A stretch of DNA of 64,000 nt from Ulva prolifera (Eukaryota > Chlorophyta > Ulvophyceae > Ulvales > Ulvaceae): assembly GCA_023078555.1 (NCBI GenBank), contig CM041197.1:2886501-2950500 (forward strand), in the 5' to 3' direction. The notes beneath the pieces are model-generated. The model saw only the letters and a list, made by a program, of their open reading frames with translations. It had not been told where the DNA came from and did no database searches. Within the stretch, counting starts at the first letter, position 1, and each line of letters opens with the position of its first letter. Position numbers and translations under genes: made by a program. Of this stretch, positions 1 through 64,000 are shown piece by piece.

Positions 1-3000
1 GTCGCGCGCGCACCTGGTCGGCCTTGTACTTCTCGGTGAGCTTCTCGAGGCCGAGGCCGGCGGTGTTGACAAACAGGCCGAGGTAGTCCGGCAGGCCTGT
101 CTCCTTCGGCGCGATGAAGTCCGACAGGCAGAAGTACCTGCACCCTGTGCGCCGTCAGCACCGCGGCCAGTCCACCACCCCCGCTGGAGAGTCGAGGGCA
201 CGCCCCATGCGGACGCTGCCCGTTCCATCGGGAGGCACAAGCCCATTAACTTGAGTCCGGGTCAACACGACACATGCTGCAACGTGTGCCGTTGACCAGC
301 CCAGGCCAACAGAAATCTATAGTTTAAGGATTACCTGTGCTGCCGCCGCTGATGCACGGCCCCACGCATGTACCCAGACTACCTCGTCACACGGTGCCAC
401 GACTCCACGCGACACAGGTCAGAGTGTCATTTGGATGCCTTTCCAACGTCAGGAAACCCACCCGGCACAGGAAACCCACCCGGCGCCCGCGGCAGTGTAG
501 CCTGAATAGATTACACAGCCATTGCATGGCAGAGCACCAACTCAGACGACCGGGCAATGCAGCCAGATAAAAAAAAAAAGATGCGGTGCCCGTGACAGTG
601 GAGGAGGCGTAGCGAGGGAGGGGGCGCACGGGTCGGACTTGTCCTCCTTCTCGCTCTGCTGCCGCAGGCCGTGGAACTTGCAGCGCACGGTCGTGCGGCT
701 CTCGTCCTCGTACACCTCGATGTCGTCGCCGACGGTGTTCGCGGGGTAGATCCCGACCATCGCGTTACACGTGACGTGCTTCTCGCGGATGAACTCCTGC
801 AGCATCTCCTGGGCCTCCGCAAACAGCTTCTTCGCCTCCTCGCCGACCTGCAGCCACGGCGGACGCGCGTGAGGATATGGGCATTTGAGCTCTCACACGC
901 ACAGAGACAGGGCTGTTTTGCAGCGGCACAGCACGGCACAGCACGGCGCGCTGCTCACGCCTGCAGTGACTCTCTACTGCCGCCACTGCGGCGGCCACCG
1001 CAACCGCGGCTGCAGGCGCAGCCGTTAGCCTTGCGATGCTGACATGTACACAGCCGCACGCAGGTACCCACGACGACTGTGAGAAAATCTGCACCCCTGG
1101 TCACAGCCGCAGGCTTTGTGAAGCAGGCAGCGGTCAGTGGCCACCACAACCGTGGCAGCAGCCCGCGCCATGGCCACGGCAGAGGGAGGCAGGGCGCACG
1201 GTGGCATCGTTGAAGATCTTGGGGTAGCCGCGGTTGGGGTAGCGGCCGCGCAGCTGCCAGACCTGGAAGAAGGGGTTCCAGTCGATGTAGTCGACGACGC
1301 TCTCGATCGGGATCTCCTTGAACACCTTGGTGCCGAGGATCTTGGGCACGTGCGGCTTGTTCGCGGGGTCCTTCCAGTCGATCTGCACCGCAGCGCGCCA
1401 TCAAATGGCGCACACGAAATACCAGAAACACGATATCCACAGCCGTTGAAGTCAACACCACAGCTGACACGTGCCTTGTGCAGTCGGTCCCCGCAACTGA
1501 GGACAGCTGGCAACCGCCACCGACAGACCCATCGCCGTCCATTCGGCATCTATATGGCCCAAATGAGTCATGGCGACAGCCTCAGCTCAGGATCAGCGCG
1601 CCCCCTGAGCTGACGGGAACATGTCTGTGCGCAGATCTCCTGACCCGCGCCCACGGACAAGCCGCAGCACAGGACACACAGCACGCGCGGAGATGCGAAG
1701 ACAAAGAAAACCACTGGCGGGGCGGCGGCAGCGACGCACCTTGAAGCCGCGGCTCTGCGCGACCGCGAGGTCGACGTACTTGCGGTCCTCGAGGCCGGCA
1801 TAGAACTCAGCGCGCAGCTCGTCGTACTCCTCCTTCACCTCCTCCGCGAAGTCGATCGCGTTCTGGGGGTCCATCAGCGCCTGGCAGACGGGCACGGAGC
1901 GCGAGGCGTCGAGGACGTAGATGACGGTGCCGTCGTACACGGGGTCGATCTTGACGGCGGTGTGCATCTTGGACGTCGTCGCGCCGCCGATCAGCAGCGG
2001 CAGCTGCACAACAAGGGTCCTCGTCTCGAGAGAGAGATATGAGTGCTGTGTCTGGGGTGACCTGCCCACACTTCCGTGACCGAAAGAAGTCATGGGAGCC
2101 CGCGGGACGCCAGAGCAGAGATGGCGCAGCATTGCAAGCAGGAGCGCAAATTCGGCGGCTGCCCAGCAGGCGCCAGGCGGGTCCGCTCGGGAGCGTATGG
2201 GCGCAAGCAGGCAAGAACGTGCCGAATGGCACGCAGGGCCACGATGTGTGTGCATGCACGGCCAGATAGCTACATCGCATGCATCCCTGAAGATCAGGGA
2301 GGCATGACATTCAGATTCTGAACACTACGGAGATTCGCGACACCAGTCAAGTCCTAGGGGGCAAACGTGGAGGGGGGGGGGGGGGGGGGGGCACCTTCAT
2401 GCCACGTTCCTGCATCCTCTTGCCAACGGTGACCATCTCATCGAGGGAAGGCGTGATGAGGCCGGACAGGCCGATCATGTCGGCCTTGTGCTCAACTGCG
2501 GCGTCGAGGATGGTCTCCCACGGGGTCATGACGCCCATATCGATGACCTTGAAGTTGTTGCAGCCGAGCACGACCGACACGATGTTCTTGCCAATGTCAT
2601 GCACGTCACCCTTGACCGTCGCGAGCACCATCACGCCTGCACACACGCCACCCCGCTCGCCCGGCGCACAGCCGCCGCTACACGCAGACGCATGGACCGG
2701 CATTTACAGACCCTCATGCTACTGCTTCTGGTGCCAATACCTGTGAGTGTGGGTCAATGCTCTGCCATGCAACAGTACGACCTCTGAAAATGTGCTCGTG
2801 TGCAGACACGCTTCCAGCGCCATCGCAAACTCAGGCGAATTCAGGGCATCGCAGGCCATAACTCACACGACACCAGAGCGCTGGTTTGTGGGCAGCACGA
2901 TGAAGGCGTCTGGGCTGTGAGCTACACATCGCACAGCGCGTCGCGCACCGCATGCCCGAGTGGCGCCGCGGCCATGCAAGGAGGGCGCACCAGCGTTGGA

Positions 3001-3142
3001 TTCCTCCGCCATGTCGCCGCCGGCGAGCCGCTTCTCCTCTTCGATGAAGGGGATGAGGTGGCCCACGGCCTTCTTCATGACGCGTGCCGACTTGATGACC
3101 TGGGGCAGGAACAGCTTCCCGGCGCCAAACATGTCGCCGACA

Positions 3143-3174
<32 letters not shown>

Positions 3175-6100
3175 GACCATCAGCGGCTTGGTCATCTCTG
3201 GCAGCACGCGTGCCTCCTCGGTGTCCTGGACACACAGCTTGTCTATTCAGCTCGCACGTCGAGCCAGTGCACAGCGGCGACCATGCGCTCCGCAGCAGCG
3301 TGCGTGGAATCGGCCTGGCGCTCCCTCACCAAGTGCCAGCCACATGGCAAGTACTTGAACACACGCATGCAGGGCAGCAAATCGGTCAACCCCGCTCCAG
3401 GGCAGCCCCCGCGAGAACTGTGCAGAGTGAACGTCGGCGTAAATGGCATCGCAATGCGGCCACATCAGGCATGCCAGCATGGGCAGCGCAAGAGCGGGCG
3501 CACCGCCACGATGTAGGTGTCGACCCCCTTGATGAGGGCATGCTCTATGCGCTTGCCGACGGCCAGGTCGCGCCACGAGGCCGCGCCACTGCCGGTCGAT
3601 GCCTTTGCGGCCACGCCCTTCTTGCGCACGGCGCACGGCTTGCTCTTGGGCTCGATCGTCGCGGCGTATGCGAGCAGGCGCTCTGTCGCGTTCTCGCATC
3701 GGTTGAGGAGCACGTCCTCGACGAACTCGAGCAGCGTCTTGTCCATCTTCTCGTACACATCCTCCTTGACCTAGAAAGCACCAGGGACTGCAAATCAGAA
3801 TGTAAGGGACATCTATGCAACGACACAATGGGCGAAATGTAAGGGATCAATAGAACAGGTATTGACAGGCTAGTCCGACCCACACCTTTCTGATGTGCAA
3901 CACGTGCACACAGGCACACGCTGTTCCACAAAGCACACAGCACGGAGTCACTTCTTGTGGCTGCAGCTCTCAGCACCGTCCACATGCTCCATGAAACGCA
4001 TCGCCGTCACAGCAGACGCACGATGCCACAAAACCTAATACGTCCAGAGCGGCAACAAGCCGCAGCCAGTCTGTGGTGTACTACCAAGAAAAGCATGGCG
4101 GCATTGGCGGCGCACCTGGGCGGCGTTGACGATGCCCATGTCCATGCCGACCTTGGAGCCCCAGTGGAGGAAGGCGGAGTGGAAGGCACGGCGCACGGGC
4201 TCGTTGCCGCGGAAGGAGAACGCGATGTTCGACACGCCGCCGCTGACCTTGCAGCCGGGGCAGACGTGCTTGAGCACGCGGGTGGCGCGGAAGAAGTCCA
4301 CCGCGTAGTTGTTGTGCTCCGGGAGGCCGGTGCCGACGGTGAGGATGTTGGGGTCGAACACGATGTCCTGGGGGTTGAAGCCGACCTCCTCGACGAGGAT
4401 GCGGTATGCGCGCTGGCACATGCTCACCTGCAGAGGCCACGCCCATGGATCAGCCCTGCTGATGATGGCTTGCCACATGGCTGCAGCTGCGGCCATCATC
4501 ACAATGATTGTCGAGTAGAATTGCAGGCCCTTAGGGACAGTGGGAAGCTGCAGTGGGCTACATTGTGCAAGCTACCGCAGCATGCGGCCACTGGCATTTT
4601 GGGTTGGGGTTCAGAGCTCACCTTCTCCTGCTCGGTGGCGGCCTGTCCCTTCTCGTCGAATGCCATGACCACGACCGCCGCTCCGTGGCGCTTCACAAGG
4701 CGGGCATGCGCCCTGAAGTTGTCCTCGCCCTCCTTCAGGGAGATGGAGTTGACGATGCACTTGCCCTGGGAGCACTTCAGGCCGGCCTCCACGATGTGGA
4801 ACTTGGAGGAGTCAATCATGAAGGGCACCCGGGAGATCTCGGGGTCGGAGACGAGGAGGTTGACAAAGCGGGTCATGGCGGGCACGCCATCGATGAGGCC
4901 GTCGTCCATATTGATGTCCAGCAAGTGGGCGCCCTGGTCCACCTGCACGCTCACCAGAGATTCGGAATACACATCTCAAGATATGCCAGTCGTCCAAGCA
5001 GCCCGGCCTGGCAGCGCAGAAGCAGAAGGGGGGGGGGGGGGGGGGGGGGGGAGGCGCATTGCTGTGTACACATGTGCAGCTGGAGGCACAGGCCACCCAT
5101 CAGGCAAAGCCATTGTACCTCTGAGAGACAGTGACAACGTTCCAGATGGGCGTGATGTGGCCATGTAAACCTGCTGGTGACCAACACGGGCAAGAACTAC
5201 ATGCGGCTGCAGCCCATCAGGCATGAAAGGTGATTCACAATCTCTTGACATGATCACCCGCCCGCAGCAGCAGCAGCAGAGAGCAGCTCTTCACAAGAGC
5301 AATGACTGCTGCCTTGGCCATCATCTCCGACACGTATGCAGAGTCCCCGGGGCTACGCCAGAAAGCACTGGACTCTGGAGAACAGGGCGCCACTGGACAT
5401 ACAGCAGCCCAGGTGGAACAAGATCACAGCACGCCCCACGCAACGGTTCGTGGCAACTGACTGTATTTTGTCTTTGGTTCCTGGTGGACCCAGCCCGACT
5501 CGCACGCAACGATCCGTTCACACATCTGTCGAGAGAACGTGCCGGATTCATACCTGCTTGAGGGCGATGGCGGAGGCCTTATCGTAGTCGCCGTCCACGA
5601 TCGCCTTCTTGTAGATGATGGACCCGGCCACATTGCAGCGCTCTCCGATGTAGAGGAAGGTGTCGCGCATGTTCTCTGCTGGCACGTAGTTCAGGGGCTC
5701 CAGGCCACTCAGGCGCATGATCTGATCCACTCCGTGCTTCTGCCGGAGTGGGTACTTGGCACTCTCCTCCTTCAGGGCCTTGATGTGCTCAAAGGAGGAG
5801 CCGCAGCAGCCACCAATCGCATTCACGAGCCCCATCTTGAAGAATTGCGACACCTCCTCAGCCATCTCGTGGCCCTTCTGGTCATACCCGCCCATGGCAT
5901 TGGGCAGGCCTGCGTTGGGGTACGCAAACACCCAGCAGTCCGACACACGGGACAGGTTCTCCATGTACGGGACCATATCCGAGGCACCGAGGGCGCAGTT
6001 GAGGCCAATGGCGAAGGGCTTCGAGTGGTTCATACTGTTCCAGAACGCCTCGTTCGTCTGGCCGGACAGCGTGCGGCCAGAGTTGTCGACGATGGTGCCG

Positions 6101-7372
6101 CTGACAAAGACAGGGATGCGCTTGCCCTTGTCCTCAAAGAACTTCTCAAGTGAGAACATCGCGGCCTTGGCGTTGAGCGTGTCGAAGATGGTCTCCACGA
6201 AGAACACGTCAGCACCACCGGCCCACAGGCCCTCGGCCTGCTCGTAGTATGCCTGAACGATCTCATCGTACGTAACGCGACGGAACGCCGGGTTCTCGAC
6301 GGAGGGACTGACGGACAGCGTCTTGTTGGTGGGGCCGATCGCGCCAGCGACAAACTTGGGCCCCTTCTCGGGGTACTTGGCCATGAACTCGGCCGTGCAC
6401 TTCTTGGCGAGCTCGGTGGCCGTCTTGTTGATGAAGAAGACCTCCTCGACGGTGTCGAGGCCGTAGTCGCCCATCGAGATGGTGGTACCTGCGTATGCCG
6501 GGCACACACTGAGCTGACCCACGTTCGCTGATCGTGCCTCAAAGGAGCGTCCAAATCGAACTACAGCCGGCTGCCAATGAAGTTGCGAGATGAAGAGCAG
6601 ACAAGCATAAGCTTGGACACCGGATAGGCCAGAGGCAGGTGCACTGAACAGCAGGAACAGAGTGCCGGGCTGGGTGACACACCGTTGAAGGTGTTGGTCT
6701 CAAGGATGTCAGCACCAGCCTCCAGGAAGCCGGTGTGGATCTCCGCAATGACATCTGGGCGGGTGATGCACAGGATGTCGTTGTTGCCCTTCATCTCGTG
6801 AGACGCATCCTGCAACACGAGTTTGTCATTGATACACAGAATGGCAATCATGTCAGCGGGCTCAAAATGCGGCGATGCAAGGAATAGACGATGCCAGTTC
6901 AGCTCTGGTGCCTCCTGACTTCATACACTGCCGTACATTAAGGACGTAGCATGCCAGCCAATCTGCGGCGTGGGCGGTGAAGCAGAGCAATGCCTCCCAC
7001 TCCACCTGCTAGCAGGTGGAGTGCATGGCCGGAGTCATTGTGATGTGTATGCATGACAAGTAATGCCATTCGTCCCAGCTGCTAGCAGTTCGTCACAGCT
7101 GAGAGTAGCGGTCGAGCACTGGAGGACATCAATTGTGCAGATGGAAGCACCTTGTAGCGCTCGCCACGGTAGTCCTCCTCCTCGAGCTTGTACTTCTGGA
7201 TGCTCGTGCCCATCGCACCGTCGATGATGCCCATGCGCTCGGAGAACAGCTTGTCGAGCTGCTCAAAAGCAATAGACTTCTCGATGGTGTCGACCCACGG
7301 CTTGTACTCTGGCACAGGCGGCAGCGGCTCATCAAAGCCGATGGGGTCAAATCCGGCAGGGGTTGGGTTGAC
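1..7372 (-). CDS. metH: MetH module C: homocysteine, pterin, cobalamin and AdoMet-activation domains (partial 3')
   Basis: Third block: exons 7372-7151, 6809-6683, 6488-5554, 4942-4622, 4427-4116, 3770-3504, 3225-2991, 2636-2395, 2003-1740, 1382-1200, 847-630 and 137-14, 1150 codons to the edge. It starts with [19 protein letters not shown] right after a TGTCTGCAG acceptor. No in-frame ATG lies in the open frame upstream, so this is an internal exon. Homocysteine zinc Cys are at relative 281, 344 and 345. The cap helices ([11 protein letters not shown]) and the cobalamin Rossmann domain follow, with [10 protein letters not shown], whose His (relative 819) is the lower axial cobalt ligand, then [13 protein letters not shown] and [16 protein letters not shown]. 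The AdoMet domain begins at [11 protein letters not shown], with FPANRVGDDIE-like [12 protein letters not shown] and [10 protein letters not shown]. The last visible exon ends at a CAG|GTGCGC donor. Roughly 150 further residues should lie left of the window. Confidence 0.95.
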
Positions 7373-7931
7373 CTGCAGACAAAACACCCGTAGCTCAGGA
7401 CACAGGTCGCTCCGGCTTCATCAGTTTAGTGGCAAGCAGTCATAATTCCAGCATGGGGGCCCAAAGCACATGATAGAGCGGGCGCCCTGGATGCCAGCCA
7501 GCCTGTGAGTTGGCAGCAGATGCAGGCTGTGGCAAGGCTGCTGACTCTCTGACACATCTCATTTCTTTCATATGAGCAGACAAATCATGTCAATCCAAAG
7601 GCAGCTTCATCGGGTGTCTCTCTTGACCTCCACCGGCTGCTTTCCACCTTCAGCAGCTGTGTGATCAAGGTGTGCCATCGTCACACGCACGGCCGCAGCT
7701 GTGGTCTTGCCAAAACTAGGCAAGTGCCTCCAGGATCTTACCAGGGCACATACGCCAACACACCAAGCCCCTGCCAGGTTCACGCAACCACACGGCGATT
7801 TGGACCGTACGAACAACACGGCGTATCAGAAAATCCAAGCGGCGCATACTTGCAACCCCACGATCTCTGTGACACATCAGCGGACGGAAGAGCAGGATGC
7901 GGCCAGAGCACACGTGCGCCGGCCCTGCCAT

Positions 7932-7978
<47 letters not shown>

Positions 7979-10900
7979 GACGCCCGCCTGGACGCTGCGC
8001 CGCAATCATTCCAAGGCCGCCGCGCACCTTGGCGGGGATGTCGGCCTCCGGCTCGCCGCCAAGCTTGCGCACAGCGCAGGGCTTGCTCTTCGGGTCGAGG
8101 GTCGCAGCGTACTCCAGCAGCCGCTCCGTCGCGTCGTCGCGGCGGTTCAGCAGCACGTCCTCGACGTACGTCAGCAGCTCCTTGTTTATCTCCTCGTACA
8201 CGTCCTCCTTGACCTGCACAGCGACACACATTACCACTGGTTTCTTCCTGCTCTGACGAATCCATGCACCAACTGCGGCGGACAAACAGCATAGTCCACT
8301 GGCAGCGGTGTGGCTGTGCAAATAGTGCACTGCGCATAGCACCTCCCACATGCAGCAAATGCTGCCTGAAACAGCCCATGAACACCGACTTGCGAGCGGA
8401 GCCGCTTACAATGCGGTTGAGGGCATGTCAGCGGGAGGCCAGACTGTACATGCCGGCTCCACAGCACAGAGCGCAGCCAGAAGCATGGCCATGTACGATA
8501 CATGGGCTAGCCTGCGGTGCCATGCCATGCGACACAGGACATCAGGTCTCACATACAGTCTGGACCAAAGGACATTGCCTGCATAAGTTGGCATGCGGAC
8601 TGTCCCTCAGTGACGGCCATAGCCCGTATCACATCGAACTCCACCGGACAGGCAGCCGGCCATGAGGGCGAGGCGGCTTCGGCGGCGCACCTGGGCGGCG
8701 TTGACGATGCCCATGTCCATGCCGACCTTGGAGCCCCAGTGGAGGAAGGCGGAGTGGAAGGCGCGGCGCACGGGCTCGTTGCCGCGGAAGGAGAACGCGA
8801 TGTTCGACACGCCGCCGCTGACCTTGCAGCCGGGGCAGACGTGCTTGAGCACGCGGGTGGCGCGGAAGAAGTCCACCGCGTAGTTGTTGTGCTCCGGGAG
8901 GCCGGTGCCGACGGTGAGGATGTTGGGGTCGAACACGATGTCCTGGGGGTTGAAGCCGACCTCCTCGACGAGGATGCGGTATGCGCGCTGGCACATGCTC
9001 ACCTGCAGAGGCCACGCCCATGGATCAGCCCTGGCAATGTTGTGTTCGTGCATATTGCGGCTGCCGCCATCGTGAAGCGGCGCTCTCTGGCCGTTACGCC
9101 TCAGCTGGTCAGATACAGTCGTAGTTCTGCAGCTAATTTCTTTTCTGTAGGTACTTTGCAAATACACAAATGCAGGCATGCTGTGTGTGAGAGTGTAGTT
9201 TCTTGATGTGATCATGCAACAAACGTCGAATGTAAGCGGGCATGTGTTTTGACTCTGTCCAGATCCGCGGCGCAGTCAGAAGTGACATTATCTCTGACAA
9301 ACAGGAAGTTGCCATGAAGCAATCCACAATCTCGTATGCTGCTCAGCTACTTCTGCAGCAGCGACACTGCAACAGCGAGACACGCTTCATCTCACAGCAT
9401 TCCACGCTTCAGAGCAGGCAGCCACAGGGAGACAAGGGGCAAACGCTACAAGCTGGTTCCGTACAGAGCCTGTCAGACACAATCGGCAGCTTTAGAACGG
9501 GTGCTCAGCCCCACATCAAGCACAATTCAGGCATGTGTACCGAGAACATGACGTGGATGCAACAGGCACAGCCTTGGGGTAAACAAGCTGTGGTGGGCTG
9601 CACTGTGCAATCAATGATGAGACTGCCCACATCTGGAGTCCGGGGTTGAGAACTCACCTTCTCCTGCGCGGTGGCGGCCTGTCCCTTCTCATCGAATGCC
9701 ATGACCACGACCGCAGCTCCGTGGCGCTTCACAAGGCGGGCATGAGCCCTGAAGTTGTCCTCGCCCTCCTTCAGGGAGATGGAGTTGACGATGCACTTGC
9801 CCTGGGAGCACTTCAGGCCGGCCTCCACGATGTGGAATTTGGAGGAGTCGATCATGAAGGGCACCCGGGAGATCTCGGGATCAGACACGAGGAGGTTGAC
9901 AAAGCGGGTCATGGCGGGCACGCCATCGATGAGGCCATCGTCCATGTTGATGTCCAGCAAGTGGGCGCCCTGGTCTACCTGCATGGTCCTCGAACGATGA
10001 TAGCATATCATTGATGTGTGATGTACACATGGACGGCTGAAGCCACAGGCCCGAACGTTGTGAAAGTGCAAGCACATCGGCCCAACGAAGGCCGGTTTTA
10101 AGCGGCGGACAGTGACCCACTGTAGTGGTTCGCACACGCAGGTTTCAGTAATGGGCAGCAAGGGCTATTTTCAAGTCGATGCAGACAGTAATGGGGGACA
10201 GGGTGGAGGCGTGCAGCCCGTACAAAAGGGGAAGGCATCACACCTGCTTCAGGGCGATGGCGGAGGCCTTATCGTAGTCGCCGTCCACGATCGCCTTCTT
10301 GTAGATGATGGACCCGGCCACATTGCAGCGCTCTCCGATGTAGAGGAAGGTGTCGCGCATGTTCTCTGCTGGCACGTAGTTCAGGGGCTCCAGGCCACTC
10401 AGGCGCATGATCTGATCCACTCCGTGCTTCTGCCGGAGTGGGTACTTGGCACTCTCCTCCTTCAGGGCCTTGATGTGCTCAAAGGAGGAGCCGCAGCAGC
10501 CACCAATCGCATTCACGAGCCCCATCTTGAAGAATTGCGACACCTCCTCAGCCATCTCGTGGCCCTTCTGGTCATACCCGCCCATGGCATTGGGCAGGCC
10601 TGCGTTGGGGTACGCAAACACCCAGCAGTCCGACACACGGGACAGGTTCTCCATGTACGGGACCATATCCGAGGCACCGAGGGCGCAGTTGAGGCCAATG
10701 GCGAAGGGCTTCGAGTGGCTCATACTGTTCCAGAACGCCTCGTTCGTCTGGCCGGACAGCGTGCGGCCAGAGTTGTCGACGATGGTGCCGCTGACAAAGA
10801 CAGGGATGCGCTTGCCCTTGTCCTCAAAGAACTTCTCAAGCGAGAACATCGCGGCCTTGGCGTTGAGCGTGTCGAAGATGGTCTCCACGAAGAACACGTC

Positions 10901-13900
10901 AGCACCACCGGCCCACAGGCCCTCGGCCTGCTCGTAGTATGCCTGCACGATCTCATCGTAGGTAACGCCACGGAACGCCGGGTTCTCGACGGAGGGACTG
11001 ACGGACAGCGTCTTGTTGGTGGGGCCGATCGCGCCAGCGACAAACTTGGGCCCCTTTTCGGGGTACTTGGCCATGAACTCGGCCGTGCACTTCTTGGCAA
11101 GCTCGGTGGCCGTCTTGTTGATAAAGAACACCTCCTCGACGGTGTCGAGGCCGTAGTCGCCCATCGAGATGGTGGTACCTGCATCAACCAGGCATATCTG
11201 TGCGCTGAGCTGACAGTAGTCGCCAGTGGCACACCAAGCGAAGCACAAAACGGCCACCTCCACCTGCCATACACGTACGACTCCGAAGTAAACAGCAGAG
11301 CTCCCAGAGAGATAAGGAAGCATGTGTAGTGGGACGGATCGAGTTGTGGAGGCAGAGGCTGCGCACCGTTGAAAGTGTTGGTCTCAAGGATGTCAGCTCC
11401 GGCCTCCAGGAAGCCCATGTGGATCTCTTCAATGACGTCTGGGCGGGTGATGCAAAGAATGTCGTTGTTGCCCTTCATCTCATGGGACGCGTCCTGCACC
11501 ACAACGCTGTGTTGACAAGAGTTGTCGCTGCTGTGTCTCACGTTGTCTTCAGCAATTTGTCAGAGATGACAGTACGCAAACAGGTGCACCATTCGCTGAT
11601 GCAATCTGGCCGAAAGCACTGCACCTGTGCCTTGTTGGTGCTCAAGACACGCATCCTGAGCAGGCGTCAAGCACTGGCAGTCAGACAGATGGCTGTTTGA
11701 GGCAGTCTGCAAGTGGGGAGCAGTCATCAAGTTAAGGGACTCACCTTGTAGCGCTCGCCACGGTAGTCCTCCTCTTCGAGCTTGTACTTCTGGATGCTCG
11801 TGCCCATCGCACCGTCGATGATGCCCATGCGTTCTGAGAATAGCTTGTCGAGCTGCTCAAATGCAATAGACTTCTCGATGGGGTCTACCCACTGCTTGTA
11901 CTCCGGCACAGGCGGCAGCGGCTCATCAAAGCCGATGGGGTCAAAGTCCGCCGGCCTGATGTTCACCTGCACGTCCATTTCCGCATCTTCAGCATGAGCG
12001 GTACTCGAGGAGCGGCATAGCCTCTCATTAGCCTCTGACCCTGCCTTGGTACACACAGGCTGACAATGGCACATGCGATTTGAAAAAAGATCAGACAGAT
12101 GCAATGCACACAGGCAGAGCATCCCTGCGAGCCAGCTGGAAACGCTTTTTATCAAATCATTTGTTTTCAAATGAGGCTGTGCATGCTTCAGCAATCATCA
12201 TGGCGGTAGTTCAGGGACCACGGCGGGAACCGAGCTCAACACATAGTACTCGAACTGTACAAGTCAGTAATTGCCTGGGGGCAAAGGTAGGCTGACACCT
12301 GACGCCAGAGAGCCGAAAAACGCTCAACAATCTGCTGACCCTGTGGACCGTGACAAATTGTGCCACAGGAATGCTCATGCTTGTTCACTACGTGCCTGTC
12401 CTGCGGAACGCAGACCGCCTCAAGCGCATTCAGCCTGACAGCCTCAACGAGCGCTTGCACATTCAGCCATCGGCGGCTCCTCCCAGAGAGATGCCATGAA
12501 GAAGCCACAGGCAGCTTCGCACGGGCAACCCTCCAGCTCGAAACACACACAAGTGCACAGCAGTGCCACCAGACCACGAGAGTACGAGGCGCACATAGCT
12601 GGCGTTCCTCTTCACGGCGCAGGGCTTGCTCTTCGGGTCAAGGGTGGAAGCATAGTCCAGGAGCCGCTCCGTCGCGTCCTCTCGGCGGTTCAGCAGCACG
12701 TCCTCAACATACGTCAGCAGCTCCTGGTCGATGTTCTCGTACACGTCCTCCTTCACCTGCACAGCACTCACGCAGCCTCTGAGTGACGTCATCCGCTTTA
12801 CCACAACTCAGCGCTCCACCAGGAGTGGCTATGATAGGCAAGTTATATGAGCTCAGCATTGCATGGCGTGCAGTCATTGGACACAAAGTCAATACATCAC
12901 AATACTCACACAGCCCACGGCTGTACCGCAGCCCACGGCTGTACCGCAGCACTGCCAGAATGCAGGGGCAAGCTGCACTGCAATGCAGCGTGCCCCTGCA
13001 GCACATTCTCATAGGTTTGCAGCATGTGGAATCGGTGCGATGGGCGTTGTGCAGTGGGTGTCGTCTCACGATGGAGGCTCCCTACGCCACATCGGGCACA
13101 AGCCAGTCTACGCTGGGCTACCAACAGAACAATCGGCGGCGCACCTGGGCGGCGTTGACGATGCCCATGTCCATGCCGGCCTTGGAGCCGTGGTGCAGGA
13201 AGGCAGAGTGGAAGGCCCGACGGATCGGCTCGTTGCCGCGGAATGAGAACGCGATGTTTGACACGCCGCCAGAGATCTTGCAACCGGGGCATCGGCGCTT
13301 GATCTCGCGGGTGGCGTTGAAGAAGTCCACCGCGTAGTTGTTGTGCTCTGGGAGGCCGGTGCCGACGGTGAGGATGTTGGGGTCGAACACGATGTCCTGG
13401 GGGTTGAAGTGCACCTGGTCCACAAGGATGCGGTACGCACGTTCGCACATGCTCACCTGCAGCACCGCCAGCACCTCACACAAGGGCCACAGCAGCTGAG
13501 GACAGCGGGCACGCCAGCATGAGCTCGTGGTTGCAGTGATAAATACTGCTGGCGTGAAGACCCAGGCACTAGTCTGTGCAAACAGCCTGCTGCACCGCCA
13601 TCCCGTTAAACACATAAGGCAGCCCAAAGGTGACGCAGCGGTAAAGTTGTCGCCCTGTGGGCTCGACAATACTGACAAAGCCAGTATTGTCGAGCCCACA
13701 GAGCGAGCAAGGAGATGCCGATTACTGCACCTCACGTCGCTCTCACAGCATCAACGCGAGAGACGACAGCAACGAGAGACCACCCTCACGGTAGGTCAAG
13801 GCAAATGCTGGGTTTGCCAGCAACATCCCACAAAGACCCGATGGACTATACACAAAGCAGAAGCCTTTGCCTGCGTGGCGACCAGCTGTTGCTATGAGCT

Positions 13901-16336
13901 GGTTTGTTAACTGGCTGTGCCATACAATGGCCCGGTATATTGTAATTTGAGTGTACACACAAAACAGAAGCAATGGCATGCGCTCGGCTGCAAAATCACG
14001 TGTACCGCTACGAAGCAAGCGCTGCAGCTGTGGCACAGTGACACATGGCTCCCCCTGACAGCAAGACGCAAGGCGTGATCAGCTCAGGATTGCACACCTT
14101 CTCGTCTTCAGTGGCTGCCTGTCCTTGCTCGTCAAAGGCCATCACGACCACCGCAGCTCCGTGGCGCTTCACAATGTTTGCATTCTTGATGAACGCCTCC
14201 TCACCCTCCTTCAGAGAGATCGAGTTGACGATGCATTTGCCCGGGCAGCACTTCAGGCCGGCCTCCACGATGTGGAACTTGGAGGAGTCGATCATGAAGG
14301 GCACGCCGGAGGTCTTCGCACCAGCCACGAGGAGGTTGATGAAGCGGGTCATGGCGGGAATGCCATCAATGAGGCCGTCGTCCATGTTGATGTCCAACAG
14401 GTGGGCGCCCTGCTCTACCTGCAGATGACGGGAGATAATTGCACACCTCAGCAGATGATCAGCATGGCATGCTGCATGTCGCTGACACAGCCTGCAGCAA
14501 CCTTAGGCAGCAGATGCTGTGATATGAATTCGAGTTGGTGTTGGAGGTAGGTCGCAGACACAAATAGCAGCAAGCACACCTGCTTCAGGGCGATTCCAGC
14601 AGCCTTCTCATAGTTGCCATCAACGATCGCCTTCTTGTAGATGGTGGAACCGGCCACGTTGCAGCGCTCTCCGATGTAGAGGTATGTGTCCCGCATATTC
14701 TGTGCAGGCACGTAGTTCAGGGGCTCACGACCACTGAGGCGCATGAGCGGCTCGACGCTGTGCAGCTTGCGAGGCTTGAAGCGCCCATCTTTGACCATCT
14801 TGCGCACTGCGGCGATGTGCTCAGGGCTTGTGCCACAGCAGCCGCCCAGAGCATTGATAAGGCCATCAATTACGAAGGGCTTGACCGTCTCAGCCATTTG
14901 TTCAGCCGTCTGCTCGTAACAGCCACATTCATTAGGCAGGCCGGCGCTCGGGTAGCAGAAGACGTAGCAATCAGCGGCCTCGGCAAGGCTCTTGAGGTGT
15001 GGCTGCATGTCAGCGGCGCCCAGGCCGCAGTTGAGGCCGACGGCGAACGGCTTGGCGTGGCTGACACAGTTCCAGAACGCCTCGGAGGTCTGACCGGACA
15101 ATGTACGGCCAGACTCGTCGATGAATGTGCCGGTAAGGAACACTGGGATGCGAACATTGCGGGCCTCGAAGAGGTCCTCCAGTGCATAGATAGCGGCCTT
15201 GGCATTCAGGGTGTCGAAGACGGTCTCAATCAGGAAGAGGTCGACGCCACCATCCAGCAGTGCCTCAGCCTGCTGATAGTAGGCCTGCACGCTCATGCAG
15301 CAATGAGTGTTGCTGTGCATGTGACACGCAATCAGACCAAATGCATCATCTGCATGTGCGCAAGTGTGCCGACACAGAGCACAGACGGTAGCTGCAGCAA
15401 AGCGTTGTCATGCTGAGCAGTGAGCTACGCCCGCACTGAACCGGTGCCACACGCACAAATGGACTGCGTGTCTGTACAGGAGACCTGTCTCGCCAGACTG
15501 CAGCCCGAGGTGCCCCATGCAGGCTAGATCCTGGCCAGCCACAGCTGCCCCCCGCAGCGAGCAGATGTATACTACCCCCACCGTCCCCACCCCAGGCGCT
15601 ACTTTTGCAATGAGCACAGCATTTTGAAGAATGTGAAGAATCAGGAACGTAGGCCTTCTGGCGCGGGAGGGCGCACCAGCTTCACCTCGTCATACGTGAT
15701 GCCTCGCTCGGCGGGATTGTCCTCCGACGGACTTACGGACAGTGTCTTGTTCGTCGGGCCGATTGCACCAGCAACAAACTTTCTTTCTCCTGGATGCTGC
15801 TTCATGTAGCGTTCTGTGCACTTCTTTGCCAGCTTTGCGGCTTCTGTGTTGATCAACTGCACCTCATCGACAGCCTCCAGATTATAGTCCGCCATGGAGA
15901 TGGTTGTGCTGTTAAATGTGTTCGTCTCGATGATATCGGCTCCGGCATTGAGGAACTCGTTGTGAATCTCCTCGACGACGTCTGGCCGTGTGAGAACCAG
16001 CACATCGTTGTTGCCCTTAAGCTCGTGCCCATGGTCCTTGTAACGCTCCCCACGGAAGTCTGCCTCTTCTAGCTCATATTTTTGGATGCTCGTGCCCATT
16101 GCGCCATCGATGTAGGCGATACGGCTCTCGAACAGCTCTACTAACTGCTTGAACGCTTCGGTGCACGTCGCATCGTCAAACTCAAGCGACCTGGCGTCAG
16201 ATCGCTTATTTTTCCGATTAGAAATAGCATTGTAAGCATAAGCAGCGGCTGCTCCTACAACTCCCACTGCAGCTGCCGCGCCTGCAACCCGCACTAGGGA
16301 GGACACGGCGCTGCCAGCGCCTTCGCGATTGCTCAT
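1..16336 (-). CDS. metH: Cobalamin-dependent methionine synthase with three tandem Hcy/pterin modules (3' end outside window)
   Basis: The product methylates homocysteine using 5-methyltetrahydrofolate and a cobalamin carrier. My model has 23 exons (minus strand): 16336-15677, 15284-14580, 14418-14098, 13456-13145, 12756-12595 | 11966-11745, 11493-11367, 11178-10244, 9978-9658, 9002-8691, 8213-8028 | 7372-7151, 6809-6683, 6488-5554, 4942-4622, 4427-4116, 3770-3504, 3225-2991, 2636-2395, 2003-1740, 1382-1200, 847-630, 137-14. Every junction is GT-AG and in phase, giving 7713 nt or 2571 codons before the window ends inside the AdoMet domain. Bars mark the module borders. The usual MetH has about 1200-1250 residues with one Hcy, one pterin, one cobalamin and one activation domain. 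Here the Hcy-pterin pair occurs three times and the rest once. Domain identity is certain. Whether one transcript spans everything is inferred from phase-0 linkers and the lack of an ATG before module C. Separate genes remain possible. Confidence 0.75.
2372..2391 (-). repeat. Poly-C tract at a 5' splice site (MetH intron)
   Basis: Twenty consecutive G on the plus strand form a C20 run on the MetH sense strand. It starts 3 nt into the intron after exon 2636-2395 (donor AAG|GTG followed by C-run). Confidence 0.95.
5028..5051 (-). repeat. Poly-C tract inside a MetH intron
   Basis: A 24-nt C run on the MetH sense strand lies in the intron between exons 6488-5554 and 4942-4622, about 85-110 nt upstream of the acceptor. 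Unlike the other tracts it is not at the donor. Confidence 0.95.
7933..7977. repeat. (CA)n microsatellite
   Basis: About 45 nt of uninterrupted CA dinucleotides lie in the intron joining MetH modules B and C (8027-7373), about 50 nt downstream of the module B donor in transcript orientation (GT repeat on the sense strand). Confidence 0.97.
8028..11978 (-). CDS. MetH module B: homocysteine and pterin domains only
   Basis: Second block: exons 11966-11745, 11493-11367, 11178-10244, 9978-9658, 9002-8691 and 8213-8028, 701 codons. It opens with [19 protein letters not shown], directly after a CAG acceptor. An in-frame ATG lies 12 nt upstream at 11978 (M-D-V-Q), so an independent start cannot be excluded, and the feature end includes it. 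The zinc cysteines are present (relative positions 281, 344, 345), as are all main pterin-domain motifs. It ends after a short linker with [12 protein letters not shown], spliced in phase 0. No cobalamin or activation domain lies between this block and module C. Exons 11178-10244 and 9002-8691 are nearly identical at DNA level to module C exons 6488-5554 and 4427-4116, while most intron sequence is unrelated. Confidence 0.92.
12595..16336 (-). CDS. MetH module A: membrane-anchor-like N-terminus plus homocysteine and pterin domains
   Basis: This is the first block of the methionine synthase locus: exons 16336-15677, 15284-14580, 14418-14098, 13456-13145 and 12756-12595, 720 codons. The start is the ATG at 16336. 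Residues 17-38 are an Ala/Val-rich hydrophobic stretch followed by the basic run NRKNKR, which MetH proteins normally lack. The homocysteine domain starts near IDGAMGTS (residue 76). The zinc ligands are present as GLNC (Cys306) and GGCCG (Cys369, Cys370), with the same 63-residue spacing as E. coli Cys247/310/311. The pterin domain (about 420-710) keeps [33 protein letters not shown] and [11 protein letters not shown]. It stops just after the pterin domain ([18 protein letters not shown]), where the cobalamin cap would begin. It is the most diverged of the three modules, and its exon 1 lacks two introns that B and C have. Confidence 0.93.
12911..12946. repeat. 18-bp unit duplicated in tandem
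   Basis: Two exact copies of an 18-bp unit (12911-12928 and 12929-12946) lie in the module A intron between exons 13456-13145 and 12756-12595. It looks like a simple replication-slippage duplication. Confidence 0.9.
13655..13701. repeat. Perfect 20-bp inverted repeat (hairpin) in a MetH intron
   Basis: Positions 13655-13674 and 13682-13701 are exact reverse complements around a 7-nt spacer. The element lies in the 641-nt intron between module A exons 14418-14098 and 13456-13145. A transcript would form a 20-bp stem with a 7-nt loop. No function is recognised. A miniature transposon footprint or a small-RNA hairpin are possible explanations. Confidence 0.9.
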
Positions 16337-17968
16337 GATTACAAAACAAAGTGTTCTGCCGAATCCGTCCCTGCTGTTTCTAGGCCAGCCGTGACCCCCT
16401 GCGACCGGGCAGCGCGATGCTTGCATGCCCTGCAATCGAGCCTGGGCGGTATGCACGCGGCCACCTGGTTGCCACGTCCAAATCTAAATGCGATCGAAAT
16501 TATCCGTGCCAGTCGTTTATCTGCCAGCTTCCACTCCATCCATAAGCATTCTTGATATGTAGAAATTTCGCAGTGCGCTGTTTGCGTTTGCGCACGTTGG
16601 TCTCCCTCGGGCGACGCCACGTGCAGCCAGCACTACAGAATCGGCACAAGCGGTGCATGCCTCAAGCAGCCAGCTGTCTAAGGGATCGGAACATTGTTTA
16701 TGTAAAAATTTTAGTGCCCATCAGTGTAGTCGCCGCCTCATCGCAGTGGCGTTGATCCGAGGATGGCACTGCGACAGGCACGTACACGCAGTCAATGCCT
16801 GTCCAACTGCACTATGGTATGCTACCATTGCGTGCCACGACAGCCTGTACCACCAAGCGCACCCCCTTGACTCCATCAAGCGCATCGATTGTGGATCACT
16901 GGCTCAGCAATTGTGAGGCTGGTACATGGACAACAGTGAGCTGCGCATGTAGCAGGCGTGCTTTGTTGCAGTGGACTGCTTGCACAGAGGCACCAACTTG
17001 CTCCCACCCATTATTCGCAATCATCTGCGGCCGTTGACACACGTGGCGTGGTCCACACTGCTCTGCCTATGCTCTCAGAGGGGCAGGCGGACTCACTGAG
17101 TCCAGCTCGAGTCACCTGACCGACCGCCCCGCCAATCCCAGCTGCCGCCACGATCACCAGCGGCATGCACTTGCAAGCAGCACCAACGAGGCCGAGTCAA
17201 GCAGTGTGAATTTCAATGAAATGGTATGAGAGAGCATTCAGCTGTGGGAGGTAGCCGTCTCGGGGGTGCGTTGTGGCTGCGTACATGTGCAGGCGGAGGC
17301 GACACCAAGGCCGTCACAAGCTGGGGGCTCCTGCGCTCCCTTACACACACAGACCGTACACAGCAGGCTGCATAACACACCACTGCTACATGATGACCTT
17401 CGACACGGGCTTGGGGTGGTAGAGGGGCCCCCGGTGGTGTCAAATCTTGGATACAGAAGCCGCGTCTTGTCTTTATTACATGGCAGCCAGACAATCGAGG
17501 CCCACATAGAAAACAGCTGTTGCCCGCGGTGGTACCTGCCTTGCTTGCATTGTCCTTGTCACATAGCAAACAGCTTTGACACACTAGGTAGGTGGTGCAG
17601 CTGCCGCTAGCTGAATGCGCATTCAGAGAACTGGGTGAAAAAGGGAGAATGGGCTGATGCTCAGATCTTCCCCTGCCCAGAGCTTGGCTGCCAGCAGAGC
17701 GTTTCCGCTGTTCTGTTTGCAAATTATCATGCCTGTCTCCAGCTCAAAAGCTGCAAATTGCAGAGCATACACGACACACATGCGGCCTGAACAAATGTGG
17801 CCCCCACAAAGACAGTTCACTTGTTTGCTTGAGCTAGCAGTAGTTCAAAGCAACTTGCCACACCCTGGTCATGCTCATGTGTGCTCATCAGGCAGCTAGC
17901 ATCACCACTGAATCATGTCTAGTGAAATCAGACTGGGCCAGCCGCCAGCCACCATGGTCAAGTAGACT

Positions 17969-18031
17969 CAAATTCACTCGGCCGTATCCTGAAAGGACAA
18001 AGACAACTCCGAGTTTACGGGACCACATATG
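17969..18031 (+). repeat. Dispersed short repeat, copy 1
   Basis: It carries the ordered blocks that define the family: gccgtatcc, a spacer with gac, then gacaactcc, then a gagtttacgg-type block and gggaccacatatg. The first half is more diverged than in copies 2 and 3. Confidence 0.75.
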
Positions 18032-18969
18032 GCCCCTTCTCTCGAGATGATGGGCTGGCAAGAGCAATCCATCTGCACCTGGGCCATTTCTCCCACACTG
18101 CCACCCATGCACTACTGCTAGCAGCGCTGCGTCCGCTCAGCTCGAAGCATCCATGGAGTACCCACGAGGGGGACGCCCGCGTCTGACCTATGCTTTCTGA
18201 CCTATGGTGCTATATGCAGTGACTGCGCAAGACAGCGTTGCCCGATGCGTCATTACAGGGGCTGCCGCAGGTGGCTCCTCCTCTGGACCGCGGCGGTTGC
18301 GACAGCGGCACAGTAGGCACAGCATATGTAGTAGACACAGTCACACAGTCGGCGTCGTGATCCACTGCTGTGATTTACCAGCCACTCCAGCCTCAGACTC
18401 TGGGCGTAGCAGAAGGGAAATTCAACGATCTGATGTGAACGTGTTGAGCTCGCGACGTGTGATCGTCCGTGAATGAGCCAAAGTGCGCCTGATGGCAGTA
18501 CGAGTCAAAGGAATGTCCTGCTGCAGTGTCGCTGTGCTGATGCGGGCGGGCCTGAGCCAGTCATACAAGTTGGGCAGGTACGCGAGTTACCTCAGGCCGG
18601 AAATGCTGTTGCACCGATGGTGCACATGAATATCCAAACGAGTTGGAAGGGTTCACTTGCCATATGAACTGTGCAGTACGCCCGAGATCCGGGCCTTTTG
18701 AACACGCTCTGCACGTCTTTCATGAAAGATGCATGAGAGCTAGCAGTTTCATAGCTGCCTATGGCTGCAGCGCACCGATCCTGTGAATCCGAATCTGCAT
18801 CTTGACCACATACAAGCTGCACCGCTGGAGTGAGCGGAGCAGCAGTGTTCAGCCAGAGCATGACACCATGAGCCCGGCCAGCCCGCACACAACAGGCCGG
18901 GCTTGCTCGGGGTGACAAACATCCCTGTGAGTTGCGTACAGTCGTTGGAGGGGGGTTTCCAGGTGTACC

Positions 18970-19051
18970 CCTTCGGCATATGTGGTCCCGGTAACTTGGA
19001 GTTGTCAATCTCCAATAGGAAATGGCTCAGTAAATTCAGATTTACTTTCCT
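18970..19051 (-). repeat. Dispersed short repeat, copy 2
   Basis: On the minus strand the order is aatttactgagcc, atttcc, gattgacaactcc, aagtt, then gggaccacatatgccgaagg. It is closest to copy 3 and among the longest copies in the window (about 80 bp). It is flanked by AT-rich sequence, and no clear target-site duplication is seen. Confidence 0.8.
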
Positions 19052-19833
19052 TTTACCATGGAATAGTCTCGATATCAGGGTGTATCTGTCAGTCGGGGTC
19101 GCAGCCCTGGCCAACAACAGCACCGGGCTCATGTGAGCCCTGCCTGCCCATATCAGAAGCACTTGCAGCATGCGGTGGCAGCGGCATCTCAGCCAAGGGA
19201 CCGAGCGATCAAGCAGGATTTCTGCCCAGCGACGCCGCGACTGTGTGCGGGCGAGCGCATTGCCCGGGAGGGGTTGAGTGTAGGTGCTGTGCTTGGTCCT
19301 GCGTACGATTCTGTAGCAGCCGGGTGGTCAGTGTGTTGGCAGCAGCGTCGGGTCGTTGGGCCCGATGACATGTAACAGTCCCGAATGTTCAGTTCTAATT
19401 TCTGGCTGGCAGCCCTGGAAATGCTGAAAAGCGACTTGACAGTGGTTGGCAGTGGGACGGCCTCTTGAGGTCAAAAGAATTCAACAGCTAGGAAGGACCA
19501 TTGCATGACCCCTGGAGGCACTGAGGTCGATGCAGTTGGTCACACTTGGGACCAGCGTGACAGTTGTTGGTATCTGTGTCTGACAGCTGCTGGATACGCT
19601 GCCCTGCGCGAGTCTCCAGTGTGGCAGCTGCTCGTCGGTGGGGCTGAACATGTGCCCTCTGCGCACGTCAAGCTCGTCACCTGCATGCTTGTGGCACACC
19701 AGAAGAACCTGCTCAGTTGTATCCGATGCACAGCGGCTAAGATTGAGCTGCTATGACTGAACAGTGGTGCCGCCAGGTGCGCAAGCTCACTAGTGGCCTC
19801 GATGCCTAATGGGCTGCTGCCGAGTCCGCCAGC

Positions 19834-19924
19834 AAAGTAAAGTAAAACTACATTTACTGAGCCGTATCCGATTGGACGTTGACAACTCCAAGTTAACGGG
19901 ACCACATATGCCGAAGGAGTAAAG
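19834..19924 (+). repeat. Dispersed short repeat, copy 3
   Basis: It contains tttactgagccgtatcc, cgttgacaactcc, aagttaac and gggaccacatatgccgaagg in order. Copies 2 and 3 sit about 850 bp apart in opposite orientation, so the pair also forms an imperfect long inverted repeat. Confidence 0.82.
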
Positions 19925-20765
19925 CACCAGCCAGTGTTCCATTGCAAGCGTAGTACACCGACATGCCCGGAGCGGTGCAGTCTCCAGGGACTGGTGCACA
20001 GGCATGAGACACTGCGGGCACCCCAGCAGCCTGAGTAAACCACAAGAGACCTCCAAGGATGGCTGCAGCACTGCTCAGGAGGCCAGCAGGATGTAACAAT
20101 AGCGCTGTGAGGGCTGCGGCAGCACTGGATTCGGAGCTAGTGCTTCATGAGTTGGTGCATGTGAAGTGGGGTGGTGTATGTGACTGGGTCAGCGCACCAG
20201 AGGGCCGCTGCAGAGATGGCCACCCTTCGAGTTCAGGCAGATATCTCGAGATACCTGCGTGCTTCTTCGAGGCAGCGGCAACATGACAACCTCTTGTTCA
20301 GCTTGGTTGACACCAATTTGGGCGCATCAATACACTGATAGACACGATAATTACAACCCGGCCAGTGCATAGCAGTCCAGGCATACAATGGATCTGCCTA
20401 GTGGGACCAGTGAACGCGCCAACGCTGGACATGCTCCGGCTTGGTGTCTTGATCTGCCAGACCCAAATGCGAACATGCCGTTGAGTATGCAGCGACTTTG
20501 AAATTGTTGTGTACTGCCATTGTATCAATTTCGATGCAATAAGTCGAGGGCGCTGGCGTAGGGCCCGTTGCGTTTCCGGAGGTGAGGCTACAGGTGTGAA
20601 CAGCCCTGAACTAGCGCAGTGTGTATGTCCAAGATGATGCCACTGGCGTCGGGTCCACGGAATCGTTGTTGATTCTGGAATTGCAAGTTCTTGCTGCGAT
20701 AGGCGTTCACGTCCAAGAACGTCTATTGGCGATGGTGCCGCTGTTCTGAAGGACTCGTCCCGACA

Positions 20766-20821
20766 TTTGGTATCGGATGGGCATGCACGAACGTTTTGTA
20801 TCTGATAGGCATGCACGAACA
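20766..20821. repeat. Imperfect 28-bp tandem duplication
   Basis: Units 20766-20793 and 20794-20821 match at about 24 of 28 positions and share ggcatgcacgaac. The site is intergenic with no known role. Confidence 0.75.
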
Positions 20822-21455
20822 CAACCGGGCTGCACGCGCAGACTGCAGACTTGCACTACAAGAAAGGAAGACTGCAAATCTGCTAGGCCGTCCCGTCCGC
20901 CTGAAGTGAGGTGAGTGTTGGATCAGTGCCGCACGATGAGGTGCAAAGCAGTGCTCCTTGCGTGTGACAGCGATGCACGTTCACCCGAACACCGACGACC
21001 ATCGCAGCCCCGACTCACATACACTGGCGTCGGAGGACAGTGGCAGCGCAATGCTTAAATTTGATATCGTGACATCGGAGTTGTGTGCACAATCGGATCG
21101 CACAGCACATGTCGGTGCATGTCGAACCGCGCGCGTCGGGTCGGCATGCCTTGCGCGCGGAGCAGCCGTGCACTTGATGTGCCCAACGTGCGCTGACACA
21201 TTGACCAAGGCTCCTGACCGTGGCCCACTGCAAATGTCAAGAAATCATCGCATGTAGCTATGGCATGCTGTCAGTTGTTTCCGTGAACATACTGCCAACC
21301 TCGTAGACGTATTCTCCTGCGACTCATGAGCGCCCTGTTCCGTGACCAATGCTCCGATCCCTATCAGTAAACACTGTTTTGCGCTGCTGTTGAAGCATGT
21401 TTACAGTGGCGACCACCTGTGTTTATCTTTAGACACCCTTGCCAACCACTTCCCA

Positions 21456-23467
21456 ATGAGATCAAGACGGACTATCAAACCGACAAAGCGACTATACGAA
21501 GACGATGGTAAGTGAATGTGCCCATTTGGTGCAGCTGGTCATCGCCCACTTGGCTTTCAGGTTGCCGGCGACGGCACAATGGTGCATAGGGAGTCTGTGG
21601 CAATGCTGAGGACCTTGATGTCGCTCCGTGCTAGTATACGAATAGAATATATGCTGCTTATTATTTTGCGAGGCTTGTGTGTGATTGTGCTACACTTTCC
21701 ATCGTCGTGCCTGGTGAACACACCACCTCAACGGCCATACCTATCTATGATGTATATCCCTGAGGACGTAGCTTGTAAATGGTAGAAATTGCAGAGCGTC
21801 TCCATTATATCTTGTCTGTCCATCTGCTTGAGCACTCTCTTGCAAAGTCCAACAGTGAATGACACTGGTGCTCCTTTGCAGATGATCAACCCCCAGAACT
21901 CTCTTTCATCACCAGGGCGGCAAAATCTCACCAAGAAGCCGCAGAGGCGATTCATGACGACGCAGCAGCAGTCACCAATGCAGATGGCGCCGCTGTTGTA
22001 GATGCGGTTGGTACAAACGGCCTCTCCATCGATAATATGCTTGGGAACGACGACACCATGGCTGACTTCAGCGCCCCAGTAATGTCGGGGAGTGATCCAT
22101 TTCCTGCTTTGGAACCCAACGACGTTTTAGAGCCGATGGACTTTCAGTTATCACATCTTGACACCCAGCCATCAATCGAAGCCGACCCACTCCCTCGCCC
22201 AGCAGCCGTTCCACCTCAAAATGCTGCTGCCACATTGGTGAAGGCAGTGGACGTATTGCAACCAGCAAGGCGCAGCAGTCGGCATGTGGTAAGGTCAATC
22301 CAAGCAGATGATGAGGACTTCATTGACGCGGGTGCGGTGGACAATGCAGAGGATTCAGATGCATCAGAGATGTCCAAAGAAGTGAAAGGCGATCATGACG
22401 TCAAAATAGAAGACTTTGATAGACCAGTCATGGAGTCGATGCAGTCTCTTGATGATGTTGCCAAAGCTCTTGAAGGCAAGACAAACAGTGCGATACCCGT
22501 CTGAAATTGACCCTCCTATGTATTTATAAACTGTTGCGTTCCATATGTCAAAGCCTGCTCTCCTGGTCCTGTTCAGGTGCTGACACATCCTTGCGCTGCA
22601 GCTTCTGCTGGAGAGACAGGAGGCTTGGGGTTGCAGACTGGCCGAAAGATTGGCTCAGTACTTTCCACTGATGCCGATCGTTCAAAAGGCAAGTCTCAAG
22701 TTGCGTACATGTTTTGCGATCATAGTGGCCTTGTAATGGATGATCGTCCATTTCAAGGATTCCTGCGTGCGGCTCGAGTAACTTCGGGATCGGAGCGTTC
22801 AGAAGGACTTGTCATTGTTCGTGAATGCGGTGTGGTTGACATTTTGCATCCGCGCGCTTTTGCGGTCTCGCCAACCAAGCTTCGGTATCAATGCTCGAAG
22901 TGTCACTGGCAGACGGTACCATCAGGCGGGCGTGGCTGGAGCATTCAACTATCGATTCTCTGTTACACAGCCTTTGTCGCAAGCGTCGATGTATACTGTG
23001 ATACCTCACATTGCATTATCGAACCCGGGACGCGTGGTGACGGGTACTTGTGATCCTGCACCCGTATATCGACGCTTGGCGACCTACCGGAGCAGCTATG
23101 GTCCCTGGCGTTTCCTAATCCTCCTTCGATCTTGTTTCACGGCCGCAAGATACCTTTTCGTGATTTTGTATCCTCAGGACTTTGCAGGGACCGCGACCGG
23201 AAGGATACAGAAGCAGGCCCCTGGAGCCGCGAAAAAGGTCAATAAACCTGTTCCTGTTGCACCCACTGTGCACAAGTTAGCTCCAACACCCACATCAGGG
23301 GCACGTTCGCCCGCCGAAATTCGACAGAACGCTGCAAGCAAGTATAAAGAGGTGCTAGAGGAGGTTGCAAAGGATGCCAAGTCCAAAGATGACGCTGCCA
23401 ACGCTGAGCTGGGCGACCCAGCAGAGCTGGCAGAACAGATCGAGACTGAAGCACATACCGCTTATGG

Positions 23468-23504
<37 letters not shown>

Positions 23505-26500
23505 CGCCTCGATGTACCTTGCGATCGGGACGGCTGTCAGTTCGTTTTGCCCTGTTTTCAGGACAGTGTGTGGTGTTGGTCATTCATACACAGTCAACAC
23601 TCACAAGAGCCACCGCAGCTGTGGCTGCTGTGCAAAAATCCAACGCACAGAGTACATGCATGCGACCAGCTACAATGTACACCGTCACATGGGCACCCAG
23701 TATGTGTTGCCGGGGCCGCGCTGTTTCCAGTAGTCATCCCCATCACGTGCGCATGTGCTCCTCGTTGGCCAGAGCCATCAATGCAGGCGGGCACTTGCAT
23801 TCTTGCCACCTACCGTATGCTGTGATGCACCTTGTAGGATGGCCGCTGCTCCACAGGCTGTTCTAATACATGCTGGTAGGCGAGGCGATCGGTCACGCCT
23901 GCTAGAGCTACCAGTGCCAGTATGGAGTCGGATTCCCCCTCAAGCATCTGCACTTGCTGCTGTCGTGTATGCCGATTCGTGCACTGCTGAACCTCCTCCC
24001 CATTCCTGTGCTCAGCCCCTCAGCGCCAGCAACGCCGTTTTGATTGCGGGCTCGCGCGGGGGCGAGGGCACCGAATGTCGCTCACCGTTCACATGCTGCC
24101 ACGCTGCAGGGAATCCAATCAAGATCATGCCAAAGTACACCTCGCAGTTCCGCATGCTGTTCTTCGCGCTGCGCAAGAACCGCGAAGCGGCGCTGCAGGT
24201 GCTGCGCGGCGGCATCACGCCCGCCGCGCTCGTGCGCATGTCGAAGGAGGCGCTCGCGGACGCGCAGGCCGTGAAGCTGCGGCGGGCGGTGCTGGAGAAG
24301 TCCCGGCGCATGGCGGTGCTCGACGACGAGGCGGCTGCGCAGTTCAGCACCGCCGCGAACCACGCCCTGCGCCAGCGCGAAATCCAGGTGCAGAACCTTC
24401 AAAGCCTTTCCCTTTCGGGAACCAGCGGGCTCATGTGACGGGTGCATTGTCGTAGGCTCCTGCCCGCGCGGGGCCTCTGTGAGTGCAGGCGTACTGATTA
24501 CGTTGCATCAGAGGCCCTTGCGCTGGTGCATCTGGTGTTTTTTGTGGTGTTGACAGCATGCCGGTACTCAGTGACGAGTGTGGTGCTGTATGTGTGTTTT
24601 GCAGAAGGCCTGAGATGTGCTTGCGTGCTCACAGATTACAACTTTCACGGTACTTACCAATGCACCTATCGTTGAAGTCCGGCGATATGTTGAGGACTTT
24701 GTTGCAACGACTGCAGCATCAGGTGTTCTTTGAATCGAATCTGAGGTGTCCAGAGCATCCTCTACGACCGTGCGGGGCCGATCATGCAGCGCCGCTTGAG
24801 CGCCGCGTCAACAGTTGAGGCCGTGCAGGAGAGGCAGGACCGCGAGCAGCGGGCGCGGGAGGCACAGAAGGCGGCGGAGGAGCAGGAGGCGATCGCGCAG
24901 AAGCGCGCTGCGGCGGGGCGCGCGTCCATTGTCGCACAGCACGCGCTCCTGTCGCAGCCGGAGGGCGACGACGGCGCCGCGGGTGTCGTGGCGGCAGACG
25001 CCCCGTACGACCCGGAATCTGTGCCATGGGATGGCGGCGGCGATGAGATGGGGGGGATGGACTTTGGTGCCGGGGATGATGACGCTGCGGACTTCAGCCC
25101 GGTGCAGGAGGTGCTGAGCATCAGCGAGCCCGGCACGCCGCCGGCAGAGATGGCGGAGCGCATGCATGAAGACTTAGCGGAGATGGCGGATGTAGTGGCA
25201 GATGGGGCGGCGCCGACGTATGGGGGCGGACGTCCGTGGGTGGAGCCGGGGGAGACCGACCGGAACGCAACGCCGCCGCTGACGGACGTACAGCGCGCAG
25301 CGCTGCCCGGGTCTGCTGCCGCGGCGGCGCCGGAGCGGCCGCGGCGGCGGCCTCGGCCGTCGCGCGGCAGCGCGGGATCAGCCGGCGTTGGGAACGACGG
25401 CGGCGCTGCGTTTGCGCACGTGGAGGACCTCGCGCCACTGGTGCTGTCGACGCCGGAGGGGCAGGTGGGGGGCGGCGCGCCGGGGGTACGGCTGTGGACG
25501 GGGTTCATCGAGTTCTTTGGGGATGGGCTCACAATGCGGGCGGAGCTGGCGAGCCTGCAGGGCGCGGCAGACCTCGCGGCGGTGGTGCGGGGCGCGATCG
25601 TCGTGAAGGGCACGCTCGCGACGCCGGCGCTGGTTTCGTTCTTCGAGCAGCTCGTGCACAGCCGCTCGCGTACTGTCACGCTGGGCGTGCTGCGGGTGAG
25701 CAAAAAAGGCCTCGACGAGGCGAGCCTGGAGCGCATCACCAAGGTCCGTCTCTGCGCTGCCTGTTTGGTTGTGAGAGAAGTTGAAGGCGGCATGGGGTTT
25801 CGCGTAGGCGATTATCAGGACATGATCCGCGGTTTGGTGCTCTGACCTGGTACCAACGGCTTGATGCCTATGGTCGCACCGATTCAGGTCACACCATTCC
25901 GGTGGCTTATTGCTCCGCCAAGACTTGTCTGCATTGATCAACATCGGCCACAGCTTTCATTCCTGTCGCCGATGTAGTGCATCGCCAGACGAGGCTTGAC
26001 TGCTGCGGTTCAGTTCAGCGCCGGCGACAGTGGTTACTCACAAGACATGAAGTATTCATACTGCCTTACCATTCTGATGTTTGTACTTGACGCAATCAGG
26101 TCCCTCCGCAGGCGTATGCACTCTGCACAACCTCTTGCTGCGTGCTTTCAACTGCAATGCCATGAACTCTCCCGTGGTGTTCCACTGTGCCATCGCTCAG
26201 CAATGGGTAGCTTGTGCGCCTGCGGTCTTCCTGTCATACGCAGTGTTACTCACTCCTGTCCGTACTGCACCTGTAGCCACGCCATGTTCGCTGCTTGCCC
26301 TCCGGCACTCATCAACCAACGCCTCTCGCGTGTGTGTGTGTGCAGCAGTACCAGGAGTTCCAGCGCGCTGACCGCTGCTGCGCGTGCTTCCCCGGCAACC
26401 AGGAGAGCTACCTCATCCCGGCCGGCCCGTTTGCGTCGCGCCTGTGCGCCACCGCGCATGTCGCGGCACACGCACGCCACAAGACCTCCATCCCGCCCGC

Positions 26501-28387
26501 TCTGCACACGCTGGAGTACGTGCTAGCGGTGGTGACGAAGCGCGAGGCGAGGGAGGACGTGCTGCACAACGAGCTGCAGGCGCGCCTCAAGCGCGACACC
26601 GCGTGGGCCGAGAAGAAAGCCCGGTATGTGCCGCCTGACGCTGTGCCAGGCGCGTCAAGCTTAGATCATGGTATCAATGTATCGCATGTGGCTGCAGGTT
26701 TGCACGGCACAAGAAACGCAAGGAACGGACGACGCATGGGCGCTCCTCTGGCGATCGCCGAACCCGCTCCGAAGACCGTGCGGAGGCCAAGCAGGCCGCC
26801 GCCGCGCTGGTGAGGGAGGACAGCCGCCCCGACGCCGGCAGCGGCCTGGAGCACGACACCTCCGGCGTCCCCCCGCAGCACGTCGTTCCAAGCGACCCGC
26901 GGCAGGGCCGCCGCAGCGCCGCGTCCGCCGCAGCGACGGCCTCGCCGCCTCCTCCTGCAGCGCCTGCGGCATCGCCCGCGACCGCGGCCGAGGCCGCGCC
27001 GGCCGCCGCCACAGGCGGCCCCGCAGCACTGGATTTTGACATCGGTGCGAGCCTGAGCGACCTCGCCTCGGTGCTCGGCCTCCCGGGGGATGCACCAAAG
27101 GAGACCGCACCGGCAGGCAGAGGCATGCCAGCGCCGACATATCCGGCGCCGCCCCCCACGCAGCCGGTGGCCCCATTGCAGCCAGCTCCCGCAAACGCGC
27201 CAGAGGACCTCCCGAACATCGACGCGCTTCTCGCGATCGTCGGCAACGCACAAACGATCGCACCACAGCCGGTTGCGCAGGCCGCGCCGCAGCCGCTCGA
27301 CGTGCCAACGATGCACCCTCCAGCGCACATGTCCCCGCAGCCAGCCGCCGGCATGGCCACACAGCCACACTACCCGCGCCTCGCAGACGCCCCGCCGGCT
27401 TCAATGGCCCCGCATCAGCCGGGCAACGCGGTCCCCGGCCACATGGGCGGCATGCCGAGCTACCAGGCCGCGCCGTCTCTGCCGCTTCCCGCGGAGCACG
27501 CCCGGCCGACACAGATGCAGGTACCGCAGGGGATGCCGGGGCCACAGCATGCAGTCATGCACCCGCAGGGGCTGCCGCAGCCAGCGGGCGTTGCGCAGAT
27601 GCCGCAGTACGGGCGGCCGGGGCAGCCGGTCCAGGCGCACCTACCGCACATGACGGCGCAGATGCATGCACTGCCGGCGCCCGGGACGTCGCTGCCGATG
27701 CCGGTGCAGTACGCACCGCAGCAGGCCCAGCAGGCGCAGCACGGCGGTGGCCCTGGGGCCGCGGTAATCATCCAGGCGTCCCCTGGAACCCTGCATGCAC
27801 CGGCGCACCAGGCGCAGCCGCGCTACGCGCCGCAGCCGCTGCCGCAGCCGCAGCCGGGGCCGCCGCAGGCTGGGCCACCACAGCCACAGCCCGGGGCGTA
27901 TCCCGGCTGGAAGATGGGCGGGGGCGGGTACGCTGGAAGCCACAGCGGTGAGCGCGACGGACGAGGTGGGGGCGATGGCCGTGACGGCAGCTATGGTGGC
28001 CGGCACAAGGAACGCGGCTGGGGGGACGACATCATGGCGCGTGGAGCGGGGCCAGGCACCGGCGCAAAGAGGAAAGCTTCGCAGTGGGATGAACGCGGAG
28101 GTCCGAGGCCCGGTCCAGAGCCGGGGTATGATATGGGGGGGAGGTATGACGGGCACGGCGGGAATGGTGGGAGGCGGCGGATGGGGAGTGGGGCGGCGCG
28201 GAGAGGAGCGGAGAGTGACGACCGCGGCGGCGGCCGCGGCGGACGGGGGTGGGCGCCGGCAAGGCGGGAGAACACCCACACGCTGAACCATCTGCATGCG
28301 CCGCCGCCGGATCTGCTGCCTGCGACTCGCCGGAGCGGGCGGGGGCCGGCGCTGCAGCCGCCGCCGCCACCTCCGCCACCGCCGTAG
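21456..28387 (+). CDS. TFIIS-central-domain and SPOC-domain protein (Bye1/PHF3/DIDO-like)
   Basis: This is a probable RNA polymerase II-associated elongation regulator in the nucleus. The model has exons 21456-21507, 21882-22487, 22602-22699, 23178-23466, 24110-24387, 24754-25743, 26346-26623 and 26698-28387, all in phase, about 1426 residues. The exon 3 to 4 junction is the least certain. The N-terminus is basic (MRSRRTIKPTKRLYEDD), with a similar ARRSSRHVVRS block and acidic stretches later. The TFIIS central domain spans about residues 300-440 (IRQNAASKYKEVLEEV, KYTSQFRMLFFALRKNRE, ITPAALVRMSKEALAD). A charged region follows, then the SPOC fold at about 685-840 (VRLWTGFIEFFGDGLTM, FQRADRCCACFPGNQESYLI). 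The last 540 residues are Pro/Gln/Ala-rich, then Gly/Arg-rich, ending in poly-Pro. No PHD finger or chromodomain was found. The TFIIS-M to SPOC order is known from plant, yeast Bye1 and animal PHF3/DIDO proteins. Confidence 0.85.
23472..23501 (+). repeat. Poly-C tract at a 5' splice site (SPOC-protein intron)
   Basis: Thirty consecutive C on the sense strand begin 5 nt into the intron that follows exon 23178-23466 (donor ATG|GTGTG then C-run). Confidence 0.95.
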
Positions 28388-30068
28388 TTTTGGGCGGTCT
28401 GGAGGGGGTGGGGAAAGATGCTGTCGTGCCGATTTTTGTTGATTGGAGCGGGAGATGTGTCTGATAACCGCTGAGCGTGTGTATCGATCTGCACGAGGAG
28501 CAGTTGTGGAGAGCTGCTGCGGGTACTGAAGATGAGACCTGACAAAACGTGCACCCAGAAGTGTATTGCAGTCTGTGGCTGTGTCACAGAATCAGCTGCG
28601 GGGTGAGATCGTGTTGCAACTTACTGTTGCAGGTATAACATTGTGCTGATGTCGGCTGAGGAGTGTGTGTCGTTGGTGGGCAGAAAACCCACAAAGATTT
28701 AATGTTGAGAGTGTTGCACTGGAAATCTATGTACAAGAGCATCAGCATGCTCATATGGTCATTGCTCATATCACACAGGGCCTGGTCCCAGAATGCGCCT
28801 TGCAGCCTGCAGCGGGGTTGTTGACAGGGTGATGCAATTGAATGCTTTCTGGTGATTGTAGTGGGTGTGAAGTTTCTAAAGCGATGTGCAAAAACCACCG
28901 CCCTGCAGTCTAAGTTAGTTTGCTGGGTTACAACGTACGCAAACATTCCGACTGTTGACTGGGTTTTACTACTGCGTTACGGGACCCGGTGCACGTGAGC
29001 GTCGCGCAGCTCGGCTGTCCACGCGATAATCGAGACCATCCTTCCTCACTCATCTGCAGTGTATATGGCTCACCTTGCCTGGGTCCTGCGCTCGCTCACT
29101 GGGCAGCGCTGCCGGCAGACTCCGGCACAATATGGGGTGACCTGCGGCATCCTATGCATGCGCCGCAGCTGCACGAGTCCGGAAACCTCGCACGATTTGT
29201 CCCAGAGAGCATGTCGGCCGTAAGATACATCAGCCTAGCGACAGATAATGAGGCAATCAGTTGCTACAGCGACGTTGCGTGCTTTGTGTTTGATTCATCA
29301 TCACGCTACCTTCTGCTCAGCGCGTGATTACCGTTGCCATCCATGGCTGTTGCTCTCTCGGATTGGACAAGTAAATTCTCGTTCAGTAAGTTCAGCGTTA
29401 ATCAATCATGCTCAGGTCTTTGCTAGGATCAGTGGTGATGGGACGGACTACAGCAACACTGCCCTGGGCACGCGCGGTTATGCCATGTACAACTCTTGCC
29501 ACAGGTGTGACAAAACCTCCTCATACATGCCATGTTTTGCGCATACAAACTTTGATGACGGTTGATATAGCTGGAGCGCCGTCGAACTCTTGCCTGGCTA
29601 GTGCAGCAGGAAGTGAGTCCCACGACATGCCACTTGCGCTTCATGTTGGTTCCAACTCGCGCATGGATTCCGACATATTCCAGCCGCTGATGTGATCATT
29701 TTTGGTTCTACTCTCTAATTGCTGTGTTTAGACTGGATGTTTTGTGCAAGAGCGCGCTACATGCGTGCCTTGTCCCTAGTGGCAGCGGCGCGAAGTCTGG
29801 CTTCTGCATGGTCGTGGCGCACATGTTCTGGTGCTGCGATGCAATCTGCCAATTCCCTTCAATGTGTAATACGAAATCGGAACCTTTCGAAATCACGCAT
29901 CTTTTGGCATTCCTTGTTGTGATTGCTTCTGTCGCAGTTACGGACACCAATCAGGTGTTTAGCGTTGCGCCTTGCGTCACCTTCATGAACGTCCCGGTAA
30001 AGACACATAGATTCAGACTGAGGTTTCGTTAACGTCCATACACTGTAGGCAGGCCTGCTCGAGCTCAG
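28388..30068. other. Intergenic, with the unresolved first exon of the P5CR gene
   Basis: The left part should hold the SPOC gene's 3' untranslated region. Small open frames are present but have no recognisable domain. A first P5CR exon is expected near the right end: an ATG at 29985 followed four codons later by a GTAAAG donor (29997) would join in phase to 30069. This tiny exon and 72-nt intron are only a guess. Confidence 0.45.
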
Positions 30069-32700
30069 GCGCAGTCGTGCACCGGATCGCCTCAACCCCA
30101 GTCAGTGCGACCGCAAAGGCTCGACAGTACACAGAGGCGCTCTACCTCGATAGCGCAAGCCGCCGCAGCTCCCGATGCGGCGGCAAATACTATTCAAGCT
30201 AGAGTAGCTATGGTTGGCGCCGGCAACATGGGCGGGGCGATGTTGAAGGGTTGGATGCGCGCTGGCATCCTCTCGCCTGAACAATCCGCGGCGTGCACCA
30301 GGAGCAGCACAAATGCATCTAGCTGGGAATCAGAGGGACTAGAGGTGCGTGCACCGTCCTTAATCGTGGCATCCAGCAAAGCAGCAAATGATCCGTGGGG
30401 GCGACTGGCCCAGTTGGGGCGTCGTTGATTCCGCAACGTTCCTACGAACACTGCATCAGCCAACCACAGACCCCGATGTTGTCATAGCTTAATGGCGCAG
30501 CTACGCCTTGATTATCGAGTCCAGCCTTGATGCTGTCCCCATGGCATTCGCACACAGGCCCCCTCTGGCAAGTAGCACTTTCCTTGCGGCGTGACCCAGC
30601 GACTTCAAGCTTTGTGAATCATATCCAGGTATGCGCATGATGACCCGGCATCGTATGAAATACCGATCGTTCTGCACAAAATGGAACGCAAATTTCATGG
30701 GTTATGTGCGTCCCTGGTGGCCAACGATCCCACTGGCCAACAGAGGTCTGCTCCACAGTCACACACGTTTCTTAGTCCAGCATCCCCTGCCTGCCAGATT
30801 TTCAACATCGCTCGGCTGTGTCCATAATCAGGCGGGAGCATGCGGATCTGTATTTGCCATGCCACTTTCGCTTAGTCATCCTTTTCCGCTTTGACTTCAT
30901 GTGCACACCACACCTGTTCTCAGGGTCAGCGCCCATGCTGAAGCCCGCCTGGCACAGATCCGTCCCCGACATATACCTATCTCCGGGGTGTTGCTTAATT
31001 GCCGGAGGCACCCAAAGTCCACATACTTGGCACACTGCAAATGATGTGCACTTTTGTTGTGCACACCAGCTGTTGGCAGTCTTTGTCCTTCTACACACAG
31101 AGCTGTGGTGCCTTGCACGCCCTAGATGTGCCTTGTTCCCACCATCAAGTCAGTATGCTTTCGCATGGTCAAGTCCTGTACCTACCGCCATGCCTATCCC
31201 GAGATCCATCTCTAGATAGGTCCTGTGCAGTGCGACCGCACAGATTGATACATGTATGCCTGTGCATGACTGATGCGGTCCACCCGCCTCGCCCCCATTG
31301 TCCTTAAAACACACCTCACCTGCTGCTGTTGAAGCGCTGCCGGCTCCTCGCACGATCGCCTGCTGCATGATCCGGTGCTCCGCCTCGCAATCGCTCGAGC
31401 CCTCGTAATATGCCCCCCTCGCCGTGTGCAGGTCTTCGGCGACGTGCTCGACGACGCCGAGGCCGCGCAGATCTGCGAGTTCTCCGACATCATCTTCCTC
31501 GGCGTCAAGCCCGCCTACCTCGGGCCCGTCCTCGCGTCCCTCTCCCCCCACATCACCCCCAAGCACACACTCGTCTCGATCGCCGCCGGCTGGACGGTCG
31601 CGCAGCTCGAGGCCGCACTGCCGGACGGCGCAGCGGTGATGCGGGTCATGCCCAACACGCCGATCCTCGTCGGCCAGGGCGCCTCGGTGTACTGCCTCGG
31701 GCGGCACGCGGGCGACGCGGACCGCCGCGTTGTGCACGACCTGCTCGCAGCATGTGGGGTGGCGCTGGAGGTGTCGGAGGACCACATCGACGCGGTCGTC
31801 GGGGTCAGCGGCTCCGGCCCGGCATACATGTTCCAGGTGTGTGGCCATGCACCCCCTGCGCCTGAATGCGCTGGCTTTCCTGCTGCAAGAACTTGCCTCA
31901 ATGTTGCGTGAGAGAGCGCCGATTCGGTTGATGCTTGAGCGCTGTGCGGTCACACGGCGCTGTCGGCCTCTGTCTGGCGCTGTGGCCGCCCCGTATGTGG
32001 TGGTGAACAGGCCTGGCGTAAGGGATGCTCAGCCGGACCTGGCGAGCCCTAACGCAGACCCCTCATAATACAGCCCGGTCCGGTGCGAGGGCCGCTGCTG
32101 CTGGGGCTGCTGTGGGGCTGCCGGCCATCACTCCGGTTCCGCTGCAATGTGCATCCGGTGCTGACCCCACGCCGATGTGTGCCAGCAGCTTCACCGGAAT
32201 GGCCGGCCCGTTTTTAGCGCTCCAGTCGCCGCAGCTCATCTTCGCCGATCATAGCCCCTATCAAACTTCATCTTGGGGAATTTATCCATAGTCTTGTGTA
32301 CATCGCCTGCGCAACTGTTCACCTGCATGCATGTATTCATATGCCCAGCGCAGACAGGGACCGGCGGGTGCTTGCGGTGCAGGTGCTCGAGGCGATGGCG
32401 GACGGCGGCGTGCGCGCGGGGCTGCCCCGGCAGCAGGCGCTGCTCCTCGCGGCGCAGACAATGAAGGGCGCCGCGGAGATGGTGCTCTCCGGCGACGGCG
32501 GCGGCGGCGGCGCGCTGTCGCACCCCGGCGTGCTCAAGGACCAGGTCACATCCCCCGGGGGCACCACGATCACAGCGCTGTCTGTGCTGGAGGAGGGCGG
32601 CGTGCGCTCCGCGTTCATCCGCGCCGTCGACGCGGCGTCGCAGAAGTCGCGCAGCATGGCCGCGGCGCGGGACGACGCCGCAAAGGGCGGCGCGGCGTAG
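30069..32700 (+). CDS. P5CR: Pyrroline-5-carboxylate reductase, probably plastid- or mitochondrion-targeted
   Basis: Catalyses the last step of proline synthesis, NAD(P)H-dependent reduction of pyrroline-5-carboxylate. Exons are 30069-30344, 31432-31836 and 32383-32700, 331 residues before the stop. The 5' end is not fixed: 30069 follows a CTCAG acceptor and the frame has no ATG before the catalytic domain. Residues 1-45 are rich in Ser, Arg, Gln and Ala with no acidic cluster, as in transit peptides. The Rossmann fold starts with VAMVGAGNMGGAML. The middle exon holds IIFLGVKP, MRVMPNTP and VVGVSGSGPAYMF. The last exon holds VLEAMADGGVRAGLPRQQA and the signature DQVTSPGGTTI. A Gly-rich insertion (GDGGGGGAL) lengthens the loop before HPGVLKDQ. 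Introns are 1087 and 546 nt. Confidence 0.93.
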
Positions 32701-34602
32701 CTGCCCCGGCCTGGCAGGCGTGTCCAAGGATCGGTGCACATGTACCATGCATCTGTACCAAGGGGGATGGGGCGGAGCTTCGTGTTCCGGCAGAGTGGGT
32801 CGTGTGTGGAGGTTCTGTTGAGGAGCGCGCTACACCTGGTGCGAGACGGCCGAGGAAACACACGACGGACGAGCATTGGCAGCTGTTGAGAAGCACAGGC
32901 TCGGCTGAGCTGCGTGGTTGCTGGCAGGGTGGTGTGCACGTGGCGGCTGCGAAGCTGCGGAGGCTGAGCTGGCGTGGGCTGCTGACTGGGATGCACAGCT
33001 TCCAATCACAGAGGAGGCTGGTCAGGGGGTGATGGGGGGGCTCCATGAGCAAGGACGGAGTGGCAGTATAGGGCAGAGTGGACAGGTTCGGCAGTTGAGG
33101 CTCCATTGGTTTGGCGCCACGAGGTGTCAAGTGTTGTGAATTTTACTTTGATGGTGAGGTGACTAGGCTTGAGTGAGGCAATCAAGGGCTGCAGTATAAC
33201 AGTCGCGTGGAGATGCAAGTGTGTGGCGTGTGCGGTTGTGTTACAAGGACATTCGTTGCGGTGCTGTAGCGGCCTGTACGCAGGAGGCATCCGGTGAGTG
33301 GCTGCTTTTGTGGTGTCGCATGGGCTGGCCGCATGTAGAGCTTGTGACCGGGCCTGTCATGCGGATGCCAGGACGTGCCGTCAGAGACCACCAATGACAA
33401 CACAATTGTGATGCTCCTGCTTGGATTGATGAGCCAAGACGTGAATGTGATTGTGCATGTACGCCAATGCAGAGGAGAGGCGTTCGTGGAGCAGTGAGGC
33501 AGACCCGGTGTTTACAGGGGGGCACAGCACTTGGTGCGTGGAGTGTGCATTTGTAAACCTGCATATTAAGTTTGGACTTGTGTGTGTGGCGCGTCGTGCT
33601 ACTGGTGTAGTGTCTATAACATGCGTACAGCTCAAACTCCAGATCTGTGCCTCTAGGAGCTGCGCTGACTACGCTAGACAACATCACATTGCTGTTCCAA
33701 ATGCTTTCGGAGGACGATTTGGTGCCACCTTCAAACCTCAAATGCGGAAGTACTATTCTAGCAGGATCTACTGGAGCGTTGCGACAAAGCTGTCGCTCGT
33801 GTCGGATCGATGACAATCTGTTGAATAGTAAACCAAGCTGACCCGGCCACATGCTAGAGCCCGGATACACGAGTACTGCCCGCGATTCGCATGTTCATTT
33901 GTGGCGTGTTGGCGGTTGCGTGCGGTTCGGCGCACACTAGTGGATGGCCACAAGGGCAACGGTGCATGGGTCCAACGCTGCAGCGCGCTGTTGTGAAACA
34001 TGGAGCCTGTGGCCAGAAACAACCTCCATACATGCCTTTCCATTTGCGAGTAGATACATATCTGTATACTTTCAGCAGATTGACACGAGCTCCCCTTCCT
34101 GGACGCATTGCCGATCCGCCGTTCCATCGCTGCCAGAAGGCAGCGCTGCGCGCCATCTTCTGGTCGATTTTGCTTGTAGATCGAAAGTTGCTTGTAGATA
34201 ATGCAGAGCTGAACTGTCTGCATATTGCAGTTTGCCTCATCCGCGCTTGCGATCTAGTCCTTCTGAAGTTTCTGTGCTTGCGCAAAGTTCCAGGCTGGCT
34301 TGCTACACTTGCAAGCGTGAGCACGACCATACAGAATACCTGCCGTGATACAGTAACGTCTCCTACTCATGATGTGTTATTGATACCAATGCTTTGGCGC
34401 GTGGAGCTAGATGTATGCGTCGGGTGCCTGTTTTGACGCAATCTGATCCGCGTGACAGCGACGTGGAACTACAGTCAGTTTTGTGCCCCCGAGTGAAGGC
34501 ATGCTGTTCATCATATGTTTCAGGTATCAGCTTGTCATCTGGTCAACAATACTGACTGAGGCTTGTTCATGTGCAGGTTTCGGTCCTGTGCTATCAAACA
34601 CA
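32701..34602. other. Intergenic between P5CR and the E2F-like gene
   Basis: Nothing coding is recognised in about 1.9 kb. It presumably contains the P5CR 3' untranslated region and the promoter of the downstream gene. No repeats stand out. Confidence 0.55.
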
Positions 34603-37411
34603 ATGACAAGGTCGAGCACAATTCCACCACATGGCGTAGCTGATCGCTATGACGCTGACAGCTTGCCCTCGGATGATTATGTGAACGTTTACAGTGGTGA
34701 GAGCGATGACGCGGATCACAGTCGCGGCGTCTGTGCTTCGCGGGATGGTGCCTCGTCACACCGGCGCGCTTCGCTGCATCGAGCAGCCAAACAGCTACTC
34801 GACCACTTGACCAGCGAATCTGAAGAGTTCCTTGATGTTGACGGTGTTGCACAGTTCCTGCAGATTCCAAGGACAGCTGCGCACTGCATCGTCGATGTGC
34901 TGGACGTGTTTCAGGTGCGTGCGGCCCTGGAAGGCCTGGTGACCCGTGTCTAGATCGCACGCCTTCAGTGAATGAAAAAAGTGAACTAAATACGTGCAGA
35001 TTATCATCCCTCGTGGTTCTATGTACACGTGGAGAGGGACAACTCACGTAGCGATGCTGCTGCAGTCGGACAAATTTAAATGTGCGCTTGCCATGCTCTG
35101 CCTTGAACTGTACCTGACACTCATGATGCGTACAACACTATTGCTTACTAGATCTATGCGTGCAGCTGGAGCATCTATGCAGTCCGGTATCGCGGTGCCG
35201 AAAGTTTGCCGAGCAATGATTCCCCACCTCCGCGACAATGTGGTGCGGTACTCTTTGACATACATGCTGCATGTTCACACATGTTCAAATACGCAGGTGC
35301 ACCTCACAAACATTCTGCTGATGTAAGCGTCTGATATCAACAGGATGTAAAATTTCAAGTTGTATCGTTCCACTTGTGTGGACTGGAGAAGCCAAGAAAA
35401 TGGTAAAATTGACACGCAAGCGTGCCATTGGTCCGGCACCGTGCTAGGTTTCGCACATCATCTCATTGCATGATGACTGTTGCGCATTCTTCACCAAATA
35501 TCACAGTCGAGTAGGCTAGAGCTCACATTGCGTCACTTCTGTGCTGTCAACCTGTACACTCTCACCCCACACGCTCTCAACCGCTACGTGGTTCCTGGCC
35601 TCTACCAAGTGCTCGTGCACCAAACTCAATCCCTTGAGCTAGAACCATCAGCACCACACGGTTGGGTTGACCTGAATCATGGGCGTACAGGGAGTAGAGT
35701 TCACTGTTGAAATCATGTCAAAGTGGCTGTGGGAGGCTCAAGATGCACATGATGCCATTCCCACGATTGCAGAGGCCCATGCACAGCAGCTCCGAGCGCT
35801 CTCTGCGCTGGTCACTGACATCCTGGCCGTCATCCAGGCGCTGGGCTACATAGACTTTGCCGTGTGCCATCAAAGGTGTGACACCTGAATGCTGACTTCA
35901 GACACCGGGTGATACATATCCACACATAGCAGCCTCGGGTCCATCTGCAACAGCTCAGATGTGACACCAGTAAGGCACTGCCCTGAAGTCATGAGATGGC
36001 ACAAGCCATAAGCGAGATCTAGCCTAGTTCAATCAGGTTGGCAGTACGTATAAAAGGCGAAGTCGATTCTATGGACCTGGGCCATTGCATGGCAGAGCAG
36101 CATATCAAACTACCAGGCAGGCTGGTACGTATGGGGTATGTATGGGGTCATTTCCATCACAACAGCTCACAGCAACACCCAGCGGCATGTGGCCACTGCC
36201 ATGCAAGTAAGTGCTAGAGCATTGTGACACTAGCACTCTTGTACTCTGTCCCAGCGGCGCTACCTGCCTCTCCGACTGTGTCCCTGTAACACTCTTCGCA
36301 CTTTGCAACACAGCCCGCCAAGCCGTGTGTTGCCTGCAGGGGAGACATCTACCTCTACAACCCCCACTCCCAGACCCAGCTGATCTCTCCGAAGGGCATG
36401 CAGCAGAGCGCGCGCATGCGCAACATGCGCCACATGTTTGACGGCCCCGCCCCGACCCCGACCGTGCGCCCGGGCACCTCCGCCTCGCAGCGCTCTGTCC
36501 CCCATTCCACCGGCGCCTCCTCCCGCCCGTACACAGCAGCAACCATTGCCGCGGTCCCCAACCGCGGCCGGGCGCGCCTCCCGGCCGCCACCCCACCGCT
36601 CCACCGCGACCTCTCCGCCGGAGGCCCCGGCCAGCGCTCACTCCCGACGGGGCGCACCGGTCGGACGCCCCCGCCGCCGCGAGCGTACGCACGAGGCGGG
36701 GCGATGCAGCTGCAGCAGCAGCGGCACATCTACGCGGCGCGCGCGCCGCCGCTGCCGGCCGCGCGCCAGCAGGGGCCGCCGCTGTCGCGCTCCGGCTCTC
36801 AGCGGCGCGGCCGTGCGGGGTCGGACGAGGACGTGCGCTCTGCGGTGTACCCAACGATGAGCGAGTGGTGCAGCATGCAGCAGGAGCTCGTCGACCGCGG
36901 CGGCTTCAGCGGCGCGGACATGCATGAGGACGTGTTTAGTGACGGGGCGTCGGACGTTGCGCCGCTGGCGTGCGAGGCTGCGCGCCGGCCGAGCCTCGGT
37001 GTGCCGCGCCTCCAGACGGCGCCCCCTGCGCACCGGTACCGCGACCAGAGCTGCAGCGGCCGGGTGGAGGGTGGGACGCGGCCGTGGGGCGCGCTCAATG
37101 GGGCGCCCCCGGCCACGGCGCGGGAGCGCGTGGGCGGGAGTGGGTACTACCGCCGGGGGGCGCATGCCGCGGTGAGCGGTCAGCTCGCGGGCAAGGCGGG
37201 GCCAGAACGGCGCAGTAGCAGCTTGGGCCCGCGGTGCGCCGGGGCTCCTGAGCCGGCGGAGCGTGACGTGGACCGCCGCGCCGCTGGTGGCGTCGCGAAG
37301 CTGAAGCACATGTTTGAGACGACCCGCATGAGCCGCATCGGTGGCTTTGGCGGCTCGACGAAGGTGCATCATATGGTGCAGCGGTACGAGGGCGGCACGG
37401 TGCCGGAGTAA
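34603..37411 (+). CDS. Putative E2F-like protein with two winged-helix segments and a basic low-complexity tail
   Basis: Exons supported by phase are 34603-34914, 35000-35081 and 36340-37411. An exon ending at 35875 (about 35700-35875) also fits, and another at about 35171-35296 is likely but less sure. The first winged helix spans exons 1-2: SLHRAAKQLLDHLTSES, LDVDGVAQFLQIPR, VDVLDVFQ, then IIIPRGSMYTWRG. This follows the E2F pattern of a helix, LDL..AA..L.V, DI.NVLE and a wing ending in YxWxG. The canonical RRIYDI recognition helix is not conserved (AAHCIV instead). A second similar segment reads LVTDILAVIQALGYID plus a wing running into IYLYNP. The C-terminal 300 residues are rich in Arg, Ala, Pro and Gly, with MRHMFDG near their start and LKHMFETTR near the end. 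Two DNA-binding segments recall E2F7/8 (DEL), but the assignment is tentative. Confidence 0.5.
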
Positions 37412-39191
37412 CGGGCAGCGGGATTGCTTGGCTTGCCAGGCCATGATGGGCGTTCTTCTCATTGCACATGCGTCAACGTGCAGGGACGCCTGTGAGGGCA
37501 GCACCTGGCTGGATTGTATTTATGTGGCTATTTGCGTTGTGGCATTGGCGAATGGGATTTTGGAGGGATGGGACTGTTGACCCTATGTTGAGTGCTTGAG
37601 ACGATGTGATGTTGACCTGGATCCACAGCTGATCGCAACTTGATCTGTGCTTTCAGTTCCAACTTGACAGCTTTATCTGCGGAGCCACGTGTGGGATATA
37701 GGTCGGTTTAGCTAGAGAGTGGGCTGAGATGGTCTGTGCTTGGTCAAATTTTGGTAGTGTGGCTGTCGAAGACAGTGGAAGAGTCGAAACGGTTTCGTGC
37801 TGTTGGCTCATATGGTATCTCAAGGTCAGCGCAGCCAGCGCACTTTTGTATGTAGCCTTCTGTGCCGAGGAGGAGCAAGATCTTGGAAACTATCACTCAG
37901 ATACATGAGCTCTGGCAAGCTGCAAACGTGGGGTGGCATGTAAATCGGAGCTAGAGCGTGCCGTGCGTGGTGGAATCCCCTTGGTGCATCTGTCATTCAT
38001 AGGAAGCGTCATGCCTGACAACTGCCTTTGACTATTGTGCACATGATCCTAGCTCTGTAACACCCTTGCTGCCTGCCTGCTCTGCAGAGGCTGCTGATTT
38101 TTGTACGATCGGACCTGTGTGTCCCCGAGCAGCTGCACTGGCATCGGGCTGAGCCTGGGCTTGGGTTGACGCTGGAATCAACACAATACGCTGCGGTGAA
38201 GTACCAACAGTATTACAGAGGTATCTACATGTGAACGCATCCGTATAGAGGCCTGCAGCTGTTGAGAGACATGTAGTTCCAAGGATGCACACTGAAACTA
38301 CATTTGGTACATCACTGCACACATGCCTGAACACCCAGCACTATAATACAAAAGCGCGATAGCCTGTCAAATGTAAGTGTCTGGAGATAGGCCTGAGAGA
38401 TTGAAAACGTGGGATAGGCACGGCATGCATGCGATCAGCCATACTGCAGCCCATATGTGCTCTGCTCGACAGTTCAAATCTGCAGACGTGCCAAGCAATG
38501 GAAGCAGACTTTTTAACTGCATTCTGGATCCCCCATGCCGTTATAGCTGCTGGAGTAAATGTGCGCGGGCGAGGCAGAGTGTTAGCTATGGCACGACACG
38601 GCTAAACCTCAGCATCGACTGCACGGTCAAAGATGCCATTTATACACGCTACAATCCACGCATAATGCGCCTATACGGTGACCTGAGGGTGATGATCGCT
38701 AGCGCTCTCGCCAGGGATCTTAGTGACATCTACGGTCTCAAACGAAACTGCCTCACATACACGCATCACCACCAATCGGCGATATGTACGAATTGCTGAT
38801 CTATCATTTCTTCTGTTGCAAACTTGATGGCGCTTGGCTCTTTGGCGATCATGTTGCTGTACACCAGCGCGTTTGCACGCGTTCCCAGCGGTCCCGTTTT
38901 TTCTTGGGACAAGCTGCGGCCGTGCCGCGACTGCATAGCGCAGTTGTTGAGAGGTCTTTGTGGTACGACACTGTTTTGACACAATTTCTTCGTAAGGGAA
39001 CGAAATTCAGGCAACCCTCATAACCGGCGTAAGCATCCTGGTGGCATGGCTGATGTGTCCTATGCGGGTGATTGAAATCTTTAGATCATGTATATACCAC
39101 GCCAGCAGCATGACTTTTGGAGCTGAGACAGTGTTCTCCAGGCATTAGGTTACCGCCTGTGCAGCCGTTTCAGACGTAGCCCTGCGTCAGA
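37412..39191. other. Intergenic between the E2F-like gene and exportin-7
   Basis: About 1.8 kb with no recognisable coding exon or repeat. It probably holds the upstream 3' untranslated region and the exportin-7 promoter. Confidence 0.55.
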
Positions 39192-42100
39192 ATGGCGATG
39201 GATTTGGCAACGCTGCAGCAGCAGCTGCCGCAGCTGGAGTACTACTGCGAGAGGCTTTACACAGCTCAAGTGCGCTGACAAACCTGATGATTCTTTTCGC
39301 ATATCAGATGGGCCATGGTCATGCTATGGTCGTACATGCAGGATCCGAACGAACGAAAACAAGCTGAGGAGTCGCTGACGCCCTTCGGGAAGTCCACTGA
39401 TTATATTCCTCATTTGCGGGTGTGTCCTAGGATTTACCTTTTCGTATTCGCTTGTGCTTGCTCGAAGCTCACAAGAATTGCCGTGACCTTGCCTGTGCGC
39501 TTGCAGACGATTCTGGACAACTCAAACAACCCATATGCTCAATATTTTGCGAGCTCTAGTCTGCTAAAGATGATCACGGAGCAATCTGTTAGGTGTGCAT
39601 TCCATCGCATGCCAACAGCTTGCTGTGCCAATGACGTTAGGTCTGACCCTGCTGACCAGGAGAGTTTCCGCAGAGTCGAGATCAAACTGGAAATTCGAAA
39701 TTACTTCCTCGGTTATTTGGAGAGGTGAGCTTCCCTTCTTTTCAACAATTCAGAGCGCCGGTCTTGATAGTGCCAACTCATGAGTGGCAGCCATAGCCAG
39801 CACAAGCTAGTCTCAAGCGTCACTCACTCGAAGCTGCTGCGGTCATCCTCATCCTTTCAAGTAACGCCTGCTGTGTGAGTAGCGCAAGTTGAGACATACT
39901 GTTTGCACGCGCCTCAGGAATGATGCATGCTGGGTTGTTGCAAAGGTGACGCAACCCCAGGTTTGTGGTGCAGCAAAGGCCCCACGTTTATGGACCACCA
40001 CCATCTCATCACATCTCTAGTCACGCTGATAGCACGGATCACCAAGCTGTGCTGGTTTGCGAAAGACGATGTGCGGACGATTGTCACAGATGCCAAGAAG
40101 TTCCTGGGCTCCAGCCCTCAGCTGTATCAATTGGGGCTGCTGCTGCTGAAGACAGTTGTTCAGGTACGCATTGCACAGCAGTGCTCCTTGCCATCGCAGC
40201 GCCGCAGGCAAAAAAGTCACACTGCAGGCGTTCTCACTGCGATCTCAGGCCTCCAACACCTTGACAAGTATGCATGCTGGTCATACAAGAAGTGCAGGCA
40301 GGATGACTGACAGGTGTCTCCATGCATGCAGGAAATGCATCAGCACATTCCCACCCGAAACACAACCCACCACCGCAAGACGACCGTGTCGTTTCGAGAC
40401 CTGTGCCTCCTCGACGTCTTTGGGACATCCCTCGAGGCGTTACGATACCTCAAGGGTGGCTCAGACACGACAGTGCAGAAGCAGGTGCGCCCTCACAGCC
40501 ACCCCTCCTCCTCTCCTGCCCCGCGCTCCACCAGCTCCACCCATGATTTCAGTCAGATGCCAGCCGGCCCTGGCTGCTCACGTGGTAGTGGTCCAGCTGC
40601 AGCGAGCGCCCCGGATGGCATGCGCCAACCCATTCGCCGACCCGCTAGCAGCTTCATGCTGACAAGGTCACCGTCCACGAGCTGTGTCTGGTTCACAGCA
40701 GACTTGGAGCCTGCACCTGCATCGCGCAGCTGTGCTCCCCGCGTTCCGCTGGCTTGCCGTGCTCATGCAACCATGCGCAATTTAAACGCAGCTGCGGCCT
40801 ACCCCCCAGTCCGCCTCAGCATCTGACCACATGGGCACTGGTCAGTGCTCAGCACACACGCGTGATGCTACGCCCTGGAGCGCCAGGCGAGTTTGGGCGC
40901 TGCCAAAATGTACACAAAAACGGCTGATTCACACCGCCCATGCCTAGACGGTCGCTACCACATCCCTCCGCGAGTGCACACCGCAGCGCCGCCGGTGAGC
41001 CGCACACGCCGTTCCCATCGCGCAGCTGCTGCAGGCGCTGGAGCTGTCGGTCGCGTGCCTCTCGTTCGATTTCGTCGGCACGTCCGTCGAGGACTGGGCG
41101 GAGGACGTCGCGACGCTCCAGATCCCCGGCGCGTGGCGCGCGCTCCTCGAGGACCTCGCGACCGTGCAGCTCTTCACCGACTACTACTTCGCGTCGGCGC
41201 CGCCGCTGTCGCCGATCGCGCTCGAGTGCCTCGTGCGCTGTGCGAGCGTGCGGAGGAGCCTGTTCGGCAGCGAGGAGACGCGCGTCGCGTTCCTCGCGGC
41301 GCTGATGAACGTCACGCTGCGCGTGCTGCAGAGCCGCCACGGCCTGGAGCACCAGGAGAACTACCACGAGTTCTGCCGGTGCGACCGACTCTGCTGCGGC
41401 GGCCCTCTCTCGCACCGCCGTTGCGTGGTTGTGTCGGTGGGTATGTGTGGATGTGCGCGAGAAGGCCTTTGTTGCCGGCTGCTGCTGGCGCAATGCGATG
41501 TGTCGGGGAGGTGGGGGTGCATGGACAGCAAGTGTGTAGAGGGGGGAGAGGGGAAAGGATGGGCTGCGATCCCCTCCCCATTGCAGCTTCAGCAATCCCT
41601 GCTGCTCCGGCCGTGTGCCGTGCAACCTCTGCACCTGTTCCCGGGTGGTCCAAGCCAGTCGTGATCGCACTGCGCCGGCGACGGACATCAGCTGCGTGGC
41701 GGTAAGGCTTGTCGGGCCAGCTCTTTTCTGAGCGTGTGCGTGTGTGCATGTGTGTGTGCTCCCTATGAGTGCTGTGGTGGGGGTGGCTGTGTCGGCATGA
41801 CGGGGAGCTGTGCTGCAGGCTGCTAGGGAGGCTGCGCTCGAACTTCCAGCTGAGCGAGATCGTGAGTGTCGACAACTACGAGCCGTGGATAACCGCCGTC
41901 GCCTCCTTCACAGTCAGCAGCCTGCAGGTGCGCCACCTGCGTTGAACCACGACGATCAGCCGCAGTGTACATCACTTGCATGCATGCCAGAGGATCCCAG
42001 CCGCAGGGGCTATCCCTAGTGGGTTGTCGATGCGCGGGCATACGGATTGCGTCCCCTGCATGTCCATCTGACAGTGTTGCCGCAGCCTCCCTGACTCCCA

Positions 42101-44150
42101 ACCTCAGCAGAACGTTCCACGGCACAGATGAGCACGCCACCCAGCAACCAGCAATTGACGTTTGCTGTACACAACAGTAGACAAGGAGTGCCGTGCGCTG
42201 CAGGGGTGGCAGATGTACTCGAGCAGCGTGACGTACCTGCTGCAGCTGTGGACGCGCCTCGTGTCGTGTGCCGCGTACCTCAAGAGCGGCCAGCCCAACC
42301 TCCTCGCCGACCTCCTCCCCCAGATCATCAGCGCCTACGTGCAGTGCCGCCTCGACTCCGTGCAACTCGTCGCCCAGGTCCGCCTCCCCCCCTGCCTCCG
42401 CCTGCACACGCATGAATGCCAGGGAGCACGCGCTTGCTGCAGAGAGCGGCCTGCGTCCTGGGCTACGACAACGTGTTGATGCAACATGCCGATGCGGCAT
42501 GCCCATGTAATATGCCCATGATGTGTGGCTGTTTGGCGTGGCTCGGGGAAGCCATGTCGGTGCATGGCCTGCTGGCTGCGTAGCGAGGCAACACAGCAAG
42601 GCGTGTTAGGCAAGCCTACAGCCGCTGGTGTCCACGCTGTGAGCTGCAGTCCGGTCCGGAAGCAGGGCCGCCTCGGCGATGCACGTACGGCCGCGGTCTC
42701 TCGCAACTGTTGAGGTTCCTGAACGCGCTCGCTGCAGGCCGGGCCCGTAAATCCCAGACCTGCCGCCTCCATGGCTCCCACGTACACTTTCATTTCTCCG
42801 TATGCTGCTACCGTGAGCGTGAATGATGTCGAGCGATCATTCATGCACACCGTTTCCCTTTGTTTTGCAATATCGATACGCCACAAGGACTCGGGCGGTT
42901 GTATGGCAGGGCTCCAACACAAGCTTTGTTTCGCAGGGGCAGGCGCTGGAGGACCCGCTGGACAACGAGGAGCAGCTGCAGGAGCAGCTTGAGAGCCTGC
43001 CGTACCTCTGCCGCTTCCAGAGCGAGAAGATGAGCTCCTACTTCTGCTCCGCCTTTGACGTGCGCCTGCAGCGCTACACCGCCATCTCGCAGGGCTCACC
43101 CCCCTCCTCCAACATCGAGCTCCAGGTCTGCTGCCTGCGCCCCGTCTCGCCCCCGCACTCTCATACCGTCGGTCCGTCTGCTCCCCGGTCCCCTGCGGCC
43201 CAGCTGGGGTATGCCATGTCCACTTGCAGCGCCAGCGTGTGCACGGCACGCGCCGCCGCACCGCCCCTCGGACACACAAGCCCTCAACCGCACATGTACT
43301 CGATGCACCATACCTTGGTATTTGCAAGTGCACCTCGCACGGTCGAGGCGGGTCTCCGGCGTGAGCGGCGCACGGCGGGTGCAGGTCGTGGAGGGCCAGA
43401 TCACGTGGTTTGTGCACATGATCGGCGCGATCATCAAGGGCCGCCTGACGACGGGCAGCACGGAGAGCCAGGAGGTGATGGACGGGGAGCTGGCGGCGCG
43501 GGTGCTGTCGCTGCTGAAGGCCGCCGACTCGCCGTTCCACCTCGCGCGCTACGGCGACACCTCCCGCCAGCGCCTCGACATCGCCCTGCTCACCTTCTTC
43601 CAGCACTTCCGCAAGGTGCGCCCAGCCAGCGCCACCCTGACGCACGCATGCATGACACCGCCCTGCCACCCCTCTTCCAGCACCCCGACACGGTGCGCCC
43701 TCTGCAGGGGCCACACCAGCAGGACTGGTCCCGGGCGCCAGCTACACGGGGGTGCTGGTTGCTGTGGCTGCTGCCCGCCCCGTTCCTGCCGCCTAGCCAC
43801 GTCCGCGCGCTTTGCATACATATGCACATGCACTTCCACCGTGTCATCGCCATTCTCCTCCAGCACCCCTGCGAGCGCCCAGCCAGGCACACCACAATGC
43901 ATGCACGCATGGCACTGCACCCCAGGCACATGCATGCACATGCGCGCACGTGAAGTTGTAGCCCCTCCTGGGCGCCCCCTCAGGAAGGCTGGGCCGTGAA
44001 GAAGGATGGCAGGTGTGCAGGTGTATGTCGGGGAGGTGGTCATGCATTCGAGCAAGGTGTACGAGCGGCTGCGGGACAATGTCGGCATCGACGACCACCT
44101 CGCCCTCCTCAACGTCATCCTCACCAAGGTCATCCACAACCTCAAGGTGC

Positions 44151-44181
<31 letters not shown>

Positions 44182-47100
44182 ATTCCAACATGCACTATGA
44201 CTCGGATGCGTGCTGGCCGTGCCGGTCGTTCCCGCCTGCTGCCCGGTGCACTCGGTGCAGAGTTGCATTAGGACGTTTCGTGATAGGTAGTACGTTAAGC
44301 AGAAATACGCCGGTGATGGCCAGACTTGGTAGTGCCACGGTCAACATCATCTGTGTGTAGCCACACTATTGCAGAGAACAGTAAAATGAACTAGCAGTCA
44401 ATCAGATGATCAGGTCACTCGGGTTCATCATGCAATGCAAGGGATGTTCAAAACCTTCTTTGGCGTTGTGGCTAGAGGTGCACCACGGTGCAGAGCTCTC
44501 GGCTTTCCAAAAACGCTCCAGTCCGAAACGTACGCGCGAACGATACGCTGATAAAGTACGTTACAATAAAATACGCGTATTAAACGTACCAAAACCGAAG
44601 GATGCGCGTATTAATGCAACTCTGACTCTGAGTGCGTGGGGTGCGCAGTGTACGAGATCCTTGTTCTCAAACTGCGCTGCACCTGCCTGCTCGTGCGTAA
44701 TCCACACGAGAACAAACAACGCAGTCACGGGCAGACTTGGTGTGGGTGGCGCGTGCAGACGTGGTCGAGCAGCGAGCGCGTGATCGAGATGACGCTCACG
44801 CTCTTCAAGGACCTCACGGGCGGCTACATGAGCGGCAAGGTCCTCTCGAAGCTCGACGCCGTCTCCTTCATGCTCGCCAACCACTCCCCCAGCCACTACA
44901 CCTTCCTCCAGTCCTCCTCCAACACCCGCAACCGTACCACCTTCTACTCCACCCTCGCACGCATGATCTTCATGGAGGACTCCCCCGCGAAGTTCGTCGC
45001 GTTTGTGGAGCCGCTGAAGGGCATCCTGGATGGGATCGCGGCCGCGAGCGCCAACGGCACGAACGCCGCCGTGCTGCGGCAGAGCGTCCCGGTAGACACG
45101 GTGATCGGGTTGTTCCGGGATCTGTATGGGATCGCACAGGCGACGATGTCGCGGCGGGCCTACATGTGCGTCCCCTCGCACACTGCCCTCTGCGCTGCCA
45201 CCGCTGTGCTGCCTGTGCTGTGCTGTGCTGTGCTTGTATCAGTCGATGGCGTGCCTGTGTACGTTTGATCGACCGGCGTGGCCGGGTGGGTGCAGTTTGA
45301 CAAAATGTTGAAAATGAAGGATGCGGTTGTCCAAGCACTTCCTCATGTGCATGCATGCGGGCGGCCGCGTTGGTGCTTGTCCGTGCGCCATGCCGCTCGC
45401 ATGCGGGCGCCTTGATCCATGAGCACCGGCTGCGGTGGGTCGAGGCACTCGCGCGCGGCGCATGCACGAGGCGAGCACAGCGGCTTGCAGCGATACATGC
45501 ATCAGCCGGCAGGGATGTGTGTGTGTGTGTCGATGCCACGCGTCCATGTGAGATCCCCCCGGCTGCCTGCAGGATGCTATTCCAGTGGCTGTACGGGAAG
45601 CACTTCCCGCCGATGCTGGCGTGCCTCGAGGCGTGGAGCGACACGCCCGCCGTCACCACCCCCCTGCTCAAGTTCCTCGTCGAGTTCGTGTCAAACAAGG
45701 GCCAATGTATGGCGTTCGACACGTCGTCGCCGAATGGCATCCTGCTGTTCCGGGAGATCAGCAAGGCGCTCGTCATCTTCAGCACCGCCACGCTGTCGGT
45801 GCGCCCCCCACCCTCCGCCCCCGCTGCCCTCCCGCTGGCAAGCCACTGCAGCAGCTGAGCAGTTTCTGCGGGAGAAAGTATCATCGGCACAGGACGTTGC
45901 GTGGCACAACACCAGAGCAGACACTCGATACTACATCTGTGGCCCCCTCGCTGCAGTGCTGCAACAGCAGCTGCACTGCAGCGGTGTCGATGCTTTAGCT
46001 GCAGCGGTGGGGCGCACAGGATGCATGCATGAGGATCAAGGCGTTCCCAGCACACGGACTGCTCATTGCGCAACATTAAAACAGCTCAAGCCCTTGTATA
46101 GCAGAGCACCAGCACACGCCTCCCGCCAATTCGGAGTTGTCATCGTCCTCGTCAGGATACGGCTCAGGTAATTTACATTACTTGTACAACTGGCTAGTGA
46201 CGGCACTGAGGCGCGTGGCGCATGCGTGCAGAGACCGGTGCCGCCCGGGGATGTGTACAGCCAGCGCTATAAGGGCATCTCCCTCTGCCTCTCGATGCTG
46301 TCGCGCGCCCTCAACGGCTCCTACGTCAACTTCGGGGTGTTTGAGCTGTACAACGACTCCGCGCTGCAGAGTGCCCTCGACGCCGCGATGAAGATGGCCC
46401 TCTCCATCCACCCGGAGGAGGTGCGTCCCCCGCCCCCTTTCACTGCCGCTCCTCCTGTGGCTCCGCGTCATGGCCACGCTTCCTACTTCCGCGTCGTGAC
46501 GGTGTAGCGAAGCCTCCATCAGAAAGTGTCACGAGGTCTGCTGTAGCAGCAGGTATGCTGGCATGGATGTTTTTTTGTGAGAGCATGCTTTTTTGGAGTG
46601 ATATCATGGAAAGTCGATGAATTATTGCACACCCGTACAGCGAACTGAACCACACGCCACTGGCCCGGGTGACAGTGGGCATCCACAGCGGTCATGCAGC
46701 CAGCTCTGCACTTTCCTACGCGCAACAACAGAGGCGCACTCATGAGCGAGCTGCCCGTGTTGTCTGCATGCGCGATGCTGTCGTCTGGGGCGGAGCGGCC
46801 GCCGCTGCTCCACAGATGCAGCTGCGCTGCATGCATGAGGGCGTTTGCCCAGCGTTCAAAGGCCCGCTCAATGACCGCTTGTGATCGCCACGCTCATAGC
46901 AGCATCCAGCGGCCTGGCAACCGCACCGGCGGCGCCCACACTCACCCGCATGCATGGCCGTGCAGGTGCTGCTGTACAGCAAGCTCGCGAAGTCGTACTT
47001 TGTGTTCCTCGAGGCGCTGTGCCACAACCACCACGCCTTCCTCGTGCGCCAGCCGCACGACACCTTTGCGCGCATCATGCGCTGCCTCGAGCTCGGCGTG

Positions 47101-48118
47101 AAGTCCCTCGACGTCACGACGAGCAGCCAGTGCGCGATGGCGATCGACAACCTCGCGACGTGGGTCCACCAGAACCTCATCAAGGTCGACGAGCTCCACC
47201 AAGTGCACCCCGCCGCCCAGGTGCCGCCCCTGCTTCTCCCCTCTCTGGCCTGTGCGTTGACCTGCAAACAAGCACTCGCCAACACACAGGTGCCCTTTGC
47301 TGTACTCGGTGTGTCCACGTGGGCTTCAGGAGATGACGTATGACAGCTACTGGCTGACAAAGATGGGGATGTGTGGGAGCATGAGAGGTCTGTGTGTCAC
47401 AGCACAGGAGGGGTGCCACTGACGTGGTGCACTTGAATCCTGTGGGTGAACAAGGACTGCCGTTCGCTGCACGGTGACTTCAACTGTTCACCAACACTGC
47501 TGAATCCGCTGCAGGCTGCTCTGCCCCGTGGCTGTTCACAATGACACAAAACAGGCATCAGCCACTGAGCATGTGCCAATCTGTGGTCAATCCACCCCGA
47601 CACAGCCCAGTCCTTCGTGTCTGCGTAGCTCAGTTCACAGCCGCATCATTCGAGTGCTGCGGATGTGCACGCGTAAATACATGTAGCCATTTCCGTAGGG
47701 ATGTTGACAACTCCGGTGTGGAGCTGACTGCCTGCAGCGGGGAGCGCACCGGCCGCTGGTTGTCTGAGGCACCCCGAGATGCCTGCAGGTGTTTGCCCAG
47801 CACGTCAACCAGAGCCCGAATCTGCTGCCCGAGCTGCTGCAGACGCTGCTCAAGATCGCGCTCTTCCAAGAGTGCTTCAACCAGTGGAGCCTATCGCGGC
47901 CGATGCTGTCCCTGATCCTGCTCAACCAGCAGAATCTGAGCGAGATTCAGGCCCAGCTGCTCGCTGCACAGCCGGCTGGCAAGCAGGAGTTTGTGTCAGA
48001 GTGTCTGGAGAAGCTCATGAAGGACGTCGACGACTCGCTCGGCTCCAAGAACCGGGATCGTTTCACGCAGAACCTCACCAACGTGAGGCAAGAGTTCAAG
48101 AACAAGTTCTGGTCGTAA
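39192..48118 (+). CDS. XPO7: Exportin-7 (RanBP16-type karyopherin)
   Basis: A Ran-dependent nuclear export receptor shuttling through nuclear pores. The 17-exon model is 39192-39269, 39342-39419, 39507-39592, 39674-39724, 39974-40163, 40332-40484, 41026-41378, 41819-41927, 42204-42377, 42937-43125, 43385-43615, 44021-44146, 44759-45165, 45573-45798, 46232-46420, 46966-47220 and 47789-48118, all in phase, 1074 residues (human XPO7 has 1087). It is collinear with the family: [16 protein letters not shown] at the start (importin-beta N-terminal repeat), [123 protein letters not shown] and [16 protein letters not shown] near the end. HEAT repeats fill the length. A TGTAA, the polyadenylation signal favoured by many chlorophytes, lies about 100 nt past the stop at 48219. 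Convergent with CLEC16A. Confidence 0.97.
44150..44176 (+). repeat. Poly-C tract at a 5' splice site (exportin-7 intron)
   Basis: A run of 27 C on the sense strand starts 3 nt into the intron after exon 44021-44146 (AAG|GTG then C-run). Confidence 0.95.
46121..46182 (-). repeat. Dispersed short repeat, copy 4 (exportin-7 intron)
   Basis: On the minus strand it reads aattacctgagccgtatcc, gaggac, gatgacaactcc and gaattggcggg. It ends before the ggaccacatatg block. It is antisense to exportin-7, in the intron before exon 46232-46420. Confidence 0.75.
47672..47717 (+). repeat. Dispersed short repeat, copy 5 (partial, exportin-7 intron)
   Basis: Only the centre is recognisable: gtagccatttcc, a short spacer, then gatgttgacaactcc. 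It is in the sense orientation in the intron before exon 47789-48118. Confidence 0.6.
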
Positions 48119-48478
48119 CAGGACGTCACCGGTGTGGCTGTGATGCACGGCAGTGCAGCTGGGCCGGTGGAAGCACTGTGTGGCTGTTGTGGCACGATCT
48201 GTGGAGTGGATGCCGATGTGTAATGCCTGCCACAGTGACCATGCCACCCGTACTGCCCAGTCAATGGATGTGGCACACACGCTGAGCACATGACAAGCAC
48301 AGCCATGTAGCGCGCACAGTGTACACTCGCTTTGTCACCTACGCAACATTGCAGCAGAGCCACTCAAAAATTGGGGTAAATTCTGCGGAAATGATCATGA
48401 CAGGGTTCCCTGGACGTCGCGGCCTATCGGCGTGGTGGGGATCCTACACGCCCCGTCGCTCCAGCCTGCCGCTCACCC
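48119..48478. other. Convergent gap between exportin-7 and CLEC16A stops
   Basis: The 360 nt between the two stop codons must carry both 3' untranslated regions, so the two transcripts may overlap at their ends. No repeat or open frame of note. Confidence 0.7.
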
Positions 48479-51400
48479 TCATCTTCTACTCGACCCTCCC
48501 ACAACCTCTGGATTCCTAGCCCGGCCGTTCTCGGCCACGGTCCCCTCATCCGTTGCATCGTCGTCATCGTCGTGCGCGGGCATGCTGTTCACGAGTGGCA
48601 CCGCAGGCGTGGCTAGAGGTGTGATCACCTCCACGACCGAGTCGACAAACGCGGTGTGCGCCTCCCGGAGCGCGGTCGTGACGTCCTCCACCGCCGCCTC
48701 GCTCTCCAGTGCCAGCACCCACACGCCGTCGCCGAGCTGGTACGCCTTCGAGCTGAGCGAGAACGGCATGCCCTGTTGCCGCGCGGCCGCAATCGCCTCG
48801 AGCAGCATGCTCACCGTCGGTCGCACCGACGCCTTGAGCCACTTGCGGTGCTGGTCGTGGGACTCCGGCAGCGTCGCGAGCAGCGGCGCAGCCGACAGCA
48901 CGTGCCCCGCGGACACGGTGTTGATCGCGGGCGAGAGCAGCGTCGCGTGCGGGGACACGGTCGCGAGCGGCTGGCCCTTGATCTTCGGGGACAGCACGGT
49001 CAGCAGCGCGGAGCGCTCCTCACCGCGTCGGAAGGACACGCGGCACGGGTGTGCCGGCGCCTGCGACATCGACACCAGCGCGCCCTCCGTGAGCGTGGAC
49101 GCCTCCGCATTGAAGCGCGGCACGGGCGGCGCCGCCGCGACGGCGCCGGTGTGGAGGGCCTCGTGGATCTGGAGGAGCAGGCAGGCGCGGGAGACGGTGG
49201 AGAGGGCGGAGATGGCGGCGACGGCAGAGGGGTCGAGGGGGCGCGTGGAGTGCGGGCGCGTGCGCGTCGGGGGGATGAGGAACTGCAGCAGGTCAGCGGT
49301 GTAGCAGCGCAGCGTGCCCTGGACGGCGATCGGCCGCAGCCGCGCCCACTCGAGCGCGGCGAGCGGCAGCAGCGCATCGGCCCACACGCCGCGCGCGTCG
49401 CGCAGCAGCGCGGCGCGTGCCGTGGCCGTCGTCGCGCTCAGTGCGGCTGCAGCCGGCGGTGGCACGGCGACGCCGCCACCCTCCGCCGGCGGGAGCACCC
49501 GCCCGAGGAGCCACGCCGCGGCGGCCCCCGCCGCCGGCGCGACGTCCTCCCGCTGCAGCAGCTGCAGCAGTGCGTCGGCGACCTCGCCGCGGTGCGCGGC
49601 CGCGAGCCGCTGCGTCGCGTCGTCGGTCGCGGGCCGCATGCGGTTGCTCACGACGGCCCGCACGAGATCGTCGACGACGATGTCTGAGTTGAGGGACAGC
49701 GCCGCGGAGATGCCAATCGACGTGCTGAACGCGAGGGAGCCCTGCGGGGACAGCAGTCGCGACGACGACTCCGGCAGCGGCCCGGACACGTCCTCGAGCA
49801 GGCCGGTCACTGCCCCGATTGGCGCGAGCCCGGCCGTCGCGGTGTCGCCGCTCGGGTCGAGCGCGAGGCCTAGCGCCGCTGCGAGCTCCGACGGCAGCCG
49901 TGCGGCCGCGGCCGCGACGAGCGTGCGCACGGCCGCCGCGGCGGCCGCCGCGTCGCGGCCGCGCAGGCAGCCGAGCACGGCCTCGCGGCAGCGCAGGAAG
50001 CGCGCGCCCCCCGGCGCGCCGACGCTCCGCGTCGACCCCAGCGAATGCGAGTTGTTCAGCCGCCGCGACACGCTGTCCCCTGGGCCGGGCTCGCCGTCAC
50101 CCCCCTCCGTGGCCGCGTCGGCGGCCGCGGCCTCGGCCGTCGTCATTGGCGGCCGCGGCACCGCCGCCGCCGGCCCGGCGAGGAGCGTGCACGCGACGGC
50201 CTCGAGCATACTGGGCGCACGCAGCTGCGCGAAGATGCGCTCGACGCTGTACAGCGCCGTGCACGGCTTGATGCTCACCGCGCCCGCCGCGCTCGGCGCC
50301 GCTGCTGCCGCACCCTCCGCTGCCTGCAGCAGTGCATGAACCCTCAGCCTCACTACTCCCGCAGTCGTGGGCAAGCCACGCCCGCCACCCTTTGCTATGG
50401 AATCAGTGTCGCTCCACACCAACACCCCGCCGCATGCACGTGCCGTCGCTCTGCGCAGCACCACAGTGGGTGGCGGTACATCCCAACACATGACACGGCT
50501 CATGCAGCAACCCAGAACAACGGGTGACATAGCCAGACTGTCGAGGTTCGAGGCCTACACGCCTCCTATCACCATGCCAGTGAGGTACTTCAGGAGGACG
50601 CAACCACGAGGACACACGAAGAGCACATAAATACAGGTGCCAGTATCGCAGCTCGGGCCACTGCATCACCAGTGCAAGCCACCAAGCGCTGTAATCGCAA
50701 GCGCTCGACTGCGCAAATCCAGAGGGGCATGGACACGCACGTTCGCGGCTAGGAGGGGCCCGACGACGATCGGCTCCACAAAGCCGTCCCAGAACTTGCG
50801 GGACACCTCGGCGCGCAGGCGCGGGTTGGCCACCTCGATGACATCGCCGACGTACGACAGGTAGTCCTCCATCTCCGTCATCGTGTGGTCCATGTCCTTC
50901 AGCACAGACGACCGCCCTGCAGCAGCCGCATGCATGTCACACATGCGCGACGCAGCCTCCAGTGTCGTGCTGTGGGGAACCCAGACGCAGCCGCCTGGGC
51001 TCAGCGGAGAGCGCCGGCAGGGCGCGTGGCGCTGGGCCCGCAAGCTGCAGCTCCCAGTGCCTCGAATGCCAACCGCAGCTGTGCCAGTTTTTACTGTGAG
51101 GTGGCCACCAGGGGCGTCATACACAGGAGGGCGTGACCGCGCACAACGGTCGGCCACATGCACAGCCTGTCAGTACAACGCTGCGCACGGCACAGCAGGA
51201 ACACCGGAGTTCCGTGTTGTTTGCGACTTGCAGCTCTGCTACTGCTATGGTGCGGCCGCGTGAGAGATGGCCCCCGTGCAGCACGCAGCGCGGCGGGATG
51301 TGGGGGGGGGGCGCACCGGACTGGAGGGCGTCAAGGTGGCGGTCGAAGTGGAGCGCGTGGTCCGCGAGGTGCAGCGCGACCTCGTGGAAGTAGTGGCTGC

Positions 51401-52201
51401 AGGGGGCGCTCGCGACGTAGTCGAGCATCGAGGGGTCTCCGACGGAGTAGACGTTGATGGTGAGCATCCGCACTGCGGCGCGCACCATGCCCTCGCTGTG
51501 GTTGAACAGCTTGCGCGCCTCGTTGTACAGCGGGAACGACGCCCTGCACCGCAAGCCCCGGGCCGTCACTGCAGCGCCCGGCAGGCGGCACCGCTGACGG
51601 CGCATGACCGTGCACAGCCGCCAAGGGCCGCGCCGCGCTCATGTGCTGTGTTCACAGCACGCAGCGCAGCGAGAGGCCCTAGAGGGTGTGCCGCAGCAGC
51701 GCCTCCGGCGGCGCTGCCCCGCCATGGGAGGCACGCCATGAGACGCAGCGCCACGCAACCCGGACGTCTGTCACGTGGAAGTGTGCCCCCAGCCCCATGC
51801 TGCCCGGCAAAGCTGGCACCAAGCTCCCGCGGCAGCGGCTGCAGAGGGCCTGACGAATTCCCCACCCCCTCCGCCCCCAACCCCCCCGCCTAGCCCCCCC
51901 CTGCTCGCTGAGCAACTGCTGCATGCATCCCAGAGCTCCTGGCAGCTGCACAATCCCTGGCAGCTGCACACTCCCTGGCCGCAGCAAGTGCCTCGGCAGT
52001 GGCGGTGCAGGCTTGCAGGCGGGGCAGAGACCACGGGCCCCCTGTCCACAAGGAGAGAGAGACGGAGAGGGCCTAGGTGGGGCAGGGGAAGAGAGAGATA
52101 CTGACAAAAGAGCGAAAAGAGAGGGAAAGAGTTGAGGAGAGCTGTCTTGCCACCGTGCTTTTAGAAAACCTCCAGCAGAACACCAAGAGCGACGGAGGCA
52201 G

Positions 52202-52234
<33 letters not shown>

Positions 52235-54302
52235 CGAGCGCGGCGCACCGGTTGTTGGCGTCGACCTGGAAGAAGAACTGGATGGTGTCGCGGTCGAGCT
52301 TGAAGGAGATGGTCTTCAGGAGGGTGATGAAGTGCGCGAGCACTTCCTCGTCGCGCAGGTCGAAGCCGAGGCCGATGATGTCGTTCAGGTGGTTGTTGCT
52401 GAACAGGAAGAACATCGACGTCTGCTTCGAGATGTTGGTGATGAGGATCGACAGCGTCTGCATGCGCCGCCCGCCGTCAGTGGGGGGTGTGCCCTCGCGG
52501 TAAAGAAAACCTGAATCTACTGAGGCGTATACTGAAGAGGACATCAGCAACTCCGAATTAACGGGACCACATATGCCCTGTGCCCAGTGATGTGCATGGG
52601 CAGTGCTGGCAGAGGCGTGCGGGGGGATGGTGGCGTGGGTGCACTCCAGGCGTTGGCGGGATCCGCCTGGTGGACGAAGGGCAGAGGGAGATGACACAAG
52701 CGCATTTCATGGCAGACCACCGACATCGACCGCACAGGCTGCGGATAAGACCTGCGGTGTTGCAAAGCAGCTACTGGCTGCAGTAGCGGCTGCCTTGTTG
52801 CCTTGGCCATTGCAGCTACAAGGAGGCGGGGGAGGTGTGGACGCGGAAGGAGCAGCGGCTGGCGGGAGTGTCAGGGGGGAAACGGCGGTGACGCAGTGGG
52901 TGTTGGGGGACGATGGCTTGGTGTTCAAGTAGATGCGGTGGCAGAGGTGGCAGAGCTGGGGATGGCTGCATGCTGTGGCTGCACACTGTGCGTGTAGCTG
53001 TATGATTGCAGGCGGCTCTGTGGTGGTTCCGGGATGTGTGTTACATGAGACCTGGTGGCTGAGACCTGGTGGCTGAGCAGGTGCCGATAGCATGCCTGGC
53101 AACGGCCACGGCAGGGCTGGCCTCGAGTGGACTTTGCACTGGAAAGAGATTGTAGGGCTGGCTGTTGGCAGATGGACCGGGCAGAGTGCTGTTAGCTGTG
53201 AGCCCTGGGCAGGTCATGCACAGGTGTGCTGTGTGTGCCTCTTGCATGCATTGCTCACTCTTGTGGGCCACGTGACGTCATTGTCCTGTTTGTCTGAACC
53301 CATGTTGGTTTTTTCTGTGCTCCCGGTGGATTGCCGGACACGGACAGCCTCGCTCTCGAGGGCTGCATATATTAGAAACATGCTTTCTGGTATCGATGTT
53401 GTTTGCTTGACTCACCTAGGCGTCTGATGAGGCCCTTTGGCAAGGCCGAAACATGTTGCGTCTGTCCGTGATTGTCATGTAACCAGCAACAACCAGTGCA
53501 CTTTTCTACCTCAGTACAGGTCATGCAACAGTATGCATGTGGCAGCATGCATGCATATGCTGCAGCACCACAGCAACAGACACCACAGCCCGGAAGCAAC
53601 TGGAAACCGGAATTGATCGCATTAGGCATGCGCGAGTAGCACATGCAGACTGCGGCTGGAGCCGGCGGTGGCCAAGGCTGGTGGCTTTGCATGACTGCAA
53701 GCACTGCCAAGCACAAATTCAAGGTGACCAGGAACGATGTATGCATGCCGATGACATGCAATATGGAATGGCATAACTACCAAACGAGCCAAATACGATG
53801 AACCATGCTCACTAAGGTCGCTGACGGCGTGTGTGATTACTGTTGAATGGATTCTTGTGAATTCTTTCCACAGCTGGCTGGTAACGGCAATATGCTGCAA
53901 CTCGCTGAGCGATGTGACGCAGCACAGATCAGACGACTCTGAAGAATTCAAATGAGCACAAGCGCCAGGCGCTGCAGGAGGGGCACAGACCTGCAGAAGC
54001 TGCACAGCAACGTCTCCGCGCCTGTGTGAAGGCACAGCCAATATCCGCTTGTAATGCTTCAGCATGTTGTGCTCCAAGAAGTACTCAAAGACCCTCGAGT
54101 CATTCTGATCCCCCCAGATCAAGAGTTCAGCTAGCTCACGAAGAGTTTCGATCAGCGTGGCCTTGTTGAATGCATTGACTACTTGATTCGCGGGATCCAA
54201 CAGCACGTTGTGTATGCGCTGCAGCTCTTCGAATGAATGCGTAGGCATCTCATCATTGGGAGACCCCCCAAAAATGCGGGACCAGAAGCCTTTTTCTGCC
54301 AT
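48479..54302 (-). CDS. CLEC16A: CLEC16A / TT9-like endosomal trafficking and autophagy protein
   Basis: Family members (animal CLEC16A/Ema/GOP-1, Arabidopsis TT9) act in endolysosomal traffic and mitophagy. Exons (minus) are 54302-53991, 52457-52249, 51543-51317, 50916-50741 and 50323-48479, in phase, 922 residues. The start is the ATG at 54302 (MAEKGFWSRIFGG). The conserved N-terminal FPL domain runs about residues 15-200: LLIWGDQNDSRVFEYFLE, TLSILITNISKQTSMFFLFS, NNHLNDIIGLGFDLRDEE, FITLLKTISFKLDRDTIQFF, SFPLYNEARKLFNHSE and MVRAAVRMLTINVYSVGDPS. A second conserved part follows (GPLLAANVR-side helices, then SIKPCTALYSVERIF). The last exon is 1845 nt and extremely GC-rich, coding long Ala/Arg/Ser/Pro stretches and a better-ordered C-terminus (KWLKASVRPTVSMLLEAI). 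The terminal region is poorly conserved in the family. Intron 1 is 1.5 kb. Confidence 0.93.
51302..51311 (-). repeat. Short poly-C tract at a 5' splice site (CLEC16A intron)
   Basis: A C10 run on the sense strand begins 5 nt into the intron after exon 51543-51317 (CCG|GTGCG then C-run). Confidence 0.85.
52203..52234 (-). repeat. Poly-C tract near a 5' splice site (CLEC16A intron)
   Basis: A C32 run on the sense strand, the longest in the window, starts about 14 nt into the intron after exon 52457-52249. Confidence 0.95.
52501..52577 (+). repeat. Dispersed short repeat, copy 6 (CLEC16A intron 1)
   Basis: It contains taaagaaaacctgaatctac, tgaggcgtat, gaggac, cagcaactcc, gaattaacgggacc and acatatgcc in the family order. 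It is antisense to CLEC16A, starting 44 nt from exon 52457-52249. Confidence 0.8.
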
Positions 54303-55271
54303 TTTCAGGGCCTGTGGAACCTGCACAGCCACCTGATCGCGCTTGGGACTCGCTCACGATGGCAGCATGGCCAAGCGGATGACTGGCGCTCAACGCAGCA
54401 CCTATTCCGTCACATGAGCACGCATACATGTGATTAAATCAGCGATCTAGTGGAAATTTATAGCATACACTACGATCTTGAATCGGGGCCGCGAGCACAA
54501 GATCATGCACGCGCTGCAAGCCCTGGATATCGGTCGCACCACAACCATGGATCCATCACTAGAAAGGCAGTTTACATCTCATACGACTCGCGTATATAGC
54601 AAGGATGGCATTCAGATGTCCAGGCGTCAAGACGGTAGCTCGTAATGCGACAGTCGCGAAGTGCAGCGTCAGATCTCCGCGACGAAAGGAGCAGGTAGGT
54701 ATCACACACCTTGACACACCAATAATTATGGCTATTACAGCCAAGAGCAGCCCGTTATCAGCCGCTTTAGACCACCAGCGTTCATCGTCCCTGGGTGACC
54801 GACTCCTACCGCTACCGCGTCAGGGAACAGCCTATACGTTAAGAATATGCAAACACAGGCCGATAAACTGTAAGAACAGTCACTTAGAAGGCGTTACAAA
54901 AGAGCAGAGATGCTCAAAGGTCCAAACGAACAAGGCCAGCCTGATGCGCACAACTGAAGAGCATGCATATAATCCGCAACGCCAGAGTACCGTCAGATAC
55001 CACAACCACACCAATCACAAATGAACTCACACATGTTCCTGTGGGAATCTGTGCACTTGTCCATGGCAAGGGGGCTGAGAGGCAAGTGTGCTGCGTCCCT
55101 CGTTTTGTCGGTGGGCTGACAAATGCGTTGGTCGCGGCTGTGCACTGGCTGCATCCTGCGACAGTCGCGCCATGTGTGTGTCAACAGTATGTAGTAACAC
55201 ATTAGCACATCTTTGGATTGTTCGCGTGATTCGCAAAAGCGTTCGGAAGCCGTGCACGCAAATCGGGCAGC
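54303..55271. other. Divergent intergenic region between CLEC16A and COPE
   Basis: The 969 nt between two divergent start codons contains both promoters, possibly a shared bidirectional one. It is less GC-rich than the coding exons. No open frame with recognisable similarity. Confidence 0.65.
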
Positions 55272-56925
55272 ATGGCTGACGTTCTTTTCCCTGTGCAAAA
55301 CTTGTTTTATCTGGGAGCGTATCAGCGCGCAATAAATGAAGCGCAAGATCTCGCGGGTCTCTCAGAGGCAGACAGCACGACTCGAGATGTCTTGGTGTAC
55401 CGTTCTTACATCGCGCTGGGGAGCGCTGAGGTGCGACTGGAGCAGCCCCCATGACTGGTCCAGGCTGATCATGCGCTCAGAAATGACTACGGGGGGTCTG
55501 ATGTGCAGCTGGTGATCAGCGAGATCCCGGACAGTGCTGCTCAGGCCCTGCTGGCAGTCAAGCTGTTCGCTCAATACAAGTCTGGGCAAAAATCCAAGGT
55601 ACAGAGCTGAACACATCAAGTTTCAGACAGTCATGTCTGTTTCTAATCAACAGCCTGTTGCTGAGAGTGCGGCCGACTGCAGGATGATTGTCTAGCGACT
55701 GTGAAGCAATGGATGGACGATGCGACAATCTCAGCAAATTCCACTGCCTGCATCATCGCAGCTTTAGTATATGCAGGCGAAGGTAGCATCCCCGATGCTT
55801 TGAGAGCCTGCCATGCTGGCAACACCCTGGAAATGTGCGATCACTGACCACATTGACTGGTCCTGAAATACGAGCGTTTTTGTGCATGGTCAACGCACAG
55901 ACAAGCCCTCTCAGCAGAAACAAGCGAATATGATCTGCAGGCAAGCAACTATGGTGCAGCTGTATCTGCTCCTGGACCGACCAGACTACGCAGAGAAGGT
56001 GGTCAAGGCGTGTTTTGTGGCCTGCCCCGATGCAATTGTGGTCTGTGGGACAAGGCTAGCCTCCTGGACCTGTCATACTGTCTGCAGGCCCTCAGCAACC
56101 TATGCATGATATGTTGTGTAAGACCGTTTTGCAACAGCTCACAAACATGTTGATCGACAAACGTGCAGGCCATGTCTACAGCGGACGACGATGCAACATT
56201 GACACAGCTAGCCATTGCATGGACCGGGCTTGCTCTCGGCGGAGCAAAGGCTCAAGAGGCTGCATATGCATTCCAGGAGCTTGGTGATAAGTACACGTGG
56301 ACGGTGTGCTCTTCCAATGCAGGCACCAATGCACAACCAGAGCCATCGTTGCCTCAGCCATCCACATGCCTTTTCCATGTCTTCTGAACAGTCTTCAGAG
56401 CCTTGCCAGAGCTTCCGCTTTGCCGTACTGTGGTAAATTTCGGGCACTGCGTGTCTTCTGTAGACAGTGGAGACTGTGTGCTCCACATCGGATGCGGCCC
56501 GCCGTGTGTCTACTGCCACTCCAACCCTTGTGGGCCACGCCAGTGTCTCGCGAAGCCAGCTGAGCAAGACCTGTCAGGACGACCCAGCAGTCCATCCTTC
56601 AACACGTGAGTGAGCGAGCAGTGAAGCAGGCAAAGCTGGTGTGCAGGCAAAGCTGCACAACGGGGTGGCGGCGGCAAACATGCGCATGCTGCGGTGGGAA
56701 GAGGCCGAGACGGAGCTGCAAGATGCGCTGCGCAAGGACGACAAGGACGCCGAGGCCCTTGCAAACCTGTGTGCAGTCGCGCAGCACCTCGGGAAGCCCT
56801 TCAAGCGGTACCTGACCCAGCTGCGCATGCAGCACCCGACACACCCGCTGTCCGTGCGCTGGGAGACCGCCGACAAGGAGATCGACCGGGTGCAAGCAGA
56901 TATGTTTGGGAAGGTTGCAGCTTGA
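55272..56925 (+). CDS. COPE: Coatomer subunit epsilon
   Basis: TPR-like subunit of the COPI coat that retrieves Golgi cargo to the ER. Exons are 55272-55430, 55509-55598, 55683-55834, 55941-56007, 56169-56303 and 56647-56925, in phase, 293 residues (plant and animal homologues have about 290-308). Diagnostic stretches are LFPVQNLFYLGAYQRAINEA at the N-terminus, VQLYLLLDRPDYAEKVVKA, DDDATLTQLAIAWTGLALGG, AAYAFQELGDKY, HNGVAAANMRMLRWEEAET and AQHLGKPFKRYLTQL. The intron after 56007 must start with GC (AAG|GCGTGT) to keep alignment and phase; the nearest GT donors break the frame. The start is the first ATG of the open frame and matches the family start. Confidence 0.95.
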
Positions 56926-58839
56926 GGGAGAGCACGCCATCTCGCCTCTGAGCGCTGATGGGCTGCTTTGCAGCCTGGTCTTTGCTGGCTCAGAAATGGC
57001 GATAGGCGAATGTGCAGGCCACGATGCTGACGAGCCAAGCCTACTCGTTCAGGCATGACTGAGTTGCGGTGGCACTGAGAATGCAGATTGCTCAGCGTTG
57101 CTGAGATACCCAGATTTTGACTTACAGTCTGCGCCATCAATGCTTCGTTGTGCACTCGACAATCCATGTGATACATTCACTCAGTGCGGAATGAAGATGC
57201 ATAACAAAGGGATCATAAAAGCAGCTGCTAACATAGTGGAGTCCTTGATGGTGTATGCGATGATGTAATCGAGTGATTCATGCAGGTTTCATTCCCAGCA
57301 CACATGCCTCCTGCCATTCGTCCAGCTTGTGCATTACTCTAACAAACAAGCTATGGCAAAGGGCCGTTTGGCGTTTGACAATCATGCGATGCTCTCAACT
57401 AGCCTGGCAATGCCAGGCTGCCTTATACCGCGCCAGTATGCTGTGACACCACAGTTTGCTCAGTTGATAAGATGGCCACCATTACATCCTGGCTTTCAAA
57501 CGGCCCCTTGCTCATCAGTGTACCCACCAAATCTCATATGTGTACAAATCCATGGCGCATGAATTTCTCACGGTACCAGTCCGGTGATGCAGCCTGCATC
57601 AGTTCCATTGGAAAGTTCTGTCTAGAAAGCTACTCCCAGAGGATCTGCGCATGCTCGCCAGAGCGAGGCGGGCCACCCGTGCTCCTTCTGCTCACAACTT
57701 TCCATGGGGCGATAACATCCTGGCTTCGTCGAATCTTCGGGCCGACGGTTGCGGCATTGTCACCTGCAGTGAAACGACCGTGCAGCGGGGGCTGACTTCA
57801 CTTCCCAGCTGCCCTTGTGCCCGGCACCTTGCAGAAGTAGACAATGCATGCTCGGAGCCGAGGCCACAGCAGCTCCCATACAACTCCAGCGCCAAAGTAG
57901 AGGCGACCCGCTGTGACCTGGTCACCCTTGTCCATGCCAGCGCATCGCCGGTCATGCCAGCACGCTGTTCGAACAGCCTCAATCACGCGATGACCAACAC
58001 CGTGTCGCGTGAACCAGGGGCAGCAGCAGCAGTGTTCACACCTGTCAAATGGTCCAAGGAAGCCTTCATCACATCAGGGGCTCTCCGAGCGCCCGCGGGG
58101 ACCGCCGGCCGGCCACTCCCCAGCCTGCCGGCGGCCGGCGTGCCCCGAGCCACCGACTCTTGCGGCCCCCCAGACCCTGGCGGCGGCCGCCGGCCGCCGG
58201 GAGGAGGCTGCATGGCAGGCAGGCTCGCGCTGCGTGCAGGCCCAGGAGCAGTGGGTGGCTTGGGGCCGGTGCTCACGAGGCGGCGGTGCCGGAAGCGCTT
58301 CTGCGCGCGCTCCTCTGTGGACAGCACCCTGCACCGCCGCTGGGCTCGTGTGCGGGAGGGGGTGGCACGGTGCAGAGGACACTGTGCAAAGTGATGCTGA
58401 TTTTCTTGAGTGCAGCGGCAGGCGCCTGCTGTGCGAATCGTTGTTGATGGACTGCGGTCATGAACCAGGGGGTGACCCGGCACGGGGCGGCGCATCCGGC
58501 AGTACATTCCACCACAAAACATGGCTTGATGTGCTCCCCATGGGAGCTTGCTGGCACGTCACCACCCTCATGTGCCCTGTGGCTCAGTGCATACCCTGCC
58601 AATAGGACAAATCCACAGGATCATCCCCTCGCCAGACGCCGTCAAATCAAAGCCGCCTGGCTTCCCCGCACTCAGGCGCGCATGTACGTTGTGCTGTTCC
58701 GACAGCGGCACTGCGAGCTACAGCGCTGCGAGCTCAGCTACAGCGGCGGAACGGAGGGCCAAGCACAGCGCCCAGCTTGGACACACTCGCAACCTGGTGC
58801 CTGTCCACATGCAAAGTTCCAATCACGACACGGACGCAC
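56926..58839. other. Region after COPE, containing the unresolved 3' part of the coiled-coil gene
   Basis: 56926 to about 57980 shows nothing recognisable. From about 57983 to 58522 the minus strand has open frames rich in Pro, Arg and Ala, one including EERAQKRFRHRR. One may be the terminal exon of the coiled-coil gene on the right, but reading phase did not let me choose between two acceptors. Confidence 0.45.
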
Positions 58840-60862
58840 CTGTTGTGCTTTGCGTCGAGCACGGCGCAGCGCTCCTCTGCGTCCCGCAGCCGCGCCTCAA
58901 GGTCAGCGTTCGCACCGCGCAGCTGCCCCACCTGCCCGCCGAGCGCCGCCACGTGGCCGCGCAGCTCGGTACGCTCCGCAAACTGGCGCTGCACGGCGGC
59001 CGAGAGGGCGGCGGCCTCGGCGTCTTTCGTGCGGATGACCCCCGCCAGCCGCCCGAGCTGCGCCTCCATCGCCGCAACCTGCCGCACCGCAACACTGGTC
59101 TCAAGGTGTTGCGGACTTCCTCAGCCTGGCCATGTATCTAGCCATGTGCGAGGCTGGAGCTACCAGTGTGCCCCTCGGTGGCCATGGCAAGAGCTGCTGA
59201 CATGCCGAATACTTTCATCAGCGCATGTGGAAATGTGCATGTACAGCAACGACATCGGCAGGACGTCTCTGACATGATCGCTGCGGCTGGTGGGGCAAAC
59301 GCGCACTACGGCAGGAATGACATGTGCCAAGGCCAGCTGCAGGTCGCATCCGAGGCCAAGGGCAGCATGGCGCTGTACAGATCATCCAAATTCTCAGTCC
59401 ATTGCGGACCAGACGGCTTGCAGGCCCCAAACGTTTTCAAAGGGGTTCTTTCCATACCATTCCAGCAGAGCCATCAGCGCCTGATGCCTGAACACCACTC
59501 CCTGGATGATGGCCCAACGACGCCGGCGCCTGCTGCAGGCGTTTATCACGCTCAGCCAGCTCGATCCGTGTCTGCTGCAGATCTCGCTGTAGCTCCTCGA
59601 CTCGTTGCTTGTGGCTGCGGCTGTGCTCAGCCTGCGCTGTGCGAGCTGCCTCAGCTGCCCGCTTGGCTGCTGTTACAGCCTTCTCTGCTTCCCGCAGCTG
59701 GCCCTCCTGCTGCTGCAACTGCTTCCGGAGGGCAGCAACGTCGCCGTGGCCCTACACGCAAAGTCATGGCTTGGATGAGTCCGCCCGCGCAAATATCTGG
59801 ATGTGCCAGTTGGGCCATAGCGCCTGGGTACCAATGTTCACGAGGTTGCAAGTGTGCAACAAGCTGCTGAGTCATAATGAGGACGCAGCAGTCAGCTGAG
59901 CAGTTGCTTGTGCAGCTGCCAGATTAGTGCTGTCCAAACGCTCCCAATGACTAGTTGCCAAGCACGCACACTTGTATGCTCAGACACTACAAAAGTGGCC
60001 TGTGCCGCGTCGCGTCTGCATGAAGCATAAGACGGACGGTCAGAACTTCAGCCCTGTTAAACCCAAGCAACACGATGCTACGACTTGTAGTGATGGTGCA
60101 CACAGTTGTGTTGGCGACTGGTGCTTGCTGAATACTATCCGCCGGACCCCTGTCCAATGCCTGGCTCCAGGTAGCATGCAGACGCTTTTGGAGCCTCAAA
60201 ATACAGTCTTGAACTGCAGTGGAACTCTTCATCCGGTCCTGAACTGCTGCGAGTTCGTGGCAGGGCTGATCAGCAATGGTAGCAGCTGGCAGGTTTGTGT
60301 CACCACTGGTAAGTGCTGCTACAAGCTCCCGGATAAGTGTTTCCGCATCTTGCAGAACTTCATTCTGGGAGCATATTTTGGTTGCGGTCGTGGGCATGCT
60401 GTTCCACACATCGCCAATGGATATTGCCAGGGCTCGTTGCAGCAAGGCCATATTCGCATCTTGGCGTCGCCTTTCATCCTGTGCTGCGTTCTGAGCTGCA
60501 GATGTGACTGATTTGCGCAGCACTGCTATTTGAGCTTCAAATGCTGAGCGCAAGTCAGCACAACGTGCATTGCTGGACTGTTGTTGAGCCTGCGCAAGAT
60601 CGGAGCTTTCAAGGCGCACGGCGATTCCAAGGCGCAGCATAGCAATGAATATCAGGCATCAAAGTGAGCCAAGTCGGGCCAGAATGGTTGTCCACAGAAT
60701 TTGCGAGCCATACATGCAGGCCTGGTGCCCAAGTGCAAGTCTTCAGAAGCGCACATGCAGCTGATTCTCAAGTTCACGGCATCGATTCTGAGTTGCTGTG
60801 ACGAGCTCTTGGAGCTCGACTGTATGCGATCGTCGCTCTCTACTGTCCATGGGCTGTTTCAT
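58840..60862 (-). CDS. Coiled-coil protein of unknown function (3' end unresolved)
   Basis: Not recognised. Four minus-strand exons are supported: 60862-60755 (ATG at 60862, 36 codons), 60589-60104 (162 codons), 59751 to about 59520, and 59078-58840. The first two join in phase 0, and the third and fourth also begin in phase 0. The donor of exon 3 is weak. The products are charged and heptad-like: VELQELVTATQNRCRELENQ; LRSAFEAQIAVLRKS; QLREAEKAVTAAKRAAEAA and RVEELQRDLQQTRIELAERD; GGQVGQLRGANADLEARL. No motor, SMC or other catalytic domain is visible. Cytoskeletal, centriolar or nuclear structural roles would all fit, and none is supported specifically. Confidence 0.55.
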
Positions 60863-61924
60863 GGTGACGCACATCAGTGTTGCTCGAGACGCAGCAACTG
60901 ACACCCGCATCTGAAGACATGGCGCGATTCTGTTGTGACACCTTGCAGCCGTATCATTGCATCTGCGCAACTTCTGCTCCTGACCGATGGGTTTCGCCAG
61001 AGAACAGTCCGAGATCAACACTTCGCGACAACCAACGGTGATCAAATTCGCGAAGTGTTATGCAGCGTCGGTGACTACAACGCGTCAAAGTGCAATTTTT
61101 ATCGAGAATCTTGATACGAAGCTCGATGTGGGAATTCCTGTCCGAGCGGAACACAGGCACGCTAAGGTGTGCTCCCAGCTGCTCACCCGACCTACTGCAA
61201 GAAAGCAGCGTTACAAGACGCTAGCGAGTGGCCCGTTGGAAAGAGATTGTGTGACAGTTCCCCCATGCCAAGCATTGTAATCGATGTATGAATACCCTGA
61301 GTGTATGTGGCGTTGGTGCTTCAACACGCCTGTGTTCCGAACACAACGGCTGCTCTTTGGGCAATGGACTCTTGGCCCCGAAAATTGTATGGATAGATGT
61401 GTATATTAACACTGCAGCCATGGGACTGACAGATGTGGTTGGCAACTGTTGAAGTACACAGGCGCATACTCAACAGGCTACTGCGCCTCACGTCGCTCCA
61501 CACGGATATCCAGGCATGATAACGAGTCCCCCTGCGCACGCAAACAGTGCTGGGTGCAAGCAAGCTCGGCAAAGCCCAACCAGTCACTGCATCAACGACC
61601 ACACCGGCAAAGAACACAGATGTCTGACGCACACACTGAGCACTTGACCCTCGTCATGCAAGCGGTGTTACAGTGCATGTCGTTCACCACAATAGCTTGG
61701 GGCGCCGGTTGCCCCGCCGATCATGTGTGCCTTGTGAACTCCTGAGGATGTGCAGGACACGGTTCCAGCGGGGGCCCGCACTGCCTCCTCCTGCTGCACT
61801 CAACCTCTCAACATTCTCCTGAATATAGTAGAACAGAACACAGCTGATGCAGCAGGAGCTGCTTGTAGCACAGCTCTAGCGCCGGTGCCGCCCCCGCTCA
61901 CCCCGGCCAAAGTCACCCCGCCCG
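60863..61924. other. Intergenic between the BOR-like gene and the coiled-coil gene
   Basis: About 1.06 kb. It contains the 3' untranslated region of the transporter and the promoter of the coiled-coil gene, both on the minus strand. Small open frames have no recognisable domain. An additional upstream exon of the coiled-coil gene cannot be excluded. Confidence 0.5.
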
Positions 61925-64000
61925 CTACTCGTCCCCTAGCCGCTCAGGCAACTCCCGCGACCGCCGGAGCACCGCCGGCCCGACATCCACCCACACCGCC
62001 CCCTCGTCCCTTGCGGCCGCACTCACCGCCGCCACCCCGCTACTCGCGTCGCCGCCGCTGCCCCGGCCATTGTCCCGTGCGGCCCCCGCTTCCGCATTCG
62101 CGGAGCGCCTCCGTACCGCACCCAGCGCCACGTCCCCACCGCCGCCGCCGCCATCGTCCAGCACGACGCTGTTGCGGCGCCGCACGGCCATCTCGTCCTG
62201 CGAGATGTGGTGCTTGATGCCGACGCCGGGCATCTCGTCCGCGAGGGCCTCGCGCTTCTCGTACTCGCTGCGCCGGCTCGCGCCCTCGCGCTGTGCGGCC
62301 TCCCGCACGACCCACTCCGGCGCCGGCGGCGCCTCCTCGTAGTCTGCCGCATCGAGCTGGCTCAGCGTCCACTTGTCGAAGAACTGTAGCTCACAATTTA
62401 GCGCGTTGAGGAGTTTGATCACAAGGCATCGTCTGTTTGACGCACAGTGTGCCCAGTTGATGTAACCAAGCAAACACACTCGGCACGCCAGGTGCAAATG
62501 CGTACGCACAGGAACCGCAAAGGTTGTGTCGCGGCACAGGATGCAGCAACGGCAGTCGCGCAAAACCGGACAACCGTAAATTGCAATCGTGCCATTGCTT
62601 GGCTGGCACGCAGACTACAGCGGTGGGGGGTACATGCAACGGCATGCTAACACACTGTGGGTGGTCGGGGCGGGGAGGAGGACAAGCGCACCTTGGGCAT
62701 GAGGTACTGGCGGCCGGGGATGAGCAGGACGATGAGGAAGGGGAAGGCGATGCCGACGGCGCCCGCCCACGTCACGCCCCACACTGCGAGCATGTACGCG
62801 AGCTGCAGGGCAGTGAAACGGGCGATGTTGCGGAAGGTCACCGTCTCGAGGTACACCGGGTGCTCCCTCTCCAGCATGTGGATCCTGCGCAGGTTGCCCA
62901 TGTTCAATACGGCCACCAGCCATCTGGGACGCTTGCATGGGAATCGCGATAGCTGTTGCACCAACAATCAGACATACACACGGTGACGTTGGGGAAGGGT
63001 GCTGCTTTACAGGCCCTCATGGGCACCAGAAAAGAGAGGGAGACGAGCGACTGCAGCGGGGGGGCGCACCGTTTGCGCTTGTCGGTGCCCAGCAGCAGGA
63101 TGCGCTCCCAGAACTCCGAGCCCGGCAGTGACTCCAGCGCCATGTAGGCAAAGTAGCCCCAGAGGACGCTCTTGGGGATCTGGCGAACGGCGGGCGTCGC
63201 GCCGATGCAGGCGCCGACGAGCAGCGATTGGATGAGGTTGCTCAGCCGCTGCTCCTTCACGTTCAGAGGCACGACACCACCCTCGGTCGGCAGAAACTCC
63301 TGCATGAGCAAGCGCCTGGTGAGTGCGGCCGCCCTCTGCTATACCGCTTCTATCTCAATCATCGTTTTGATGTGTGTCAGGGGGCCAGACTCATTGTTTG
63401 AGTTGCTACAACATAACAGCTACATCTCCTGTGAAAAGGGCTGCACGTACAACAGTCATGAACGCCATAGGTCAAACGGTCTGCGCAGTTTGTGCGATGG
63501 TATGCCCGACAGATTTCTCAGCCACCTCATAGCCACGGATGCAAAGCTAGCTGCAAACTCCGTCGGCTGCCGAGCATTCTACGTGACAAGATAAAGCGCA
63601 TTCCACGCTCGAACGGCTCCCCACACCTGCATCTAAGTCCGACATTGCTATAGTCCCAGGTGCACGATCCTGGGTTTTTGGATGCGTATTTCATGTCATG
63701 CCTCGTTTTAGCCCGCACACTCGTCCACAACCGCCCTTCACAGTTCTGCCTGCAGCGAGCGGCACACACCTTTTCGATGCCGGCCTTGGCAAGCACGTCC
63801 ACCGAAGACGGGCCGCTGCTGCTCGACAGCGGCGACCCCGCCGCCTCCGCCACCGCCCGCGCACTGCCAGCGGCCCCCTCCACCGCAGCCCCCCCGGCGG
63901 CCGCCTCCGCGGCCTCAGCATCCTTCGCGTGGCCCTCTGCAACGGGCGCGCCGGCGAGGGCGGTGAGGTTGAGCTGGCTCTTGGTCTTGGCGTCGAGGGC
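61925..64000 (-). CDS. SLC4-family borate transporter, BOR1-like (C-terminal part)
   Basis: BOR proteins are plasma-membrane borate exporters of the SLC4 (bicarbonate/anion exchanger) family. Exons (minus) are 64000-63770 (5' cut by the window), 63299-63070, 62884-62692 and 62383-61925, in phase, 370 residues to the TAG. The first visible exon is an Ala/Ser-rich cytosolic loop. The next gives VPLNVKEQRLSNLIQSLLVG and IPKSVLWGYFAYMALESLPG followed by EFWERILLL, which are very close to plant BOR1. Then come VYLETVTFRNIARFT and two hydrophobic helices ending IVLLIPGRQYLMP. The last exon has WTLSQLDAADYEEAPP, matching the BOR LQDLDAAEYEEAP motif, and then a hydrophilic tail with a poly-Gly stretch. 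Bicarbonate transport is a less likely alternative, given the plant BOR-specific tail motif. Confidence 0.93.

Follow-up and report, generated by a model that had tools for sequence, protein, structure and literature searches.

Does the methionine synthase locus at the edge of this stretch of Ulva prolifera DNA encode one enzyme with three catalytic heads, or several neighboring genes? The window (the whole stretch of 64,000 nucleotides analyzed here) begins within a cobalamin-dependent methionine synthase (MetH) gene on the minus strand. The gene carries three consecutive modules, A, B and C, of about 700 residues each. Each module comprises a homocysteine S-methyltransferase barrel (Hcy) and a pterin-binding barrel (Fol). 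We consider it probable (about 0.6) that the locus is a single gene for one MetH, in which three Hcy and Fol heads would precede one cap, one cobalamin and one activation domain. Methionine synthase is the route by which B12 supply limits many algae. If the proposed architecture is true, three heads per cobalamin would offer a natural experiment on whether a single swinging B12 domain can serve several active sites, and on whether algae multiply the B12-free half of the enzyme and thereby spare the vitamin.

Gene model and window context

An exon-by-exon rebuild of the gene on the minus strand (16336..14) yielded 23 exons with GT-AG introns throughout (Table 1). All 22 junctions are in phase, as an earlier note on this DNA had proposed for its 23 exons, and 2,571 codons are read without a stop. 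The rebuild also reproduced the phase-0 module borders of that note and their coordinates (A5 ending at 12595 and B1 starting at 11966, B6 ending at 8028 and C1 starting at 7372). Window base 1 falls inside the activation domain and the gene runs on beyond it. About 150 C-terminal residues are expected outside the window, because module C matches the human chain only to residue 1117 of 1265. The 20 within-module introns span 161-655 nt, with a mean of 366 nt. The spacers between modules had been described as ordinary in length for introns of this gene; their sizes of 628 nt (A-B) and 655 nt (B-C) stand, yet both lie at the upper end of the within-module range.

Table 1. Exons and module-border spacers of the methionine synthase gene (positions in the window)
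Feature	Position	Strand	Content
Exon A1	15677..16336	-	Start ATG and hydrophobic N-terminal stretch, then Hcy domain (first half); PF02574 E 2.9e-34
Exon A2	14580..15284	-	Remaining Hcy domain and start of pterin domain
Exon A3	14098..14418	-	Pterin domain
Exon A4	13145..13456	-	Pterin domain
Exon A5	12595..12756	-	End of pterin unit; border donor TAT/gtgcgc, 3.6 bits
Spacer A-B	11967..12594	-	628 nt, taken as intron; in-frame ATG at 11978 close to B1
Exon B1	11745..11966	-	Proline-rich linker and Hcy start; border acceptor gtgcag/GTG, 10.8 bits
Exon B2	11367..11493	-	Hcy domain
Exon B3	10244..11178	-	Hcy domain, running into pterin domain; dS against C3 0.04
Exon B4	9658..9978	-	Pterin domain
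Exon B5	8691..9002	-	Pterin domain; dS 0.014 to C5
Exon B6	8028..8213	-	End of pterin unit; border donor AAG/gtgcgc, 13.3 bits
Spacer B-C	7373..8027	-	655 nt, taken as intron; 45-nt CA/GT run at 7933-7977
Exon C1	7151..7372	-	Linker and Hcy start; border acceptor ctgcag/GTC, 14.7 bits
Exon C2	6683..6809	-	Hcy domain
Exon C3	5554..6488	-	Hcy domain and start of pterin domain
Exon C4	4622..4942	-	Pterin domain
Exon C5	4116..4427	-	Pterin domain
Exon C6	3504..3770	-	End of pterin unit, on into linker and cap domain (unlike A5 and B6)
Exon C7	2991..3225	-	Cap domain (B12-binding_2)
Exon C8	2395..2636	-	Cobalamin domain with GDVHDIG
Exon C9	1740..2003	-	Cobalamin domain and linker
Exon C10	1200..1382	-	Activation domain
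Exon C11	630..847	-	Activation domain
Exon C12	14..137	-	Activation domain; gene goes on past window base 1

Two compositional features accompany the exon structure. Of the 22 introns (1-16336), 10 have AG/GT at the donor as well as at the acceptor, and such a duplicated-AGGT look is discussed in connection with intron gain. Codon third-position GC generally climbs along each module and falls at the start of the next one, going from 0.62 to 0.87-0.89 in A, from 0.76-0.80 to 0.94-0.99 in B and from 0.79-0.81 to 0.98 in C. Elsewhere in the 64-kb window, no further MetH copies were found by tblastn with a head and the C-terminal part, as only one of 25 matches fell outside 1-16400 (E 0.57, noise). 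Among nine neighboring coding pieces, six have a Pfam match (FPL, HCO3_cotransp twice, F420_oxidored, TFIIS_M and Coatomer_E) and three have none.

Domain content and integrity of the heads

Pfam domains S-methyl_trans (PF02574) and Pterin_bind (PF00809) are present in all three modules. The domains B12-binding_2 (PF02607), B12-binding (PF02310) and Met_synt_B12 (PF02965) are found in only one, as part of C, with the activation domain PF02965 (E 1.7e-50) clipped by the window edge. A and B both end at the pterin/cap boundary and have no Pfam match to a cap or cobalamin domain. Pfam thus agrees with the earlier observation that the Hcy and pterin units occur thrice and that only the last copy continues into cap, cobalamin and AdoMet domains. 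The canonical one-copy order Hcy-Fol-Cap-Cob-Act is found in C alone; Hcy and Fol would be present three times if the locus produces one transcript. GDVHDIG in C8 fits DxHxxG, the motif of the cobalamin-binding domain. Protein identity over aligned codons is 69.5% between A and B, 68.2% between A and C and 95.6% between B and C, hence the tandem repetition of heads is not due to chance.

The three heads appear intact. Cysteines C306, C369 and C370 (module A numbering), assigned as zinc ligands, are invariant across the heads, and so are the columns of the folate-site motifs. In module C, the cysteines of GLNC and GGCC align with the human GLNC and GGCC, which we take to be the three zinc-ligand cysteines of the Hcy barrel. 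No frameshift or stop interrupts any of the three modules. The dN/dS ratios are 0.28 (A-B), 0.27 (A-C) and 0.18 (B-C), with the values for A being rough in its first half (exons 1-2), because synonymous divergence from B and C is near saturation there. The modules are under purifying selection. With the zinc cysteines and folate motifs kept and dN/dS at 0.18-0.28, no head looks like a pseudogene.

The N-terminus of A sets this module apart. At the start of exon A1 (16336-16200), a hydrophobic run of Ala, Val and Gly precedes a basic NRKNKR, and the best 19-residue Kyte-Doolittle mean is 1.86 (residues 14-32). An additional in-frame ATG lies upstream of the A1 start codon. To our knowledge, a hydrophobic N-terminus of this kind is unusual for a methionine synthase. 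Flanked by basic residues, it may serve as a signal anchor, a membrane tether or a targeting sequence.

Splice signals at the module borders

Splice sites were scored with a position weight matrix built from the 20 within-module introns, with other sites of the gene scored leave-one-out and a background of 1,103 GT and 1,000 AG drawn from this strand of the same 17.5 kb. The B-C border has the strongest sites of the locus. The B6 donor scores above every other donor of the gene and the C1 acceptor above every other acceptor, with no equal among the background GT and AG, respectively. At the A-B border, the B1 acceptor is also equaled by none of the 1,000 background AG. The A5 donor is poor, as 80 of the 1,103 background GT score as high. 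On its intron side, A5 reads gtgcgc, the commonest donor type of the gene (11/22), and acceptors of the tgcag type occur in the gene. An alternative phase-0 donor in the open frame of A, at 12522, scores 6.0 bits. Of the coding stretches scored, the best one on B6 runs 12 nt beyond the donor, and the best one on C1 starts 21 nt past the acceptor. The Hcy and pterin units are in frame across both borders, with plausible splice sites. We infer splicing from A5 to B1 and from B6 to C1, with strong support at B-C and moderate support at A-B. A fusion of B with C appears likely on these signals, and the complete A-B-C fusion is favored with less assurance.

Signals for separate transcripts were also present in part. 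Module C has no in-frame ATG of its own upstream of C1 before a stop is reached. B could start at 11978, because an in-frame ATG (MDVQ) lies there, 12 nt ahead of exon B1. The B-C spacer contains a candidate first exon for C, with an ATG at 7931 (MAGPAH) and a donor of 9.0 bits at 7913; comparable candidates of at least 7 bits occur in 1 of 20 ordinary introns. According to the available parts of PMC3439250, TGTAA is the main polyadenylation signal in Chlamydomonas, with 12 of 26 recorded poly-A tails having the motif within 22 nt. TGTAA is absent from the minus strand of both spacers, which is weak evidence because the motif is expected only about once per 2 kb (31 occurrences on the minus strand of the 64 kb). 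Downstream of five reading frames in the window, the motif follows within 100, 338 and 252 nt of the stops at 48118, 56925 and 61925, and at 851 and 2,301 nt after those at 32700 and 48479. Together with intron-rich genes, gtgcgc donors and tgcag acceptors, the motif after three of the five stops would suit a eukaryotic alga, perhaps a green one. The TGTAA evidence is too weak to decide the border question.

History of the modules

The intron positions of B and C are all held in common. A is without the first two, has one of its own and has the last three in common with the other modules. Synonymous divergence varies strongly along the modules. Between B and C, dS for exons 1-6 is 0.32, 0.52, 0.04, 0.17, 0.014 and 0.68. 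The pairs B5/C5 (9002-8691, 4427-4116) and B3/C3 (11178-10244, 6488-5554) have the lowest values, with the other four pairs at 0.17-0.68. Between A and B, dS exceeds 1.1 in the parts matching B1-B3 and is 0.30-0.44 in those matching B4-B6; between A and C, it is 1.1 at exon 6.

None of six pairs of homologous introns, of A with B or of A with C, has a match. Three of the five homologous B-C pairs have short matches, the best being an identical 31 nt preceding exon 5. Gene conversion between B and C is indicated because their exons are 82-99% identical in DNA (99.2% across one 362-nt stretch) and their introns hardly align. We suggest that conversion acted exon by exon within an old tandem array, and that it extended into the last 31 nt of the intron preceding exon 5.

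One gene or several

A single polypeptide was one of two readings put forward earlier. The layout and the phase-0 borders behind it hold, and fusion remains the best-supported reading, firmly at B-C and moderately at A-B. The weaker border leaves some room for two genes, with A a separate, membrane-anchored Hcy and Fol half-enzyme and B-C a two-headed MetH starting from the ATG at 11978. The weak A5 donor, the ATG adjoining B1, the different intron layout and far greater divergence of A, and the doubled unit as the state reported in a diatom would all fit such an arrangement. However, a start at 11978 would leave unused a B1 acceptor that outscores 1,000 of 1,000 background AG and whose position is homologous to that of the C1 acceptor. 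The 3' end of A and the promoter of B would both be squeezed into 628 nt, and A alone is without a match to a cobalamin domain. We regard two genes as rather unlikely.

Three tandem genes would comprise two stand-alone Hcy and Fol proteins and an ordinary MetH encoded by C, whose own first exon, a short one, would lie in the B-C spacer. The candidate exon at 7931-7914 could fill that role, and short intergenic space does exist in the window, as the convergent stops at 48118 and 48479 are 360 nt apart. The half-enzymes would then use free methylcobalamin or the cobalamin domain of C in trans. This arrangement is improbable, as the B6 donor, which scores highest in the locus, must be unused or lead to an unseen 3'-terminal exon; the lack of TGTAA in either spacer counts weakly in the same direction. 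An assembly artefact or a decaying tandem duplicate is very improbable. Near identity of B and C exons in places (99.2% over 362 nt) might hint at it, but a decaying duplicate is at odds with modules free of frameshifts and stops and with dN/dS well under 1. An assembly duplicate was rejected given that the introns of A, B and C differ; A, B and C are not one locus assembled twice, because homologous introns hardly align.

Under the preferred single-gene reading, the encoded enzyme would probably have about 2,700 residues. Its cobalamin domain, on a flexible linker, would take the methyl group from methyl-folate in the Fol barrel and give it to homocysteine in the Hcy barrel. Methyl transfer would occur chiefly with head C, as in any MetH. 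Head B would plausibly be reachable across a linker of about 60 residues, and head A would lie farther away (A-B linker about 50). The linkers before B and C, consisting of the end of the pterin unit and then about 35 residues with a 10-residue stretch, might let the extra heads hang off as additional rigid N-halves. With extra heads, each scarce B12 could serve more catalytic sites, conversion among homologous exons could keep the heads similar, and the protein may be membrane-tethered through the N-terminus of A. The extra heads might perform chemistry with the single cobalamin and thereby spare B12. Higher turnover or substrate channelling, as suggested earlier, may be what they provide; they could equally be a reservoir, or be in part redundant, with gene conversion holding them similar. 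The combined picture of a single, possibly membrane-tethered and B12-sparing enzyme with three intact heads, one B12, one activation domain and exon-limited conversion is tentative, at slightly under even odds.

Alternative transcripts were considered as well. Skipping of B (A5 to C1) stays in phase and is possible. Mutually exclusive use of the heads with a common C-terminal part is unlikely; splicing from A5 or B6 to C7 is in phase, but the product would be missing the beginning of the cap domain, encoded in C6.

Methionine synthase loci elsewhere

The surveyed loci and genomes are from prokaryotes, with one viral contig. Among 81 fetched loci (the best 80 of 593 genome-contig matches and the viral contig), none carries another head in the same orientation. 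One locus (L038) has an Hcy-like match, 30% identical, on the opposite strand, and in three (L023, L048 and L056) the C-terminal part is absent from a sequence that stops just after the match. In the phylum of L002 (a Saprospiraceae MAG), 173 of 198 genomes matched at E <= 1e-100, and no open frame longer than 1,387 aa was found among the matches listed. Several genomes among these matches have a split MetH, with the Hcy unit matching an open frame of its own, about 335-352 aa long; in G036 and G052, the frame from Fol onward lies directly beside the Hcy frame. The split bacterial enzymes resemble the Ulva gene in that domains shuffle as modules, but they are split rather than multiplied.

The viral contig IMGVR_UViG_3300020442_000005 (273 kb; L001:8570-14858) encodes a full single-headed MetH of 1,178 aa with all five Pfam domains, adjoined by S-adenosylmethionine synthetase and S-adenosylhomocysteine hydrolase. 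The same 22 kb contain a PALP-family (cysteine-synthase-like) enzyme and a UvdE nuclease. The contig thus has the enzymes of the activated-methyl cycle on what is probably a large virus, with the viral status as given by the source collection. A second scan of the viral collection recovered the same contig again.

Comparison with known systems

Module C and the C-terminal domains correspond to human MTR (PDB 9ssp, 4ccz), with five domains in the same order and an alignment of query 36-1149 to chain residues 19-1117 (1299 bits). The Ulva gene differs by two more Hcy and Fol heads in front, by a proline-rich linker of about 35 residues preceding heads B and C, and by the hydrophobic N-terminus of A. 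The available parts of PMC13376404 name Cys260 and Cys323 of human MTR. They describe independent modules, with an N-half of two rigidly linked barrels that a flexible linker connects with the cap-cobalamin-activation half, and with a cobalamin domain that has to travel about 50 A between the Fol and Hcy domains.

The closest parallel to the Ulva heads is the METH gene of the diatom Phaeodactylum tricornutum (Phatr2 23399), compared here by text description only. As described in the available parts of PMC4523565, an annotated intron of 2,280 nt is in frame with both exons, is covered by ESTs and codes for one MetH and one pterin-binding domain, which probably arose by duplication. The authors state that the two MetH domains must be verified. 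Both genes would thus contain an extra in-frame Hcy and pterin unit inside one MetH gene, with two heads in the diatom and three in Ulva. A doubled head is not shown in the available parts of PMC6557843, PMC11439496, PMC12614181 and PMC13376404, and we found no report of a tripled-head MetH in the open-licence literature. The earlier view that the layout was undescribed therefore fails for doubling and holds for tripling within the open-licence literature searched. Because the diatom doubling is already in print, head multiplication as a kind is not unknown; what would be new here is the presence of three heads. Together with the unverified diatom report (PMC4523565, in its available parts), the Ulva locus suggests that head multiplication is not a single accident.
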